Below, piece by piece: positions 1 through 64,000 of a stretch of 64,000 nucleotides of DNA. Position numbers and translations under genes: made by a program. A model generated the notes under the pieces. That model saw only the letters and a list, made by a program, of their open reading frames with translations. It did no database searches and had not been told where the DNA came from. Source of the stretch: Polaromonas sp. C04 (GTDB lineage: Bacteria; Pseudomonadota; Gammaproteobacteria; Burkholderiales; Burkholderiaceae_C); the NCBI RefSeq assembly GCF_002002705.1, contig NZ_MUNS01000034.1:1-64000 (forward strand). Reading direction: 5' to 3'. Position 1 is the first letter of the stretch. Every line of letters starts with the position of its first letter.

Positions 1-2
1 TG

Positions 3-134
3 GCGGGCATGAAGGATTCCAAGGTGATCGTGGCGATCAACAAGGATGAGGAGGCGCCGATCTTCTCGGTGGCCGACTATGGGCTGGTGGCCGATCTGTT
101 TACTGCCGTGCCGGAGTTGGTGAAGGCACTTTGA
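3..134 (+). CDS. etfA: electron transfer flavoprotein alpha subunit, C-terminal end
   Basis: Only the last 43 codons are present, because the gene starts before the window. The tail reads [20 protein letters not shown] followed by [13 protein letters not shown], the conserved FAD-binding end of ETF alpha subunits. With EtfB this protein carries electrons from acyl-CoA dehydrogenases to ETF:quinone oxidoreductase. The fit with the acyl-CoA dehydrogenase and thiolase genes at 13-18 kb is functional only; they are not in one operon. Confidence 0.9.
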
Positions 135-189
135 GCCTCGGTGCAATTCGGCAAGTGGCAGCTTCGCGGTGCAATGAATAGTCACTCTG

Positions 190-221
190 GGGGGGCCGGT
201 ATGGGTCGGTAGCCGCCCCCC
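190..221. terminator. hairpin between etfA and the Rieske pseudogene
   Basis: A run of six G (190-195) pairs with six C (216-221) around a 20-base loop. The hairpin lies in the convergent gap, directly beside the stop codon of the minus-strand pseudogene and about 55 bases after the etfA stop. There is no clear T run, so it could be a bidirectional or Rho-assisted terminator. This is inference from base pairing only. Confidence 0.35.
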
Positions 222-222
222 T

Positions 223-1120
223 TCATCGAATCATTCCCTCCACATCCTCATGAAACTTTGCCGCACACCACTCCGTCGCGCCAAAGTGCAGCACACGGTT
301 GGCGCCGCTGGCGAAGGTTGACTGGGCCGAGACGCCCAGCGCGAAGTCCTCGTCGAGCGCGCCCCAGAACGACTCGACATTCTTCTTCCAGTAGTTGATG
401 GACTTCTCCGTCTTCGGCATTTCGGGGACCAGCGTGGTGGCGAGCACGCGGCTTTTGTCCACGGCCTCGGGCAGCACGGTGAAGGCGTTGGCGTGGTCGC
501 CCTCGTGCAGGATGAGGGTGCCCGGAAAGAAGAAGTAAATGATGTTCGCGTGCGAGCCCACCGGCCATTCACCTGGCGGCCGCTCGCGCAGGATTTCGAT
601 GCTGCGCTTGGGCAGAAAGATGCGCTGGTGCTGACGGTCGTGGTCGGCCATCAACAGGTTGTCGTAGAACAATCCGGCAATGGTGTTGCGGTGCGCGTAC
701 TGGAAGTGATAGGTTTCCAGATTGCCTTCGAACGGAATCTTCCAGTTGGCGGCGTTGGCAAACTCGCGCTGATGAACCGGCACCCAGCCGTCGTAACCCC
801 AGTGGCGCAGGTCGGCGCCAAAGCGGCCGAGCCAGGCGGTGAGGTCCAGTTGCGGATCTTCGCCCTCCTTCACCACACGCGGGATGGCCCAGACCAGGCC
901 CAGCGCCTCGGCCGTGGGGACGCGCGCCAGGGCGCAGTCCCTGGCAGGTGCGTGTGGAAAATCTTCACCATGCGGGCGCCCACGCAGCGCGCCGTCCAGG
1001 CCATAGGCCGAGCTGTGGTACGGGCACACAAAAGCACGCCGGCTCGCCGCGCTCGCTGCCATGGGTATCGATCAGCGACAGCGCGCGCCGGATCAGGGTG
1101 ATTTGCTCGTCTTGCTGCAT
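223..1120 (-). pseudogene. Rieske ring-hydroxylating dioxygenase alpha subunit, internally deleted and frameshifted
   Basis: From an ATG at 1120 the minus strand reads MQQDEQITLIRRALSLIDTH, a typical start of Rieske oxygenase large subunits. The rest of the protein (FVCPYHSSAYGLDG, then the catalytic domain to GMIR) is in another frame, open only from 1062 because an in-frame TGA lies just upstream. The second Rieske pair (CPYH) is present. The first C-X-H pair and roughly 70 family residues between the two parts are missing. The catalytic domain itself is open for 279 codons and keeps the NxxxxxENxxExYHxxxxH-like segment NWKIPFEGNLETYHFQYAHR. I read this as a decayed aromatic/quaternary-amine oxygenase; a sequencing error could explain the frameshift but not the missing cluster ligands. 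Confidence 0.75.
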
Positions 1121-1187
1121 CGGGTCTGCGTGGTGCCGCTCTTGTCGCTCCCACTATAAGCGGGGCGGGCCGCAGCAGATGCAGCAA

Positions 1188-1259
1188 CCCGATCGCTCCT
1201 GTTTTAATAGCTGCTCGTGAAGAGCCCGTATAGGCTACAGCCTCTTTTCTATCTACAAA
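1188..1259 (+). repeat. dispersed mini-repeat, copy A
   Basis: This 72-base stretch matches 4563-4633 at about five bases in six. Shared parts are CTCCTGTTTTAATAGCTG at the left and GGCTACAGCCT plus a T-rich end at the right. It fills most of the gap between the Rieske pseudogene and the LysR gene. Related shorter copies occur across the window (see findings). Confidence 0.8.
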
Positions 1260-1290
1260 GCGCATCGCGCCTAAGGAGTCACTGTCATGG

Positions 1291-2220
1291 TCACGATTTG
1301 CCAGATGCCGCCTGCTGCGCAAAAGACAACGCAACAAGGTCGACAAATGTCCGGACCCGTGCGGCAAGCTGGTGACGCTGCGGATAGACCGCGTAGATGT
1401 CCGCATCGGGCGTGTGGTACTGAGGCAGCACCTGCACAAGGCGCCCATTGCGCAAGTAGCGCTCGACATCCCATTCGGCGCGCATCAGGATGCCGTGGCC
1501 GTCGAGCGCCCAGTTGACGGCGATCTCGCCATCGTTGGTTGTCAGGTTTCCTCGGGTTTTGATCGCCTCGGTGGCCACGGTTTTGCCACGACCGCTTGTC
1601 AAGCGCCACACACCATACGCCTCCTCGCCCTGCCGGATGCCGATGCAGTTGTGCCGGGTCAGGTCGTTTGGAACTTTGGGTGTTCCATGTTTGGCAAGAT
1701 AGGCCGGCGAGGCACAGAGCAGCCTGCGGTTCGGTGCGATATGCCTCGCGATCACGCGCGCGTCCGGCGGGGCGCCAAACCGAATGCAGACATCGAACGA
1801 GTCGTCCGTCAGAGGGGGTGGATTGACCGACAGCTGCAACTGCACCTCGACCTGTGGGTGCTTGCGGACGAACCTGGAGATGAGCGGCGCCACGTGACTG
1901 CGCCCGAACCCAAGCGTCGCATTCACCCTGAGCAGGCCTTTCGGCACAGCCTTGGCCACACCAATCAACTCTTCCATGTCGTTAATCTCACCCAGGATAC
2001 GGCGCGCATGCTCCAGGTACAGCTCGCCTTCGGGCGTCAGGCCCATGCGTCGCGTCGTCCTGTTGATCAGCGATACACCGACGCGTGACTCCATCAGCGC
2101 CAGATGTTTGCTCACGGCGGGCGTCGTGACGCCAAGCTCCCGCGCTGCAGCACTCAGGCTGCCGGCACTGGCGAGCGTGGAAAAAAAACCAAGATCTGCC
2201 GGCTGAATATCACCCGCCAT
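1291..2220 (-). CDS. LysR-family transcriptional regulator
   Basis: A 309-residue regulator with an N-terminal winged helix-turn-helix (about residues 10-65, including GSLSAAARELGVTTPAVSKH) and a LysR substrate-binding domain behind it. The long C-terminal domain with VNATLGFGRSHVAPL and the CIRFG motif puts it in the DmlR/AaeR-like group. I start it at ATG 2220 because GGAG lies five bases upstream; a GTG two codons earlier is possible. It is divergent from the tartrate/D-malate dehydrogenase gene, with 115 bases between starts, so it probably regulates that gene with a dicarboxylate or hydroxy-acid effector. That role is inferred from position and from repeated operator-like sequences. Confidence 0.88.
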   Translation of the reverse strand: MAGDIQPADLGFFSTLASAGSLSAAARELGVTTPAVSKHLALMESRVGVSLINRTTRRMGLTPEGELYLEHARRILGEINDMEELIGVAKAVPKGLLRVNATLGFGRSHVAPLISRFVRKHPQVEVQLQLSVNPPPLTDDSFDVCIRFGAPPDARVIARHIAPNRRLLCASPAYLAKHGTPKVPNDLTRHNCIGIRQGEEAYGVWRLTSGRGKTVATEAIKTRGNLTTNDGEIAVNWALDGHGILMRAEWDVERYLRNGRLVQVLPQYHTPDADIYAVYPQRHQLAARVRTFVDLVALSFAQQAASGKS

Positions 2221-2221
2221 G

Positions 2222-2265
2222 TTCACTCCACTAGTGAATTCAAGTTAACGATGGATTCACTTTAG
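2222..2265. promoter_or_regulatory. candidate LysR operator, dehydrogenase promoter
   Basis: Half-sites TTCACT (2222-2227), AGTGAAT (2233-2239) and ATTCACT (2255-2261) form overlapping inverted repeats between the divergent LysR and dehydrogenase genes. The block 2236-2265 recurs at 3441-3470 with 22 of the first 28 bases identical, upstream of the binding-protein gene. The palindromic half-sites and the repetition before both genes suggest the LysR binding site; this is untested. Confidence 0.55.
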
Positions 2266-2335
2266 CGGCGTGTGGGAGGCCTGTCCAGCGCCTAGAGTAT
2301 CGATATTCTTCACCCCCCACCCACGGAGACACCCC

Positions 2336-3424
2336 ATGAAGACCTATCGCATCGCCACGATTCCCGGAGACGGGATCGGCAAGGAAGTCGTACCTGCCGG
2401 CCAGCAAGTGCTGGAAGCGCTCGCTGAGGCCAGCAACTCTTTTCGCTTCGAATTTGAAAACTTCGACTGGGGCGGCGACTACTTCCGCGAGCACGGTGTG
2501 ATGATGCCGGAGGATGGCCTGGACGCGCTGCGCGACAAGGACGCCATCCTGTTCGGCTCGGCCGGCGACCCGCACATCCCCGACCACATCACGCTGTGGG
2601 GCCTGCGTCTGAAGATCTGCCAGGGCTTCGACCAGTACGCCAACGTGCGCCCCACCCGCATCCTGCCTGGCATCGACGGCCCGCTCAAGCGCTGCAAGAC
2701 CGAAGACCTGGACTGGGTCATCGTGCGCGAAAACTCTGAAGGCGAGTATTCGGGCGTAGGCGGTCGCGTCCATCAGGGCCATCCGATCGAGGCCGCCACC
2801 GACGTCTCGATAATGACCCGCGTGGGTGTCGAGCGCATCATGCGGTTCGCCTTCAAGCTGGCGCAGTCGCGACCGCGCAAGCTGCTGACCGTCATCACCA
2901 AGAGCAACGCCCAGCGCCACGCGATGGTGATGTGGGACGAAATCGCGCTGCAGATCAGCAAGGAGTTCCCGGACGTCACCTGGGACAAGGAACTCGTCGA
3001 TGCTTCGACGGCACGCATGATCAACAACCCGGTCTCGCTCGACACCATCGTCGCGACCAATCTGCATGCCGACATCCTGAGCGATCTGGCCGCGGCCCTT
3101 GCGGGCAGTCTGGGCATCGCGCCCACCGGCAACATCGACCCCGAGCATCGTTACCCGTCGATGTTCGAGCCGATCCACGGTTCGGCCTTCGACATCATGG
3201 GCAAAGGCCTGGCCAATCCGGTTGGCACCTTCTGGTCCGTCGTGATGCTGCTTGAACACTTGGGCGAGACCGAGGCTGCCGGGCGCGTGATGCGCGCCAT
3301 CGAGCAGGTCACTGCCAACCCGGCGTTGCACACCCGCGACCTGGGCGGAAAAGCCACCACGGCAGACGTCACGCAGGCCGTGTGCGGCCAGCTGCTCGCC
3401 GACTCCCAGCGCAAAGCCGCCTGA
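2336..3424 (+). CDS. tartrate dehydrogenase/decarboxylase or D-malate dehydrogenase
   Basis: A 362-residue member of the isocitrate/isopropylmalate dehydrogenase family. It has the N-terminal IPGDGIGKEV motif, the VRENSEGEYSGVGGR segment typical of the tartrate/D-malate branch, and the metal-site region with ATNLHADILSDLAAALAGSLG followed by EPIHGSAFDI. The enzyme is expected to oxidise and decarboxylate D-malate or tartrate with NAD, giving pyruvate or glycerate-type products. The ATG at 2336 has GGAG ten bases upstream. The neighbours (LysR regulator, TctC-type binding protein) fit uptake and use of a hydroxy-dicarboxylate. Sequence alone does not separate tartrate from D-malate as substrate. 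Confidence 0.88.
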   Translation: MKTYRIATIPGDGIGKEVVPAGQQVLEALAEASNSFRFEFENFDWGGDYFREHGVMMPEDGLDALRDKDAILFGSAGDPHIPDHITLWGLRLKICQGFDQYANVRPTRILPGIDGPLKRCKTEDLDWVIVRENSEGEYSGVGGRVHQGHPIEAATDVSIMTRVGVERIMRFAFKLAQSRPRKLLTVITKSNAQRHAMVMWDEIALQISKEFPDVTWDKELVDASTARMINNPVSLDTIVATNLHADILSDLAAALAGSLGIAPTGNIDPEHRYPSMFEPIHGSAFDIMGKGLANPVGTFWSVVMLLEHLGETEAAGRVMRAIEQVTANPALHTRDLGGKATTADVTQAVCGQLLADSQRKAA

Positions 3425-3440
3425 CGACCGCGAAATTGTT

Positions 3441-3470
3441 GAAATGAAGTTAATACCGGATTCACTTTGA
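3441..3470. promoter_or_regulatory. second copy of the LysR operator-like sequence
   Basis: This block shares GAA, AAGTTAA and GGATTCACTTT with 2236-2265 in the same order and spacing. It lies 17-46 bases after the dehydrogenase stop and about 75 bases before the tctC start, so the binding-protein gene may have its own LysR-controlled promoter. Confidence 0.5.
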
Positions 3471-3544
3471 AGATGATTCGGATGCATGCCCGGCTCGTAC
3501 AGTTCGGGCAGCCTGCGCTCAATGAGCGCAACCTGGAGACAAAC

Positions 3545-4531
3545 ATGAAAAACATTCACACCATCACCCGTCGCCGCCTGGTGCAGGCCATCACGCTGGC
3601 CGTTGCGATATCGGGCGGCAGTGCCATGGCACAAGCCTGGCCGAGCAAGCCGATCCGCCTGATCGTGCCATTCCCCCCAGGAGGTACCACCGACGTGCTG
3701 GCCCGCACGCTCGGCGACAAGCTGTCGCAGAGTCTCGGCCAGGCTGTGGTCGTGGAAAGCAGGCCCGGCGCCGGCGCCACGCTGGGCGCAGACTATGTGG
3801 CCAAGTCCAGGCCGGACGGCTACACCCTGCTCATCGGGGCCATTCACCACACGATCGCCACCAGCGTCTACAAGAACCTGCCCTACGACTTTCAGAAGGA
3901 CTTCGCGCCGATCACCACCATCGCGCTGGTGCCAAACGTGCTGGTCGTGAATGCCAGTACGCCGGCCAGGAACGTCGCCGAGTTGGTCGCGCTGGCCAAG
4001 GCGCAACCGGGCAAGTTGACCTACGGCTCCAATGGGAACGGCACGGCGCAGCATCTCATTGGCACAGAGTTCCAGAATCTCACCGGTACCACGCTGGTCC
4101 ACGTCCCGTACAAGGGCAGCGGCCCGATGGACATCGATCTGCTGGGCGGCCAGATCACGCTGGCATTCGACACCGTGACGCCCGTCCTTCCGTTCATCAG
4201 GAGCGGCAAGATGCGGGCCCTCGCGGTCACCACGGGCAAACGCTCGTCCGCGCTGCCGGACGTGCCGACGCTGGACGAAGCCGGACTCAAAGGCTTCGAC
4301 ATCGGAACCTGGTTCGGCGTGCTCGCCCCAGCGGCCACGCCCAAGGACATCGTGGCCCGGCTCAATGTCGAGATGGTCAAGGTCATCCGATCGCCGGAGT
4401 TCCGCAAGCGCATGGGCGAACTCGGTGCTGAGCCGATCGGCAACAGCGCCGACCAGATGGCACTGCAGATCAAAGCCGACACCGAGAAGTTCGCCAAGCT
4501 CGTCAAGGATGCGCAGGTGACCATCCAGTAG
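3545..4531 (+). CDS. Bug/TctC-family periplasmic solute-binding protein
   Basis: A 328-residue tripartite tricarboxylate transporter receptor. The signal peptide is RRRLVQAITLAVAISGGSAMAQA, with cleavage expected after AQA near residue 29. Mature-domain family motifs are WPSKPIRLIVPFPPGGTTDV, the second RPGAGATLGADYVAKS and the VPYKGSG segment. The start at 3545 has GGAG at the right distance; an upstream ATG at 3467 lacks support. No TctA/TctB membrane genes are nearby, as is common for the expanded Bug family in Burkholderiales. Position after the dehydrogenase suggests it binds the same hydroxy-acid, which is inference. Confidence 0.92.
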   Translation: MKNIHTITRRRLVQAITLAVAISGGSAMAQAWPSKPIRLIVPFPPGGTTDVLARTLGDKLSQSLGQAVVVESRPGAGATLGADYVAKSRPDGYTLLIGAIHHTIATSVYKNLPYDFQKDFAPITTIALVPNVLVVNASTPARNVAELVALAKAQPGKLTYGSNGNGTAQHLIGTEFQNLTGTTLVHVPYKGSGPMDIDLLGGQITLAFDTVTPVLPFIRSGKMRALAVTTGKRSSALPDVPTLDEAGLKGFDIGTWFGVLAPAATPKDIVARLNVEMVKVIRSPEFRKRMGELGAEPIGNSADQMALQIKADTEKFAKLVKDAQVTIQ

Positions 4532-4562
4532 CAGGATGTATCCCCCAATTTTCTAGCACCGA

Positions 4563-4633
4563 CCCGATCACTCCTGTTTTAATAGCTGTTTGCGAAGAAC
4601 AGGTAAGGGCTACAGCCTGTTTTCCATCTAAAA
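4563..4633 (+). repeat. dispersed mini-repeat, copy B
   Basis: Close relative of copy A (1188-1259). Its right part, GGCT-AC-AGCC followed by TGTTTT (4608-4623), could fold into a short hairpin with a T run, so it may act as the intrinsic terminator of the tctC transcript that ends at 4531. Confidence 0.75.
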
Positions 4634-4705
4634 CCCGGGTCGCCCTCTTGAGGGGTTGTTCAGAACGTCGAGAGCCCCGCCCTCACCGGATCACGCGCTG
4701 CACTC

Positions 4706-5941
4706 TCACGAAACTTCATCAGGTATGAGGCCGCCGTGCCCCAGTGAACCGGCCACAGCACGCTCCCAGCGCAAGCCGACCCAGAAACCGGCTTGCCCCA
4801 GAGCCGCCGCCACGCTCAAGACGACGGCAGACGCCAGCGCGGCACTGTGGCCGATCCCCACCAGCGAGGTACAAAGCGCGCCCACCGCCATCTGCGTGAA
4901 TCCGTACAGGCCCGCGGCCGAGCCAACCAGCCTTGCGTCGACGCTCAAGGCTTTTGTCAGTGCGGCCGGGCTCGTCGCCCCCGCGCCGACCGCAAACAAA
5001 AACATGAGCCCCACCGCGCTGGCGACCGTCAGTTGCCCCAGCAGGACAACCCCCAGCAGCGACACGGCACTCAGGACACTCACGGCGTTGGCGCCGATCA
5101 ACAGGCGCTCCAGCGCTACCCTGCGAACAAGAAAACGTGTGATGGCATTGCCCAGCGCCATGCCCAGCATCAGCAGGGCGAGATAGAACCCGACTTCATG
5201 CAGGGGGCGATGCAGCTCCGAGGCCACGATAAACGGCGCCGCGGTGATGAAGGCAAAGATGGACGTCGTCGAGCAACCGCCGCCCATGGCAAAGCCCGCG
5301 AAGGACGGCGAGCGCAGCAGCAGCCGGTAGTCGCGCAGCAGCGAGGCCGCCCCGACGCTTCCCGTCGGGCGCCCGGTCTCCGGCAGAAGGCGCCAGGTGA
5401 AAACGAAGGTGACGGCGCCGAGCAAGGCCAGCACCACGAAGATGGAACGCCAGCCAAAGCTCACCGCCAATGCCGACCCGAGCAAGGGCGCCAGGCCGGG
5501 CCCGATCATCATGACGAGGTTGAGCAGGGCCAGATCCCGGACGGCCTCGCCGGCCGCCGCCGTATCGCGCACGATGGCGCGCCCGAGCACCAGGCCGGCA
5601 CAGCCGCCCAGCGCCTGGAACAGCCGGGCCGCGACCAGCGTATGCACGCCGGTCGCCAGCGCCGCCGCCAGCCCCGCCACGACGTAGAGGGCCAGCCCCA
5701 CGATCAGCAGCGGCCGGCGCCCAAAACTGTCGGACAGCGGGCCATAGACCAGTTGTCCGCCGGCGAGCCCCAGGATGTACACGCTGATGGTCATCTGCAT
5801 CGCGGCAATGCTGGCGCCAAAATCGTGCGCGACGGTCGGCAATGCCGGAACGAACATGTGCATCGCCAGGGTGCCGCTGATGGTGATCAGGACCAGCAGC
5901 CACAGCGGGGCTCTTTGGCCGGCGGTGTCCGGCGGCTTCAC
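4706..5941 (-). CDS. MFS multidrug efflux transporter, Bcr/CflA type
   Basis: A 411-residue, 12-helix major facilitator transporter. The first loop carries the family signature YGPLSDSFGRRP, and helix 1 contains GTLAMHMFVPALP, as in Bcr/CflA drug-resistance proteins. I start it at GTG 5941, which overlaps the stop of the MarR gene as GTGA; longer readings translate the regulator in another frame. Translational coupling to MarR implies a regulator-exporter operon that responds to the exported compound, probably a small aromatic or drug. The substrate is not predictable. Confidence 0.85.
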   Translation of the reverse strand: MKPPDTAGQRAPLWLLVLITISGTLAMHMFVPALPTVAHDFGASIAAMQMTISVYILGLAGGQLVYGPLSDSFGRRPLLIVGLALYVVAGLAAALATGVHTLVAARLFQALGGCAGLVLGRAIVRDTAAAGEAVRDLALLNLVMMIGPGLAPLLGSALAVSFGWRSIFVVLALLGAVTFVFTWRLLPETGRPTGSVGAASLLRDYRLLLRSPSFAGFAMGGGCSTTSIFAFITAAPFIVASELHRPLHEVGFYLALLMLGMALGNAITRFLVRRVALERLLIGANAVSVLSAVSLLGVVLLGQLTVASAVGLMFLFAVGAGATSPAALTKALSVDARLVGSAAGLYGFTQMAVGALCTSLVGIGHSAALASAVVLSVAAALGQAGFWVGLRWERAVAGSLGHGGLIPDEVS

Positions 5942-6414
5942 GCGGGGGTTTCCTCCTGCGCCAGCGCAAGTGCCTCGGCGACTTGTTCGAGCACACCAAA
6001 CGCCTTCTCCAGGTCGTGCGCCGGCACACCGGCAAGAATGTCCTCCCGGCTTTCGCCCACCAGTTCCTCGACGCGTTTGACCGTGCTCAGGCCGAGAGCG
6101 GTCAGGTGGATTGTTTTGGCGCGCCGGTCCGTGCCCTCGCAGCGCTCGACCAGGCCGGCGGACTCCAGCCCGTCCAGCAGGCGCACCACCGAGGAGCTGT
6201 CCAGCGACAGGGACGCGGCCAGGTCTTTCTGGCGCATCGCTTGCGCAGCACGCGCCAGATGCAGCAGTGGCAGCCAGGTCGCCTGCGTCAACCCTAGAGG
6301 CTGGAGCCGACGATCGATGACGCGCCGCCATTGCCGATTGATGTGCGCCATCAGGGACATGAAGCCCTTGTGGACGTGGTCGATACGTGCCGGGTCTGGA
6401 TCACTCATATGCAT
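5938..6414 (-). CDS. MarR-family transcriptional regulator
   Basis: A 158-residue winged-helix regulator. The DNA-binding segment is MRQKDLAASLSLDSSSVVRLLDGLESAGLVER, followed by the DRRAKTIHLT wing. Its stop overlaps the start of the MFS gene. The ATG at 6414 sits directly beside a perfect inverted repeat (6415-6437), consistent with autorepression relieved by a ligand. ATG 6408 is an alternative start. Confidence 0.88.
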   Translation of the reverse strand: MHMSDPDPARIDHVHKGFMSLMAHINRQWRRVIDRRLQPLGLTQATWLPLLHLARAAQAMRQKDLAASLSLDSSSVVRLLDGLESAGLVERCEGTDRRAKTIHLTALGLSTVKRVEELVGESREDILAGVPAHDLEKAFGVLEQVAEALALAQEETPA

Positions 6415-6437
6415 GGCATATCAATAGATGATATGCC
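6415..6437. promoter_or_regulatory. MarR operator, perfect inverted repeat
   Basis: Arms GGCATATC (6415-6422) and GATATGCC (6430-6437) are exact reverse complements, seven bases apart. The repeat abuts the marR start codon, in an AT-rich stretch with promoter-like TATATTC sequence. Size and position match autoregulatory MarR sites. Confidence 0.65.
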
Positions 6438-6560
6438 AATTATATTCATTACCATCAATCGCGTTCGCGAGAGACCGCGCGCGCAAGGGCGAGCGGCCCC
6501 GGCGTGGCCCGCGATGGCACAAAGAGATTCCCCCCGAAGCGCGCCGCACGATACCGTCGG

Positions 6561-6606
6561 TTGCTATTTGTTCAATAGCAAACTGCCAATACCCATCAAG
6601 GGCTAG
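6561..6606 (+). repeat. dispersed mini-repeat, copy D, reaching into the ygiQ stop codon
   Basis: TTGCTATTTG and CAATAGCAA give a local dyad. They are followed by CTGCCAATACCCATCAAGGG and CTAG, a form of the repeat family also seen in the odhB linker. The CTA that forms the ygiQ stop codon (6603-6605, minus strand) belongs to this repeat. Confidence 0.55.
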
Positions 6607-8933
6607 CGGGTCTTTTTGTTTAGATTTCCGGCGGACTTCACCGCGCCCGTGGCGCGCGGCGGCAGGCCGGTGTGCTGCGTCAGCAGCTTGCCGCGGCCGG
6701 GCTGGACCCGGCCCAGCGCCACCTGGTTCGGGGCAACCGTCGAATTCTTGCGCCGCGCGCTCGTATAGCCACCGTCGCTCAAAGGCTGGAAGGTCGGGAT
6801 CAGGTGCTGCTTGCCGTTGCCGATCAAATCGGCGCGGCCCATGGCTTTGAGCGCTTCACGCAGAAGCGGCCAGTTGTTCGGGTCGTGGTAGCGCAAAAAC
6901 GCCTTGTGCAGGCGCCGGCGCCGCTCGCCGCGCACGATGTCCACCGTCTCGCTGTCACGCGTGATCTTGCGCAGCGGATTCTTGCTGGTGTGGTACATCG
7001 CCGTGGCCGTGGCCATCGGAGACGGATAGAAGGTCTGCACCTGGTCGGCGCGAAAGCCGTTTTTCTTCAGCCACACGGCCAGGTTCATCATGTCTTCGTC
7101 GCTGGTGCCGGGATGCGCCGCGATGAAGTAGGGAATCAGGTACTGCTTTTTGCCGGCCTCGAGGCTGTATTTCTCGAACAGCGTCTTGAACTTGTCGTAG
7201 TTGCCGATGCCGGGCTTCATCATCTTCGACAAGGGCCCCTGTTCGGTGTGCTCGGGCGCGATCTTGAGGTAGCCGCCCACGTGGTGCGTCACCAGCTCCT
7301 TCACGTACTCGGGCGATTTGATCGCCAGGTCATAGCGCAGCCCGGAGCTGATCAAAATCTTCTTGACGCCCTTGAGGGAGCGCGCGCGCCGGTACATCCT
7401 GATCAGCGGCGCATGGTCGGTGTTGAGGTTCTGGCACACGTCGGGGTACACGCACGACGGCTTGCGGCAGGCGGCCTCGATCTCGGGCGACTTGCAGCCG
7501 ATGCGGTACATGTTGGCGGTCGGCCCGCCCAGGTCGGAAATGGTGCCGGTAAAGCCCGCCACCTTGTCGCGGATGTCTTCGATTTCGCGGATCACCGAGT
7601 CTTCCGAGCGGCTCTGGATCACGCGGCCCTCGTGCTCGGTAATGGAGCAGAAGGTGCAGCCACCAAAGCAGCCGCGCATGATGTTGACGGAAAAGCGGAT
7701 CATCTCCCACGCCGGGATCTTGGTCGCGCCGTCATGGCTGCCGCGCTCGTCCGCGTAGGCCGGGTGTGGCGAGCGCGCGTACGGCAGGTCGAACACAAAG
7801 TCCATCTCCGCGGTGGTCAGAGGAATCGGCGGCGGTGTCAGCCACACCTCGCGCGCCGTCGCGCCCTCGCCATGCGCCTGCACCAGCGCGCGCGCGTTGC
7901 CGGGGTTGGTTTCGAGGTGCAGCACGCGGTTGGCATGGGCGTACAGCACCGGATCGCTCTTGACCTGTTCGTACGACGGCAGGCGAATGACGGTGTGATC
8001 GCGTGGCGGCGGCCGTCGTTTCGCTGCCTCGTCCCCTGGTTTTCCTCTCTCTCCCAGAGGGAGAGGGAGTAAAGCGCCACGCCTCGCTGCGGCCGCATCG
8101 GCATCTTCCTTCGCACAGGTGGCGCCCTGCCCGGCCGCCTGCTCCGAGGTGTTCTGGTACGGGTTGATGTGCGACTCGACACGGCCCGGCGTGTCCACCG
8201 AGGTCGAGTCGATCTCGAACCAGCCGGGCGGCGTGCCGCGGCGGATGAACGAGGTGCCGCGCACGTCGGTGATGTCCGCCACCGGCTCCCTGGCGGCGAG
8301 GCGGTGCGCGATCTCGACAATCGCGCGCTCGGCATTGCCGTACAGCAGCAGATCGCACTTGGCGTCCACCAGGATCGAGCGGCGCACCTTGTCGGACCAG
8401 TAGTCGTAATGCGCGATGCGGCGCAGCGAGCCTTCGATGCCGCCGAGCACGATGGGCACGTCCTTGTAGGCTTCGCGGCAGCGCTGGCTGTACACGATCG
8501 CAGCGCGGTCGGGCCGCTTGCCGCCCACGTCGCCGGGGGTGTAGGCGTCGTCGCTGCGGATCTTGCGATCGGCCGTGTAGCGGTTGATCATCGAGTCCAT
8601 GTTGCCGGCGGTCACGCCGAAGAACAGGTTCGGCTTGCCCAGTACCTTGAACGGATCGGCGCTTTGCCAGTCGGGCTGGGCGATGATGCCGACGCGAAAA
8701 CCCTGCGCTTCGAGCATGCGGCCGATCACCGCCATGCCGAAGCTCGGGTGGTCCACGTACGCGTCGCCGGTAACGATGATGATGTCGCAGCTGTCCCAGC
8801 CCAGCACGTCCATCTCGGCGCGGCTCATGGGCAGGAACTTGGCCGTGCCAAAGCGGGCCGCCCAGTACTTGCGGTAGCTGGTCAGCGGCTTGGCGGCGCG
8901 CGCGAAAAAGGAGACGTCGATCGGGGCGTTCAT
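6603..8933 (-). CDS. YgiQ-family radical SAM protein
   Basis: A 776-residue protein with the YgiQ N-terminal domain (from [20 protein letters not shown]), a radical SAM core and a YgiQ C-terminal extension. The cluster motif is C-x3-C-x2-C in [12 protein letters not shown]. The family's substrate is unknown. The start at 8933 begins [10 protein letters not shown], and no stronger upstream start is seen. A short non-homologous linker insert (around 7990-8110) contains a perfect DNA hairpin and looks like an in-frame repeat insertion. Divergent from trhO. Confidence 0.85.
8049..8065. repeat. hairpin repeat inserted in the ygiQ coding region
   Basis: CTCTCCC (8049-8055), AGA, GGGAGAG (8059-8065) is a perfect dyad. 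It encodes part of [16 protein letters not shown], which lies in a variable linker before the radical SAM domain and does not look like YgiQ sequence. The motif resembles the widespread palindromic CCCTCTCCC/GGGAGAGGG intergenic repeats of proteobacteria. Confidence 0.5.
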
Positions 8934-9027
8934 AGGTTTGCGGATAACCGGCCAGTGTAAGGGTTCCTTCTGGTCTGCGCACCCTAAATTGCCTGCGTAG
9001 CGGGAATCAGCTGATAAAGTCAAGGCC

Positions 9028-9876
9028 ATGAACCCTGACCTGCCTTCCCACGCCGCCGTGCCCGCCGCTTTGGACACCTGTCACGACGCTTTTTACAAGT
9101 TCGTGACCATTGAGGACCCGGACGCCCTGGTCACCCATTTGCGGGGTATCACCCAGAATCTGCTGGGTAGCGTGCTGGTCGCCAGCGAGGGTATCAACGG
9201 CATGCTGGCAGGGTCCGAGCAAGCCCTGAACACGTTTCGGGCAACGCTCACACAAGACCTCCGCTTTCAGGGCAAATTCGCCGGCATGCATTTCAAACGC
9301 AGCCCGTGCATCACCAAGCCCTTCAACAAGCTCAAGATCCACCGCAAAGCCGAAATCGTACCGCTGGGCATTGAGGGAATCGATGCCACCTGCCGCACCG
9401 GCATCAACGTGAGCCCGGCCGACTGGCAAAAACTGATTCACGAAGACGATGTGGTCGTGATCGACAACCGCAACAGTTTTGAACACCGGCTGGGCCGCTT
9501 CAAGAACTCCATCAACCCGCAGGTGGCCAACTTCCGAGACTTTCCCAACTACGTGAAGGACCACATCCAAGACTGGAAGATGGAGGGTAAACGAGTGGCG
9601 ATGTACTGCACCGGCGGCATCCGCTGCGAGAAGACCAGCGCATGGATGCTGGATCTGGGCTTGCCGGTGTACCAGCTGGAAGGCGGCATCCTCAACTACT
9701 TCATCGAGATGCCGGACGCCGACAAGGACTGGGAAGGCGAATGCTTTGTATTCGACAACCGCATCGCCCTCGATACCCATCTGCAGGAGACCGGTACGAC
9801 GCTGGAAGACGTGTACGACGGTGAGCGCGACGGCGAGTGGCGCCTGCGGCGCGCGCGGCTGCTCGGAGCCGGGTGA
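9028..9876 (+). CDS. trhO: tRNA uridine(34) hydroxylase, rhodanese-like TrhO
   Basis: A 282-residue UPF0176 protein with an N-terminal acylphosphatase-like domain ([20 protein letters not shown]) and a rhodanese domain. The active-site loop is CTGGIRC with Cys194, preceded by [20 protein letters not shown]. TrhO makes 5-hydroxyuridine at the tRNA wobble position using oxygen. It is divergent from ygiQ and stands alone. Confidence 0.92.
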
Positions 9877-9882
9877 CGCGCG

Positions 9883-10335
9883 CTATTGGCGCAAAATCAT
9901 CTGCCCGCGGATTTCACCGCCGGGGTGGGCGGCCGAGTGGACATTCGCATACCACTTGCCGGCCATCAAATCCGCAACCTGCTCGGGCGTCAGTATGGCC
10001 TGGCCTTCGAACGGACTCGTGACCGGGGGCCGGAACGGCAGCGTGACTTTCGCGTTCGCGCCAATCGCGGCGGGCCCATGAAAGTGCGCCATGGTCGCGG
10101 GGCCGCTCAGGCCGGTGTAAGACACCTTCCACTTCAGCAACCGGGTATCGGTGTTGAGCTGTGCGTAGACTGTCCCGGTCGCATTCGTCATGACCGGCGG
10201 CACCTCGTTGGCGCCCGTCATGGTGGTGCTGAAGGCGGCGAGGTTGGCATTGGGCCGCAGCACGCTGCAACCGGCAACGGCAAATACGACTGCCGCGGCT
10301 GCGAAAACCGTGCGAATCGAAGGGCGGTAGTTCAT
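9883..10335 (-). CDS. CHRD-domain lipoprotein
   Basis: A 150-residue exported protein. The signal peptide ends in VAGC, a lipobox, so acylation at Cys is expected. The mature part is one CHRD domain (TGANEVPPVMTNATGTVYAQL to GEIRGQMIL). CHRD domains occur in bacterial cell-surface proteins and chordin; the molecular role is unknown. The start at 10335 has AGGAG upstream. It is convergent with trhO. Confidence 0.85.
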   Translation of the reverse strand: MNYRPSIRTVFAAAAVVFAVAGCSVLRPNANLAAFSTTMTGANEVPPVMTNATGTVYAQLNTDTRLLKWKVSYTGLSGPATMAHFHGPAAIGANAKVTLPFRPPVTSPFEGQAILTPEQVADLMAGKWYANVHSAAHPGGEIRGQMILRQ

Positions 10336-10396
10336 GATCAATGGCTCCTGGTTAAACAAGGGGTGGCGCAATGGTAATAGCCTCCCGGTCTGTTTG

Positions 10397-11566
10397 CTAC
10401 TTCGGCGCCAGCCGCCACAGCGAAGTCACCTCGGCCGCGCGCGCAGCGTGCAACGGGTCGGTGTCATCCAAGGCCTTGGGATGCACGGGGCGCACATCCA
10501 TGCGCCCCAGCACTTGCAGGTTCGCCGCCCCGATCCACGCCGACAGTTCATCGCGCGAGCGCAGGCCGAGATGTTCGGCCAGATCGGACAGGATCAGCCA
10601 GCCTTCGCCGCCGGGCTCCAGGTGCGCCGCCAGTCCGCCCAAGAATCCGCGCAGCATGCGGCTCTCGGGGTCGTACACCGCATGTTCAATGGGCGAACTG
10701 GGCCGCGCCGGAACCCATGGCGGGTTGCAAACGATCAATGCTGCGCGCCCCGGCGGAAACAGGTCGGCCTGCACCACGTCCACCCGGGCAGCAAGTCCCA
10801 GTTGCGCCAGGTTCTCGCGGGCACAGGCCAGCGCGCGCGGGTCCTGGTCGGTGGCGACGATGCGCGCCACGCCGCGACGGGCCAGCACCGCCGCGAGCAC
10901 ACCGGTGCCGGTGCCGATGTCGAAAGCAAGACTGTTCTCATCCATCAAGGCCGGCAATGGTGCGCTCGCCACCAGACCCACGTACTCGCCACGCACCGGC
11001 GAATACACGCCGTAGTGCGGATAGATACGCTGGGGCGTGGGGTCGGCCAGCGCCGCAATCTCGACACCCTTCTTGCGCCACTCGTGCGCACCGATCAGGC
11101 CCAGCAACTCCCGCAACGAAGTCACGTACGGCTCGGGTGCCGGGCCATATGCCTCGGTGCAGGCGCGGCGCACATCGGGCGCGCGCCGCAAAGGCAGGTT
11201 GTGACCCGCGTCGAACGGCAGCAGCAGCATGCCCAGCGTGCGGGCGCGTTGCGAGCGTGCCAGCCGGTACAGGTTGAAGGCATGCGCGGGCGACACCGGC
11301 GCCGGCGGCGATGCGGGCGCTTGGCGATGCTTGCGCGGCTTGCGGTCGACCCGGCGCGCCAGCGCCTGCAACAACTGGCGTGCGTTCTGGAAATCGCCGC
11401 GCCACAGCATGGCCGTGCCTTCGCAGGCCAGCCGGTAGGCGGCGTCGGCCGTTAGCGTATCGTCGGCCAGCACCACGCGGCGTGGCGCGGGCGAACCGCT
11501 TTCGGAACGCCAGCGGGCACAGCGGGTTTGGCCCGCCTCGGTCCAGCTGATCAGAAGCGGTTCCAT
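10397..11566 (-). CDS. class I SAM-dependent methyltransferase, NPPW type
   Basis: A 389-residue protein. The C-terminal half is a Rossmann methyltransferase with the SAM motif AFDIGTGTGVLAAVLARRG, the ribose-binding acidic residue in IVATDQD and the catalytic NPPW motif, which groups it with N5-glutamine/N6-adenine methyltransferases such as PrmC and RlmG. The N-terminal 200 residues are not a recognised domain to me. The target (rRNA or protein) cannot be assigned. The start at 11566 is the first Met with a family-like following sequence (MEPLLISW). Confidence 0.75.
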   Translation of the reverse strand: MEPLLISWTEAGQTRCARWRSESGSPAPRRVVLADDTLTADAAYRLACEGTAMLWRGDFQNARQLLQALARRVDRKPRKHRQAPASPPAPVSPAHAFNLYRLARSQRARTLGMLLLPFDAGHNLPLRRAPDVRRACTEAYGPAPEPYVTSLRELLGLIGAHEWRKKGVEIAALADPTPQRIYPHYGVYSPVRGEYVGLVASAPLPALMDENSLAFDIGTGTGVLAAVLARRGVARIVATDQDPRALACARENLAQLGLAARVDVVQADLFPPGRAALIVCNPPWVPARPSSPIEHAVYDPESRMLRGFLGGLAAHLEPGGEGWLILSDLAEHLGLRSRDELSAWIGAANLQVLGRMDVRPVHPKALDDTDPLHAARAAEVTSLWRLAPK

Positions 11567-11734
11567 GGGAGCCTGGAGCGGACTAGAATTCAAAAAGACA
11601 CCTTCACACATGGAGTGTAGGGCGAGTCCGGGCAGGCAGCGCCTGTCAGCGGGCTCCCACAAAGAAACTGCGTTTCACCTGTCCCGCCAGTGAGGGCAGC
11701 CACACGAAGATCACGGCTAACCAGGAGTTCCCTC

Positions 11735-11884
11735 ATGCCAAGATCAAAACCCGATTCAGTTCCGACCCTGCCACCGGACCAGGAACCCGACGAGTTGCCG
11801 GTAGAGCCCGACGAAGGCCTGGTGCCGCCCGAAGGCATAGAGTTTGACGAGGACCACGAGCGCGTCATCAACATGCCCGACTGA
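11735..11884 (+). CDS. small acidic hypothetical protein, 49 residues
   Basis: The ATG at 11735 has a good AGGAG eight bases upstream. The product is rich in Pro, Asp and Glu (for example PPDQEPDELPVEPDEGLVPP and EFDEDHERVIN), with no signal peptide or membrane helix. The ribosome site and strong composition support a real gene. Function unknown. It is divergent from the methyltransferase gene and ends just before the convergent GST gene. Confidence 0.6.
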   Translation: MPRSKPDSVPTLPPDQEPDELPVEPDEGLVPPEGIEFDEDHERVINMPD

Positions 11885-11909
11885 GTCCACGCACCTTCGA
11901 TGCAAAGGC

Positions 11910-12665
11910 TCAGCCGTCCAGCTCCGGATAACGCCGGAAGATACCGTCCTCGTTGAAGGCGATGCGCCGCTCGCTGTCCAGGTAGGCGGCAATGCGCGGC
12001 CGCCGTGCCACACCATCGTGCAGCGCGGCCACGCGGGGGGCGTTTTTGAGGGCCCGCTTCATCGCCTTGGGGAACGCGTACCGCAAACCTTGCACCAGCT
12101 GAAACAGCGACAAATCGGCATAGCTCAGGCGCCCGCCCACCAGGTACGGCCCGCCACGCGCACCGCCCGCGGGGTTGCTTTCCAGCACCCCCTCGAACCA
12201 GGCCAGGAATTTGGGTAGCCGCGTCTTGCGAAAGTCTTGCGCGCGCCGCAACGCCTCGGGCTTCTGGTCTTCGTAATAAAGCGAACTGGCGATCGGGTGA
12301 TGCGTGTCATGCGCCTCCGTCAGCATATCGGCCATGGTGAGCTGGAGCTGGTGCGTCCACAGGCGAGCGGCCTCGCCCTTGCCGACCAGGCCCAGACGCG
12401 GTCCGAGGTAGAGCAGGATCGCGGCGGTCTGCCCGATGACAAGCCTGCCGTGCTTGAGAAACGGCGGCGCGAACGGTGGCCGTACGAGGCCGGCGTTTTG
12501 CCCGCCGTCAGCCAGAAAGCGCAGCAGTGCCGGCACGCCCTGTCCTTCAGCCGCGCTGCCGCGCGCCACGTCCACGTAGTCCGCCCCTGCCGCTTCGAGC
12601 GCCAGCCGCACGAATTCGCCGCGGCCCTGGATCGTGGGCCAGTAATACAGTTCATAGGACATCAT
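11910..12665 (-). CDS. glutathione S-transferase family protein
   Basis: A 251-residue GST. The thioredoxin-fold half starts MMSYELYYWPTIQGRGEFVRLALEAAG, and the C-terminal helical half contains the YADLSLFQLVQGL segment typical of the fold. The start at 12665 is chosen because GGAGG lies five bases upstream; the next codon is also ATG. Likely a cytosolic detoxification enzyme. Substrate unknown. Confidence 0.85.
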   Translation of the reverse strand: MMSYELYYWPTIQGRGEFVRLALEAAGADYVDVARGSAAEGQGVPALLRFLADGGQNAGLVRPPFAPPFLKHGRLVIGQTAAILLYLGPRLGLVGKGEAARLWTHQLQLTMADMLTEAHDTHHPIASSLYYEDQKPEALRRAQDFRKTRLPKFLAWFEGVLESNPAGGARGGPYLVGGRLSYADLSLFQLVQGLRYAFPKAMKRALKNAPRVAALHDGVARRPRIAAYLDSERRIAFNEDGIFRRYPELDG

Positions 12666-12743
12666 GTCCTCCTCCGGCATGCGATCGATAAATCCGGAGT
12701 TTATGATGGCCGACCCCTTGAAGGATGAATCCATAACAGCAGC

Positions 12744-13391
12744 ATGAACGGACACACACTGTTTACCCTGCTCGATCTGACCGGCACCTTTGCCTTTGCC
12801 CTCAGCGGCGCCGTTGCCGCCAAGCAGCGCAACCTGGACCTGTTCGGCATCGTCGTCATTGCCTACAGCGTGGCGTGCGGCGGCGGCATCGTGCGCGACC
12901 TGTGCATTGGCGCCATTCCACCGGCAGGATTGGCCAACTGGCGCTATCTGGTGGTGGCCCTCGCGGCCGTATTGGTCACGCTTGGCGCCTACTCGCAGGT
13001 GCAGCGCCTGAACCAGCCCGTGCTGCTGTTCGACGCCGTGGGGCTGGGCCTGTTTGCCGTGTCCGGCGCGCAAAAGGCGCTGCTGTATGGCCACAACGCC
13101 GAGGTCGCCATCCTGCTCGGGACGACCACCGCGGTCGGCGGCGGCGTGATTCGCGACGTGCTGCTGACCCGGGTTCCCGTCATCCTGCAACGGGAAATCT
13201 ATGCGTCTGCGGCACTGGCGGGCGCGGTGATCGAGGTGGGCGCAGAGACTATCGGCTGGGCCACCGACTGGAGCCCCTGGCTCGCCATGGCGGTGTGCTT
13301 CGGCCTGCGCTACTTCTCGCTGCAATATCACTGGCACCTGCCCACCTACGCGGAGGACAGCACAACCGCAAGGGATCCGCCTGCCCAATGA
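12744..13391 (+). CDS. TRIC-family (UPF0126) cation channel protein
   Basis: A 215-residue membrane protein with seven predicted helices and two internal repeats. Each repeat carries a GGG-IRD motif (ACGGGIVRDLCIG and AVGGGVIRDVLL), the hallmark of UPF0126/TRIC proteins such as E. coli YicG. These form trimeric potassium-permeable channels; the bacterial role is not settled. It is divergent from the GST gene. Confidence 0.88.
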   Translation: MNGHTLFTLLDLTGTFAFALSGAVAAKQRNLDLFGIVVIAYSVACGGGIVRDLCIGAIPPAGLANWRYLVVALAAVLVTLGAYSQVQRLNQPVLLFDAVGLGLFAVSGAQKALLYGHNAEVAILLGTTTAVGGGVIRDVLLTRVPVILQREIYASAALAGAVIEVGAETIGWATDWSPWLAMAVCFGLRYFSLQYHWHLPTYAEDSTTARDPPAQ

Positions 13392-13394
13392 GCG

Positions 13395-14558
13395 CTACTT
13401 TCCCCCCAGCCCCATGGCCCGCGTAATCACCTCTTTCATGATCTCGTTGGTTCCGCCATAAATGCGCTGCACGCGCGCATCTGCGTAGGCACGGGTGATC
13501 GGGTACTCCCACATGTAGCCGTAGCCGCCGAACAGCTGCACGCACTCGTCCATCACCTTGCACTGCAGGTCCGAGCACCAGTACTTGGCCATGCTGGCGG
13601 TGGCGGTGTCAAGTTTGTCCTGGCACACCAGTTCGGTGCATTTGTCCACGAACACCTGAGCGATCTGCACCTCGGTCTGCAACTCGGCCAGGCGGTAGCG
13701 CGTGTTCTGGAACGCGGCCACGGGCTGGCCGAACACCTTGCGCTCTTTCACATAGGCCACGGTGCCGTCGATCGCCGCCTGCGCCGCGGCCACGGCGGTG
13801 ATGGCAATTTGCATGCGCTCCCAGGGCAGTTGCTCCATCAGGCAGATGAAGCCCCTGTTTTCAAACGCGGCGCCGCCCAGCAGGTTGTCGGCCGGCACGC
13901 GCACGTTGTCGAAGAACAGCTCGCTCGTGTCCTGGGCCTTCAGGCCCAGCTTCTTGAGGCGCTTGCCTGTCTCGAAGCCCGGCATGCCGCGCTCGACCAG
14001 CAGCAGGCTGGTGCCCTTGGCCCCCGCCGCGGGGTTGGTCTTGGCCACCACGATCACCAGGTCCGCATGCCAGCCGTTGGTGATGAAGGTCTTGCTGCCG
14101 CTCAGCAGGTAGCTGCCGTCGGGTTGCTTGAGGGCCGTGGACTTGATGCCCTGCAGGTCGCTTCCCGCGGCGGGCTCGCTCATGGCGATGGCGCCCACCA
14201 TCTCGCCGCTGGCCAGCCGTGGCAGGTACTTTTTCGTTTGCGCTTCGGTGCCGTAGTGCAGGATGTACGGTGCCACGATTTCGCTGTGCAGCCCGAAGCC
14301 TATGCCGCTGAAGCCGCCGCGCCACAGCTCTTCCATCTGCACCACGGAGTACAGCTTGTCGGCACCCGAGCCACCATATTCTTCGGGCATGGTCATGCAC
14401 AGGAAGCCGTTGGCGCCGGCCTTGCGCCAGACCTCGCGATCGACATAGCCCTGCTCCTCCCAGGCTTCATGGTGGGGCGCGATTTCCTTGTCGCAGAAGC
14501 GGCGGAAACTGTCGCGAAAGGCTTCGTGGTCGGGAGTAAACAGGGTGCGCTCAATCAT
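13395..14558 (-). CDS. acyl-CoA dehydrogenase
   Basis: A 387-residue FAD enzyme of the medium/short-chain type. It has MSEPAAGSDLQGIKSTA (flavin loop), FITNGWHADLVIVVAKT and the C-terminal IYGGTNEIMKEVI, whose Glu is the catalytic base position. It dehydrogenates acyl-CoA to 2-enoyl-CoA, passing electrons to ETF. The start at 14558 (MIERTLFTPDHEAFRDSFR) is the family start. Divergent from the thiolase gene, with which it probably shares beta-oxidation of fatty or branched acids. Confidence 0.92.
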   Translation of the reverse strand: MIERTLFTPDHEAFRDSFRRFCDKEIAPHHEAWEEQGYVDREVWRKAGANGFLCMTMPEEYGGSGADKLYSVVQMEELWRGGFSGIGFGLHSEIVAPYILHYGTEAQTKKYLPRLASGEMVGAIAMSEPAAGSDLQGIKSTALKQPDGSYLLSGSKTFITNGWHADLVIVVAKTNPAAGAKGTSLLLVERGMPGFETGKRLKKLGLKAQDTSELFFDNVRVPADNLLGGAAFENRGFICLMEQLPWERMQIAITAVAAAQAAIDGTVAYVKERKVFGQPVAAFQNTRYRLAELQTEVQIAQVFVDKCTELVCQDKLDTATASMAKYWCSDLQCKVMDECVQLFGGYGYMWEYPITRAYADARVQRIYGGTNEIMKEVITRAMGLGGK

Positions 14559-14604
14559 GGTGGGCCTTGGAGGGTGTCGCGGGTTGGACTGGGCACCGCT
14601 ATTT

Positions 14605-14642
14605 TTGCAGAGCAATTGCTTGGTGAAATGAATATACTGCAA
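14605..14642. promoter_or_regulatory. dyad symmetry between acyl-CoA dehydrogenase and thiolase
   Basis: TTGCAG (14605-14610) and CTGCAA (14637-14642) are inverted repeats, and AGCAATTGCT (14611-14620) is a perfect 10-base palindrome between them. TATACT at 14633-14638 could be the -10 of the thiolase promoter. A regulator controlling both divergent beta-oxidation genes may bind here; none is encoded nearby. Confidence 0.35.
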
Positions 14643-14663
14643 GGACTACTTTGAGGATAGGCC

Positions 14664-15869
14664 ATGACTGAAGCATTTGTGTATGACGCCATTCGCACCC
14701 CGCGCGGCAAGGGCAAGAAGGATGGAAGCCTCTACGAGGTCAAGCCGGTGAATTTACTGGCCGGTGTGCTATCAGAATTGCAGCGCCGCAACGACTTCGA
14801 CACCGCGCAGGTGGACGACGTGGTGATGGGCGTGGTCTCGCCCATCGGCGAGCAGGGCTCGGTGATTGCCAAGGTGGCCGCGCTCAAGGCGGGCTGGGAC
14901 TTTCGCTGCTCGGGCGTGCAGATCAACCGCTTTTGCGCCTCGGGCCTGGAGGCCGTGAACCTGGCGGCGCAGAAAGTGCGCTCGGGCTGGGAAGACCTGG
15001 TGGTGGCTGGCGGCGTCGAGAGCATGAGCCGCGTGCCGATCGGCTCCGACGGCGGTGCCTGGGCGCAGGACCCCGAAACCAACAGCGCCACCGCCTTCGT
15101 GCCGCAAGGCATCGGCGCCGACCTGATCGCCACGCTCTCGGGCTTCACGCGCGACGACGTGGATGCCTTCGCCATGGAGAGCCAGCAGCGCGCCGCCAGG
15201 GCACGCGATAGCGGCCTGTTCGCGCGCTCGGTCGTCCCGGTGAAGGACGCGCTGGACCAGATCATTCTGGGCGAGGACGAATTCATCAAGCCGCGCACGA
15301 CGATGGAAGGCCTGGCCGGGCTGCGCCCCGCCTTCGAGCAGCTCGGCGCCATGGGGTTCGATCAAGTCGCGCTCACGCGCTACCCGCAGGTAGCGCGCAT
15401 TCACCACGTGCACCATGCCGGCAATTCATCCGGCATCGTGGACGGCGCGGCGGCGGTGCTGATCGGCTCCGAGGCGGCCGGCAAGACGCATGGCTTCACG
15501 CCGCGCGCACGCATCGTGGCGGCCGCGCTCAGCGGCGCCGACCCGACCATCATGCTGACCGGCCCGATGCCCGCCGCACGCAAGGCGCTGGCCAAGGCCG
15601 GCATGACCATTGACCAGATCGATCTGTTCGAGGTGAACGAGGCGTTTGCCGCGGTGCCCATGAAATTCATGCAGGAAATGAACGTGCCGCACGACAAGGT
15701 CAACGTCAACGGCGGCGCCATCTCCATGGGCCACCCGCTGGGGGCCACCGGCGCGATGATCCTGAACACGTTGATCGACGAGTTGCACCGGCGCCAACTG
15801 CGCTACGGGCTGGCCACGCTGTGCGTGGGTGGCGGCATGGGGATTGCGACCATTGTCGAGCGGATTTAA
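14664..15869 (+). CDS. acetyl-CoA C-acyltransferase (thiolase)
   Basis: A 401-residue thiolase, full length. Nucleophile Cys91 lies in [12 protein letters not shown]; the second site has GHPLGATGA (His) and CVGGGMG (Cys). It cleaves 3-ketoacyl-CoA with CoA. The ATG at 14664 has GAGG upstream. The FadB-like gene follows 69 bases later, so the two probably form a beta-oxidation operon (fadA/fadB-like). Confidence 0.92.
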
Positions 15870-15905
15870 GCCATTTCGGCCTGAAGCCCCTATGTGGCAA
15901 TGACA

Positions 15906-15932
15906 GGATGCTACCAATTTCATAGTAAACGG
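15906..15932 (+). repeat. short mini-repeat fragment before the fadB-like gene
   Basis: GGATGCTACCAATTTCATAG and GTAAACGG match the left end of the repeat family (GCTA, A/T tract, ATAG). It fills the spacer between thiolase and the fadB-like start. Confidence 0.45.
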
Positions 15933-15938
15933 ACACCC

Positions 15939-18086
15939 ATGAAAACCATTCGATACGAACTCGCCGATGGCATCGCCACCCTCACCTTCGACGAGCCAGG
16001 CTCGCCCGTCAACACCATGTGCCAGCAATGGCAGCACGACCTGACCGAGGTCACCGCGCAGGTGGTCCAGGACAAGGACGCGATCAAGGGCATCATCCTG
16101 GCCTCCGCCAAGACCACGTTTTTTGCGGGCGCCGACCTCAAGGGCACCATGCGGCTCAAAGCGTCGGACGCGGGCCGGGTGTTCACGGAGATCGAGCAAA
16201 CCAAAAAGAACTTCCGCACGCTGGAGACCCTCGGCAAGCCGGTGGTGGCCTGCCTGAACGGCACGGCGCTGGGCGGCGGCTGGGAGGTGGCGCTGGTGGG
16301 CCACCACCGCGTTGCCATGGACGACAAAAAGATCCAGTTCGGTCTGCCCGAGATCACGCTCGGCCTGATTCCGGGCGCCAGCGGCATCACCAAGATGACG
16401 CGCCTGCTGGGCCTGCTGGGGGCGCAGCCCTATATCCTGGAAAGCAAATTGTTCGGCCCGCGCGAGGCGCTGGAGTTGGGCCTGGTGCACGAGCTGGTGA
16501 GCGACGCCGCGCAGCTGCGCGAGAAGGCGCTGGCCTGGATCGCCGCCAACCCGGTGTCGCAGCAGCCCTGGGACGCCAAGGACTACAAAATTCCCGGCGG
16601 CACACCAGCCAACCCAAAAATTGCCGGCGCGCTGACGGTCGCACCCGCCATGCTCAAGAAGACCACGCGCGGCCTGTACCCGGCCCCCGAATACGCGCTG
16701 GCCGCGATGGCCGAGGGCGCGCAGGTGGACTTCGACACCGCGCTGCGCATCGAGAGCCGGTATCTCGCCCGGCTGATCGTGAGTCCGGTGGCGAAGAACA
16801 TGATCAACACGTTCTTCTTCAACCTGAACGCGATCAAGAGCGGGCAGTCGCGGCCCAAGGACGTGCCCAAATACAAACCGGCCAGGGTCGGCGTCCTCGG
16901 CGCCGGCATGATGGGCGCGGGCATCGCCTATGTGCAGGCCAGCCGGGGCATTGCCACGGTGCTGAAAGACGTGAGCCTGGAAAAGGCCGAGCACGGCAAG
17001 GCCTACAGCGCCCGCCTGACCCAGCCGCGCGTCGACAAAGGCCGCATGAGCCCGCACGACCAGAAGGCCCTGCTGGATCGCATCACACCCACCGACAAGG
17101 CGGCCGACCTCAAGGGTTGCGACCTGATCATCGAGGCGGTGTTCGAACAGCGCGCGCTCAAGGCCGCCGTCACGAAGGAGGCCGAGCCGATGTTGGCCGC
17201 GGGCGGCTTCTTTGCCTCCAACACCTCCACGCTGCCCATCAGCGGCCTGGCCATGGCCAGCGAGCGCCCGGCCAAATTCATCGGCATCCATTTCTTCAGC
17301 CCGGTGGACAAGATGAAGCTGGTGGAAATCATCCGCGGCCAGCAGACCGACGAGGAAACCGTGGCGCGCGCCTTCGACTACGTGCAGTCGCTCGGCAAGA
17401 TCCCGATCGTGGTGAACGACTCGCGCGGCTTCTACACCAGCCGCACCTTCGGCACCTTCGTGATGGAAGGCGCGGCCATGCTGGGTGAAGGCATCCCCGC
17501 GCCCGTGATTGAAAACGCCGGCATCCAGTGCGGCATGCCGGTGGGACCGCTGGCGGTACTGGACGAGACCGCGCTATCACTCTCCGTTCACGTGCTGGAC
17601 CAGACCCGCGCCGACTACCGCTTTGAGGGCAAAACCTACCTCGCCACGCCCGGCGAACTGCTGGTGGAGCGCATGGTCAAGGAGTTCGACCGCAACGGCC
17701 GCGCGGCGGGCAGCGGCTTCTACGACTACCCGGCCGAGAAAGGCGCCCGCAAGAGCCTGTGGCCGCAGCTCAAAGCCCTGTTTGAAAAGCCGGACACCGC
17801 CTGGGACATCGAAGAAGTCAAGGACCGCCTGCTATACCGTCAGGCAGTCGAGACCGCACGCTGCCTGTCCGAGAACGTGCTGACCACGGTGTTCGAGGCC
17901 AACATCGGCTCCATCTTCGGCATTGGTTTCCCGGCCTGGACCGGCGGCGCCATGCAGTTCATCTACAGCATGGGGGTCGACGCCTTTGTGCAGCGCGCCG
18001 ATGCGCTGGCGGCCAAGTTCGGCCCCGGCTTTGCGTTGACGGCACAAGTCAAGGACACGATCCGCAAACACCAGCCGGTGTATTGA
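15939..18086 (+). CDS. FadB-like enoyl-CoA hydratase/3-hydroxyacyl-CoA dehydrogenase
   Basis: A 715-residue bifunctional enzyme. The N-terminal crotonase domain has the oxyanion loop FFAGADLKG and catalytic Glu116 and Glu138 in GGGWEVALVG and LPEITLG. From about residue 315 comes an NAD-binding domain with GVLGAGMMGAGIAY, then the C-terminal 3-hydroxyacyl-CoA dehydrogenase domains with HFFSPVDKMKLVEII. It performs steps two and three of beta-oxidation. The start at 15939 (MKTIRYELADGIATLTFDEPG) follows a repeat fragment; an earlier in-frame Met would encode that repeat and is unlikely. Confidence 0.92.
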   Translation: MKTIRYELADGIATLTFDEPGSPVNTMCQQWQHDLTEVTAQVVQDKDAIKGIILASAKTTFFAGADLKGTMRLKASDAGRVFTEIEQTKKNFRTLETLGKPVVACLNGTALGGGWEVALVGHHRVAMDDKKIQFGLPEITLGLIPGASGITKMTRLLGLLGAQPYILESKLFGPREALELGLVHELVSDAAQLREKALAWIAANPVSQQPWDAKDYKIPGGTPANPKIAGALTVAPAMLKKTTRGLYPAPEYALAAMAEGAQVDFDTALRIESRYLARLIVSPVAKNMINTFFFNLNAIKSGQSRPKDVPKYKPARVGVLGAGMMGAGIAYVQASRGIATVLKDVSLEKAEHGKAYSARLTQPRVDKGRMSPHDQKALLDRITPTDKAADLKGCDLIIEAVFEQRALKAAVTKEAEPMLAAGGFFASNTSTLPISGLAMASERPAKFIGIHFFSPVDKMKLVEIIRGQQTDEETVARAFDYVQSLGKIPIVVNDSRGFYTSRTFGTFVMEGAAMLGEGIPAPVIENAGIQCGMPVGPLAVLDETALSLSVHVLDQTRADYRFEGKTYLATPGELLVERMVKEFDRNGRAAGSGFYDYPAEKGARKSLWPQLKALFEKPDTAWDIEEVKDRLLYRQAVETARCLSENVLTTVFEANIGSIFGIGFPAWTGGAMQFIYSMGVDAFVQRADALAAKFGPGFALTAQVKDTIRKHQPVY

Positions 18087-18099
18087 AGCGCCCCCCGAC

Positions 18100-18951
18100 T
18101 CAGGGCGATCCCGTCCCGGGCACATCCACGCGCAGCGTGTAGACCTTACCGGACATCGCGGCGCGCGATTGTTCGGGTGTCGTCATCACCTTGCCGGTCA
18201 ATATATAGAGCGTGCGGCGGTCTTCGCCACCGAGCATGCACGCCACGGCCGCTGCCGGCACGGGAATGCGGTGCGTGACCGTGCCGCCTTCGAGCACGCG
18301 CAACACCTCCCTGCTGATCGGCGACGCCACCCAGATCGCGCCCTGCGCGTCCAGGCAGATGCCGTCGGGCGCGGCGCCCTCAAGCTGCGCCCAGACGCGC
18401 CGGTTGCGCAGCGCGCCGTCCGCCGCGATGTCGAACGCCGTGAGCCGCGCTTTGTAGCTCTCGCCAATGATCAGCGTGCCGCCATCGGGCGTGATCACCG
18501 TGCCATTGGGAAAATGCAGCTCATCGGCCACCACCCTGGCCGCGCCATCCGGCGTGACCATGATCAGCACGGTGGGCCGGGGCGCCTCGCGCGCCGGCAT
18601 GTCGAAGCCGAAGTTGCCGATGTAGGCGCGGCCCTGCGCGTCCACCACCATGTCGTTGCAATGAAAGGGCGCGAGGCTGGAGAGATCGGCCACTTCGCTC
18701 AGACGCATCCCGTCCAGGCGCAGCAGGCGCCGGTCCATCATCGACACGACCAGCAGACGGCCATCAGGCAGCCAGCCCAGCCCCGAGGGTTGACCCGGCA
18801 CTTGCACCACGGTCTCCGGCACGCCGTCCGAGCCCACGCGCAGCACACGGTGCGTGTAGAAGTCCGAAAACCAGAATGCGCCGTCGTGCCAGCGCGGCGA
18901 TTCGGGGAAAGCGATCTGCTCCAGGAGCAGGGCGGGCGTCGGGTGGATCAT
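18100..18951 (-). CDS. SMP-30/gluconolactonase family protein
   Basis: A 283-residue six-bladed beta-propeller. Family motifs are ESPRWHDGAFWFSDFYTHRV (metal-binding Glu), FHCNDMVVDAQGRAYIGNFG (Asn-Asp metal site), and PDGICLDAQGAIWVA (third Asp). Such proteins hydrolyse sugar lactones or related esters. ATG 18951 is preferred to GTG 18954; no clear ribosome site is seen. It is convergent with the fadB-like gene (13-base gap). Substrate unknown. Confidence 0.85.
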   Translation of the reverse strand: MIHPTPALLLEQIAFPESPRWHDGAFWFSDFYTHRVLRVGSDGVPETVVQVPGQPSGLGWLPDGRLLVVSMMDRRLLRLDGMRLSEVADLSSLAPFHCNDMVVDAQGRAYIGNFGFDMPAREAPRPTVLIMVTPDGAARVVADELHFPNGTVITPDGGTLIIGESYKARLTAFDIAADGALRNRRVWAQLEGAAPDGICLDAQGAIWVASPISREVLRVLEGGTVTHRIPVPAAAVACMLGGEDRRTLYILTGKVMTTPEQSRAAMSGKVYTLRVDVPGTGSP

Positions 18952-19027
18952 CACGGAACGCGAGCGTGCGCGTGCACGGCGCGACTGTCAAGCCGGTTCG
19001 CGCATGCTTTTGAAAGAACGAAGATAT

Positions 19028-19065
19028 TTGACTTCGTCATTTATATGGTTGACTATATCAACCAT
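19028..19065 (+). promoter_or_regulatory. promoter and operator palindrome at the marR-GNAT start
   Basis: ATGGTTGA (19045-19052) and TCAACCAT (19058-19065) are perfect inverted arms around CTATA. The right arm ends inside the start codon at 19064. TTGACT at 19028-19033 is a good -35, and ACTATA (19052-19057) lies 18 bases later as a -10. Transcription would then start at or next to the A of the ATG. The repeat overlaps the -10, as expected for autorepression. Confidence 0.6.
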
Positions 19066-20005
19066 GAACATCCCTACCACCACCGCTTCGAAGGAAGACG
19101 TCAAGGCCGTCCGCGCCTTCAACCGCTTCTATACCCAGCGCATCGGCGTACTCGACCCTTACCTGGGCAGCGAGTTTGCCTTGACACAGGTGCGCGTGCT
19201 CTACGAGCTGGCGCACCGCGACCAACCCACCGCCGCCGAGCTGGGCCGCGACCTGGCGCTGGACGCGGGCTATCTGAGCCGCATTCTGCGCAGCTTCGAG
19301 ACCAGGGGCTGGCTGGCGCGGGTCGCGTCGCCGGCCGACGCGCGGCAAAGCCTGCTCAAGCTCACCGACGCCGGCCACCATGCTTTTGCCCCGCTGCAGC
19401 AGAAGTCGCGCGACCAGGCGGCCGCATTGCTCGGCGCCCTGCCCGCAGCGGGCCAGCGCCAGTTGATCGAGGCGATGGCCACGGTGCAGCGGCTGCTCGA
19501 TACGAGCCAGGCAACACCGCCCACGCGCACTGTCCTGCTGCGCGATATGCGGCCCGGCGACATGGGCTGGGTGGTGCAGCAACACGGCGAGCTCTACGCG
19601 CGCGAATATGGGTGGAACAGCGAGTTCGAGGGCCTCGTCGCCGGCATCGTGGCCGGGTTCATCAAGGACTACCAACCCGGATGGGAGCGCTGCTGGATCG
19701 CCGAGTTGGACGGCGAGCGCGTGGGCTCGATCTTTGTCATGCGCAAGAGCAAGACCGTGGCCCAGTTGCGCCTGCTGATCCTCGCGCCGCAGGCGCGTGG
19801 CCTGGGCCTGGGCGCCCGGCTCACGGATGAATGCATGGCTTTTGCACGCGCCCAGGGCTACAAAAAAATGCTGCTGTGGACCAACAGCTGCCTCACTGCC
19901 GCGCGCAACATCTATGCCCGGCGCGGCTTCAAGCTGGTCAAAAGCGAGCCCTACCATGGCTTCGGGCACGACCTGGTCGGGGAAACCTGGGAACTGCGGC
20001 TGTGA
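19064..20005 (+). CDS. MarR-GNAT fusion: regulator with acetyltransferase domain
   Basis: A 313-residue fusion. Residues 1-150 are a MarR winged helix (PTAAELGRDLALDAGYLSRILRSFETRGWLAR, then DARQSLLKLTDAG). Residues 160-313 are a GNAT domain with the acetyl-CoA loop LAPQARGLGLGARLTDECMA and the C-terminal YARRGFKLVK. This architecture is known in bacteria but poorly studied. The ATG at 19064 has no ribosome site and lies inside an operator palindrome. The chromate transporter pair starts 10 bases downstream, so it may regulate that pair; this is inferred from position only. Confidence 0.85.
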   Translation: MNIPTTTASKEDVKAVRAFNRFYTQRIGVLDPYLGSEFALTQVRVLYELAHRDQPTAAELGRDLALDAGYLSRILRSFETRGWLARVASPADARQSLLKLTDAGHHAFAPLQQKSRDQAAALLGALPAAGQRQLIEAMATVQRLLDTSQATPPTRTVLLRDMRPGDMGWVVQQHGELYAREYGWNSEFEGLVAGIVAGFIKDYQPGWERCWIAELDGERVGSIFVMRKSKTVAQLRLLILAPQARGLGLGARLTDECMAFARAQGYKKMLLWTNSCLTAARNIYARRGFKLVKSEPYHGFGHDLVGETWELRL

Positions 20006-20015
20006 TAATCGGGCC

Positions 20016-20615
20016 ATGAGCCCCCTGCCCGCCAAAGACCATCCGCAACCGCAATCCCTGAGCGACCTGTTCATGTCCTTTACCCTGCTGGCTCTGCAGG
20101 GTTTTGGCGGCGTGCTGGCCGTGGTGCAGCGCGAGCTGGTCGAGAAGAAAAAGTGGCTCTCGCGCGAGGAGTTTGTCGAGGACTGGGCCGTGGCGCAGAT
20201 CCTGCCTGGCCCCAATGTGGTGAACCTGTCGATGATGATCGGCGACCGCTACTTCGGCCTGCGTGGCGCACTGGTCGCGCTGGCCGGCATGCTGACGGTG
20301 CCATTGCTGGTGGTGCTGATCATGGCGATCGTGTTTGCCGGCATCGCCGACGTGCCGGCGGCGCAGGGCGCACTGCGCGGCCTGGGTGCCGTCGCGGCGG
20401 GCCTGATTACCGCCACTGGCCTGAAACTGATTGCGGCACTGAAAGAAAACGTGATGGGCATGCGCACCTGCTGGGCGGTCGCCGCGCTAACCTTCATTGC
20501 CATTGCGCTGCTACGTGTGCGACTGTTGTGGGTCCTTCTGGTATTGGGCAGCCTGGCCAGCCTGTGGGCCTGGCGTCAGCTCGGCGCGATCAAGGCGCTC
20601 GGAGCGCAGGCATGA
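20016..20615 (+). CDS. chrA: chromate transporter, N-terminal-type subunit
   Basis: A 199-residue membrane protein of the short-chain CHR family. It has the family motif FGGVLAVVQRELVEKKKWLSREEF and ILPGPNVVNLSMMIG. Short CHR proteins work in pairs and equal half of a long ChrA. Its stop overlaps the next gene's start (ATGA). Substrate may be chromate or another anion; resistance is not shown by sequence alone. Confidence 0.88.
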   Translation: MSPLPAKDHPQPQSLSDLFMSFTLLALQGFGGVLAVVQRELVEKKKWLSREEFVEDWAVAQILPGPNVVNLSMMIGDRYFGLRGALVALAGMLTVPLLVVLIMAIVFAGIADVPAAQGALRGLGAVAAGLITATGLKLIAALKENVMGMRTCWAVAALTFIAIALLRVRLLWVLLVLGSLASLWAWRQLGAIKALGAQA

Positions 20616-21223
20616 GCCATTCGCCCTTGCACGTCGTGATGACGCAAGCCGATTGGCTCGCCTTGTTCACTCACTTCCTCATCCTGTCGCTGCTGTCCAT
20701 CGGTGGCGCCATCACGACCGCGCCCGAGATGCAACGCTACCTAGTGGTCGACCGGCTTTGGCTGACCGACGCGCAGTTCAATTCATCCATCGCGCTGGCG
20801 CAGGCCGCGCCCGGCCCCAATGTTCTGTTCGTGGCGCTGGTCGGCTGGAATGTGGGACTCAACGCCGGCGGCGGCCTCGGTGCGGGTGCGGCCGGTTGGG
20901 GCTGGGCGCTCGCGGGCATGGTTGTCGCGATGCTGGGCATCATGCTGCCCAGTGCTACCCTGACCTTCTTCGCGGCGCGCTGGGGCCACCGCAACCGCGA
21001 ACTGCGGGCCGTGCGTGCCTTCAAGCAAGGCGTGGCGCCGATCGTGATCGCACTGCTGATTTCCACCGGCTGGGTGCTGACGGCAGCACACAACCACCCA
21101 GCGCAGGACTGGCCGCTGTGGCTATTGACGGTCGTCTCGGCGCTGGTGGTCTGGAAAACCCGCATCCACCTGCTGTGGCTGCTGGCCGCCGGCGCGCTGC
21201 TGGGCGCGCTGGGGCTGGTTTGA
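20612..21223 (+). CDS. chrA: chromate transporter, second short-chain subunit
   Basis: A 203-residue CHR-family partner of the preceding gene, overlapping it by four bases. It has LSIGGAITTAPEMQRYLV and ALAQAAPGPNVLFVALVGWNVG, the second-half equivalents of the chromate-transporter repeat. The pair should form an antiparallel heterodimer in the inner membrane. It is convergent with rlmB (10-base gap). Confidence 0.88.
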   Translation: MSHSPLHVVMTQADWLALFTHFLILSLLSIGGAITTAPEMQRYLVVDRLWLTDAQFNSSIALAQAAPGPNVLFVALVGWNVGLNAGGGLGAGAAGWGWALAGMVVAMLGIMLPSATLTFFAARWGHRNRELRAVRAFKQGVAPIVIALLISTGWVLTAAHNHPAQDWPLWLLTVVSALVVWKTRIHLLWLLAAGALLGALGLV

Positions 21224-21233
21224 CCGTCCCGAT

Positions 21234-21971
21234 TTAGAGGCTGCGCTGGCGCAGCGCCTCGTACAGGCACACGCCACTGGCCACCGACACGTTCAGGCTC
21301 TCCACCGCCCCGCGCATCGGGATGTTCACCAGCTCGTCGCAGGTCTTGCGCGTGAGCTGGCGCATCCCGTCGCCCTCGGCGCCCAATACCAGCGCTACCG
21401 GGCCCTTGAGGTCCACCTGGTAGATGGACTTGGGCGCGTCGTCGCTGGTGCCGATGCACCAGATGCTGCGCTCCTTCAGCTCGCCCAGCGTGCGCGCGAG
21501 ATTCGTCACCATGAAGTACGGCACGGTCTCGGCCGCGCCGCTGGCGACCTTGGCCACGGTGGCGTTGATGCCGGCCGCGTGGTCCTTGGGCGCGATCACG
21601 GCGTGCGCGCCGGCGCCGTCGGCCACGCGCAGGCAGGCGCCCAGGTTGTGCGGATCCGTCACGCCGTCGAGCACCAGCAGCAGCGGCGGTCCTTCGATCT
21701 GATCGAGCAGGTCGTCGAGCGAATGCACCTGCGCCAGCGGCTGCACCCGCGCCGCCACGCCCTGATGCCCGTGGCTGCCCGCCAGCTTGGCCAGCCGCAG
21801 GCCATCGGCCTCGATCAGCCGCGCCCCGGCCTCGGTGGCGCGCTCCAGAAACTGGCGCATGCGCGCGTCGCGGCGCGTCGGCTCGTAAAAAATCTCGATG
21901 ATGGATTGCGGCGCGGTCTTGAGGCGCACGCCGACAGCGTGGAAGCCGAAGAGTACTTTGGGGGACGACAT
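21234..21971 (-). CDS. rlmB: 23S rRNA (guanosine-2'-O-)-methyltransferase RlmB
   Basis: A 245-residue SpoU-family enzyme with an N-terminal substrate-binding domain ([16 protein letters not shown]) and the three SPOUT motifs: [30 protein letters not shown] and [15 protein letters not shown]. It methylates G2251 of 23S rRNA (E. coli numbering). The rnr gene, its usual partner, is not adjacent. Confidence 0.92.
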
Positions 21972-21997
21972 GCCGAGATTATCGATGCTGGGAGGGT

Positions 21998-22024
21998 GCT
22001 ATCAAATAGATAGCAATCTTCGCT
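21998..22024. repeat. dispersed mini-repeat, copy E (short)
   Basis: GCTATCAAATAGATAGCAAT is a dyad (GCTATC/GATAGC) followed by CTTCGCT, matching the left end of the repeat family. It lies just upstream of rlmB. Confidence 0.55.
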
Positions 22025-22092
22025 CGCCAACTGAGGCCGAACGACTGTAGCGGCATTGAAACCCGTACAGGCGAGATCGCCGCCGACTTAAG

Positions 22093-22109
22093 TGTCGGAA
22101 TCTTTTACA
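22093..22109 (+). promoter_or_regulatory. candidate enhancer site for the sigma-54 promoter
   Basis: TGTCGGAATCTTTTACA lies about 62 bases upstream of the -24 element, at a normal distance for a sigma-54 activator. It resembles motifs I recall upstream of PEP-CTERM genes thought to bind PrsR. This is a weak, memory-based inference. Confidence 0.3.
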
Positions 22110-22171
22110 AAGCGGAGGCCATTCTTTACGAAATGAATTCAGCACATTGATTTCATTAAATAAATTCAATA

Positions 22172-22186
22172 GGCACCAAAGTTGCT
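22172..22186 (+). promoter_or_regulatory. sigma-54 promoter (-24/-12)
   Basis: AGGCACC-AAAG-TTGCT has GG at 22172-22173 and GC at 22184-22185, exactly ten bases apart. This matches the RpoN consensus TGGCAC-N5-TTGCW at nearly all conserved positions. It lies about 75 bases before the PEP-CTERM start codon in an AT-rich gap. PEP-CTERM genes are known to be often RpoN-controlled. Confidence 0.75.
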
Positions 22187-22259
22187 TTGTAACAAATAGT
22201 TCAGTTTGAAGCATGAAGTTTTCAAGACTGCCCTAACAACTTAGCCCTGGATTGGAACC

Positions 22260-22862
22260 ATGTTTTCATTAAAAAGCATCCGTGTCGTAGCAATTGTTTT
22301 GGCCTTTTCCGGGAGCTTGTTTTCTCTGCAGGCAAAGGCGGATCCCGTTGTTACTTACACCTGGACGACGACGAGTCAGGGTTATGGACCACATGTGGGC
22401 CAGCCGTCGTTGGCTACATTTGACGCAAGCCTAAGCGCTGTGCAGAGCGGAAAAATAACCGCGAACGATATTTCAAATATCCAGCTTTTTTATCCTGGAC
22501 TGACATTCAACAATTCCGTGGTGAGCACAACTGGTTTTGACTTTGGTGCCTATGTCAATCCGGTTACGGGTGCCCTTGTTTTCCACGACGATCAGCAAGG
22601 GCTGGCACTGATCGCTTTTGCGGGTGCTTTCATCAACGACGCGACCACTTTTCTGTCGATCACATTCGACAACCCGGTGTCGAACGCTGTTAAAGATCAG
22701 TTCAACGCACTCAATAATGGCAGCGCTTACGCGGGCTATCCTACTGCCGGCTATTGGACCGCAACCTTGCCGGCGGGCAACAGTGTCCCCGAACCGGGCT
22801 CTTTGGCTTTGCTGGGTTTGGGCATTCTGGGGATTGCCGCAATACGCCGGCGCAAGCAATAA
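22260..22862 (+). CDS. PEP-CTERM sorting-domain protein
   Basis: A 200-residue exported protein. The signal peptide is residues 1-27 (cleavage near LQAKA-DP). The C-terminus SVPEPGSLALLGLGILGIAAIRRRKQ is the PEP-CTERM signal: the PEP motif, a membrane helix and an arginine-rich tail, recognised by exosortase (EpsH). The middle is Ser/Thr/Asn-rich with no known domain. It is lower in GC than its neighbours. No exosortase or exopolysaccharide genes lie in the window, so it is an orphan substrate, probably surface or matrix associated. Confidence 0.9.
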   Translation: MFSLKSIRVVAIVLAFSGSLFSLQAKADPVVTYTWTTTSQGYGPHVGQPSLATFDASLSAVQSGKITANDISNIQLFYPGLTFNNSVVSTTGFDFGAYVNPVTGALVFHDDQQGLALIAFAGAFINDATTFLSITFDNPVSNAVKDQFNALNNGSAYAGYPTAGYWTATLPAGNSVPEPGSLALLGLGILGIAAIRRRKQ

Positions 22863-22910
22863 GGTTGTTTTTGCCCCTCGCCGGAATGCGGGGATTTGAG
22901 AGCTCGCCCC

Positions 22911-22930
22911 CAGTTGCCCAGTTGCCCAGT
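22911..22930. repeat. short tandem repeat
   Basis: CAGTTGCCC occurs twice in tandem, followed by CAGT, in the convergent gap between the PEP-CTERM gene and the lipoprotein gene. Confidence 0.5.
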
Positions 22931-22984
22931 AACCGCGGCAGTGCGCGTTGCGAGCGCGCCACTGGGCGAGTCCCATGAATAGCC

Positions 22985-23554
22985 TTAATGCACCGCGACA
23001 GCGGCGGCATCCGCACCCGACTGCAACGGGCCGAGCGGATTGTTCTGTTGCTCGATCCGGTCGGTATAGGCTTGCCCCGCAAAGTTGCGAAACAGCACGG
23101 TATCGCCGCTGATCACAATCAATGCGTCAAACCACCACCCGGTCACCTTCGTGGTACGGCGCACGTTCAAAAAGTCCAGCCAGAAACTGCCTTCGCGCTG
23201 GCGATGTTGCCGCTCAAAATGAAACTGGTAGCCACGGCAGGTGGTTTGCGCCTCGATGCACTGGCGGATGCCGGGGTCGAGTTTGGCGAGGGGTACGCCC
23301 GGATTGGGCACCAGCCGCCCGACAATCTCGGGGTAGGGAATCAGCGTGACATTGCGCCCGTCGACCGGGTCGAACCCGATGTTCTTGAGTTCAGAGGTGC
23401 GCGTCTGCAGAGCCATGATCCGCTGTGCCGCCGCTGCAGCTTCTTCGAAACTGGCGAAACCCGCGGGTGTATCGGTGCTGGCTCGCGGCAACAGCGAGGA
23501 ACAGGCACAAAGCGCCGCGCAGGAAAGCGGGAGGAAGAGGGGACGGTATCTCAT
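22985..23554 (-). CDS. hypothetical lipoprotein
   Basis: A 189-residue protein starting MRYRPLFLPLSCAALCACSS. The lipobox LCAC predicts a lipid-anchored mature protein from Cys18. I do not recognise a domain; conserved-looking parts are NIGFDPVDGRNVTLIPYPEI and SFWLDFLNVRRTTKVTGWWF. The start is the Met next to the signal peptide; a longer reading would absorb the FNR-type box upstream. The gene stands alone, with a perfect FNR/Anr site 68 bases before the start. Confidence 0.75.
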   Translation of the reverse strand: MRYRPLFLPLSCAALCACSSLLPRASTDTPAGFASFEEAAAAAQRIMALQTRTSELKNIGFDPVDGRNVTLIPYPEIVGRLVPNPGVPLAKLDPGIRQCIEAQTTCRGYQFHFERQHRQREGSFWLDFLNVRRTTKVTGWWFDALIVISGDTVLFRNFAGQAYTDRIEQQNNPLGPLQSGADAAAVAVH

Positions 23555-23621
23555 GAGACAAAATTCTCCCCTGGCGGTCCCGTTGCCGGTCTGATCCTGG
23601 TCAACAACCCTCGCACATTGC

Positions 23622-23635
23622 TTGATCGACATCAA
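23622..23635 (-). promoter_or_regulatory. FNR/Anr box
   Basis: TTGAT-CGAC-ATCAA is a perfect match to the FNR/Anr consensus TTGATNNNNATCAA. With the box centred at -41.5, the expected -10 region on the minus strand reads CAGGAT (23599-23594), a plausible weak -10. The site would activate the downstream lipoprotein gene under low oxygen. Confidence 0.6.
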
Positions 23636-23749
23636 CATCGCACGATTGCAAACATCCATCCCATCCCGCCGCCATTTTGCGTGAGCACACACCGCACAAG
23701 CCTCGACACGGGACACGCCGCGGGCCTGCGGCACAACAGTCCCTCAGGA

Positions 23750-24463
23750 TCAGCCGGCCAGCGACCGGACCTCCTCCTCTGCGGGCACCATCCGCCCGGC
23801 TTCAATATTGATGCGCCGCTCGCAGCGCTCGGCAATGGCGCGGTCGTGCGTGACCAGCACCAGCGTCGTGCCCAATTCACGGTTCAGGTCGAACATCAAC
23901 GCCATGATGGTCTCGCCGGTGGCGAAGTCCAGGCTGCCGGTGGGCTCGTCGGCCAGCAGCACCGCGGGCTGCACCACGAAGGCACGGGCCAGCGCCACGC
24001 GCTGCTGCTCGCCGCCGCTCAGGACCTTGGGATAGTGGCCCAGGCGCTGCGACAGGCCCACGCGCGCCAGCATCTCGGTGGCGGCACGGCGCGAGTCTCT
24101 GCGCCCGGCCAGTTCCAGCGGCAGCATCACGTTTTCCAGCGCCGACAGGTTGCCCATCAACTGAAAGCTCTGGAATACAAAGCCGGCCTTTTGCGCACGC
24201 AGCGCGGCGCGCTCGTCCTCGTCCAGCGCAAACAGGTCCTGCCCGTCCAGCCGCACGGTGCCGCGCGTGGGCGTATCCAGGCCGGCGATGATGGACAGAA
24301 GCGTGCTCTTGCCCGAGCCCGAGGCGCCGACAATTGCTGCGGTCTCGCGCGGTGCCAGCGAGAAATCAATATCGCGCAAAATGTCGAGTGTGCCGGTCGA
24401 GTCAGTCACTGATTTGAAGAGATGCTCGACGGAAATAATGGCGGAGCCGGACAAGGTGGACAT
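23750..24463 (-). CDS. ABC transporter ATP-binding protein, YbbA/LolD type
   Basis: A 237-residue ATPase. Walker A is GASGSGKST at 46-54, signature LSGGEQQR at 148-155, Walker B VLLADEP at 168-174. It belongs to the MacB/LolD/YbbA (MJ0796) group. As in E. coli ybbA-tesA, it is head to head with tesA, but the usual permease gene (ybbP) is absent: the next minus-strand gene is the lipoprotein 195 bases away. The start codon lies 15 bases from that of tesA. Confidence 0.88.
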
Positions 24464-24478
24464 GAAGGATTTGAAGTT

Positions 24479-25138
24479 TTGATTCGAAGACACTTTATCG
24501 CGGCGGCCGGCGGGCTCTGGGCCATGGGGGCTTGGGCCGCCCAGAACAAGCCGCGCGGGCCGGCCGCACATGGTGCCACACCCAAGACCATTCTGGTGCT
24601 GGGCGACAGCCTGAGCGCCGAGTATGGCCTGCCGCGCGGCAGCGGCTGGGTCGCCCTGCTGCAAAAGCGCCTGGCGGCTGAAAAAATCCCGGCAACCGTG
24701 CAAAACGCCAGCATCAGCGGCGAGACCACCTCGGGCGGGCGCTCGCGGCTGGCCGCGCTGCTCGCCGCCGACAAGCCCGCCGTCGTGATTCTGGAGCTCG
24801 GCGCCAACGATGCGCTGCGTGGCCTGCCGCTGGCCATGACGCAGGACAACCTGAACCAGATGACGCAGGCCGCGCAAAAGGCCGGTGCGAAGGTGCTGCT
24901 GCTCGGCATGCAGGTGCCGCCGAACTACGGCAGCGACTACGCCAACCACTTTGCCGCGACCTTTGGCCAGGTCGCCCGGGCCAACAAGGCGGCGCTGGTG
25001 CCGTTTTTGCTCAAGGGCGTTGCCGACGCGCCCAATGCCGCGCAGCTGTTCCAGAGCGACCGCATCCACCCCATCGCCGCGGCCCACCCGACCCTGCTGA
25101 ACAACGTTTGGCCCGAACTGAAGAAGTTGCTCAAGTGA
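24479..25138 (+). CDS. tesA: GDSL-family lysophospholipase/thioesterase TesA
   Basis: A 219-residue SGNH hydrolase. Blocks are [14 protein letters not shown] (catalytic Ser), [21 protein letters not shown] (Asn) and [12 protein letters not shown] (Asp/His). TTG 24479 is chosen: AAGGA lies nine bases upstream and it gives a signal peptide ([20 protein letters not shown]). ATG 24422 is an alternative but would overlap the divergent ABC gene by 42 bases. Periplasmic esterase/thioesterase. Its stop overlaps the selU start (GTGA). Confidence 0.85.
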
Positions 25139-26196
25139 ACGTCAAACACGTATCGGCGACTGACGCCATCGCCCAGCTCAACGCCTACAGCGCCGTGATC
25201 GATGCGCGCAGCGAAGACGAATACCTGGAGGACCATTTGCCCGGCGCCGTGAACTGGCCTTCGCTCAACAACGAAGAGCGCCGGCTGATCGGCACCATTT
25301 ACACGCAGGTCAATCCGTTCGAGGCAAAAAAGCGCGGTGCGGCGCTGGTGGCGGCGAATATCGCGCGCCATATCGAGCGCGAGCTGCTGGACAAGCCCAA
25401 GACCTGGCAGCCGCTGATCTATTGCTGGCGCGGCGGCAAGCGCAGCAACGCCCTGGCGCTGGTGCTGGGCGAGATCGGCCTGCGCGTGGCGGTGATCGAA
25501 GGCGGCTACAAGGCCTTTCGCGGTGCCGTGCTGGCCAGTCTGCCCGGTCTGGCTGCCAACCTGTCGTATCGCGTGATTTGTGGCCCCACGGGATCCGGCA
25601 AGACGCGGTTGCTGCAGGCGCTGGCCCAGGCCGGTGCGCAGGTGCTGGACCTCGAAGCGCTGGCCAGCCACCGCAGCTCGGTGCTGGGACAGATTCCGGG
25701 CCAGCCCCAGCCATCGCAAAAGCGCTTTGACAACCTGGTATGGGATGCGCTGCGCCGTTTTGAGGCGGCACGCCCGGTGTTTGTCGAGAGCGAAAGCAAG
25801 AAGGTCGGCAACCTGGCCATCCCCGACAGCCTGATGCTGGCCATGCGCGCCAGCCCCTGCCTGGACCTGCAGCTGTCCGACGACGAGCGCGTCGCGCTGC
25901 TGCTGGAAGACTACGATTTCTTCGTGCAGGACACGGCCCTGTTTTGCGACCGGCTGGACGCCCTGGTCGAGCTGCGCGGCAAGGCCCTGGTGCAGGCCTG
26001 GAAGGGCAAAGTGCACACCGGCCAGATCGAAGCCGTGGTGCGTGAACTACTCACGACGCATTACGACCCGGGCTATGCGCGCTCGATACAGCGCAACTTC
26101 AGCCAGTACGGAACTTCAAAAAAGATAGCGGCCAGCGACCGCTCTGCGGGGGCCATGGGTCAATTGGCTCGCAAGATCCTGGCGGAGAGCACATGA
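25135..26196 (+). CDS. selU: tRNA 2-selenouridine synthase
   Basis: A 353-residue MnmH/SelU protein. A rhodanese domain carries Cys97 in YCWRGGKRS, the position used in E. coli; a P-loop follows (GPTGSGKT, 150-157). It converts 2-thiouridine at tRNA position 34 to 2-selenouridine via geranyl-thiouridine, using selenophosphate from SelD (not in window). The GTG at 25135 overlaps the tesA stop. The last ~25 residues ([20 protein letters not shown]) are encoded by a copy of the dispersed repeat, so the C-terminus appears to have been replaced or extended. Confidence 0.9.
26112..26165 (+). repeat. dispersed mini-repeat, copy H, inside selU
   Basis: TTCAAAAAAGATAGCGGCCA then CTCTGCGGGGGCCATGGGTC follow the order of the repeat family (A tract, ATAGC, spacer, GGGC, GGNC). 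It encodes the C-terminal residues of SelU in frame. Confidence 0.55.
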
Positions 26197-26251
26197 ACGA
26201 GCGGCTTGAGCCAGTCGCTCAAACAGGGGCTCGTCAAGACGCAGAAAAGAC

Positions 26252-26443
26252 TCAGGACCGGGCCGGCGTGCCCGGCGTTTGGCCGGTCGCGTCGCTGGAC
26301 GAAGTTGAATCATCCTGCTGCGCATCGCCTTGCGCAGGGTCGCCGGCCTTGCGGCCAGCCTTGGCCTTGAGCTTGTCTTCTTTCTTGCGCTTTTTGGCCA
26401 GCTCTTTCTGGCGCTTTTCGTATCCGTAATTAGGTGTAGCCAA
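26252..26443 (-). CDS. small basic hypothetical protein, 63 residues
   Basis: A charged protein, MATPNYGYEKRQKELAKKRK and onward, with a Lys/Arg/Glu-rich first half and an Asp/Ser/Thr-rich second half. The start is TTG 26443 with AGAGAA upstream. Proteins starting ATPNYGYEKRQ are, as I recall, conserved hypothetical proteins in betaproteobacteria. There is no signal peptide. Function unknown; a nucleic-acid or ribosome-linked role would fit the composition but is speculation. Confidence 0.7.
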   Translation of the reverse strand: MATPNYGYEKRQKELAKKRKKEDKLKAKAGRKAGDPAQGDAQQDDSTSSSDATGQTPGTPARS

Positions 26444-26514
26444 GGTTCTCTTTCAATAGGTGGGTGTCACTTTAACAGCTTGAAGTGCAAGCATGAACGC
26501 ACGGGCCGGATATT

Positions 26515-27720
26515 TCAAGCCATCGCCTGCAGGGCCTGCGCCAGATCGGCCCGCAGATCGGCCACGGCCTCCAGTCCGATGGCAAAACGCACCAGCGTGC
26601 CGCGCGCCAGATGGGCCGGCCACGCGGTGCGCATGCTCTCCAGCTCGTAAGGCACCACCAGGCTGATCGGTCCGCCCCAGCTGTAGCCCAGCTTGAACAG
26701 CTGGAGCGCATCGCAAAAGGCGTCCACCTGGGCGCTGCCGTAGCGCGCGTCGAACAGCACGCTGAACAGGCTGGCGGCGCCGCCAGCTTCATGGCGGCAC
26801 AGCGCACGCCAGTGCTCGTGCCCCGGACTGCCCGGCAGCGCCGGGTGAAGCACCTGTGCGAACTCGGGGCGGGCCTGGCACCAGAGTGCCAGTTCGCGCG
26901 CCGCCGCGTCCTGCGCCCCGTAGCGCAACTCGATGCTGGGCAGCGAGCGCAGCACCGTCTCGGTGTCGTTGGCCGCCACACCCAGCCCCAGCCGCATGTG
27001 GGTCAGCTTGATTTTCATGTGCAGCGTGGGCTCGCGCGTGACGATGCTGCCCATCAGCACGTCCCCGCCGCCGCTGGGGTATTTGGTCAGCGCCTGCACC
27101 GAGATGTCGACCGCCAGGCGGCCGCTCCCGTCGCCGCCCAGATCGAAGGGCCGAAACGCCAGGCCCGCGCCCCAGGTGTTGTCCAGCGCCGCCGTCACCT
27201 TGTGCTGGCGGCAGATGCGCACCTGCTCCTTCAGATCCGGGAATTCCAGGGTTACCGACCCGGCGGCCTCCAGCCAGACGAGTTTGGTCTTGTCGCTGAT
27301 TTTTTGCGCCAGGTCGGCCGGGTTCATCGCGTCATAAAACTGGTGCGTGATGCCCCAGGCCATCAGCTCGCCTTCGGCCAGTGTCTTGTTGGGGCCATAG
27401 GCGTTGTCGGGGATCAGCACCTCGTCGCCGGTTTTGAGCAGCGCCAGCGCCACGTTGGCAATCGCCGCCAGGCCGCTGGGCACGAGCAGGCATTGCAGGC
27501 CGCCTTCGAGCGTGCACAGGCGCTCTTCCAGCAAAAACGTGGTGGGCGTTCCGTGCAGGCCGTAGGTGTAGCCCGACTTGTCTTTCCACTCGCGCGTGCG
27601 CATGGCCGCGACATTCGCGAAAAACACCGTGGAGGCCTTGTGGATGCCCGGCTGCGGCGCGGCAAAGCCTGCTGGGGGGGAATAGGGATGATGAATCAGC
27701 CGGGTGGAAATTTCGCTCAT
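26515..27720 (-). CDS. metC: cystathionine beta-lyase
   Basis: A 401-residue Cys/Met-metabolism PLP enzyme. It has YGLHGTPTTFLLEERLCTLEGG near the N-terminus, ALDNTWGAGLAFRPFDLG, and the cofactor Lys in QALTKYPSGGGDVLMG. The sequence is closest to MetC-type lyases that split cystathionine to homocysteine, pyruvate and ammonia. The start at 27720 (MSEISTRLIHHPY) is the family start. The phosphoribosyltransferase gene lies 38 bases upstream on the same strand. Confidence 0.88.
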   Translation of the reverse strand: MSEISTRLIHHPYSPPAGFAAPQPGIHKASTVFFANVAAMRTREWKDKSGYTYGLHGTPTTFLLEERLCTLEGGLQCLLVPSGLAAIANVALALLKTGDEVLIPDNAYGPNKTLAEGELMAWGITHQFYDAMNPADLAQKISDKTKLVWLEAAGSVTLEFPDLKEQVRICRQHKVTAALDNTWGAGLAFRPFDLGGDGSGRLAVDISVQALTKYPSGGGDVLMGSIVTREPTLHMKIKLTHMRLGLGVAANDTETVLRSLPSIELRYGAQDAAARELALWCQARPEFAQVLHPALPGSPGHEHWRALCRHEAGGAASLFSVLFDARYGSAQVDAFCDALQLFKLGYSWGGPISLVVPYELESMRTAWPAHLARGTLVRFAIGLEAVADLRADLAQALQAMA

Positions 27721-27758
27721 CTGCAAATGGTAGTGCCGAAACAAAAACGGGAGCCAGG

Positions 27759-28283
27759 CTAAACAATCCACTTGGCCTGGAGCTGCTCGGGGCTCATGGT
27801 GTCGTAGCTTTCAAACGGCTGGTGAATCCACGGATTGGTCGGCAAGAATTCGACCGCGTAGTCGGGCGTGAAGCTCGACACGCCTTTGGCCCAAATCACC
27901 GCGCTGCGCAGCTCGGTGATCGGTTTGTAATTGTTTTTGAGCTGGTGGATCACAACGTTCAGCGTATGGCCGGTGTCCGCCAGATCGTCCACCAGCAACA
28001 CCTTGCCGGCAATCTCGCCCCGGGGCGTGGTGATGTAGTGCGCGATGTCGAGCTTGCCCTGCTGTGTGCCCGCTTCGGCGCGGTACGAGCTGGTGGACAT
28101 GATGGCCAGCGGCTTGTCGAAGATGCGCGAGAGGATGTCGCCGGGGCGCATGCCGCCGCGCGCCAGGCACAGGATGGTGTCGAACTGCCAGCCCGACTGG
28201 TGCACCTTGATGGCCAGTTTTTCGATCAGGTTGTGGTACTCGTCGTAGCTCACGTACAGGTGTTTGCCGTCTTCCGTCAACAT
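27759..28283 (-). CDS. purine phosphoribosyltransferase (xanthine/hypoxanthine type)
   Basis: A 174-residue type I phosphoribosyltransferase with the PRPP motif VLLVDDLADTGHTL and an N-terminal ILCLARGGMRPGDIL loop. It is expected to salvage a purine base to its nucleotide. It lies downstream of purA on the same strand (80-base gap with a repeat), which fits purine metabolism. The start at 28283 has AGGAG upstream. Confidence 0.85.
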   Translation of the reverse strand: MLTEDGKHLYVSYDEYHNLIEKLAIKVHQSGWQFDTILCLARGGMRPGDILSRIFDKPLAIMSTSSYRAEAGTQQGKLDIAHYITTPRGEIAGKVLLVDDLADTGHTLNVVIHQLKNNYKPITELRSAVIWAKGVSSFTPDYAVEFLPTNPWIHQPFESYDTMSPEQLQAKWIV

Positions 28284-28299
28284 GGGGATCTGCTCCTGA

Positions 28300-28352
28300 A
28301 TTAATAGCTAGAGGCGAACTTCACATAAGGGTTTGAAGCCATTTTCATTCCA
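28300..28352. repeat. dispersed mini-repeat, copy F
   Basis: TTAATAGCTAGAGGCGAACT, then AAGGGTTTGAAGCC and ATTTTCATTCC, match the repeat family's order. It fills the gap between purA and the phosphoribosyltransferase gene. Confidence 0.6.
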
Positions 28353-28363
28353 GGTCGAAGGAC

Positions 28364-29719
<1,356 letters not shown>

Positions 29720-29745
<26 letters not shown>

Positions 29746-30868
29746 CCGCGGCCTGGACCAGTTCGCGGTCGCAGTGGAATTCATCGACGCCGCTCTCATG
29801 GCCCGGCAACACGCAGACCACGGTTTCGCCCCGACCGCGCAGGGCCGCGATGGCCGCGCGCAACTCGGGCGCATCACCCCATGGGGCGCGGATGGCCGCA
29901 CGCAGCGCGCGCGGGGCCACGGCCGCCACCAGTTGCTTCACATCCAGGCTGAAGCCCACGGCCGGCCGGTTGCGGCCGAACACGGCGCCGACCTCGTCAT
30001 AGCGACCGCCGCGCACCAGCGCGTCGCTGGCATGCTGCGCATAGATGGCAAAGCGCGCGCCGCTGTAATAGGCGTAGCCGCGCAGGTCGGCGAGATCGAA
30101 CGTGACGTGCGTGCCCGCCAGGTGGCTCGCAAGCCATTTCAGATTTGATAGCGCCTCGCGTAGAGCCGGCGAGGGCTTGAGGGTCTTTTCAGCTTCAATC
30201 AGCACGCGTTCATCGCCATACAGCTGCACCAGCGCCAGCAGGCCTTCGCGCGACGCGGCCGGAAAGGTTTTGGTCAGCGCCGCCAGTTCGCTGGCGTCCT
30301 TGGCCGCCAGCGCCGCATGCACCCGGGCCGAGCCGGCGGCGTCGAGCGGCACGTCCGCGAGCAGCGAACGCACGATCCGGGCGTCGGCCATGTCAACGCT
30401 GACGCCCTGCACCTGCGCCGCCTTCAGGCAGTCCAGCGACAGCAGCAAAATTTCCAGGTCCGCTTCCAGGCCCGCGTGGCCGTAGATTTCGGCGCCGAAC
30501 TGCAGCGGTTCGCGCGTGGCATGCGGCCGGTCGGGCCGGGTGTGCAGCACCGGACCGCAATAGCACAGACGGGTCACGCCGCTGCGGTTCAGCAGATGCG
30601 CGTCGATGCGCGCCACCTGCGATGTGGTGTCGGCGCGCAGCCCCATCATGCGCCCCGACAGCTGGTCCACCAGCTTGAAGGTTTGCAGATCGAGTGCTTC
30701 GCCGGTGCCGGTGAGCAGTGATTCGAGATGCTCCAGGAGCGGCGGCATCACCAGCTCGTAGCCGTAGCCGCGAGCCGTGTCGAGCAGAGAGCGGCGCAGC
30801 TCTTCGATGTGCCGGGCCTCGGAAGGCAGAACATCGGCGATGTAATCCGGCAGGACCCAAGCGGACAT
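29720..30868 (-). CDS. hisZ: ATP phosphoribosyltransferase regulatory subunit HisZ
   Basis: A 382-residue HisRS paralogue with the class II core ([27 protein letters not shown], the [15 protein letters not shown] motif) but without the HisRS anticodon domain. It activates short-form HisG in histidine synthesis. A copy of the dispersed repeat (30140-30192) lies inside the gene, encoding roughly [16 protein letters not shown]. The gene remains open. Confidence 0.92.
30140..30192 (+). repeat. dispersed mini-repeat, copy G, inside hisZ
   Basis: AGATTTGATAGCGCCTCGCG, then GAGGGCTTGAGGGTC and TTTTC follow the family order. It lies in frame in the hisZ coding sequence. Confidence 0.5.
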
Positions 30869-30927
30869 GAATATTTTGGGAGGCTGTTAAAACAGGGATT
30901 TTACCGGGCTTGCCGGCCAGTCCCGCT

Positions 30928-31116
30928 TCATGTCAGCAGCCAGAGCATGAAAAGTCCCGCGACGATGCTGCACAGGCCGAAAAAACGCAGCTGCCCATCG
31001 CGCAGTTGCAGGATTTGCGTGAACATGCGCCGCCACGCCGCGGGCGACGTCAACGGCAGCAAGCCCTCGATGACCAGCACCAGGGCAAGCGCCACCCAGA
31101 ACGTACCGCTGTCCAA
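30928..31116 (-). CDS. DUF2065 (YjeT-like) small membrane protein
   Basis: A 62-residue protein with two membrane helices: FWVALALVLVIEGLLPL and FFGLCSIVAGLFMLWLL. DUF2065 is typically found after hflC. The start is TTG 31116; GTG at residue 7 is an alternative. Function unknown. Confidence 0.85.
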   Translation of the reverse strand: MDSGTFWVALALVLVIEGLLPLTSPAAWRRMFTQILQLRDGQLRFFGLCSIVAGLFMLWLLT

Positions 31117-31134
31117 GGCCCGGGCGTCCGCGGC

Positions 31135-32052
31135 TTACTTCTTGGCCGGCCTGGCGGCAGGAGCTGCGCTGGTGCTGCCACCGGAGCCGCGCATCGCCTT
31201 GAAGAACTCCGACGATTCGTCGATCACCATCACGTCGCTCTTCTTGTTGAAGCTGGACTTGTAGGCGTCCAGGCTGCGGTAAAACTGCGCAAACTGGGGA
31301 TCGCGGCCGAACGATTCGGCGTAGATGCGGGTGGCCTGCGCGTCGCCGGCACCCTTGATTTTCTGGGCCTCGCGGTAGGCGTTGGCCACCGTCACCTCGC
31401 GCTGGCGATCGGCATCGGCGCGGATTTTTTCGCCCTCGGCCACGCCGGTGGAGCGCAACTCGTTGGCCACGCGCTTGCGCTCGGCCTCCATGCGCCGGTA
31501 CACGGAATCGGTGATGTCGCTCACATAGTCGACGCGCGTGATGCGCACGTCCACCACATCCACACCCCACGGCTTGGCGCCGCGCACCGTGGCCAGCACC
31601 TGGCTCTTGACGGCCGACATCAAGGCTTCGCGCTTGGCAGACAGCAGTTCCTTGACCGTGTACTTGTTGATCTCGCCCTGGAACGCGTTGCGCACCACGC
31701 GGTTGAGCTGGTTCGCGCCCGCGTTTTCGTCCAGCCCGACGTTGCGGATGTATTCGGTTGGATCGGTCACACGCCAGCGCACGTACCAGTCGATCACGAC
31801 GCGCTGCTTTTCCGCGGTGTAGACCGGCTCCGCGTCGGTGCTGTCGAGCGTGAGCAGGCGCTTGTCCAGATAGGACACGTTCTGGAATGGCGGCGGCAGC
31901 TTGAAGTTGAGCCCCGGCTGGGTGATGACTTCCTTGATCTGCCCGAGCGCATAGACAATGCCGAACTGGCGCTGATCGACCACGAACAGCATGGAGCTGA
32001 GCACCGCAAGCACCACCAGCAGTGAAGAAACAATAAAACCGACTCTGTTCAC
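31135..32052 (-). CDS. hflC: HflC, membrane modulator of FtsH
   Basis: A 305-residue SPFH/prohibitin protein with an N-terminal membrane anchor (VGFIVSSLLVVLAVLSSMLFVV) and a long coiled-coil after ANELRSTGVAEGEKIRADAD. With HflK it forms a large cage around the FtsH protease. GTG start at 32052 with AGGAG seven bases upstream, immediately after the hflK stop. Confidence 0.95.
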   Translation of the reverse strand: MNRVGFIVSSLLVVLAVLSSMLFVVDQRQFGIVYALGQIKEVITQPGLNFKLPPPFQNVSYLDKRLLTLDSTDAEPVYTAEKQRVVIDWYVRWRVTDPTEYIRNVGLDENAGANQLNRVVRNAFQGEINKYTVKELLSAKREALMSAVKSQVLATVRGAKPWGVDVVDVRITRVDYVSDITDSVYRRMEAERKRVANELRSTGVAEGEKIRADADRQREVTVANAYREAQKIKGAGDAQATRIYAESFGRDPQFAQFYRSLDAYKSSFNKKSDVMVIDESSEFFKAMRGSGGSTSAAPAARPAKK

Positions 32053-32061
32053 AGGGTGCTC

Positions 32062-33468
32062 CTAGCGTGTTTCGCGGTCGCGCGAGCGCGCGCCGTCACG
32101 GCCGCGCGCATCATCATTGGACAAACCGGACGGCACCGCAGGCACCACCGCGCCGGCAGGCGCCGGTGGCGTGGACGTGTCTGCTGCCGCCGCAGGTGCG
32201 CTCTGGCCGGTCATCTGCATGATCTTGTCGAGCGGCAGGTACAGCAGATTCGAGTTCTGGCGCGAATCCACCAGCACCTTGGTAACGTTGCTGTAGATCT
32301 GCTGCATGGAGTCGAGGTACATGCGGTCGCGCGTGACCTGCGGCGCCTTCTGGTACTCGGTCAGCACCGAGCTGAAGCGCTGTGCATCCCCTTCGGCCTG
32401 CGCCACGATGCGGGCCTTGTAGCCGTCGGACTCTTCCTTCAGGCGCGAGGCCGTCCCCACGGCACGCGGAATCACGTCGTTGGCATAGGCCTGGGCTTCG
32501 TTCTTGGTGCGCTCGCGCTCCTGCCCGGCCTTGAGCACATCGTCGAACGCGGCCTGCACCTGCTCGGGCGGGCGCACCCCGCCCTGCTGCAGGTTGATGT
32601 TGACGACTTCGATGCCGACGTCGTAGCGGTCCAGAATGGTTTGCATCAGCGTGCGAACCTGCGGCGAAATCTTGTCGCGGTCTTCGCCCAGGGCGGCGTC
32701 CATGGGCATCTTGCCCACGACTTCACGCACCGCCGACTCGGCCGCCTGCACCACGGCGCCGGCCGGGTCCCGGCTGGCAAACAGATAGGCGCGCGCGTCC
32801 TTCAGGCGGTATTGCACCGCGAACTTGATCTCGACAATGTTCTCGTCGGCGGTCAGCATGCCCGAGTCGCGCAGACCGGTGGCCTTGATGATGTTGTCGC
32901 GGCCGATATCGACCGAGCGGATCTGCGTCACGAACACCCGCTCATCGCGCTGGATCGGGTACGGCAGGCGCCAGTTGAAACCGGCCCCGACCGTGGCGCG
33001 GTACTTGCCGAATTGCGTGATCACGGCCTGCTGGCCTTCCTGCACGATGAAAAATCCCGAGCCGAGCCAGATCAGGACAATGACACCGGCAATCAGCCCC
33101 GCACCGATCCCGGCACTTTTGCCATCCGGCTGAAAGCCACCGCCGCCCGGCCCGCGGCCACCGAAGCCGCCGCTGTTGTTGCCGGAACCGCCGTTCTTGC
33201 GGCCACCGAACAGCCCGCCCAGCTTGCGGTTGAAGTCACGCCACAGCTCATCGAGATCGGGCGGGCCCTGGTTCGGGCCTTGTCCGCGGCCGTTGCCGGA
33301 TTGCGGCGGCGGCGCTGGCGGCTCGCCCTCGGGCCGGGGTGCATCCGCCCGGGTGTTGTCGGACGGCTTGTCGTCGCCACGCCCCCAGCGCGGGTCGTTC
33401 AGATTGAACATGCCCCTGATGCGGCCTTGCAGTGCAGTCCACCCTGGGACTCGTAATTTCAGATTCAT
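32062..33468 (-). CDS. hflK: HflK, membrane modulator of FtsH
   Basis: A 468-residue SPFH protein. A glycine/proline-rich cytoplasmic N-terminus (about 1-120, with WGRGDDKPSDN and DELWRDFNRKLGGLFGG) precedes one membrane helix (IGAGLIAGVIVLIWLGSGFF) and the prohibitin domain; the tail is Ala/Pro-rich. ATG 33468 begins MNLKLRVPGW; longer readings translate the hflX end. Partner of HflC. Confidence 0.95.
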   Translation of the reverse strand: MNLKLRVPGWTALQGRIRGMFNLNDPRWGRGDDKPSDNTRADAPRPEGEPPAPPPQSGNGRGQGPNQGPPDLDELWRDFNRKLGGLFGGRKNGGSGNNSGGFGGRGPGGGGFQPDGKSAGIGAGLIAGVIVLIWLGSGFFIVQEGQQAVITQFGKYRATVGAGFNWRLPYPIQRDERVFVTQIRSVDIGRDNIIKATGLRDSGMLTADENIVEIKFAVQYRLKDARAYLFASRDPAGAVVQAAESAVREVVGKMPMDAALGEDRDKISPQVRTLMQTILDRYDVGIEVVNINLQQGGVRPPEQVQAAFDDVLKAGQERERTKNEAQAYANDVIPRAVGTASRLKEESDGYKARIVAQAEGDAQRFSSVLTEYQKAPQVTRDRMYLDSMQQIYSNVTKVLVDSRQNSNLLYLPLDKIMQMTGQSAPAAAADTSTPPAPAGAVVPAVPSGLSNDDARGRDGARSRDRETR

Positions 33469-33508
33469 GCGCAAATTCTCTTCTTGTGTTGTCCCCGATT
33501 GTGCCCAA

Positions 33509-34681
33509 TCAGGGAGCAGCCTCATGAAATTCGGGGGCTTGCGCACAGGCCGCATCGGCTCCCGCCCTGCCCGCCACCATGCTGGCCAATTGCTGACGCA
33601 GCCCCGGCAGTCCTTCGCCCGTGCGTGCGCTGACGAACAAACGCGGGACACGGCTGCCGTCGACTTCGAACGTATCGCTCAGCTGCAGCGGCCATTGCTC
33701 TTTTTCAAGGGCATCGAGCTTGTTGAAGACGAGAAGCTGCGGCACGCGCGCCGCGCCGATCTCCGCCAGCACGCGCTGCACCTCGGCCATTTGCTCGGGA
33801 AAATCCGGCCGCGCAGCATCCACCACATGCAGCAGCAGGTCGGCATCCACGGCCTCCTGCAAGGTTGCCTGAAAGGCGTCGACCAGCCCGTGCGGCAGGT
33901 CGCGGATGAAGCCGACCGTATCCGACAGCGAGACGGAGCGCCCCGCTTCGCCGAGATAAAGCTGCCGTGTGGTGGTGTCCAGCGTGGCGAACAACTGGTC
34001 GGCGGTGTAGGCACGCGCCTTCACCAGCGCATTGAACAGCGTCGATTTGCCCGCGTTGGTATAGCCCACCAGCGAGATATTGAAGGCGTCGCGCCGTTCG
34101 CGCTGGCGGCGCTGCGTGTGACGCTGTCGCTTGACCTTTTCCAGCCGGGCCGAGGTGCGCTTGATGGATTCGCCGATCATGCGCCGGTCCAGCTCGATCT
34201 GGGCCTCGCCGGGGCCGCCGCGCGCGCCGATGCCGCCGCGCTGGCGCTCCAGGTGCGACCAGCGCCGCACCAGACGCGTGCTCAGGTACTGCAGGCGCGC
34301 CAGTTCGACCTGCAGCTTGCCCTCGTGGCTGCGTGCGCGCTGGCCGAAGATTTCCAGGATCAGCAAGGTGCGGTCGTTCACGGGCAAGCCCAGATGCCGC
34401 TCCAGGTTGCGCTGCTGCGCCGGGCTCAGGCTCTGGTCGAACAACACCTCGGTGGCCCCGAGCTGTTCCGCCATGAACTTGATTTCATCGGCCTTGCCGC
34501 TGCCCACAAACAGCGCCGCATCGGGCGCCTTGCGCTTGCAGGTGATGCGCGCCACGGGCCTCAAGCCCGCGGTCTCGGCCAGCAGCCCGAGCTCTTCCAG
34601 CTCGCCGTCGAAATGAGGCAAGCCAAAGTCCACCCCGACCAGGACGGTCGGGGCAAATTGGCGGTCGGGTGAATCGGACAA
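33509..34681 (-). CDS. hflX: GTPase HflX
   Basis: A 390-residue ribosome-associated GTPase. The N-terminal glycine-rich HflX domain includes GGIGARGGPGEAQIELDRRMI; the G domain has GYTNAGKSTLFNAL (G1), DTVGFIRDLP (G3) and NKLD (G4). It rescues stalled 70S ribosomes. The start is TTG 34681 (MSDSPDRQFAPTVLVGVDFG) with no strong ribosome site. It follows hfq. Confidence 0.93.
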   Translation of the reverse strand: MSDSPDRQFAPTVLVGVDFGLPHFDGELEELGLLAETAGLRPVARITCKRKAPDAALFVGSGKADEIKFMAEQLGATEVLFDQSLSPAQQRNLERHLGLPVNDRTLLILEIFGQRARSHEGKLQVELARLQYLSTRLVRRWSHLERQRGGIGARGGPGEAQIELDRRMIGESIKRTSARLEKVKRQRHTQRRQRERRDAFNISLVGYTNAGKSTLFNALVKARAYTADQLFATLDTTTRQLYLGEAGRSVSLSDTVGFIRDLPHGLVDAFQATLQEAVDADLLLHVVDAARPDFPEQMAEVQRVLAEIGAARVPQLLVFNKLDALEKEQWPLQLSDTFEVDGSRVPRLFVSARTGEGLPGLRQQLASMVAGRAGADAACAQAPEFHEAAP

Positions 34682-34749
34682 ATCTGGATCAGCGGATCAG
34701 GGGTTGTTGCAGTGTCGGCACAACGTTGACCGGATGCTGGCCTGCGGAA

Positions 34750-35007
34750 TCAGGGTGCGTCCGCGGCGGTTGCGGCTGCGCTCTCGACGGCCGAGAAGTT
34801 GACGGCGCGCCCCGGCACGATGGTCGAAATGGCGTGCTTGTACACCATTTGCGTCACGGTGTTGCGAAGCAGCACAACGTATTGATCGAATGACTCCACC
34901 TGGCCCTGCAGCTTGATGCCGTTCACCAGATAGATGGACACCGGTACATGCTCGCGGCGCAAGGCGTTGAGGAAGGGGTCCTGAAGTAGCTGCCCTTTAT
35001 TGCTCAC
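34750..35007 (-). CDS. hfq: RNA chaperone Hfq
   Basis: An 85-residue Sm-like protein. Sm1 is [36 protein letters not shown] and Sm2 is [10 protein letters not shown], followed by an Ala-rich tail. The GTG at 35007 ([10 protein letters not shown]) has GGAG six bases upstream. It binds sRNAs and mRNAs as a hexamer. The gene heads the hflX-hflK-hflC series. Confidence 0.97.
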
Positions 35008-35127
35008 GATATTCTCCGTGTTCAGAAGTTGTTGTAGGAACTGGAACCTTACCACAGCGCCGCACCGGTGCGACGGCCCCAAAGCGCAATTCCACAAGAA
35101 AAAATGGGGCAGTGACCGGGCGCCGGC

Positions 35128-36465
35128 CTACTCCTTGTCGGCGTACGGGTTGTGCGAGGTTTTCATCTCGATGCGCAGCGGCGTGCCAACCAGGTTGAAT
35201 TCCTTGCGGAAGCGCCCTTCCAGGAAGCGTTTGTAGGCGTCGGTGATGTGTTCCAGCGAGTTGCCGTGGATCACGATGACCGGTGGATTCATGCCGCCCT
35301 GGTGTGCGTAGCGCAGCTTGGGCCGGAACATGCCGGCACGCTTGGGACTCTGGAACTGCACCGCCTCCAGCAGCAGGCGCGTCAGCACCGGCGTGGACAT
35401 CTTGCAGTTGGCCGCCTTGTGGGCCTGAATGATGGACAGCCAGACCGGCCCCAAACCCTGGCGCTTCTGGGCGGAGATGAAGTGCACCGCGGCAAATTTG
35501 AGAAACGGCAGGCGCGTCTCGATGGAACGCTGCACCAGCTCGCGCTGGTAGGCATCGATCGCATCCCACTTGTTGACCGCCAGCACCACGGCGCGGCCGC
35601 TCTCCAGGATGTAGCCCGCGATGTGCGCGTCCTGGTCGGTCACGCCCTGCGTCGCATCGAGCAGCAGCAGCACCACGTTGGCGGTTTCAATGGCCTGCAG
35701 CGTCTTCACCACCGAGAATTTCTCGATGGCTTCAAACACCTTGCCCTTGCGGCGCAGGCCCGCGGTGTCGATCAGCTCGAAGCGCTGGCCGTTGCGCTCG
35801 AACGGCACGGTGATCGCGTCGCGCGTGGTGCCGGGCAGGTCGAATGCCACCAGCCGCTCCTCGCCCAGCCAGGTGTTGATCAGGGTCGATTTGCCCACAT
35901 TGGGGCGACCCGCGACTGCCAGCTTGATGACGCCGCTGTCGACTTCCGCGGCGCTGTCGTCCGGCTCCGGCAGATGCAGCGGCTCCAGCGCCAGCTCCAC
36001 CAGGCCGCGGATGCCCTGGCCGTGCGAGGCCGAGATCGGGTACACCTCGCCCAGGCCCAGCTCATAAAACTCGGACAGCTGCGCGCCCGCCTGCATGCCT
36101 TCGGCCTTGTTCGCGGCCAGCACCGTGGGTTTGCCCAGACGCCTCAGGTAGTTGGCAATGTCGTGATCCTGGGCCGACAGGCCGGCGCGCGCGTCCACCA
36201 CGAAAATGACCACATCCGCCTCGGCCACCGCCTGGCGCGTCTGTTTCGCCATTTCCTTGTAAATGCCGCTGGCCGCATCCGGCTCGAAGCCGCCGGTGTC
36301 GATCGCGATGAATTCGTGCGGGCCCTGGCGCCCGTTGCCGTAGTGCCGGTCGCGCGTCAGGCCCGCAAAGTCGGCCACGATGGCATCGCGCGACCTGGTG
36401 AGCCGGTTGAACAGGGTGGACTTGCCGACATTGGGTCGGCCGACCAGGGCCAGGACAGGCTTCAC
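35128..36465 (-). CDS. der: GTPase Der (EngA)
   Basis: A 445-residue double GTPase for 50S ribosome assembly. The two G1 motifs are both GRPNVGKST (near residues 9 and 187); G4 motifs are NKAEG and NKWD. A C-terminal KH-like domain follows. GTG start at 36465. It lies 18 bases after bamB on the same strand, as in most betaproteobacteria. Confidence 0.96.
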
Positions 36466-36483
36466 GCGCGGCCGCCTAGCGGG

Positions 36484-37629
36484 TCATTCCGGCTGGAAGC
36501 CATACACACCCCCGTTGCGTGTCACCACGACGAGGGTATTGCCGGCCGCCACGGGTGCCGCCACCACAGCCGAGCCGTCGGTCGTCAGCCGGGTCAGCAA
36601 GGAGCCGTCTTCGCGCGACAGCAAGTGAACGAAGCCGGCGCTGTCGCCAACCACCACCGAGCGCCCCAGCGCCAAGGGCGCGCTCAGGCCGCGGTATTTC
36701 AGGCTGTCGGTGCTCCAGGCCTGCTCGCCATTGGCGCGTCGCCAGGCCACAACCTTGCCGTCCATCTCGGTGCCGAACAGGAGCCGGTCATCGCCCTGCA
36801 GCCCCTGCGCGCCATTCGCCGGCCGGGTCCACAGCACGGCGCCGCGCACGGCATCGACGCAGCCGACCGCCGTCTGGAATGCCCGCGCGCAGACTTCATT
36901 GCCCACCCGACTCACTGGACTCACCAGATCGGCCAGCCGCTCGATATCGTTGGTGCCGCGCGGGGACGCGATCGGCGCCTCCCAGCGCAGGCTGCCGTTC
37001 AGGGGATTGAGCCCCACCATGCGGCCCGACAAGCCCACCACCAGCGTGTCGCCGACCGCCAGCAGGACGCCGCCCTGGCGCAGGATCAGCGGCTCACTGG
37101 GCGGCTTTTGCAGCCACAGGCGGCGCCCGGACTGGCCATCGTAGGCGCTCACCGAGCGGTCCGCCGCGAGTACGAAGACGCGCGCGCCAGCCACCAGGGG
37201 TGCGGTATAGGCCTGCGCCTGCAGCTTCTGGCGCCACAGCTCGCGCCCGCCCTGCAGCGCGACCAGCTCGTTGCCCGTCGTCACCACTGCGGCCAGCTTG
37301 CCGTCGCTGCCGACACCGGCGGCGATCGGCGTGCGCACCGAGGTACGCCACAGGTCGCGCCCGGTGCGCGCATCGATCGCCGCCACGGTGCCGCCTGCGC
37401 CGGCCAGCGTCACCGTGTTGCCATTCACGTTGACATCGAGCGGAAAGTCGACGGGGCCCACATGCGCGGTCCAGACCTGGCGCACGCCGATCAGTGCCTC
37501 GTTGGGGGCCAGGGGCGTCGGCTTCGGCGGCGGCGAGCCGCTCGAGCACGCCGCCAGGGACGCTACGAAAACAATAGCTATCAGCGCCCGAGGTGCAAGG
37601 GCTGCGGGCACAAAACGTCTCAAACTCAC
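36484..37629 (-). CDS. bamB: outer membrane assembly lipoprotein BamB
   Basis: A 381-residue PQQ-type beta-propeller lipoprotein of the BAM complex. The lipobox is SLAACSS; propeller repeats include VAAIDARTGRDLWR and SAYDGQSGRRLWL. The GTG at 37629 overlaps the yfgM stop (GTGA). Much of the signal peptide (LAPRALIAIVFVAS) is encoded by a copy of the dispersed repeat. Confidence 0.93.
   Translation of the reverse strand: MSLRRFVPAALAPRALIAIVFVASLAACSSGSPPPKPTPLAPNEALIGVRQVWTAHVGPVDFPLDVNVNGNTVTLAGAGGTVAAIDARTGRDLWRTSVRTPIAAGVGSDGKLAAVVTTGNELVALQGGRELWRQKLQAQAYTAPLVAGARVFVLAADRSVSAYDGQSGRRLWLQKPPSEPLILRQGGVLLAVGDTLVVGLSGRMVGLNPLNGSLRWEAPIASPRGTNDIERLADLVSPVSRVGNEVCARAFQTAVGCVDAVRGAVLWTRPANGAQGLQGDDRLLFGTEMDGKVVAWRRANGEQAWSTDSLKYRGLSAPLALGRSVVVGDSAGFVHLLSREDGSLLTRLTTDGSAVVAAPVAAGNTLVVVTRNGGVYGFQPE
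37563..37618 (+). repeat. dispersed mini-repeat, copy I, inside the bamB signal peptide
   Basis: CTACGAAAACAATAGCTATC, then AGCGCC, GCAAGGGCTGC and GGCACAAAA follow the family order closely. On the minus strand it encodes part of the BamB signal peptide. Confidence 0.55.
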
Positions 37630-38324
37630 TTGGACTCCCCAGTGGCGGATGCGCCAGCCTGCGCCGCAGAGACAGCCCCGGCCTGCGGGTCCACGCCCAG
37701 GGCGTTCAGCTTGACTTCAACCACGCGCCGGTATTGCGACTGCGCCTCGAAGCCCTTGTAGGCCCGGCTGTACTGCGTCACGGCATCAGCCTTCTTGCCC
37801 TGCAGCACATCGATATCGCCCAGGCGGTCCGCCACCAGCGGCGCGAACTCGGACGGGAACGAGCCGGCGAGCTGCTTGCGCGCCTCGTCGTAGGCCTTGG
37901 CCTGCATCAACACGGCCGCCAGGCGCAATTTGGCGATGGACTGGTAACCCTCGTCGGAGGCCTTGTCGGCCACCCAGGCCAGCGCCGCCTTGGCCCCGTC
38001 GATATTGCCCTTTTCATCCATCACCTTGGCCACCAGCAGGCCCGACTGCTGTGCGTAAGTGGTGCGGCCGTATCGGTCCTTCATGTCACTGAAGGCGCGC
38101 TCCAGCATGGCCGTATCACCCGCCTGCGCGGCACGCTCGACCTCGTCGTACAGCGCCGAGGCCTTGGTGGCCTGCTCGCGCTGCCAGTACTGGTAGCCGT
38201 TCCAGGCGGCCAGCGCACCAAACACCAGCAGCAATGTCCAGGTGATCAGGTCGCCGTATTTTTTCCAGTAATGCTTGAGTTCATCGAGCTGTTCCTGTTC
38301 TTGAAGATCGAGAGGTGTGGCCAT
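37626..38324 (-). CDS. yfgM: YfgM-like TPR protein of the secretion/BAM region
   Basis: A 232-residue protein with a cytoplasmic N-terminus, one membrane helix (LITWTLLLVFGALAAWNGYQYW) and periplasmic TPR-like helices. In E. coli YfgM binds the SecYEG-PpiD translocon. ATG 38324 (MATPLDLQEQEQLDELKHYW) is the family start. The stop overlaps bamB. Confidence 0.88.
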   Translation of the reverse strand: MATPLDLQEQEQLDELKHYWKKYGDLITWTLLLVFGALAAWNGYQYWQREQATKASALYDEVERAAQAGDTAMLERAFSDMKDRYGRTTYAQQSGLLVAKVMDEKGNIDGAKAALAWVADKASDEGYQSIAKLRLAAVLMQAKAYDEARKQLAGSFPSEFAPLVADRLGDIDVLQGKKADAVTQYSRAYKGFEAQSQYRRVVEVKLNALGVDPQAGAVSAAQAGASATGESK

Positions 38325-38361
38325 GGTGTGTGATTCGTTTAAGTCAGCGATTGTAGTTACA

Positions 38362-38390
38362 GCTAACAAGCCCTACGGGCAATTGTTAGC
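38362..38390 (-). other. strong RNA hairpin at the hisS stop/yfgM leader
   Basis: GCTAACAA (38362-38369) pairs with TTGTTAGC (38383-38390), and inside it GCCC pairs with GGGC around TAC. The hisS stop codon lies in one arm. No T run follows, so it could be an attenuator, RNA-processing site or partial terminator between hisS and yfgM. Confidence 0.45.
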
Positions 38391-39702
38391 TTTCACTGAA
38401 ATCCGCATGCGCAGGTTTTAGGGTGGCGGCCCAGCCGGACACGTCGGCCAGCGGCTGCATCACCTGCTGGCCGCTGCCGTCGCGCAGGGATTTGACGGCC
38501 ACCAGCTTTTGCGCCAGCTCGTCGGCGCCGAAGATCAGGGCATGGCGGGCGCCGCTGGCATCGGCCTTCTTGAGCTGCGACTTCATGCTGCCCCGGCCCT
38601 CGCCGGTGCCGGCATGCATCTGCACGTTGACGCCTGCCGCGCGCAGGGCCTGCAGCGTGCACATCGCCACGGGCAGCGCCGCCGCATCGGGAATCACGGC
38701 GTAGGCGTCAGGCACGGGCGGCGCGATGACAGGGCCCACGGCCTCCAGCAACAGCAGCAGGCGCTCCACGCCCAGACCCCAGCCGACGGCCGGCGTCGGC
38801 TTGCCGCCGAGCTGCTCGAACAGACCGTCGTAGCGGCCGCCGCCGCAGACCGTGCCTTGCGAGCCGAGCTTGTCGGTGACCCATTCGAAGACGGTCAGGT
38901 TGTAGTAGTCCATGCCGCGCACCAGGCGCGGATTCACGCGGTAGGCCAGGCCCGCGGCATCGAGGATGGCGCGCACCGCGTTCAGGTGCGCCAGCGAGGC
39001 CTCGCCCAGAAAGCTCATGAGCTGCGGCGCCGATTCGACGATCGCCTGCATCGCCGGGTTCTTGCTGTCGAGGATGCGCAGCGGGTTGCTGTGCAGGCGG
39101 CGCCTGGCGTCTTCGTCGAGCACCGACGCATGGGCCTCGAAGTGGGCGATCAATGCCTCGCGGTGCTGCCGGCGCTCCTCGGCCTGGCCCAGGCTGTTGA
39201 TCTCGAGTCGCACGTCCTCGCCTTCGACCAGGCCCAGTTCGTGCCACAGCGTGCGGCACATCAGGATCTGCTCGGCGTCCACGTCGGGTCCGCAATAGCC
39301 CAGGGCCTCGACGTCGATCTGGTGGAACTGGCGATAGCGACCCTTTTGCGGGCGCTCGTGGCGGAACACGGCGCCCATGGTCCACACGCGCAGCGGGCCG
39401 TTGTACAGCGCATTGTGCTCGACCATCGCGCGCACGATGCCGGCGGTGGCCTCGGGGCGCAGCGTGAGCTGGTCGCCGTTCATCGAGTCGGTGAAGGAAT
39501 ACATCTCCTTCTCGACGATATCGGTGACCTCGCCCAGGCCGCGCACGAACAAGGCCGTCGGCTCGACGACGGGGGTGCGCACATTGGCGTAGGCATAGCG
39601 CCGCATCAGCGCGCGTACCTTGTCTTCGAACCACTCCCAGCGCGCCGACTCGGGCGGCAGGATGTCGTTCATGCCCTTGACGGCGGTTAACTTCTCGGCC
39701 AT
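38386..39702 (-). CDS. hisS: histidyl-tRNA synthetase
   Basis: A 438-residue class II synthetase. Motif 2 is [16 protein letters not shown]; histidine motifs are [15 protein letters not shown] and [17 protein letters not shown]-terminal anticodon domain is present. It lies in the conserved ispG-hisS-yfgM-bamB-der order. Confidence 0.97.
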
Positions 39703-39713
39703 TGAATTTTTTG

Positions 39714-39780
39714 TCTGCTACTTAAGTGATAGCTGCCTGCGCAGCACTGATACAGGCTACAGCCTGTTTTTATTCAAAAA
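39714..39780 (+). repeat. dispersed mini-repeat, copy C, with terminator-like hairpin
   Basis: GATAGCTGCCTGCGCAGCAC is followed by ACAGGCT-AC-AGCCTGT (39752-39767) and TTTTATT. The perfect 7-base stem plus T run looks like an intrinsic terminator for plus-strand transcription. It lies between ispG and hisS, both minus strand. Confidence 0.7.
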
Positions 39781-39793
39781 CTGAAAACCTGAC

Positions 39794-41067
<1,274 letters not shown>

Positions 41068-41068
<1 letters not shown>

Positions 41069-41988
41069 TACTTCACCTCAAAACGTGCAACATTGTTTTT
41101 GGTCGAAGACGCCAGATCAAGGGGCTTGCCCCTGACCTGCACCTGGATGGCATCGGCGCGGCCGACCACCACCGACAAGGGCAGCGCACCGGAGACTTCA
41201 GACACTTCTGCGGGCGCCAGCGTCTTGCGCAAGGCCACCTTGCCTTTTGCATCGGTCACCTGCACCCAGGACGCGGCCCGCGCATTGAACACAACAACGG
41301 CACCGGGGGCTCCATCCACCGGGGTGGGCACTGCTGCCGCTACCGCCGGCTGCGGCGGCGCCGTTGTGGGCGCGGCGCCAGTCCCGGGCGCCGCCATGGG
41401 CAGGGGCGCCGCCGTGGTCGTCACCGGCGGGTCGGCCACCTTATCGGCGGCGAGCCCGGGCGCCGCAGCCGCAGCCACTGCAGGCACCGGCGCGGCCGTC
41501 ACGGGTGCGGCGTCCGCGACACTGGCGTCACGCGTGAAGCTGGGCAGCAGGATCAGCACCAGTGCGCCCAGCAAAAGCGCGAGCACCGCCATCACCACGG
41601 GGCGCGAGAGCTGGTTCCAGAACCCGGAGCGGAGGTTTTCGCCCGGCGCATGAAACGGCGCGTTGATGGTCTCGTCGTCCGGCGTCAGGCGCGGCGCCGT
41701 TGATTGCGGCAGCCTGGCGAGCACCGGGGCCGGATCGATCTTGAGCATGCGGCACACGGTCGCCGCCAGGGCCCGCGCAAACACTGCATCGGGAAGTTCG
41801 CCCCACTGATCCCCTTCGAGCGCCTCCAGTTTCCTCACAGGCACCTTCAACGAGACCGCGAGTACGGCAATATGCAGCCCGGCGGCCTCACGCGCCTGCC
41901 GCAGCAGCGTTCCCGCGCTCAGCTCCGGCGCCGCCGCCGCCTCAGCGGAAAACGAGCCGCCCGTGGTGGATTGCATGGGCTCACTCAT
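41068..41988 (-). CDS. rodZ: RodZ-like helix-turn-helix membrane protein
   Basis: A 306-residue protein with an N-terminal HTH_25 domain ([31 protein letters not shown]), a membrane helix ([20 protein letters not shown]), a Pro/Ala-rich linker and a C-terminal DUF4115 beta domain. RodZ links MreB to the membrane. ATG 41988 has AAGGGGG upstream and overlaps the pilF stop by eight bases. Confidence 0.85.
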
Positions 41989-42817
41989 CAAAAGCCCCCT
42001 TCTGATACGCCACCAGCTCGGGCGACTGGGGAAAACGCCGCTGCAGCTGGTCGGCCAGTTGCAGCATGGCCTCGCGATTGTTCATGCGGCGCTCGACCTT
42101 GATGCCCAGCCACAGCGATTCCGCGTTGGCCAGATCGGTGTTGTTGATGCGCCGGATGTAGAACTGGGCGCGCGTGAGCTCGTTGCGCTGAAACAGCAGG
42201 CTGGCCAGGTTGTAGCCTGTGATGGGATTGCCGGCATCGAGCTGGTACGACTGGGACAGCGTGGCTTCCGCCTGCGCCTTGTGGCCGGCTTGCATCTGGC
42301 ACAAGCCTTCCGTCATCAGGGTCTTGGCTTTTTCGCCATAGAGCGGGATGGCCAGCGCCTGCTTGAAGGCCTGGTCCGCTTCCGGGTAGCGGCGCTGCTG
42401 GCACAGCATCCAGCCGTAGTTGTGCAGGATGCCGCCGTCGCGCGGCTTCAAGGCCATGGCGCGGCGAAAACTGTCTTCGGCCAATTTGGGGTCGTCCAGC
42501 CGCATGTAGACCAGGCCGCGCAGGTTGTAGGCCTCGCCATAGCTGGGGTCCGTCACGATGGCCCGCTTGAGCTCGTCGAGCGCTATCGTCGTCTGGCCCC
42601 GGTTGAAGTAGTCCACCGCGAGGTCCAGCCGGATTTGCGCCCGTTTGCGGGCCGGCGTTGCATCCGATTCGGTGGCGATGTCGGTACCGGCGTCAGACGC
42701 GCCCGTCGTGCCTGAATTTGCCGCGCAACCCGCCAGGCCGGCCAGCGCCGATACCACGAAACAGGCCTGCGCCAGCCACAGGACAACCTGCCGCTTGCCT
42801 ACACCGGGGTTCTTCAT
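41981..42817 (-). CDS. pilF: type IV pilus biogenesis lipoprotein PilF/PilW
   Basis: A 278-residue lipoprotein (lipobox LAGC) with several TPR repeats, for example AYNLRGLVYMRLDDPKLAEDSFRRAM. PilF pilots the PilQ secretin to the outer membrane. The start is three bases after the rlmN stop, with AAGGAG upstream. The position between rlmN and rodZ is conserved. Confidence 0.92.
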   Translation of the reverse strand: MKNPGVGKRQVVLWLAQACFVVSALAGLAGCAANSGTTGASDAGTDIATESDATPARKRAQIRLDLAVDYFNRGQTTIALDELKRAIVTDPSYGEAYNLRGLVYMRLDDPKLAEDSFRRAMALKPRDGGILHNYGWMLCQQRRYPEADQAFKQALAIPLYGEKAKTLMTEGLCQMQAGHKAQAEATLSQSYQLDAGNPITGYNLASLLFQRNELTRAQFYIRRINNTDLANAESLWLGIKVERRMNNREAMLQLADQLQRRFPQSPELVAYQKGAFDE

Positions 42818-42820
42818 GCC

Positions 42821-43969
42821 TCAAATCTCCTTGGTGGCAACAGCGGTTGCCTTGACCGGTTTCAACATCACGATGCGCTGGCGCGCGATGCGCTTGCCCA
42901 CGCCGGTTCGGTCCCGGACATCGCCCGCGAGCTGGCCGCAGGCGGCATCGATGTCGTCCCCGCGCGTCTTGCGCACCGTGGTCACGATCCCCGCATCGCT
43001 CAGAATTTTGCCAAACGCGGCCACCTGCTCCGGCGGCGAGCACAGCAATCCGGATTCGGGAAAGGGGTTGAAGGGAATCAGGTTGAACTTGCACCAGATG
43101 CCCTGCCCCTGATGCTGGCGCACCAGGCTGACCAGTTGCCGCGCCTGCTCGATCTGGTCGTTCACCCCGTCGAGCATGCAGTACTCGAAGGTGATGAAGT
43201 CGCGCGGCGCATGGGCCAGATAGCGGTTGCAGGCATCGAGCAATTCGCTCAAGGGGTACTTGCGGTTCAGCGGCACCAGGTTGTCGCGCAAGGCGTCGGT
43301 CGGGGCGTGCAGCGAGACCGCGAGCGCCACCGGGCAGTCGAGCCCCAAACGGTCGATCATGGGCACCACGCCGGAGGTCGACACCGTCACGCGCCGGCGC
43401 GACAGGCCGTAGCCGTGGTCGTCGAGCATGGTGCGCAGGGCGGGGATCAGCGCCGCATAGTTCTGCAGCGGCTCGCCCATGCCCATCATCACCACGTTGG
43501 AGATGACGCGCTCGTCGCGCGCCAGGTGCTTGCGCAGAAAATGTTCGGCAAACCACAGCTGCGCGGTGATCTCGCCGCTGGTCAGGTTGCGGCTGAAGCC
43601 TTGGTGCCCGGTCGAGCAGAATCGGCAGCCGACCGCGCAGCCCGCCTGGGACGACACGCACAAGGTGCCGCGATCCTCTTCGGGGATAAACACCGCCTCG
43701 ACCGCGTTGCCGGCGCCCACATCGAACAGCCATTTGATGGTGCCGTCCGATGATTCGTGCTGCGAGATGACCTGCAGGCCCTGGATATGGGCCGCCACCT
43801 TGAGTTTTTCGCGCAGCGACTTGGCCAGATCGGTCATCTGGTCGAAATCGGAAGCGCCTTTTTGGTGAATCCAGCGGAACAACTGGGTGGCACGGAAGCG
43901 TTTTTCTCCGTGCCGCTCGCAAAAGGCGGCCAGGCCCTCAAGGTCGTAGTCGAGCAGGTTGGCCGTCAT
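42821..43969 (-). CDS. rlmN: 23S rRNA/tRNA adenine-C2 methyltransferase RlmN
   Basis: A 382-residue radical SAM enzyme. The cluster motif is Cys111-x3-Cys115-x2-Cys118 ([11 protein letters not shown]); the second catalytic Cys near the C-terminus is in [10 protein letters not shown]. It methylates A2503 of 23S rRNA and A37 of some tRNAs. Follows ndk by 19 bases. Confidence 0.96.
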
Positions 43970-43988
43970 CGCATGATCAATCGATGGA

Positions 43989-44414
43989 TCAGCGCGAGTA
44001 AACGTTCATGCCCGCGAAGAAGAAGCTGATTTCTTCTTTCGCCGTCTCGGCGGCGTCGGAGCCATGCACGGCATTCGCGTCGATGCTGTCGGCAAAGTCG
44101 GCGCGGATGGTGCCGGCGTCGGCCTTCTTGGGGTCGGTGGCGCCCATCAGGTCGCGATTTTTCAGGATGGCGTTCTTGCCCTCCAGCACCTGGATCATCA
44201 CCGGGCCGGAGATCATGAAGTCCACCAGGTCCTTGAAGAAGGGCCGTGCCTTGTGCACGGCGTAGAAGGCCTCGGCCTCGGCGCGCGACAGGTGCGCCAT
44301 GCGGGCGGCGATCACTTTCAGGCCGGCGGCCTCGAAGCGGGCGTAAATCTGGCCGATCACGTTTTTGGCAACGGCATCGGGTTTGATGATGGAGAGGGTG
44401 CGTTCGATAGCCAT
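43989..44414 (-). CDS. ndk: nucleoside diphosphate kinase
   Basis: A 141-residue enzyme, full length. The active-site His is His117 in ANAVHGSD, and [11 protein letters not shown] is at the N-terminus. It balances NTP pools. It heads the ndk-rlmN-pilF-rodZ-ispG-hisS series, with AGGAAA before the ATG. Confidence 0.97.
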
Positions 44415-44525
44415 ATGTATTTTTCCTGAGCTTGTATGTTAATTTTCGCCCCACGGGCAAAGCCTTGCATTTTAACCGGTACCATGAATTCGCCTTCGGC
44501 ATTGCGTCAGGGAGGATCAATGCAA

Positions 44526-44555
44526 GGGGCCGGTGGCCCCGCCCTGTCCGGGCGG
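44526..44555. terminator. two tandem hairpins after the pseudouridine synthase gene
   Basis: GGGGCC-GGT-GGCCCC (44526-44540) and CCGCCC-TGTCC-GGGCGG (44539-44555) are two perfect, nearly touching stems. They lie just beyond the stop at 44569 on the minus strand and upstream of ndk. No T run follows. A transcription end or RNA-stability structure is plausible. Confidence 0.4.
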
Positions 44556-44568
44556 CGGCTGGCGCCTG

Positions 44569-45999
44569 TTATCGGCCGCGGCCACCCCCACCACGGCGCT
44601 GGCCGCCTCCTCCGCCACCGCCGCTGCGGCGTTGGCCCTGGCCCTGCCCTTGTCCCTGGCGCTGGCGGGTGAAGCTGTCGGCGCCAATGTAGCCAAACGC
44701 GGTCTTCATCGGATCGGGCTGCGCGCTGCCGCCTTGCCGGTCATCGCGCTCGCCGCCCTTGCGCCGCTGGCCCTGGCCCTGACCTTTACCCTGGTTGTTT
44801 CCAGGCGCGCCGGCAGGCGCCGCATTGCGCTGCCCCTCGCCGGAGCCGCGCGGGCCCGCACCGCGTCCGCCGCGGCGCCGGTTGCGCCCGCCCGCGCGGC
44901 CGGCGCCGTCACGCCCCTGCGATTCGCCGGCGCCCGGGCCGCGCGCCTCGCCACGGCCCTGCCCGTTGGCGGAGCCTGCGGCCTGCACCAGCGCGCGGAT
45001 GTCACGCTCGTCCAGTTCCAGCCAGGCGCCGCGCTTGAGGCCGCGCGGCAGCACCATGGCGCCGTAGCGGATGCGGATCAGGCGGCTGACCGCGTGACCG
45101 ACCGCTTCCAGCATGCGGCGCACTTCGCGGTTGCGGCCTTCGGAAATCGTCACCCGGTACCAGCAGTTGGAACCTTCGCCGCCGCCGTCTTCAATCGAGC
45201 CGAACTGCGCCATCCCGTCGTCCAGCTTCACACCCTCCAGCAGGCGCTGCTTTTCGTCATTGCTCAGCGCGCCGAGCACGCGCACGGCGTACTCGCGCTC
45301 CAGCCCGAAGCGCGGATGCATCAGCTTGTTGGCCAGCTCGCCCGAGCTGGTGAACAGCAGCAGGCCTTCGGTGTTCAGGTCGAGTCGCCCGACCGATTGC
45401 CACTTGCCCTGCACCAGCTTGGGCAGGCGGCGAAACACCGTGGGGCGGTTCTGCGGATCGTCATTCGTGACCACCTCGCCCACGGGCTTGTGGTACGCGA
45501 TCACGCGCGCCGGCGGCGGGTCGACGCGAAAGCGGATCGGCTTGCCATTGACCTTGACCTGGTCGCCGAACTGGATGCGCTGGCCAATGTGCGCCGGCTC
45601 GTTGTTGACCGAGATGCGCCCCTCCACGATGAGCTGCTCCATCTCGAGCCGCGAACCCAGGCCGGTCTGCGCCAGCACCTTGTGCAGCTTGGGACTCTCG
45701 GCCTGCGGGGCCAGCACGCGCTTCAGGCTGGGCAGCTCTTCGCTCTCTTCGTCGGCATCGAACTGCCCCGAGACCACATCGGCGAAGCGGATCGGCACAG
45801 GCGGGGCATTCACTGGCGGCTTGCTGCGCTGGGCCGGCAAGCCGTCATCGGTCCCGTCGGAGTCCTCGTCGTCGTCCCATTTCTCGTGCACTACCAAATC
45901 AGTAGCATCCTGCGAAGACACAGTATGGGCTGGAACCTTCTTTTCCTCATCATCCAGTTCCGCTGGAGAGGTCGGTTCAGGGGCGTTGTGATCGTTCAT
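44569..45999 (-). CDS. rluB: RluB-like 23S rRNA pseudouridine synthase with long disordered tails
   Basis: A 476-residue protein. An acidic N-terminal extension (about 1-95) is followed by an S4 domain ([21 protein letters not shown]) and the RluB/E/F catalytic domain with Asp in [13 protein letters not shown]. The last ~125 residues are Gly/Arg/Gln-rich (RGG-like, [24 protein letters not shown]). E. coli RluB is about 290 residues, so both ends are unusual. ATG 45999 overlaps the scpB stop (ATGA). It makes pseudouridine in 23S rRNA. Confidence 0.88.
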
Positions 46000-46718
46000 G
46001 CGTGAGTCCCGTTGAGTGGGGTGGTTTCATCCCCGACTGGGGTGTCGGCCAGCAGGGTTGCTGGCGCCGATTCGTGGGCGGTGTCGTGCGCGTCGAGCGC
46101 ATCACCGGGTACCAAGACAGCGTCTGCCAGCGGCTCGGCCATCGGCAGCGCCGGCTGTGATGCGTCGTCCAGCGTGTTCAAGGCGTCCAGCATGCCGGCC
46201 TGCCCCGATCCGTTATCCGACACGGGCAGCTGGTCCAGCGATTCGATGCCCAGGTCGTCGAGAAACTGTTTGGTGGTGGCGAACAGTGCCGGGCGGCCAA
46301 CGGTCTCGCGGTGGCCGATCACCTCCACCCAACCGCGGTCTTCCAACTGCTTGAGGATCAGCGAGTTGATGGTGACGCCGCGAATGTCTTCCATGTCGCC
46401 CCGGGTCACCGGCTGCCGGTACGCAATGATGGCCAGCGTCTCCAGCGTGGCGCGGCTGTAGCGCGGCGGCTTTTCGGGGTGCAGCCGGTCCAGGTACTCG
46501 CGCAGTTCGGGGCGGCTCTGGAAGCGCCAGCCCGTGGCCACGCTGACCAGTTCGACGCCGCGTGGGGTCCAGTCGTTTTGCAGATCCTGTAACAGCGACT
46601 TGATGGTGTCGGCGCCCAGTTCGTCGTTGAACAGGACGCGCAGCTCGCGCACCGGCAGCGGTTGCTGCGAGCAGATCAAGGCCGTTTCGAGGACGCGTTT
46701 GGCATCCGCCGTATTCAT
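45996..46718 (-). CDS. scpB: segregation and condensation protein ScpB
   Basis: A 240-residue double winged-helix protein ([22 protein letters not shown], and [23 protein letters not shown]). It assists SMC-ScpA in chromosome condensation. The ATG at 46718 is preferred to TTG 46727. Coupled to the rluB-like gene, a common pairing; no scpA or smc is in the window. Confidence 0.92.
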
Positions 46719-46845
46719 GTATTGCAATTTCCGGGAAAAGGCGCTTCTTGAAACGCAAAAATCAGGGACGATTCAATTCGGAGCGTTGCCGGCAACCTGC
46801 AGTTCAGGCAACGCGCACCTCAAGCTGGTCAGCGAGGCGCGAGCA

Positions 46846-47877
46846 CTAGGCTCTTGACGCAGCATTGTAACTTAGGCCCCAGGCCATCAAGGCCTGTTCC
46901 ATATCGGGCGGCAGGGGCGCGTGGAACTCGAGCGCCTGCCCCGTCACCGGATGCAAAAACGCCAGCCGGAAGGCGTGCAGGGCCTGGCGCTGCAGGCCCG
47001 CCGCGGGCGCGCCGCCATACACCTCGTCCGCCACCAGCGGATGGCCAATGGAGGCCATATGGACCCGAATCTGGTGCGTGCGGCCGGTTTGCAAAGTACA
47101 ACGCACGCAGCAGCCAGACTCACAATTTTGTAGCAGCTCCACCATGGTGCTGGCGGACTTTCCGGCGTTTTGATTCAGATCCACGACCGCCATGCGCAGG
47201 CGGTTGCGCGGATCGCGCCCCACGGGCGCCTCCACCAGCCGCGTGGCCGGCCCGCTCCAGCGGCGGTGCGCCAGTGCCAGGTATTGCCGGCTCACCTCGC
47301 GCGCCGCGATCAACTGCACCAGCGCATCCATCACCGGCCGGGTGCGCGCCACGACCATCAGGCCGCTGGTGTCCTTGTCCAGCCGGTGCACGATGCCGGC
47401 GCGCGGCAGCAGCCGGGCCGCCTCGTCGCGTGCCAGCAAGCCGTTGAGCAGCGTGCCACTCCAGTTGCCGGGCGCCGGATGCACCACCAGCCCCGCGGGT
47501 TTGTTGACCACCAGCAGGTGTTCATCCTCGAACACCACGTCCATCGGGATGGCCTCGGGTTTGAATGCCTGGCTTTGCGGCGTGGGTCGCAGTTCGATCA
47601 GGCCCCGGTCGCCGGCCTTGACCCGGATGGAGGGCTTGCGGCACAGCTTGTCATTGACGCTGACCGCCCCCGCCTCGATCAACTGCTGCAGGTAGCTGCG
47701 CGAGAACTCGTGCACCAGCGCCGCCAGCGCCCGGTCCAGCCGCTCGCCATGCTGCGCCGGGCCCATGACGAGGCTGCGCAGTTCGACCTCGGGCCCGGCT
47801 TCCGCGGCGTCTTCCAGAGCTTGCGACGATTCATCGCCCGCAGGGGCGCTCGATATAATCAATTGGCTTTGTTTCAA
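46846..47877 (-). CDS. rluD: 23S rRNA pseudouridine synthase RluD
   Basis: A 343-residue enzyme. The S4 domain is RSYLQQLIEAGAVSVNDKLCRK; the catalytic Asp is in GIVHRLDKDTSGLMVVA. It modifies positions 1911/1915/1917 of 23S rRNA helix 69. The start is TTG 47877; ATG at residue 38 (MGPAQHGERLDR) would also keep all domains. A mini-repeat fragment (47121-47140) lies inside, near LLQNCESGCC. Divergent from bamD, the usual arrangement. Confidence 0.92.
   Translation of the reverse strand: MKQSQLIISSAPAGDESSQALEDAAEAGPEVELRSLVMGPAQHGERLDRALAALVHEFSRSYLQQLIEAGAVSVNDKLCRKPSIRVKAGDRGLIELRPTPQSQAFKPEAIPMDVVFEDEHLLVVNKPAGLVVHPAPGNWSGTLLNGLLARDEAARLLPRAGIVHRLDKDTSGLMVVARTRPVMDALVQLIAAREVSRQYLALAHRRWSGPATRLVEAPVGRDPRNRLRMAVVDLNQNAGKSASTMVELLQNCESGCCVRCTLQTGRTHQIRVHMASIGHPLVADEVYGGAPAAGLQRQALHAFRLAFLHPVTGQALEFHAPLPPDMEQALMAWGLSYNAASRA
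47121..47140. repeat. mini-repeat fragment inside rluD
   Basis: CACAATTTTGTAGCAGCTCC resembles the GTAGC end of the family as seen in the odhB linker. Short, so chance similarity is possible. Confidence 0.3.
47830..47859 (+). promoter_or_regulatory. bamD promoter
   Basis: A perfect -10 TATAAT (47854-47859) lies 18 bases after TTCATC (47830-47835). It faces bamD, about 30 bases before its start, and lies in the N-terminal codons or leader of rluD. Confidence 0.5.
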
Positions 47878-47888
47878 GAAAGTTGCCT

Positions 47889-48698
47889 GTGACGCTTCGT
47901 GCCAAATTATCGGTTGTCCCCGTCTTGCTGCTGGTGAGCTTGGGCGCGCTCGTATCGGGCTGCTCCACCACGACCAAGGACGAGACCGCTGGCTGGAGTC
48001 CGAACAAGATTTACGCCGAAGCCAAGGACAATATGGACTCGGGCGGCTACGACAAGGCCGTTCCCCTGTTTGAAAAGCTCGAAGGCCGCGCTGCCGGCAC
48101 GCCTCTGGCGCAGCAGGCGCAAATCGACAAGGCGTACGCGCAATACAAGGGCGGCGAGCAGGCGCAGGCGATTGCCACGCTGGACCGCTTCATGAAGCTG
48201 CATCCCGCCAGCCCGGCCATGGACTACGCGCTGTACCTCAAGGGCCTGGTCAACTTCAACGACGATCTGGGCCTGTTCTCGTTCCTGACGCGCCAGGATC
48301 TGTCGGAGCGCGACCAGAAGGCGGCGAAGGATTCGTTCGAGTCGTTCAAGGAACTGGCAACCCGTTTCCCCGATTCGCGCTACACCCCGGACGCCCGCCA
48401 GCGCATGACCTATATCGTCAACTCGCTGGCCGCCTATGAAGTGCATGTGGCCCGCTACTACTACACGCGCGGCGCATATGTGGCCGCCATCAACCGCGCC
48501 GAGGTGGCCTTGCGCGACTACCGCGATGTTCCGGCGCTCGAAGAGGCCTTGTATATCATGGTGAAATCCTATGACGCACTGGGTATGACGCAGCTGCGCG
48601 ACGATACCAAACGCGTGATGGAAAAAAGCTACCCGAAAAGCGAGTACCTGAGCCGCGGCTTCAAGTCCAGCTCGGATCCATGGTGGAAGATCTGGTAG
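47889..48698 (+). CDS. bamD: outer membrane assembly lipoprotein BamD
   Basis: A 269-residue lipoprotein (lipobox VSGC) with TPR repeats, for example NMDSGGYDKAVPLFEKLEGRAAG and ATRFPDSRYTPDARQRM. It is an essential BAM-complex part. GTG 47889 is chosen by distance from AGAAAG; TTG 47883 adds two codons. Its last 38 bases overlap the end of the convergent helicase gene. Confidence 0.93.
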   Translation: MTLRAKLSVVPVLLLVSLGALVSGCSTTTKDETAGWSPNKIYAEAKDNMDSGGYDKAVPLFEKLEGRAAGTPLAQQAQIDKAYAQYKGGEQAQAIATLDRFMKLHPASPAMDYALYLKGLVNFNDDLGLFSFLTRQDLSERDQKAAKDSFESFKELATRFPDSRYTPDARQRMTYIVNSLAAYEVHVARYYYTRGAYVAAINRAEVALRDYRDVPALEEALYIMVKSYDALGMTQLRDDTKRVMEKSYPKSEYLSRGFKSSSDPWWKIW

Positions 48699-50700
48699 CG
48701 TCCGCCGCCACTCGCCCGGCATTCAGGGCCTCCAGCGCCTCCAGGAATTCATCTTCGGACTGCAGTTGCCGCATCGGCGGCAGCGCCGCCAGCAGGCGCC
48801 GGCCATAACCCATGCTGGCGAGTCGCGTATCGCACACCACCAGCACGCCCTGGTCCGACTCGCGCCGGATCAGCCGGCCGGCACCCTGCTTGAGCGCCAC
48901 GGCCGCCTCGGGTACAAAATAATCATTGAAGGGACTGCGCCCCGCCGCCTCCAGGCGCTGCGCACGCGCTTCCACCAGCGGGTCGTTGGGCGGCGGGAAT
49001 GGCAGCTTGTCGATGATGACCAGTTGCAAGGCGTCGCCCGGCACGTCGATGCCCTCCCAGAAGGAGGCCGAGGCCACCAGCACACAGCCCGGTGAGCCGT
49101 TGGCATCGCCCTCGCGGAATCGCTCCATCAGGCGGCGCTTGGGCATCTGGCCCTGCACCAGAACATCGACGAGGCCCTCGCCTTCAAAGCGGTTTTGCAA
49201 GGCCTCGCCGATGCTGCGCAGCGCGCGCAGCGTGGTGGTCAGTACCAGGGTGCGGCCACCGAGCCGGCGCAGCGCCGCCTCCACCAGATCGGCGACCTGC
49301 GCGCTGTGCGCAGGATCGCTCGGCTTGGGCAAATGCCGCGGCACATAGACGGCCGCCTGGCGCGCGTAGTCGAACGGGCTGCCGACCCGCAGAACTTCAG
49401 CCCCGGTCAGCCCGCAGGGCTCGGTAAACCAGCGCAGTTGCGGATCGTCGCCCAGCGTGGCGGAGGTGAAGATCCAGGCCTTGAGCGCCTGCGCCTCGGG
49501 GTCTTCCTGCAGCAACCTGGTTTGCACCGTTTTGGCGATATCCAGCGGCGACTCCACCAGCCGCAGCTGCGTGCCCACGTCGACCCAGCGCACCGATTCC
49601 AGCGCGCATTGGCCGGAAAAACATGCCACTCGCTCGGCGAACTGGCAGGCACGCTCGTGCAGCCGCACGAAATCGGGCGCCATCTCGCTGACCGTGTCCA
49701 GCGCCGCCATGGCCTGGCTGCAGGCCGCATGCAACTCCTGCAGCGCCTGGGCCCAGGCATCCGCAGAGACGTTCTCCGGCGCGGCCCCCGTCCAGCGCAA
49801 TTTGCTGCCCGGATAGACCTTGCCCACCGCCAGGCGCAGTTCCCGCGCCGCCCGCTCGATCGCCGACACCACGTGTTGCCAGTCGACCAGCCCGCGCGCG
49901 TGCTGCAGGCCGGCGGCCAGCAAGTCGCGCGCAAAGTCGAGCAATTGCCCGGTGGTCAGGCGCGTGCCGAGAAACTGCACGCCGGTCTCGTTGAGCTGAT
50001 GCGCCTCGTCGAAAATCGCCACCCGCACGGTCGGCAGCAGCTCGGCCATGCCCGACTCGCGCACCGCCAGGTCGGCAAAAAACAGGTGATGGTTGATGAC
50101 CACCACGTCGGCCGCCAGTGCCTCGCGCCGCGCCAGGTTGACGTGGCAGGCGCGGAACTGGGGGCATTGCGCGCCCAGGCAATTTTCGCGGGTCGAGGTG
50201 ACCAGCGGGATCAGCGGCGAGCGCTCGTCCAGCCCCGGCAATTCCGCCAAATCGCCGGTGCGCGTCACCTGCGCCCATTGTTCGATCTTGGCCAGGGTGC
50301 GCAGCGAGCCGCGATCCGGCAACTGCGCGTCGCGGCGCGCAAGCTCCAGCCGGTGCAGGCACAGATAACTGCCCCGGCCCTTGAGCAGGGCGCTGCGCAC
50401 GGGCAACCCCAGTGCCTGCACCAGGCGCGGCAGATCGCGGCCGAACAGCTGGTCCTGCAGTGTCTTGGTGGCGGTGGACAGCAGGACGCGTTCGCCGCTG
50501 AGCAGGGAAGGCACCAGGTAGGAAAACGTTTTGCCAACGCCGGTACCCGCCTCGACCACCAGCGCGCCGCCATTTTCAATGGTGCGCGACACGGCCAGCG
50601 CCATCGCCACCTGCTCCTCGCGCGGTTTGAAATGCTCGGCCGCGCGCGACAGCACGCCGTCGGGCGCGAATGCCTCACCAACCATAGCTTCTAAACTCAT
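48661..50700 (-). CDS. yoaA: DinG/YoaA-family ATP-dependent helicase
   Basis: A 679-residue superfamily 2 XPD-like helicase. Walker A is VEAGTGVGKT (50-58), DEAH box IFDEAHQ, and motif VI QGAGRLIRRESDQG. Four Cys for an iron-sulfur cluster appear in CLHRLELA and GAQCPQFRAC with neighbours. It unwinds DNA forks or R-loops. The ATG overlaps the YdcH-like stop (ATGA); the 3' end overlaps bamD by 38 bases. Confidence 0.9.
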   Translation of the reverse strand: MSLEAMVGEAFAPDGVLSRAAEHFKPREEQVAMALAVSRTIENGGALVVEAGTGVGKTFSYLVPSLLSGERVLLSTATKTLQDQLFGRDLPRLVQALGLPVRSALLKGRGSYLCLHRLELARRDAQLPDRGSLRTLAKIEQWAQVTRTGDLAELPGLDERSPLIPLVTSTRENCLGAQCPQFRACHVNLARREALAADVVVINHHLFFADLAVRESGMAELLPTVRVAIFDEAHQLNETGVQFLGTRLTTGQLLDFARDLLAAGLQHARGLVDWQHVVSAIERAARELRLAVGKVYPGSKLRWTGAAPENVSADAWAQALQELHAACSQAMAALDTVSEMAPDFVRLHERACQFAERVACFSGQCALESVRWVDVGTQLRLVESPLDIAKTVQTRLLQEDPEAQALKAWIFTSATLGDDPQLRWFTEPCGLTGAEVLRVGSPFDYARQAAVYVPRHLPKPSDPAHSAQVADLVEAALRRLGGRTLVLTTTLRALRSIGEALQNRFEGEGLVDVLVQGQMPKRRLMERFREGDANGSPGCVLVASASFWEGIDVPGDALQLVIIDKLPFPPPNDPLVEARAQRLEAAGRSPFNDYFVPEAAVALKQGAGRLIRRESDQGVLVVCDTRLASMGYGRRLLAALPPMRQLQSEDEFLEALEALNAGRVAADATRSSTMDPSWT

Positions 50701-50900
50701 GCCGGCTCTTTGGGGTCCAGCGCCAGCTCCAGCCGGTAGATCTGGTCGCGCAGCGCCAGCCGGCGCTTTTTCAGCCGGCGTATCATGAGTTCATCGAGCG
50801 GCGTCTCGTGGCTGGTGCGGTCGATCAGCGCGTCCAGGTCGGCGTGCTCCATGCGCAACTCGATCAGGCGTCGTTCCGGGGAATGCAGGTTTGAGTCCAA
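50697..50900 (-). CDS. DUF465 (YdcH-like) small protein
   Basis: A 67-residue protein, mostly one charged helix: RRLIELRMEHADLDALIDRT, then LDELMIRRLKKRRLALRDQI. This is the DUF465 pattern. TTG 50900 gives the family start (MDSNLHSPERRLIEL). Its stop overlaps the helicase start, so translation is probably coupled. Function unknown. Confidence 0.8.
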   Translation of the reverse strand: MDSNLHSPERRLIELRMEHADLDALIDRTSHETPLDELMIRRLKKRRLALRDQIYRLELALDPKEPA

Positions 50901-51002
50901 AAATTCAATCAATACCAGCCCGTGCGGGCTGTGTTCGGGTTCACCTGATAATACGTGTTTAACGTCGATTAATCGAGCGCCCACGCGCCTGAAAAACTCA
51001 AT

Positions 51003-51764
51003 ATGGCTAAAGGTTACCGGCTTACCGCCTCGACAGGCCTGCACAAGGGCGACCGCGAATACCAGCAGGACCAGGTCGTCCTGCTGAACCATCCGCGCGC
51101 GGCCGGTTGCCTGCTGGGTGTGATCGCCGATGGCATGGGCGGGCGCAGCGGCGGGCGCAAAGCCTCCGACCAGGTGGTGATGACCGCCAGGCAGCTGTTC
51201 GAGCGCTATGCGCCCGAGAGCGATGATGCCGTTGCCATGCTCCAGCAGTTGGTGGAGGAGGCCCACATTGTCATCAAGCTGACCGCCATTTCTGCCGAGC
51301 AGGAACCGCACAGCACGATTGCGGCGTTCCTGATCAACCCGCGCGGCGACTGCCACTGGATTCACGCGGGCGACTCGCGCGTGTACCACTTCCGCGGCGA
51401 CAAAATGATTCAGCGAACCATCGATCACTCGCTGGTTCAGGCGATGGTCGATCGCGGCGAGATCACCGAGGCCGAGGCCGACTCACACCCCCAATCCAAC
51501 ATCCTGATGGGTTGCCTGGGCACGGAAGCCGAGCCGCCGATAAGCACGCATTTCATTCCCCAGCTGCGTCCGGGCGATGTGCTGCTGGCCTGCAGCGACG
51601 GCGTCTGGCATTACTTCAGTCCGGAAGAAATGGGCTCGCTGCTGTCCGCCCTGTCGCCGCGCGAAGCCACTGAGTTCATGGTGGACAAGGCACGGGCCCG
51701 TGCACGCGGCGCCGGCGACAACATGTCGCTGGTGATTGTCAAGCTGGAACCGCTGGCGCCGTAG
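51003..51764 (+). CDS. PP2C-family serine/threonine phosphatase
   Basis: A 253-residue PPM phosphatase. Metal ligands lie in IADGMGG (Asp43), HAGDSRVY, LLACSDGVW and GAGDNMSLVIV. It removes phosphate from Ser/Thr of target proteins. No kinase or FHA gene is adjacent, so the target is unknown. Divergent from the DUF465 gene. Confidence 0.9.
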   Translation: MAKGYRLTASTGLHKGDREYQQDQVVLLNHPRAAGCLLGVIADGMGGRSGGRKASDQVVMTARQLFERYAPESDDAVAMLQQLVEEAHIVIKLTAISAEQEPHSTIAAFLINPRGDCHWIHAGDSRVYHFRGDKMIQRTIDHSLVQAMVDRGEITEAEADSHPQSNILMGCLGTEAEPPISTHFIPQLRPGDVLLACSDGVWHYFSPEEMGSLLSALSPREATEFMVDKARARARGAGDNMSLVIVKLEPLAP

Positions 51765-51796
51765 CGCCGGGCCGTTTCGGATCAGGCCCCCCCTCT

Positions 51797-52453
51797 TCAG
51801 GGCGGCATCGGCAAGGGATTGGCAGGGGGTTTCGGGTTTTCCTGGCGCCGCCGCTCCAGGTCGGCCTTGCGCTCGGCAGCGGCCTTGATTTTTTCGTCGT
51901 ACTCGGCCCGCTGCTTCGTGGCCGCAGCGGCCTTGGCCGCCTGAGAGGCGGTCTCGTCAAGGTGCCGCTGCTGCCGAGCCTTGGCGTCCTGCACGTTCTT
52001 GCTCTCGCCGGCCGCGGCTTTCGCGCGATCGCTCGCACTGCTGGCGGCGCGGTCCTGACGCTGTTGAACATTCTGCGCCGCCTTGGCACGCCGATCCTCG
52101 GATTGCTGGTCGGCCTGCTTTTGCTGTTCGGCCGCGGCCTTTTCCTGCCGGCTGCGCGCCTGCTGCGCCGCCTGGCGCCTGCGCTGGGCATCGTTGAGGG
52201 CAATCTCCCTGCGCCGCAAATCGGCCTGGATCTTGCGCTGACGCGCCCCGGCATCGCGCAGACAGTCGTTCACCGCAAACTTCTGGTAGCAGGCCTTTTG
52301 CTCCTGCAGGTAGGCGGCCTCGCTGCGGCTGCGCTCGGCGCTGATCGCGGCGCGTTCGGTATCGGCCGCCTGATCCTCAGAAATAGTGGCTGTTTGCCCC
52401 GCCGCTGCTGCGCAGGAAGCTATAAAAATCATAGTAACTAGAAAACGATTCAT
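51797..52453 (-). CDS. exported coiled-coil protein of unknown function
   Basis: A 218-residue protein with a signal peptide (MNRFLVTMIFIASCAAAAGQ) and a long Ala/Gln/Arg/Lys-rich coiled coil (for example ALNDAQRRRQAAQQARSRQE). Two Cys (KACYQKFAVNDCLRDAG) may form a disulfide. The ATG overlaps the zapE stop (ATGA), so it may be co-translated with zapE. I do not recognise a domain. A mini-repeat fragment (52417-52442) encodes part of the signal peptide. Confidence 0.78.
   Translation of the reverse strand: MNRFLVTMIFIASCAAAAGQTATISEDQAADTERAAISAERSRSEAAYLQEQKACYQKFAVNDCLRDAGARQRKIQADLRRREIALNDAQRRRQAAQQARSRQEKAAAEQQKQADQQSEDRRAKAAQNVQQRQDRAASSASDRAKAAAGESKNVQDAKARQQRHLDETASQAAKAAAATKQRAEYDEKIKAAAERKADLERRRQENPKPPANPLPMPP
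52417..52442. repeat. mini-repeat fragment at the coiled-coil gene start
   Basis: AAGCTATAAAAATCATAGTA and ACTAG match the left part of the repeat family (GCTAT, A tract, ATAG). It lies in the signal-peptide codons. Confidence 0.45.
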
Positions 52454-53559
52454 GTCAGGCTGGTGTCCACGTTGCGGCGCTCCAGCGCAAGAAACTCGGC
52501 GGACTGCATCTCGGTCAGGCGCGACACCGTGCGCGGAAATTCGTGCACCAGCGGCCCCTCCGTGTACAACGCCTCGGGTGGCACCTGCGCCGACATGATG
52601 AGTTTGACACGCCGGTCGTACAGCACATCCACCAGCCAGGTGAAGCGACGCGCCTCCGAGGCCATGCGAACCGGCATGTGCGGCACGTCGCTGAGCAAAA
52701 CGGTATGGAACTGGCTCGCGATCTCCAGGTAATCGTTCTGCGAACGCGGGCCGCCGCACAGCGTCTTGAAGTCGAACCAGACCACGCCGCCGGCCTTGCG
52801 CCGGGCGCGAATTTCCCGGGCCTCGATGTGCAGCACGGGATCTTCATCGCGCGTTTCGGCCAGCCGGTTGAAGGCATCCCGCATCGCCTTGTCGGCCTGG
52901 GCGCCGAGCGGCGTGTGGTACATCTTGAGCTGCCCGAACGTGCTCTGGCGGTAGTCAAGACCGTTGTCGACGTTGATGACTTCGAGCTTTTCATTGAGCA
53001 GCGCAATCGCGGGCAGGATGCGGTCGCGGTGCAGCCCTCCCGGGTAAAGGTCATCGGGACGAAAGTTCGAGGTGGTCACGAATCCCACACCGTTTTCGAA
53101 CAGCGCCGCGAGCAGCCGGTGCAGGATCAGGGCGTCGGTGATGTCAGAGACATGGAATTCGTCGAAACAGATCAGCCGGTAGCGCCGGGCAATGCGCCGG
53201 CCCAGCTCATCGAGCGGGTTGGCCGTGCCCTGCAGCTCGGTCAGCTCCCGGTGCACTTCGCGCATGAACTCGTGAAAGTGCAGCCGGGTCTTGCGATTCA
53301 GCGGCACGGCGTTGTAGAAGCAATCCATCAGGAAGCTCTTGCCGCGCCCAACACCGCCGTACATGTAGACACCGCGCGGAATGTCCGGATGGTTGATCAG
53401 TTTCTTCAGCGCGTTCGAGCGTTTGTCCTTGTAGGCGGCCCATTCGCTGGCACAGCGCTCCAGCGCTTCGACCGCGCGCAACTGCGCCGGATCGCTGCTG
53501 TAACCCCGCGCCGTGAGTTCGGTCTCGTAAGCCAGTCTGACTGAATGCGTCACCGACAT
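52450..53559 (-). CDS. zapE: cell division protein ZapE (AFG1-type ATPase)
   Basis: A 369-residue AAA-like ATPase. Walker A is GGVGRGKS (68-75) and Walker B LICFDEFHVSDI. Family motifs RGVYMYGG and FNRLAETRDEDP are present. ZapE acts on FtsZ rings under stress. ATG 53559 with GAGGTGG upstream is preferred to GTG 53571. It follows lpdA by 13 bases and is likely in the odh operon. Confidence 0.9.
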   Translation of the reverse strand: MSVTHSVRLAYETELTARGYSSDPAQLRAVEALERCASEWAAYKDKRSNALKKLINHPDIPRGVYMYGGVGRGKSFLMDCFYNAVPLNRKTRLHFHEFMREVHRELTELQGTANPLDELGRRIARRYRLICFDEFHVSDITDALILHRLLAALFENGVGFVTTSNFRPDDLYPGGLHRDRILPAIALLNEKLEVINVDNGLDYRQSTFGQLKMYHTPLGAQADKAMRDAFNRLAETRDEDPVLHIEAREIRARRKAGGVVWFDFKTLCGGPRSQNDYLEIASQFHTVLLSDVPHMPVRMASEARRFTWLVDVLYDRRVKLIMSAQVPPEALYTEGPLVHEFPRTVSRLTEMQSAEFLALERRNVDTSLT

Positions 53560-53572
53560 ACCCGGCGCCACC

Positions 53573-55000
53573 TCAGAAGTTCAGGGTGCGCTTGTCAACG
53601 GCCAGCGCCGCTTCCTTGGTTGCCTCGCTCAAGGACGGATGGGCGTGGCAGATGCGCGCGATGTCCTCGCTGCTGGCACGGAACTCCATGGCCACCACCG
53701 CTTCGGAAATCAGTTCGCTGGCTTGCGGGCCGACGATGTGCACCCCCAGGATTTCGTCGGTGGCGGCGTCGGCCAGAAATTTCACCATGCCGGTGGTATC
53801 GCCCAGTGCACGCGCGCGGCCGTTCGCCAGGAACGGGAAGGTGCCGGCCTTGTAGGCGCGCCCTGCGCTCTTGAGTTGCTGCTCGGTCTGGCCGACCCAG
53901 GCAATCTCCGGGCTGGTGTAAATCACCCAGGGCACGGTGTTGAAGTTGACGTGCCCGTGCTGGCCCGCGATGCGCTCGGCCACGGCGACGCCCTCTTCCT
54001 CGGCCTTGTGCGCGAGCATGGGGCCGCGCACCACGTCACCGACGGCCCAGACGTTGGGCAAACTGGTCTTGCAGTCGTCATCGACCACGATGGCGCCGCG
54101 CTCGTCGAGCTTCAGACCCACGGCCTCGGCACCCAGGCCGATCGTGTTCGGCACGCGGCCGATCGAGACGATCAGCTTGTCCACTTCCAGTAGTTGCGCC
54201 TCGCCCCTAGCGTTGGTCCAGGCCACGCTCACGCCCTTCTTGCCGGTTTTGATCTCGCCGACCTTGACGCCGAGTTCGATCTTCAGGCCCTGTTTGTCGA
54301 AGGCCTTCTTCGCTTCCCGGGCAATCTGCTCGTCCACCGCGCCGAGGAAGGTTGGCAGCGCCTCGAGCACCGTGACCTCCGAGCCCAGCCGGCGCCAGAC
54401 CGAGCCCATTTCCAGGCCGATCACACCCGAGCCGATCAGGCCCAGCTTCTGGGGAACGGCACCGACGCGCAAGGCGCCGTCGTTCGACAGGATCATCTCT
54501 TCATCAAATGGTGCGCCCGGCAAGGCGCGCGCATTGGAGCCGGTGGCGACGATGATGTGCTTGCCCACCAGCGTGTCCGGCGTACTGCCCGCGACGTTGA
54601 TCTCGTAGCCAGCATCCGAGGCTTTGACGAAAGTACCACGGCCGTGGAAGAACGTGACCTTGTTTTTCTTGAACAGGTACAGGATGCCGTCGTTGTTCTG
54701 CTTGACCACCGCGTCCTTGCGGCCCAGCATCTTCGCCACGTCCATGGCGAGGCCTTTGATCTCGATGCCGTGGTCGGCAAAATGATGCCCGGCCTGATCA
54801 AAGTTTTCGGAAGACTGCAGCAGCGCCTTGCTGGGGATGCAGCCCACATTGGTGCAGGTGCCCCCCAGTGCCGGGCCGCCCCTGGCGTTCTTCCACTCGT
54901 CAACGCAGGCCACGTTAAAGCCCAGCTGGGCAGCCCGAATCGCCGCTATATAACCGCCGGGACCGCCACCGATGACGATCACATCAAATTGTTTACTCAT
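53573..55000 (-). CDS. lpdA: dihydrolipoyl dehydrogenase (E3)
   Basis: A 475-residue FAD disulfide oxidoreductase. FAD motif [19 protein letters not shown]; redox Cys49 and Cys54 in [13 protein letters not shown]; active-site His-Glu in [15 protein letters not shown]3 of 2-oxoglutarate dehydrogenase. It is separated from odhB by 152 bases that contain a hairpin-rich repeat. Confidence 0.95.
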
Positions 55001-55059
55001 GAGATTTCCCGTTTCATTTTTCTGCCACGCCGTGCGATATCCACGAACCCCTTCGCGGA

Positions 55060-55150
55060 ACACAGCGGAACCGGCTCAGCCGGGCCGCTGGTGTTGCCCC
55101 CTTGCAGGGGGTGGCGAAGCGACACGAAGTGCGCGCAGCCTAGGGGTGAG
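55060..55150. repeat. hairpin-rich intergenic element between odhB and lpdA
   Basis: CCGGCT-C-AGCCGG and CCCCC-TTGCA-GGGGG are two stems, followed by GGCGAAGCGACACGAAGTGC and CAGCCTAGGGG. This looks like a Comamonadaceae intergenic repeat I recall. It may set the odhB:lpdA ratio as an attenuator or stability element; untested. Confidence 0.5.
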
Positions 55151-55152
55151 TG

Positions 55153-56409
55153 TCAAATGTCAAACAGCAGGCGCGCCGGATCTTCCAGCGCCTCCTTCAT
55201 GGCCACCAGACCGAGCACGGCCTCGCGGCCGTCGATGATGCGGTGGTCGTAGCTCAGGGCCAGGTAATTCATGGGGCGCACCACCACCTGGCCGTTCTCG
55301 ACCACGGCGCGGTCCTTGGTCGCGTGCACGCCCAGGATGGCCGATTGCGGCGGGTTGATGATGGGGGTGGACAGCATGGAGCCGAACACGCCGCCGTTGG
55401 AGATCGAGAAGGTGCCGCCGGTGAGCTCTTCCATCGACAGCTTGCCGTCACGCGCCTTGGCGCCGTACTCGGCAATTTTCTTCTCGATGTCGGCAAAGCT
55501 CATCTGGTCGGCGTCGCGCAGGATCGGCACCACCAGGCCACGTGGCGAACCGACCGCAATGCCGATATCGAAGTAGCCGTGGTACACAATGTCGGTGCCA
55601 TCGACCGAGGCATTGATCGCGGGGTACTTCTTGAGTGCGTGCACCGCCGCCTTCACGAAGAAACTCATGAAGCCGATCTTCACGCCATGCTCCTTCTCGA
55701 ACTTCTCCTGGAAGCGCTTGCGCATTTCCATCACCGGCGCCATGTTGACTTCATTGAAGGTGGTCAGGATGGCATTGGTCGCTTGCGACTGCAGCAGCCG
55801 CTCGGCCACGCGCGCGCGCAGGCGGCTCATCGGCACACGCTGCTCGGGGCGATCTCCCAGTTTCACGGCCGGCGCCGCCACTTGAGGCAATAATTTGACC
55901 GGAGCCCCCGTGGGTATTGGGATAGCAGCTACAGGTTTTGTAGCACCTGCGGCCACCGCGCCGAGCACGTCGCCCTTGGTGACGCGGCCGTCCCTGCCGC
56001 TGCCGGGCACGGAGCCGGCCGCCAGCTGGTTGTCGGCCATGAGCTTGGCAGCCGCCGGCATGGCGACACCCGCCATGGCGCCCCCCGTTGCGGTGGCGAC
56101 CGGCGCAGGCACGGCCACCGCTGCCGCAGCTGCGGCAATAGGTGCCGGCGCGGCAGCAACCGCTTTGCCTTCAGTGTCGATTCTGGCGATCAGCTGCTCG
56201 GCGGCGACCGTGGCGCCGTCGCCAACCGTCAACTCGGCAATCACGCCGGCCGCAGGCGCAGGGACTTCCAGCACGACCTTGTCGGTTTCGATCTCGATCA
56301 GAATTTCATCGATCGCGACCGGGTCGCCGACCTTCTTTTTCCATTGCAGCATGGTTGCTTCGGCAACCGATTCGGACAGTTGCGGAACTTTGACTTCTAC
56401 GAGTGCCAT
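55153..56409 (-). CDS. odhB: 2-oxoglutarate dehydrogenase E2, dihydrolipoamide succinyltransferase
   Basis: A 418-residue E2. The lipoyl Lys is Lys44 ([10 protein letters not shown]), followed by an Ala/Pro linker, a subunit-binding domain ([25 protein letters not shown]) and the catalytic domain with [12 protein letters not shown] second linker contains [15 protein letters not shown], encoded by a copy of the dispersed repeat. It follows odhA (99-base gap). Confidence 0.95.
55900..55950. repeat. dispersed mini-repeat, copy K, inside the odhB linker
   Basis: GTGGGTATTGGGATAGCAGC and TACAGGTTTTGTAGCACC. On the minus strand the GCTATCCCAATACCCACGGG part closely resembles copy D (6580-6606). 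It is in frame and encodes linker residues. Confidence 0.5.
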
Positions 56410-56508
56410 TTGAATTCTTTCTGTTGGTTTTTAGGCTGCCATTCCCGCAAGCGCCGGTACCCACGACGCACGACGCGGATTCCCGCTCTCTGGAATGACA
56501 GACCGAAG

Positions 56509-59400
56509 TTATTTGGTCAGCACAAAGCCCTTGAGTTTGCCAAACGCACCGTCCACCAGGGCTTTTTGCTGCTCCTGGTGCAGATGCGAATAGCCCGCCG
56601 CCGGCGATGCGGAGGCGGCGCGGCCCGAGTAGCCCAGCTTCTGTCCTTCGCGCATGTTTTCGTGAAGGTAGTGCTGGACAAAGAACCAGGCGCCCTGATT
56701 CTGCGGCTCGTCCTGACACCACACGATGTCGACCACGTTCGGATACCTCTTCAACTCCGCCGCAAACGCCTTGTGCGGGAAGGGATAGAGCTGCTCCACG
56801 CGCAGGATGACGACATCGTCCGCCTCTTTTTCCACACGCTTCTTGACCAGGTCGTAGTACACCTTGCCCGAGCACGCAATGACGCGCCTGACCTTGTCGG
56901 CCCTTTTGTTGATTTCTTCCTTGTGCTCCGGAATCACGGTCTGGAAGCTGCCTTTGGTGAATTCCGACAGCGGCGAGGCCGCGTCCTTGGCGCGCAGCAG
57001 CGACTTCGGCGTCAGGATGATCAGCGGCTTGCGCAGGTTGCGCACCATCTGGCGGCGCAGCACGTGGAAGATCTGGCTCGCCGTGGTGGGCTGTACCACC
57101 TGCATGTTGGTGTCGGCCGACAGCTGCATGAAGCGCTCGAGCCGCGCCGAACTGTGCTCCGGACCCTGTCCCTCATAGCCGTGCGGCAGCATCAGCGTGA
57201 TGCCATTGACGCGGCCCCATTTGACTTCACCGCTCGCAATGAACTGGTCGATCACCACCTGGGCACCGTTGGCGAAGTCGCCAAACTGGGCTTCCCAGAT
57301 CACCAGCGTGTTGGGATCGTTGGAGGCATAGCCGTACTCGAAGGCCAGCACCGCTTCTTCCGACAGGATCGAGTCGATGACGGTAAACGAGGCCTGGTTT
57401 TCGGCCACGTTCTGCAGCGGCGTGTAGGTACCGATATCCCATTTTTCGCGGTTCTGGTCGTGAATCACGGAGTGGCGGTGCGAAAAGGTGCCGCGCCCGG
57501 AGTCTTCTCCCGACAACCGGATGGGGTAGCCGCTGGCCACGAGCGACGCAAAGGCCATGTGCTCGCCCATGCCCCAATCCACCGGAATGTCGCCGCGGCC
57601 CATCGCGGCGCGGTCGTCGTAGACCTTTTTCACCAGCATGTGCGGCGTCACCGTGGCGGGGATGGTGGTGATTTTTTCAGCCAGTCGCTTCCATTCCGCC
57701 ATGGGAATGGCGGTGTCGCCGGCGTCGGTCCATTTTTTGCCGAGATAGGGCGCCCAGTCGACCGCGTATTTGCTCTTGAAATTGGTCAGCACCGGATCAA
57801 AAGTGCTCTTGCCCGCATCCAGCGCGACGCGCATCGCCTTCACCATGTCGTCCCCCAGCGTCGCGCCCATGCCTTGTGCCGACAGTTTGTCGGCGTAGAG
57901 TTTGCGCGTGCCGGGGTGAGCGGCAATTTTCTTGTACATCAGCGGCTGCGTCAGCGCCGGGGTGTCCTGTTCGTTGTGGCCGAGCTTGCGGAAACACACG
58001 ATGTCGACCACCACGTCCTTCTGGAACTCCATACGGTAGTCGAGCGCAATCTGGGTCGCCAGCACCACGGCCTCGGGATCGTCGCCGTTCACATGCAGCA
58101 CCGGCGCTTCGATCATCTTGACCACATCCGTGCAGTACAGCGAGGAGCGTGTGTCGCGCGGGTCGCTGGTGGTGAAGCCGATCTGGTTGTTGATCACGAG
58201 GTGCACAGTACCGCCCGTGAAATAGCCGCGTGTTTCGGCCAGCGCAAGCGTTTCCATCACCACGCCCTGGCCGGCGAAGGCCGCGTCGCCGTGCACGATC
58301 ACCGGCAGCACCTGCTTGCCGTGCGGGTCGTCGCGGCGGTCCATGCGCGCGCGTACCGAGCCCTCGACCACAGGGTTGACAATTTCGAGGTGCGACGGGT
58401 TGAAAGCCAGCGACAAATGCACCGGTCCGCCAGGAGTCGTCACATCGGAGCTGAAACCCTGGTGGTATTTCACGTCGCCGCTGGACAGCTCTTCGGGGGC
58501 CGTGTGATCGAACTCGGCAAACAGATTGGCCGGCACCTTGCCCAGCGAATTCACCAGCACATTGAGGCGGCCGCGGTGCGCCATGCCAATCACGATTTCC
58601 TGCAGGCCCATCTCTCCGCCACGCTGGATCAACTCGTCCATGCTGGCAATAAAGCTCTCCCCGCCTTCCAGCGAGAAGCGCTTCTGGCCGACGTACTTGG
58701 TGTGCAGAAAGCGCTCCAGGCCTTCGGCCGCGGTCAGCCGGTCCAGGATATGCAGCTTCTTCTCCGGGGTGAAATTGGGCTTGCTGCGGATGCTCTCGAG
58801 TTTTTGCTGCCACCAGCGCTTTTTGATCTGGTCGGTGGCGTACATGTACTCGGCGCCGATCGTGCCGCAATAGGTTTCGCGCAGCGCATTGAGCAGATCG
58901 CGCAGGGACATGGTGTCCTTGCCGAAGAACGTGTTGCCGGTGTCAAACACCGTTTCCTGGTCGGCATCGGTGAAGCCGTAAAACGACGGCTCCAACTCCG
59001 GAATCTTCTCGCGCTCGGTCCGCTTCAGGGGGTCGAGGTCGGCCCAGCGGGCACCGACGTTGCGATAGGCGGCAATCAATTGCTGGACCGCGGTGCGCTT
59101 GCGCCCCATCTCTGCGTCGACGCTGGCCACGACCACTCGCGTCTGCCCCTGTTTGGCGCGGTCGGCGAAGGCGTTGACAACCGGCAAATGCGGTACGTCC
59201 TTCGCGTTGCTGCCATCGACGGCGGGCACATGCTGCAAGGCATCGAAGTAATCGCGCCAGTTGTCGGGCACGCTGCCCGGATTGCCCAAGTAGTTTTCGT
59301 ACAACTCTTCGACATAAGGCGCGTTGCCGCCGAAGAGATAGGTGTTGCCTTGATAGGCCTGGTATGCCGACACTGGCGGCGTCGACGATTGCTCGCTCAT
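56509..59400 (-). CDS. odhA: 2-oxoglutarate dehydrogenase E1
   Basis: A 963-residue thiamin-diphosphate enzyme (sucA/odhA). It has an N-terminal E2-binding segment, the ThDP region VIGMAHRGRLNVLVN with HGDAAFAGQGVVMETL, and a transketolase-like C-terminal domain (HGYEGQGPEHSSARLERFMQ). It decarboxylates 2-oxoglutarate in the TCA cycle. GGAGG lies ten bases before the ATG. It heads the odhA-odhB-lpdA-zapE set. Confidence 0.97.
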   Translation of the reverse strand: MSEQSSTPPVSAYQAYQGNTYLFGGNAPYVEELYENYLGNPGSVPDNWRDYFDALQHVPAVDGSNAKDVPHLPVVNAFADRAKQGQTRVVVASVDAEMGRKRTAVQQLIAAYRNVGARWADLDPLKRTEREKIPELEPSFYGFTDADQETVFDTGNTFFGKDTMSLRDLLNALRETYCGTIGAEYMYATDQIKKRWWQQKLESIRSKPNFTPEKKLHILDRLTAAEGLERFLHTKYVGQKRFSLEGGESFIASMDELIQRGGEMGLQEIVIGMAHRGRLNVLVNSLGKVPANLFAEFDHTAPEELSSGDVKYHQGFSSDVTTPGGPVHLSLAFNPSHLEIVNPVVEGSVRARMDRRDDPHGKQVLPVIVHGDAAFAGQGVVMETLALAETRGYFTGGTVHLVINNQIGFTTSDPRDTRSSLYCTDVVKMIEAPVLHVNGDDPEAVVLATQIALDYRMEFQKDVVVDIVCFRKLGHNEQDTPALTQPLMYKKIAAHPGTRKLYADKLSAQGMGATLGDDMVKAMRVALDAGKSTFDPVLTNFKSKYAVDWAPYLGKKWTDAGDTAIPMAEWKRLAEKITTIPATVTPHMLVKKVYDDRAAMGRGDIPVDWGMGEHMAFASLVASGYPIRLSGEDSGRGTFSHRHSVIHDQNREKWDIGTYTPLQNVAENQASFTVIDSILSEEAVLAFEYGYASNDPNTLVIWEAQFGDFANGAQVVIDQFIASGEVKWGRVNGITLMLPHGYEGQGPEHSSARLERFMQLSADTNMQVVQPTTASQIFHVLRRQMVRNLRKPLIILTPKSLLRAKDAASPLSEFTKGSFQTVIPEHKEEINKRADKVRRVIACSGKVYYDLVKKRVEKEADDVVILRVEQLYPFPHKAFAAELKRYPNVVDIVWCQDEPQNQGAWFFVQHYLHENMREGQKLGYSGRAASASPAAGYSHLHQEQQKALVDGAFGKLKGFVLTK

Positions 59401-59537
59401 ATTGCGCTGACCTCCGTTCCCCTGCGGGAAACATAAGCTGGTTAAATTACCTCCCGCGACACGGCTAGACCGATTGGCGGATGCGACAGTGGCTGGAAGG
59501 GCCCGGGTGCAGCCGCAATTGTGCCACTGAACCGGCC

Positions 59538-59556
59538 GCAGGGCACACCGCCCTGC
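59538..59556 (-). terminator. hairpin after the propionyl-CoA synthetase gene
   Basis: GCAGGGC (59538-59544) and GCCCTGC (59550-59556) form a perfect stem around ACACC, 22 bases after the stop on the minus strand. No T run. It probably ends or protects the prpE transcript before odhA. The rest of the 178-base gap has no other clear feature. Confidence 0.4.
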
Positions 59557-59578
59557 CGCGTCCGCACCGGCAAGGCAG

Positions 59579-61492
59579 CTAGGCGCTGGCGACCAGATCC
59601 CTGATCTGGCGCAGCGCCGAGGGGTCGTCCATGCTGCTCAAATCCCCCGTGTCGCGGCCTTCACACACCGCCTGGATGGCGCGGCGCAACAATTTGCCGC
59701 TGCGTGTTTTTGGCAGCAGCGTCACAAACCGCACGCGTGACGGCCGGGCGAAGGCCCCCAGTTGCCCCTCGACCAGCTTCATTACTTCGCCCTCCAGCTG
59801 CAGGCGGGCCCGCTCATCATTCACGGTGCTGGCATCCTTGGCCACAACGAACGCCATGGCCACCTGCCCCTTGAGTTTGTCCGCCACCCCCACCACGGCC
59901 ACCTCGGCGACGTTGGGATGGCTGGAGATGCTCTCTTCAATTTCGCGTGTGCCCAGCCGGTGGCCGGCGACGTTGATCACGTCGTCGGTGCGGCCCAGGA
60001 TAAAGAAGTAGCCGTCCTTGTCGCGAATGCCCCAGTCGAACGTGCTGTAAACCATTTTTCCGGGCACCGTTTCCCAGTAGGTCTTGACAAACCGCGCGTC
60101 ATCGCGCCACACCGTTTGCATGCAGCCCGGTGGCAACGGCCCTTCGATCGCCACCACCCCCTTCTCGCCTGCGCCGACCAGTTCCTCACCGGTGATCTCG
60201 TTGAGCAGTTTCACGTCGAAGCCATACATTGCAACCCCCGGGCTGCCGAATTTGCTGGGCGCTTTTTCGACGCCGTTGGCAATCGTCAGGATCGGCCAGC
60301 CGGTCTCGGTCTGCCAGTAGTTGTCGATGACCGGCACGCCCAGCGCATCGCTGATCCATTGCGCAGTGGGTTCGTCCAGCGGCTCGCCGGCGAGGTACAG
60401 GGTTTTCAGGCTGGAAATGTCGTACTTCTTGAGGTAGGCGGGGTCGTGCTTCTTGAGCACACGCACCGCCGTGGGCGCCGAGAACAGCTGCGTGACCTTG
60501 TACTTCTCGACCAGTTGCCACCAGATGCCCGGGTTGGGTTCACCATCGATCCCGCGGGTCGGCAAACCTTCGTACATGATCGTGGCCATGCCCGCAATCA
60601 AGGGGCCATAGACGATGTAGCTGTGTCCCACCACCCAGCCGATGTCGCTGGTGGAAAAGTAGGTTTCCCCCGCCTTGCCACCAAAGATGTATTTCATGCT
60701 GGCGGCCAGCGCGACCGCGTAGCCGCCGGTGTCGCGCTGCACGCCCTTGGGGTTGCCCGTGGTGCCGCTGGTGTAGATGGTGTAGCTGATCTCGTTGGAT
60801 TCGAGCCACTCACAGGGCACCGTCGCATCCATGTGTTTTTCCCGCAAAGGCGCCCACAGATGGTCGCGGCCAGCGACCAACGTCATGGCAGACAGGCCGC
60901 GATCCACCAGCAGCACGGCGTCGGGTTTGTGGCTGGACAGACGGATCGCCTCATCGAGCAGCGGCTTGTACTCCACCACCTTGCCGCCACGCGAGCCCGC
61001 ATCGGCGCTGATGATGAGCTTGGGGCTGGCATCCTCGATGCGGCTGGCCACGCTGACGCTGGCAAAGCCGCCGAACACCACGGAATGAATGGCGCCGATG
61101 CGCGCGCACGCCAGCATGGCAAAGGCGGCTTCGGCAATCATGGGCATGTAAATCAACACGCGGTCGCCCTTTTGCACCCCGAGCTCCCTCAAGACGGCGG
61201 CAGTGCGCTGCACCTCCGCGTGCAGCTCGCGGAACGAGTAGGTCTTCTCGGTGCCGGTTTCGGTCGATACGTAGATCAGGGCGGCCTGGTCGGGCCGGTC
61301 CTTGAGGTGCCGGTCCACCGCGTTGTGGCACAGGTTGGTGGTGCCACCGACGTACCAGCGCACGAACGGCGGGCGGCTGTAGTCGCAGATCTGCTGCGGC
61401 GGTGTTTTCCAGTCGATCAACCCGGCCTGCTCGGACCAGAATGCGTCGCGATCGTGCAGCGAACGGCGGTAAAAGTCGGCGTACTTCGTCAT
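59579..61492 (-). CDS. prpE: propionyl-CoA/acetyl-CoA synthetase
   Basis: A 637-residue acyl-CoA synthetase. The AMP loop is YTIYTSGTTGNPKGVQRDTGG (first 20 residues cited are the core), the A5 motif WQTETGWPI, the hinge DDVINVAGHRLGTREIE, and the acetylation-site Lys in TRSGKLLRRA. The GVQRDTGGYAVAL segment is typical of PrpE-type enzymes. The start at 61492 (MTKYADFYRRS) has AAGGAG six bases upstream. Confidence 0.9.
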   Translation of the reverse strand: MTKYADFYRRSLHDRDAFWSEQAGLIDWKTPPQQICDYSRPPFVRWYVGGTTNLCHNAVDRHLKDRPDQAALIYVSTETGTEKTYSFRELHAEVQRTAAVLRELGVQKGDRVLIYMPMIAEAAFAMLACARIGAIHSVVFGGFASVSVASRIEDASPKLIISADAGSRGGKVVEYKPLLDEAIRLSSHKPDAVLLVDRGLSAMTLVAGRDHLWAPLREKHMDATVPCEWLESNEISYTIYTSGTTGNPKGVQRDTGGYAVALAASMKYIFGGKAGETYFSTSDIGWVVGHSYIVYGPLIAGMATIMYEGLPTRGIDGEPNPGIWWQLVEKYKVTQLFSAPTAVRVLKKHDPAYLKKYDISSLKTLYLAGEPLDEPTAQWISDALGVPVIDNYWQTETGWPILTIANGVEKAPSKFGSPGVAMYGFDVKLLNEITGEELVGAGEKGVVAIEGPLPPGCMQTVWRDDARFVKTYWETVPGKMVYSTFDWGIRDKDGYFFILGRTDDVINVAGHRLGTREIEESISSHPNVAEVAVVGVADKLKGQVAMAFVVAKDASTVNDERARLQLEGEVMKLVEGQLGAFARPSRVRFVTLLPKTRSGKLLRRAIQAVCEGRDTGDLSSMDDPSALRQIRDLVASA

Positions 61493-61541
61493 CCATGTCT
61501 CCTTCGAATCTTGTTGCACTCCACTTTACTTCACTTCAATT

Positions 61542-62141
61542 TCACTTGATCAACGCGTGCGCCGCCTTGAAGTCCGGGTGCTCGGCCGTGCGCAGCCACT
61601 CGAACGCGACCATTTCGGTAGTCACCAGCTCGGCCCCCGCACCGGCCAGCCGGTCAAAGGCCGCGTCGCGGTTGCGCTCGGTACGCGAACCGCAGGCGTC
61701 GGTCACGACCCACACGTCGAACTCGTCTTCGAGCAAATCGAGCGCCGTCTGCAGCAGGCAGACGTGGGCCTCGCAACCGGCGATCACAATCATGTCGCGC
61801 TCGCTCCCGCCAGCCGGTTTTTGCAGGTGTTTGGGCAGGCTGCGCGCATTGCCCTGCGGCGCTTTGACGGGCGGGCGCAGCCATTCGCCCAGGCCCTCCT
61901 CCACTGCGCTGAAGTGCATTTTGCTCAGCGTCTTGTCGCACAGGGCGCGCAGCTCGGGCGCATTTTCGCCAAGCCGGGACGGGTTTTGCTCGGTGCCCCA
62001 CACGGGCACCCCCATCAGGCGGGCCAGCTGCCCCAGGCGCGCGGCATTGGCGACGACCGCTGCGCCCTCAAAAATCGCAGGCAGCAGGCGGATCTGGTAG
62101 TCCACCAGCACGAGTTGGGATTCGGCGGCGTCGAGCAGCAT
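61542..62141 (-). CDS. isochorismatase-family hydrolase
   Basis: A 199-residue cysteine hydrolase. The expected triad is Asp14 (LVLVDYQ), Lys73 (LSKMHFSA) and Cys127 (GCEAHVCLLQTA). Relatives act on isochorismate, nicotinamide or other amides and include YcaC. The substrate cannot be named. It lies 49 bases upstream of prpE on the same strand. Confidence 0.85.
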   Translation of the reverse strand: MLLDAAESQLVLVDYQIRLLPAIFEGAAVVANAARLGQLARLMGVPVWGTEQNPSRLGENAPELRALCDKTLSKMHFSAVEEGLGEWLRPPVKAPQGNARSLPKHLQKPAGGSERDMIVIAGCEAHVCLLQTALDLLEDEFDVWVVTDACGSRTERNRDAAFDRLAGAGAELVTTEMVAFEWLRTAEHPDFKAAHALIK

Positions 62142-62232
62142 GATGGCATCCGGTAGGAGTTAGCAGTTTCTAAAGATCTAAAGAGTGCGCAGGGGGTTGC
62201 GATTCAACTTTAACCGCAGCGCGCACCGTCGC

Positions 62233-62916
62233 TTAAAAAAGATCAGCCTGCGGCGAGGCGGCCGGGTCTGACTCCGCGCCGCCCGCATTCAGCAACGCAT
62301 CCGGTTGGCCATACCGCGCGCCCAGTTGTTCCACGTAGCGTTTGAACAGCGCCGGCGCCGATTGCCCGAACATGCGGATGCGACCGGTGTGCTGGAGCAG
62401 CAGCAGGCCCACGCCATGGGCGAACAGCGCCGTGGCTTCGCGCAGCGCGTCGCCCGCCGACAAGCCCATCGCCCGCAGCGCCGCCTCGCAGGGACGCAGC
62501 GCGTCATGCAGGCGCTCGTTGAGCCGGGTGTTGAGTTCGCTGGTCAGGCCGCGCGGGCGCAGGCCCTGCACCAGGTAAAACCCGAGATCCAGATCGCGCG
62601 GGTTGGCCGCGTAAAAGCCAAACCAGGCCTGCGCCTTGGATTGCAGGGTTTTGTCCGGCCGGTTCTTCACCACCCGCGCCGCCTCGACGGCACCGTTCAG
62701 ACGCTCCAGCGACTCCCCCAGCAGCGCGCCGTAAATAGCTTCCTTGCTGTCGAAATAGGAATAAATCGCGCCGGGCGTGTAGCCGGCTTTTTTGGCAATC
62801 TCGCGGATGCTGGCGCCTTCGATGCCGGCCTCGGAGAATACCGCGCGAGCGGCGTCGAGCACCAGGGCGCGGCGTGCATCGGTCATGGTTTGCTGGCGCT
62901 GGTGCTTGGCTTGCAT
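62233..62916 (-). CDS. TetR-family transcriptional regulator
   Basis: A 227-residue regulator. The HTH is GASIREIAKKAGYTPGAIYSYFDSKEAIYGALL; the rest is a helical ligand domain. It is divergent from the dehydratase-family gene at 63078, with a perfect 23-base palindrome between them. It probably represses both and responds to an acyl-CoA or hydroxy-acid. ATG 62886 is an alternative start. Confidence 0.88.
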   Translation of the reverse strand: MQAKHQRQQTMTDARRALVLDAARAVFSEAGIEGASIREIAKKAGYTPGAIYSYFDSKEAIYGALLGESLERLNGAVEAARVVKNRPDKTLQSKAQAWFGFYAANPRDLDLGFYLVQGLRPRGLTSELNTRLNERLHDALRPCEAALRAMGLSAGDALREATALFAHGVGLLLLQHTGRIRMFGQSAPALFKRYVEQLGARYGQPDALLNAGGAESDPAASPQADLF

Positions 62917-62943
62917 GGGTTAACTATAGCGGCCCACTTGACC

Positions 62944-62964
62944 CGTTCATCAATTTCATGAACG
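62944..62964. promoter_or_regulatory. inverted repeat upstream of tetR
   Basis: CGTTCAT (62944-62950) and ATGAACG (62958-62964) are perfect arms around seven bases, 28 bases before the tetR start. It may be a second regulator site or an mRNA-leader hairpin. Confidence 0.4.
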
Positions 62965-62973
62965 CAAATAAGT

Positions 62974-62996
62974 TAATTTAAACAACGTTTAAATTA
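62974..62996. promoter_or_regulatory. TetR operator palindrome
   Basis: TAATTTAAAC (62974-62983) and GTTTAAATTA (62987-62996) are perfect 10-base arms around AAC, in the middle of the divergent promoter region. Size, symmetry and place match a TetR-family operator. Confidence 0.7.
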
Positions 62997-63077
62997 TTGT
63001 ACATTCACCAATTAAATGACTTACCCAGCGGCTTTTGTCACCTGCAACCCTTTTCCTGAATACAAGGAAGCTCAGCC

Positions 63078-64000
63078 ATGAACACGCCCGCCCCCACAGC
63101 TCTGATGATGTCTGGCGCCGACTACCGCGAGTCGCTGCGCCGCTACCAGCCCACCATCTACGTCGATGGCCGCAAGATCGACGGCGTGGCCGACGAGCCG
63201 GCGTTCCAGCCCGGCATCAACGCCATCGCGCTCACCTATGACTACGCCCTGAAACCCCAGTACGCGCCCCTCTTGACAGCGGTGCAGCACACCAGCGGCA
63301 AACTGGTAAACCGGCTGAGCCATATCAACACCAGTTCGGGCGACCTGCTCAACAAGCTCGAGGCCGTGCGCCTGGTCTGCCAGGAAACCGGCTGCGCCCA
63401 GCGCTACCTGACGCACGACGCGCTCAACGCCATCGGCCAGGTCAGCGCGCGCATTGACGACGCCCGCGGCACGACCGAGAACACCGCACGCTTCACCGAG
63501 TACCTGCACCGCGTGCAGGACCAGGACCTGACGCTGGGCGTGGCCATGACCGACGCCAAGGGCGACCGCAGCCGGCGCCCGCACGAGCAGGCCAACATCG
63601 ACACGTATGTTCACGTCGTCGAGCGCAGCGCGCTCCGCAATGGCCGGCGCGGCATCGTCATCAGCGGCACCAAGGCCATCGTGACCGGCGCGCCCTATAT
63701 GCACGAGCTGCTGGTCATGCCGTGTCGCAACATGGGCCGCGAAGACGCGGACTTCGCCGTCTGCTGCGCGGTGCCCATCGACGCACCGGGCCTCATCATC
63801 GTGGCCCGGCCCGCAGGCCGCCCGGGCGAAAAGGTCGAGCACGGCGCCGCGCTGTTCAGCCGCAAATACGGCCAGAGCACCGGTGTGGTGATGTTCGACA
63901 AGGTGTTTGTGCCGATGGAGCATGTGTTCTACGCCGGCGAGTGGGAACACTCGCGCCACCTGACCTACAGCTACGCCACGCACCACCGCCACACCTGCAT
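63078..64000 (+). CDS. 4-hydroxybutyryl-CoA dehydratase/HpaB-family protein, 5' part
   Basis: The first 307 codons of a protein of roughly 480-500 residues that runs off the window. It reads like the flavin/iron-sulfur dehydratase AbfD rather than the monooxygenase HpaB: FQPGINAIALTYDYALKPQY, LGVAMTDAKGDRSRRP, GTKAIVTGAPYMHELLVMP, DFAVCCAVP, and FDKVFVPMEHVFYAGEWE. By alignment from memory with AbfD, Cys106 occupies the first iron-sulfur ligand and Tyr110 the second, where AbfD has Cys103. AAGGA precedes the ATG. It is divergent from TetR. Function could be a dehydratase, isomerase or monooxygenase. Confidence 0.8.
   Translation, partial: MNTPAPTALMMSGADYRESLRRYQPTIYVDGRKIDGVADEPAFQPGINAIALTYDYALKPQYAPLLTAVQHTSGKLVNRLSHINTSSGDLLNKLEAVRLVCQETGCAQRYLTHDALNAIGQVSARIDDARGTTENTARFTEYLHRVQDQDLTLGVAMTDAKGDRSRRPHEQANIDTYVHVVERSALRNGRRGIVISGTKAIVTGAPYMHELLVMPCRNMGREDADFAVCCAVPIDAPGLIIVARPAGRPGEKVEHGAALFSRKYGQSTGVVMFDKVFVPMEHVFYAGEWEHSRHLTYSYATHHRHTC

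Follow-up and report, generated by a model that had tools for sequence, protein, structure and literature searches.

The PEP-CTERM gene at 22260-22862 of the Polaromonas sp. C04 window (the whole stretch of 64,000 nucleotides analysed) very probably belongs to the PrsK/PrsR regulon; its product would be a substrate of the XrtA exosortase, and its promoter would work through PrsR, an IHF-induced bend and sigma-54. Judged from sequence, we give this reading a probability of about 85%. Both the gene and its control by PrsR and RpoN represent an ordinary case of a known system, the core of which is known. Within the searches made, two features are new for the PrsR regulon, namely helix-turn clusters in the spacer between the two known promoter elements and an IHF-like third element inside that spacer; the literature searched, in which subscription journals are thinly covered, yielded no mention of either IHF or helical spacing in connection with this regulon. 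It also seems fairly likely that the regulon has one standard promoter, consisting of a PrsR site, a fixed IHF bend and a PrsR-IHF distance varying only by whole turns, and that PrsR commands through it, besides PEP-CTERM proteins, a second cassette for an exported protein whose partners are PqqD-like and HPr-kinase-like. The three-part model sharpens the search for members of the regulon, those lacking a PEP signal included, and makes IHF gating of the regulon directly and cheaply testable. The seemingly isolated gene itself turns out to be an ordinary member of the regulon, gained or lost along with its own promoter.

The PEP-CTERM gene, its promoter and its genome

The features of the locus are as follows.

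22016-22967, no strand: segment without blastn match in genome G003, where about 100 other bases stand; holds promoter and gene
22093-22109, plus strand: putative PrsR upstream element (motif 1 of Haft et al.), TGTCGGAATCTTTTACA; read exactly, matrix score 25.9 bits
22140-22152, plus strand: putative IHF-consensus match, CAGCACATTGATT; 8 of 9, 31 nt before motif 2, unchanged in genus mate G004
22171-22187, plus strand: sigma-54 -24/-12 element (motif 2 of Haft et al.), AGGCACCAAAGTTGCTT; from sequence reading and matrix, unchanged in G004
22260-22862, plus strand: PEP-CTERM protein gene, 200 aa; from the ORF list, profile scores and orthologues
22260-22340, plus strand: probable Sec signal peptide, predicted, residues 1-27, ending in QAKA; read from the translation
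22785-22859, plus strand: PEP-CTERM sorting signal (VPEP, hydrophobic helix, RRRKQ); from the translation and profile scores

According to the available text of Haft et al. (2006; PMC1569441), a 17-nt motif 1 ending in TTTACA and a sigma-54 motif 2 precede the majority of proteobacterial PEP-CTERM genes (99 of 167); the spacer averages 62.8 (SD 10.6, range 32-92), and motif 2 lies on average 71 nt before the start codon. The same authors tie this promoter type to PrsR (a response regulator), PrsK (a kinase) and PrsT (a TPR protein). A connection of such promoters with PrsR and sigma-54 is already in the literature and is no new inference. As read here, the two outer elements of the locus are motif 1 and motif 2 of the PrsK/PrsR regulon at about the mean published distances, the spacer being 61 bp and the distance from motif 2 to the ATG 72 nt.

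The upstream element reported in the earlier note was confirmed as TGTCGGAATCTTTTACA exactly at 22093-22109, near the published mean distance; its score of 25.9 bits compares with a training mean of 25.5 for a matrix built from 81 sites of other genomes. The GG-N10-GC sigma-54 element claimed there likewise proved exact in its spacing, with GG at 22172-22173, GC at 22184-22185 and ten bases between (AGGCACCAAAGTTGCT) within the element at 22171-22187. Compared with the sigma-54 consensus, which we take to be TGGCACRNNNNTTGCW, AGGCACCAAAGTTGCT has other bases where the consensus has its first T and its R. From the -12 position, transcription is predicted to start at about 22197. The IHF-like CAGCACATTGATT at 22140-22152 was absent from the earlier note. 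In a both-strand matrix scan of the 64-kb window, the composite (motif 1, spacer and motif 2) of this gene was the only one above the thresholds used. A terminator-like hairpin at 22083-22098, overlapping motif 1, was set aside as chance because it is not kept in G004 (CCAAC for CCGAC).

The 200-aa protein, whose C-terminus is SVPEPGSLALLGLGILGIAAIRRRKQ, passed the cut-offs of both Pfam PF07589 (PEP-CTERM; 33.8 bits versus 20.7) and TIGR02595 (28.5 bits versus 16), and the SVPEPGS, helix and arginines first noticed at its end are thus borne out as VPEP, hydrophobic helix and RRRKQ. It was not filed as the floc protein PepA, because its score with the PepA model NF033554 (39.7 bits) was under the cut-off of 80. 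An AlphaFold model made from four input sequences had a mean pLDDT of 30.3. The gene is solitary and apparently a single-gene unit, both flanking genes being on the opposite strand; from their translations, we take these neighbours to be an rlmB-like methyltransferase gene and a lipoprotein-like gene. The description of the gene as an orphan stands as far as position is concerned and falls as a mark of oddness, since solitary PEP-CTERM genes are normal, indeed the rule (Haft et al., PMC1569441, available text); on the same ground, the idea that it is an orphan because it was displaced from an EPS locus was rejected.

The gene sits on contig C45 of the source genome (4.17 Mb, 45 contigs), and it had been proposed from the letters alone that its regulation ties it to a distant system, with a genome lacking an exosortase named as the finding that would speak against this. 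One exosortase match was found in the genome, an XrtA-EpsI fusion on contig C3 (XrtA TIGR03109, 342.9 bits, cut-off 208) near an XrtA-system polysaccharide deacetylase and a glycosyltransferase. The prsK and prsR genes, for which a search had been suggested, were found adjacent to prsT on contig C7, beside a sugar transferase (PrsK 837.1, PrsR 723.8 and PrsT 892.2 bits, all above cut-off; TIGR02916, TIGR02915, TIGR02917). The proposed distant system does exist, with XrtA, prsK-prsR-prsT and the gene on three different contigs, and the earlier reading is supported. IHF-beta (TIGR00988) scored 122.7 bits against a cut-off of 119.95, and a match was present in all seven genus genomes searched (five above the cut-off, two just below with 116.2 and 113.3). 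Additionally, six NtrC-type activator matches, PrsR included, imply the presence of rpoN.

Six PEP-CTERM matches were found in the genome. Three are preceded by the composite, namely the present gene and those on C43 and C22, so that a promoter of the same kind does occur before other PEP-CTERM genes, where the earlier note had suggested looking for it. A further composite precedes a non-PEP-CTERM gene after prsT on C7. The PEP-CTERM genes on C11 and C17 have no composite and that on C2 has a poor one (motif 1 of 4.7 bits, spacer 84); PrsR is therefore not the sole control of PEP-CTERM genes.

Spacing and an IHF-like third element across genomes

The strict composite was defined as TGTCGN5TTTTACA, 48-78 nt and GGCN8TGC, with the same pattern backwards as control, and its occurrence is far above chance. 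It was found twice in the source genome, at 19 sites in 13 of 150 family genomes (own included), where the backwards control gave none, and at 65 sites in 46 of 369 class genomes (own included), where the control had no match in any genome among those listed. PrsK was present in 12 of the 13 composite-bearing family genomes versus 27 of 137 others (Fisher p 2.4e-7); the exception, G073, has the composite, nine PEP-CTERM matches and no PrsK at E 1e-60. By itself the 17-nt element says little, because with up to three mismatches it gave 38 matches in the own genome versus 25 in the backwards control. A looser composite (14 matches in the own genome versus 9 backwards) was mostly noise, and only its matches on C45, C43 and C7 were kept.

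The site collection comprises 83 distinct sites from 58 genomes, 20 of them in the family and 63 outside it (the class set); six further copies of motif 1 were left out of the count for want of an acceptable sigma-54 box. Two sites of the family set are from the source genome, and the second site of locus L117 came from the fetched locus, not from the pattern. The collection pattern covers only spacers of about 47-77, within the published range, and the sites are uncurated: at some, the DNA downstream lacks a good ORF, and a few may have arisen by chance. A PEP-CTERM regular expression, which is strict and misses variants as well as genes cut by the locus end, matched downstream ORFs at 17 of the 20 family sites and 19 of the 63 class sites.

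A TTGAT lying about 24-25 nt before motif 2 was first noticed in the family set. With its seven upstream bases, it corresponds on the minus strand to the IHF consensus, which we take to be YAANNNNTTGATW and which served as the yardstick for every IHF match here. This main register, noticed in the family set, was tested on the held-out class set (n = 63). Matches of 7 of 9 or better at -34 to -29 were present at 12 of 20 sites in the discovery family, 29 of 63 held-out sites and 41 of 83 sites overall; shuffling the held-out set gave a mean of 4.7, and none of 2000 shuffles reached 29. By offset, the held-out matches numbered 29 at -34 to -29, one at -40 to -35 and nine at -24 to -19. A second register, with the consensus in forward orientation, lies at -22 to -17 and was seen at 17 of 63 class sites, which is not an independent test because this register was noticed in the class set itself. 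One or other register was matched at 42 of 63 sites (shuffle mean 8.6, maximum 18 in 1000 shuffles). A 7-of-9 match was missing from the main register at 34 of 63 held-out sites and from both registers examined at 27 of 83 sites.

The spacer element might instead be A/T-rich DNA that serves RNA polymerase alpha or intrinsic bending and looks IHF-like by composition, which we consider unlikely. Such a reading accords with the A/T-rich stretch before the -24 box, present with or without the consensus (promoter-side DNA after the consensus is 88% A+T in held-out matching sites and 77% in non-matching ones), and with the report that some sigma-54 enhancers have conserved A/T-rich DNA in place of IHF (PMC4740811, in the text available); however, matches of 8 of 9 or better occurred at 16 of 63 held-out sites versus 0.57 in composition-preserving shuffles. 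Moreover, the consensus letters taken backwards in the same place matched at only 6 of 63 sites (7 of 9 or better) and at none of 63 (8 of 9 or better), and spacer windows clear of the main register gave 0 to 2 of 63.

The spacers themselves form clusters at about 51, 63 and 74 bp, one DNA turn apart (83 sites, 58 genomes). Specifically, 10 lie at 50-54, 47 at 60-65, 25 at 68-77 and one at 83, this last value coming from the rescoring of one locus. Spacers of 55-59 and 66-67 occurred at none of the 83 sites; a smoothed control puts 18.6 sites in these gaps and gave at least 5 in every one of 20,000 draws. With kinship ignored, the Rayleigh R of the 83 sites was 0.67 for a period of 10.5 bp and about 0.70 for one of 11-11.5 bp. 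The clusters were noticed on the combined set of 83.

It is very unlikely that these clusters record merely the shared ancestry of a few promoter families, with no constraint on spacing. Sites of the same lineage are indeed not independent and the statistics carry no tree correction, but when one site was taken per genome (58), there were 5 short, 33 middle and 19 long spacers and one at 83, and the gaps stayed empty. The orthologues also argue against ancestry. In Massilia, an orthologue with 61% protein identity is present in two records, counted as one because they have the same motifs and spacer (IHF was scored in one); it has a weak motif 1-like TGTCGACAAACTTGACA (10.7 bits), an IHF match of 8 of 9 at -31, the sigma-54 box CGGCACGATTGATGCTT and a spacer of 51, 10 bp shorter than 61. 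Between the two orthologues, the distance from motif 1 to the IHF match differs by 10 bp and that from the IHF match to the sigma-54 box is constant.

Irrespective of spacer class, 33 of the 41 main-register sites have the match at -31 to -33 (six offsets searched). Because the register is fixed and the spacers are clustered, the distance from motif 1 to the IHF match takes values of 20-24, 30-34 and 41-44 across these 41 sites. The predicted IHF bend thus appears to be tied to the promoter, with the activator displaced by whole turns. Within the source genome, the composite on C22 has an IHF match of 9 of 9 at -32 with a spacer of 63, and that on C43 has 7 of 9 at -32 (8 of 9 forward at -31) with a spacer of 76. 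The C7 composite fits poorly, with 7 of 9 at -37.

Gene history and proposed mechanism

Among 149 genomes (own included) searched at E 1e-8, the gene was found only in its own genome and in G004 (95%). In G004 the sigma-54 and IHF-like elements are the same and the spacer is also 61, and motif 1 is TGTCGGGATTTCTTACA in the same place, with 3 of 17 bases different from TGTCGGAATCTTTTACA. In two other genus mates, G003 and G001, the two neighbours of the gene are adjacent; the segment without match is 22016-22967 in the former and 22017-22978 in the latter, in which 109 bases take its place. Since promoter and gene are missing as one segment, the comparison indicates that they were gained or lost together, by gain or by loss either way. 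G001 has no PEP-CTERM matches and no PrsK. In G005, rlmB is present and both the gene and the lipoprotein gene are absent within the 1.5 kb examined; this genome is uninformative on the site, as are G006 (only a 51% rlmB match) and G002 (none). The G+C content is 51.7% in the gene, 37.1% in 22093-22259 and 64.7% in the 64-kb window.

It is very unlikely that another activator or sigma-70 drives the gene and the composite is a relic, as the motif 1 differences from G004 and the three other PEP-CTERM genes of the genome without a good composite might suggest. A search of 21950-23100 gave no sigma-70-like site facing the gene, the one match (0.8 expected) being on the opposite strand, and G004 has the same sigma-54 and IHF-like elements at the same spacing, with a similar arrangement in Massilia.

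As a member of the PrsK/PrsR regulon, the gene would be switched on when the membrane kinase PrsK phosphorylates PrsR and PrsR binds motif 1 at 22093-22109. IHF would bind and bend the spacer at 22140-22152, and the bend would bring PrsR, on the right face of the helix, onto the sigma-54 RNA polymerase at 22171-22187, where PrsR would open the promoter. Sec would then export the protein, its C-terminal helix would hold it, and XrtA would cut and sort it, after which it would become part of the extracellular polymer layer. We infer PrsR binding, IHF binding, the bend and XrtA processing from the elements and genes described above. IHF often assists looping at sigma-54 promoters (review PMC7057263), and the sigma-54 enhancers of Vibrio qrr tolerate indels of 10-11 bp (PMC4740811); IHF-assisted looping and helical spacing tolerance are carried over to PrsR by analogy with the systems in the available parts of these papers. 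Likewise, a presumed role for the exported protein is drawn from other PEP-CTERM proteins only, which are required for flocculation in some activated-sludge bacteria (PMC9850573, text available).

Other genes behind the composite and comparison with known systems

In the source genome, the composite after prsT (L052:5177-9033, contig C7, minus strand) precedes the gene for a 209-aa non-PEP-CTERM protein with no NCBIfam match, followed by PqqD_rel_X (TIGR04353), HprK_rel_A (TIGR04352), a 369-aa ORF and an HtrA-like protease. In three other genomes (L127, L131 and L137), the composite is followed by genes for similar proteins with a hydrophilic leader, an Arg pair and a hydrophobic stretch. A scan of the ORF that follows, made for two of the three, scored 67.2 bits for PqqD_rel_X in one and 33.7, just below the cut-off of 35, in the other. 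Proteins of the 209-aa type may be substrates of the HPr-rel-A system.

At L134, L135 and L144, the composite stands before genes that, from their translations, we take to encode diguanylate cyclases. A GGDEF-type end is visible in L134 and L144; L135 resembles L134 and is cut by the locus end. Their position behind the composite suggests a c-di-GMP branch of the PrsR regulon. Two further names were read from translations: the composite of L149 precedes what is presumably a lytic-transglycosylase-like gene, and that of L166 lies about 250 bases upstream of a presumed ATPase gene.

The gene and its surroundings resemble the PEP-CTERM/EpsH system (PMC1569441) in the C-terminal signal, the 17-nt motif ending in TTTACA, motif 2, the distances and the solitary position, and also in having EpsH/XrtA, PrsK, PrsR and PrsT in the genome. 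Unlike the present account, section 7 of that paper describes neither helix-turn spacer clusters nor an IHF-like site, and the term IHF does not occur in its main text. The pepA gene of Aquincola tertiaricarbonis RN12, whose transcription is RpoN1-dependent with a mapped start (PMC9850573, available text), is likewise a PEP-CTERM gene with a -24/-12 element (TGGCAC, CTGCTT) and an enhancer predicted earlier upstream. It adjoins prsT, whereas the 22260-22862 gene and prsT are on different contigs. The IHF-assisted sigma-54 enhancers of nifH, glnHp2 and Pu (PMC7057263, PMC4740811, as far as these texts were available) share the order of activator site, IHF site and sigma-54 box; in contrast to them, the IHF sites here are predicted ones, and a near-fixed register recurs across a regulon. 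Finally, the qrr enhancers (PMC4740811, in the part available) are alike in a spacing quantised by the helix and differ in their activator and regulon.
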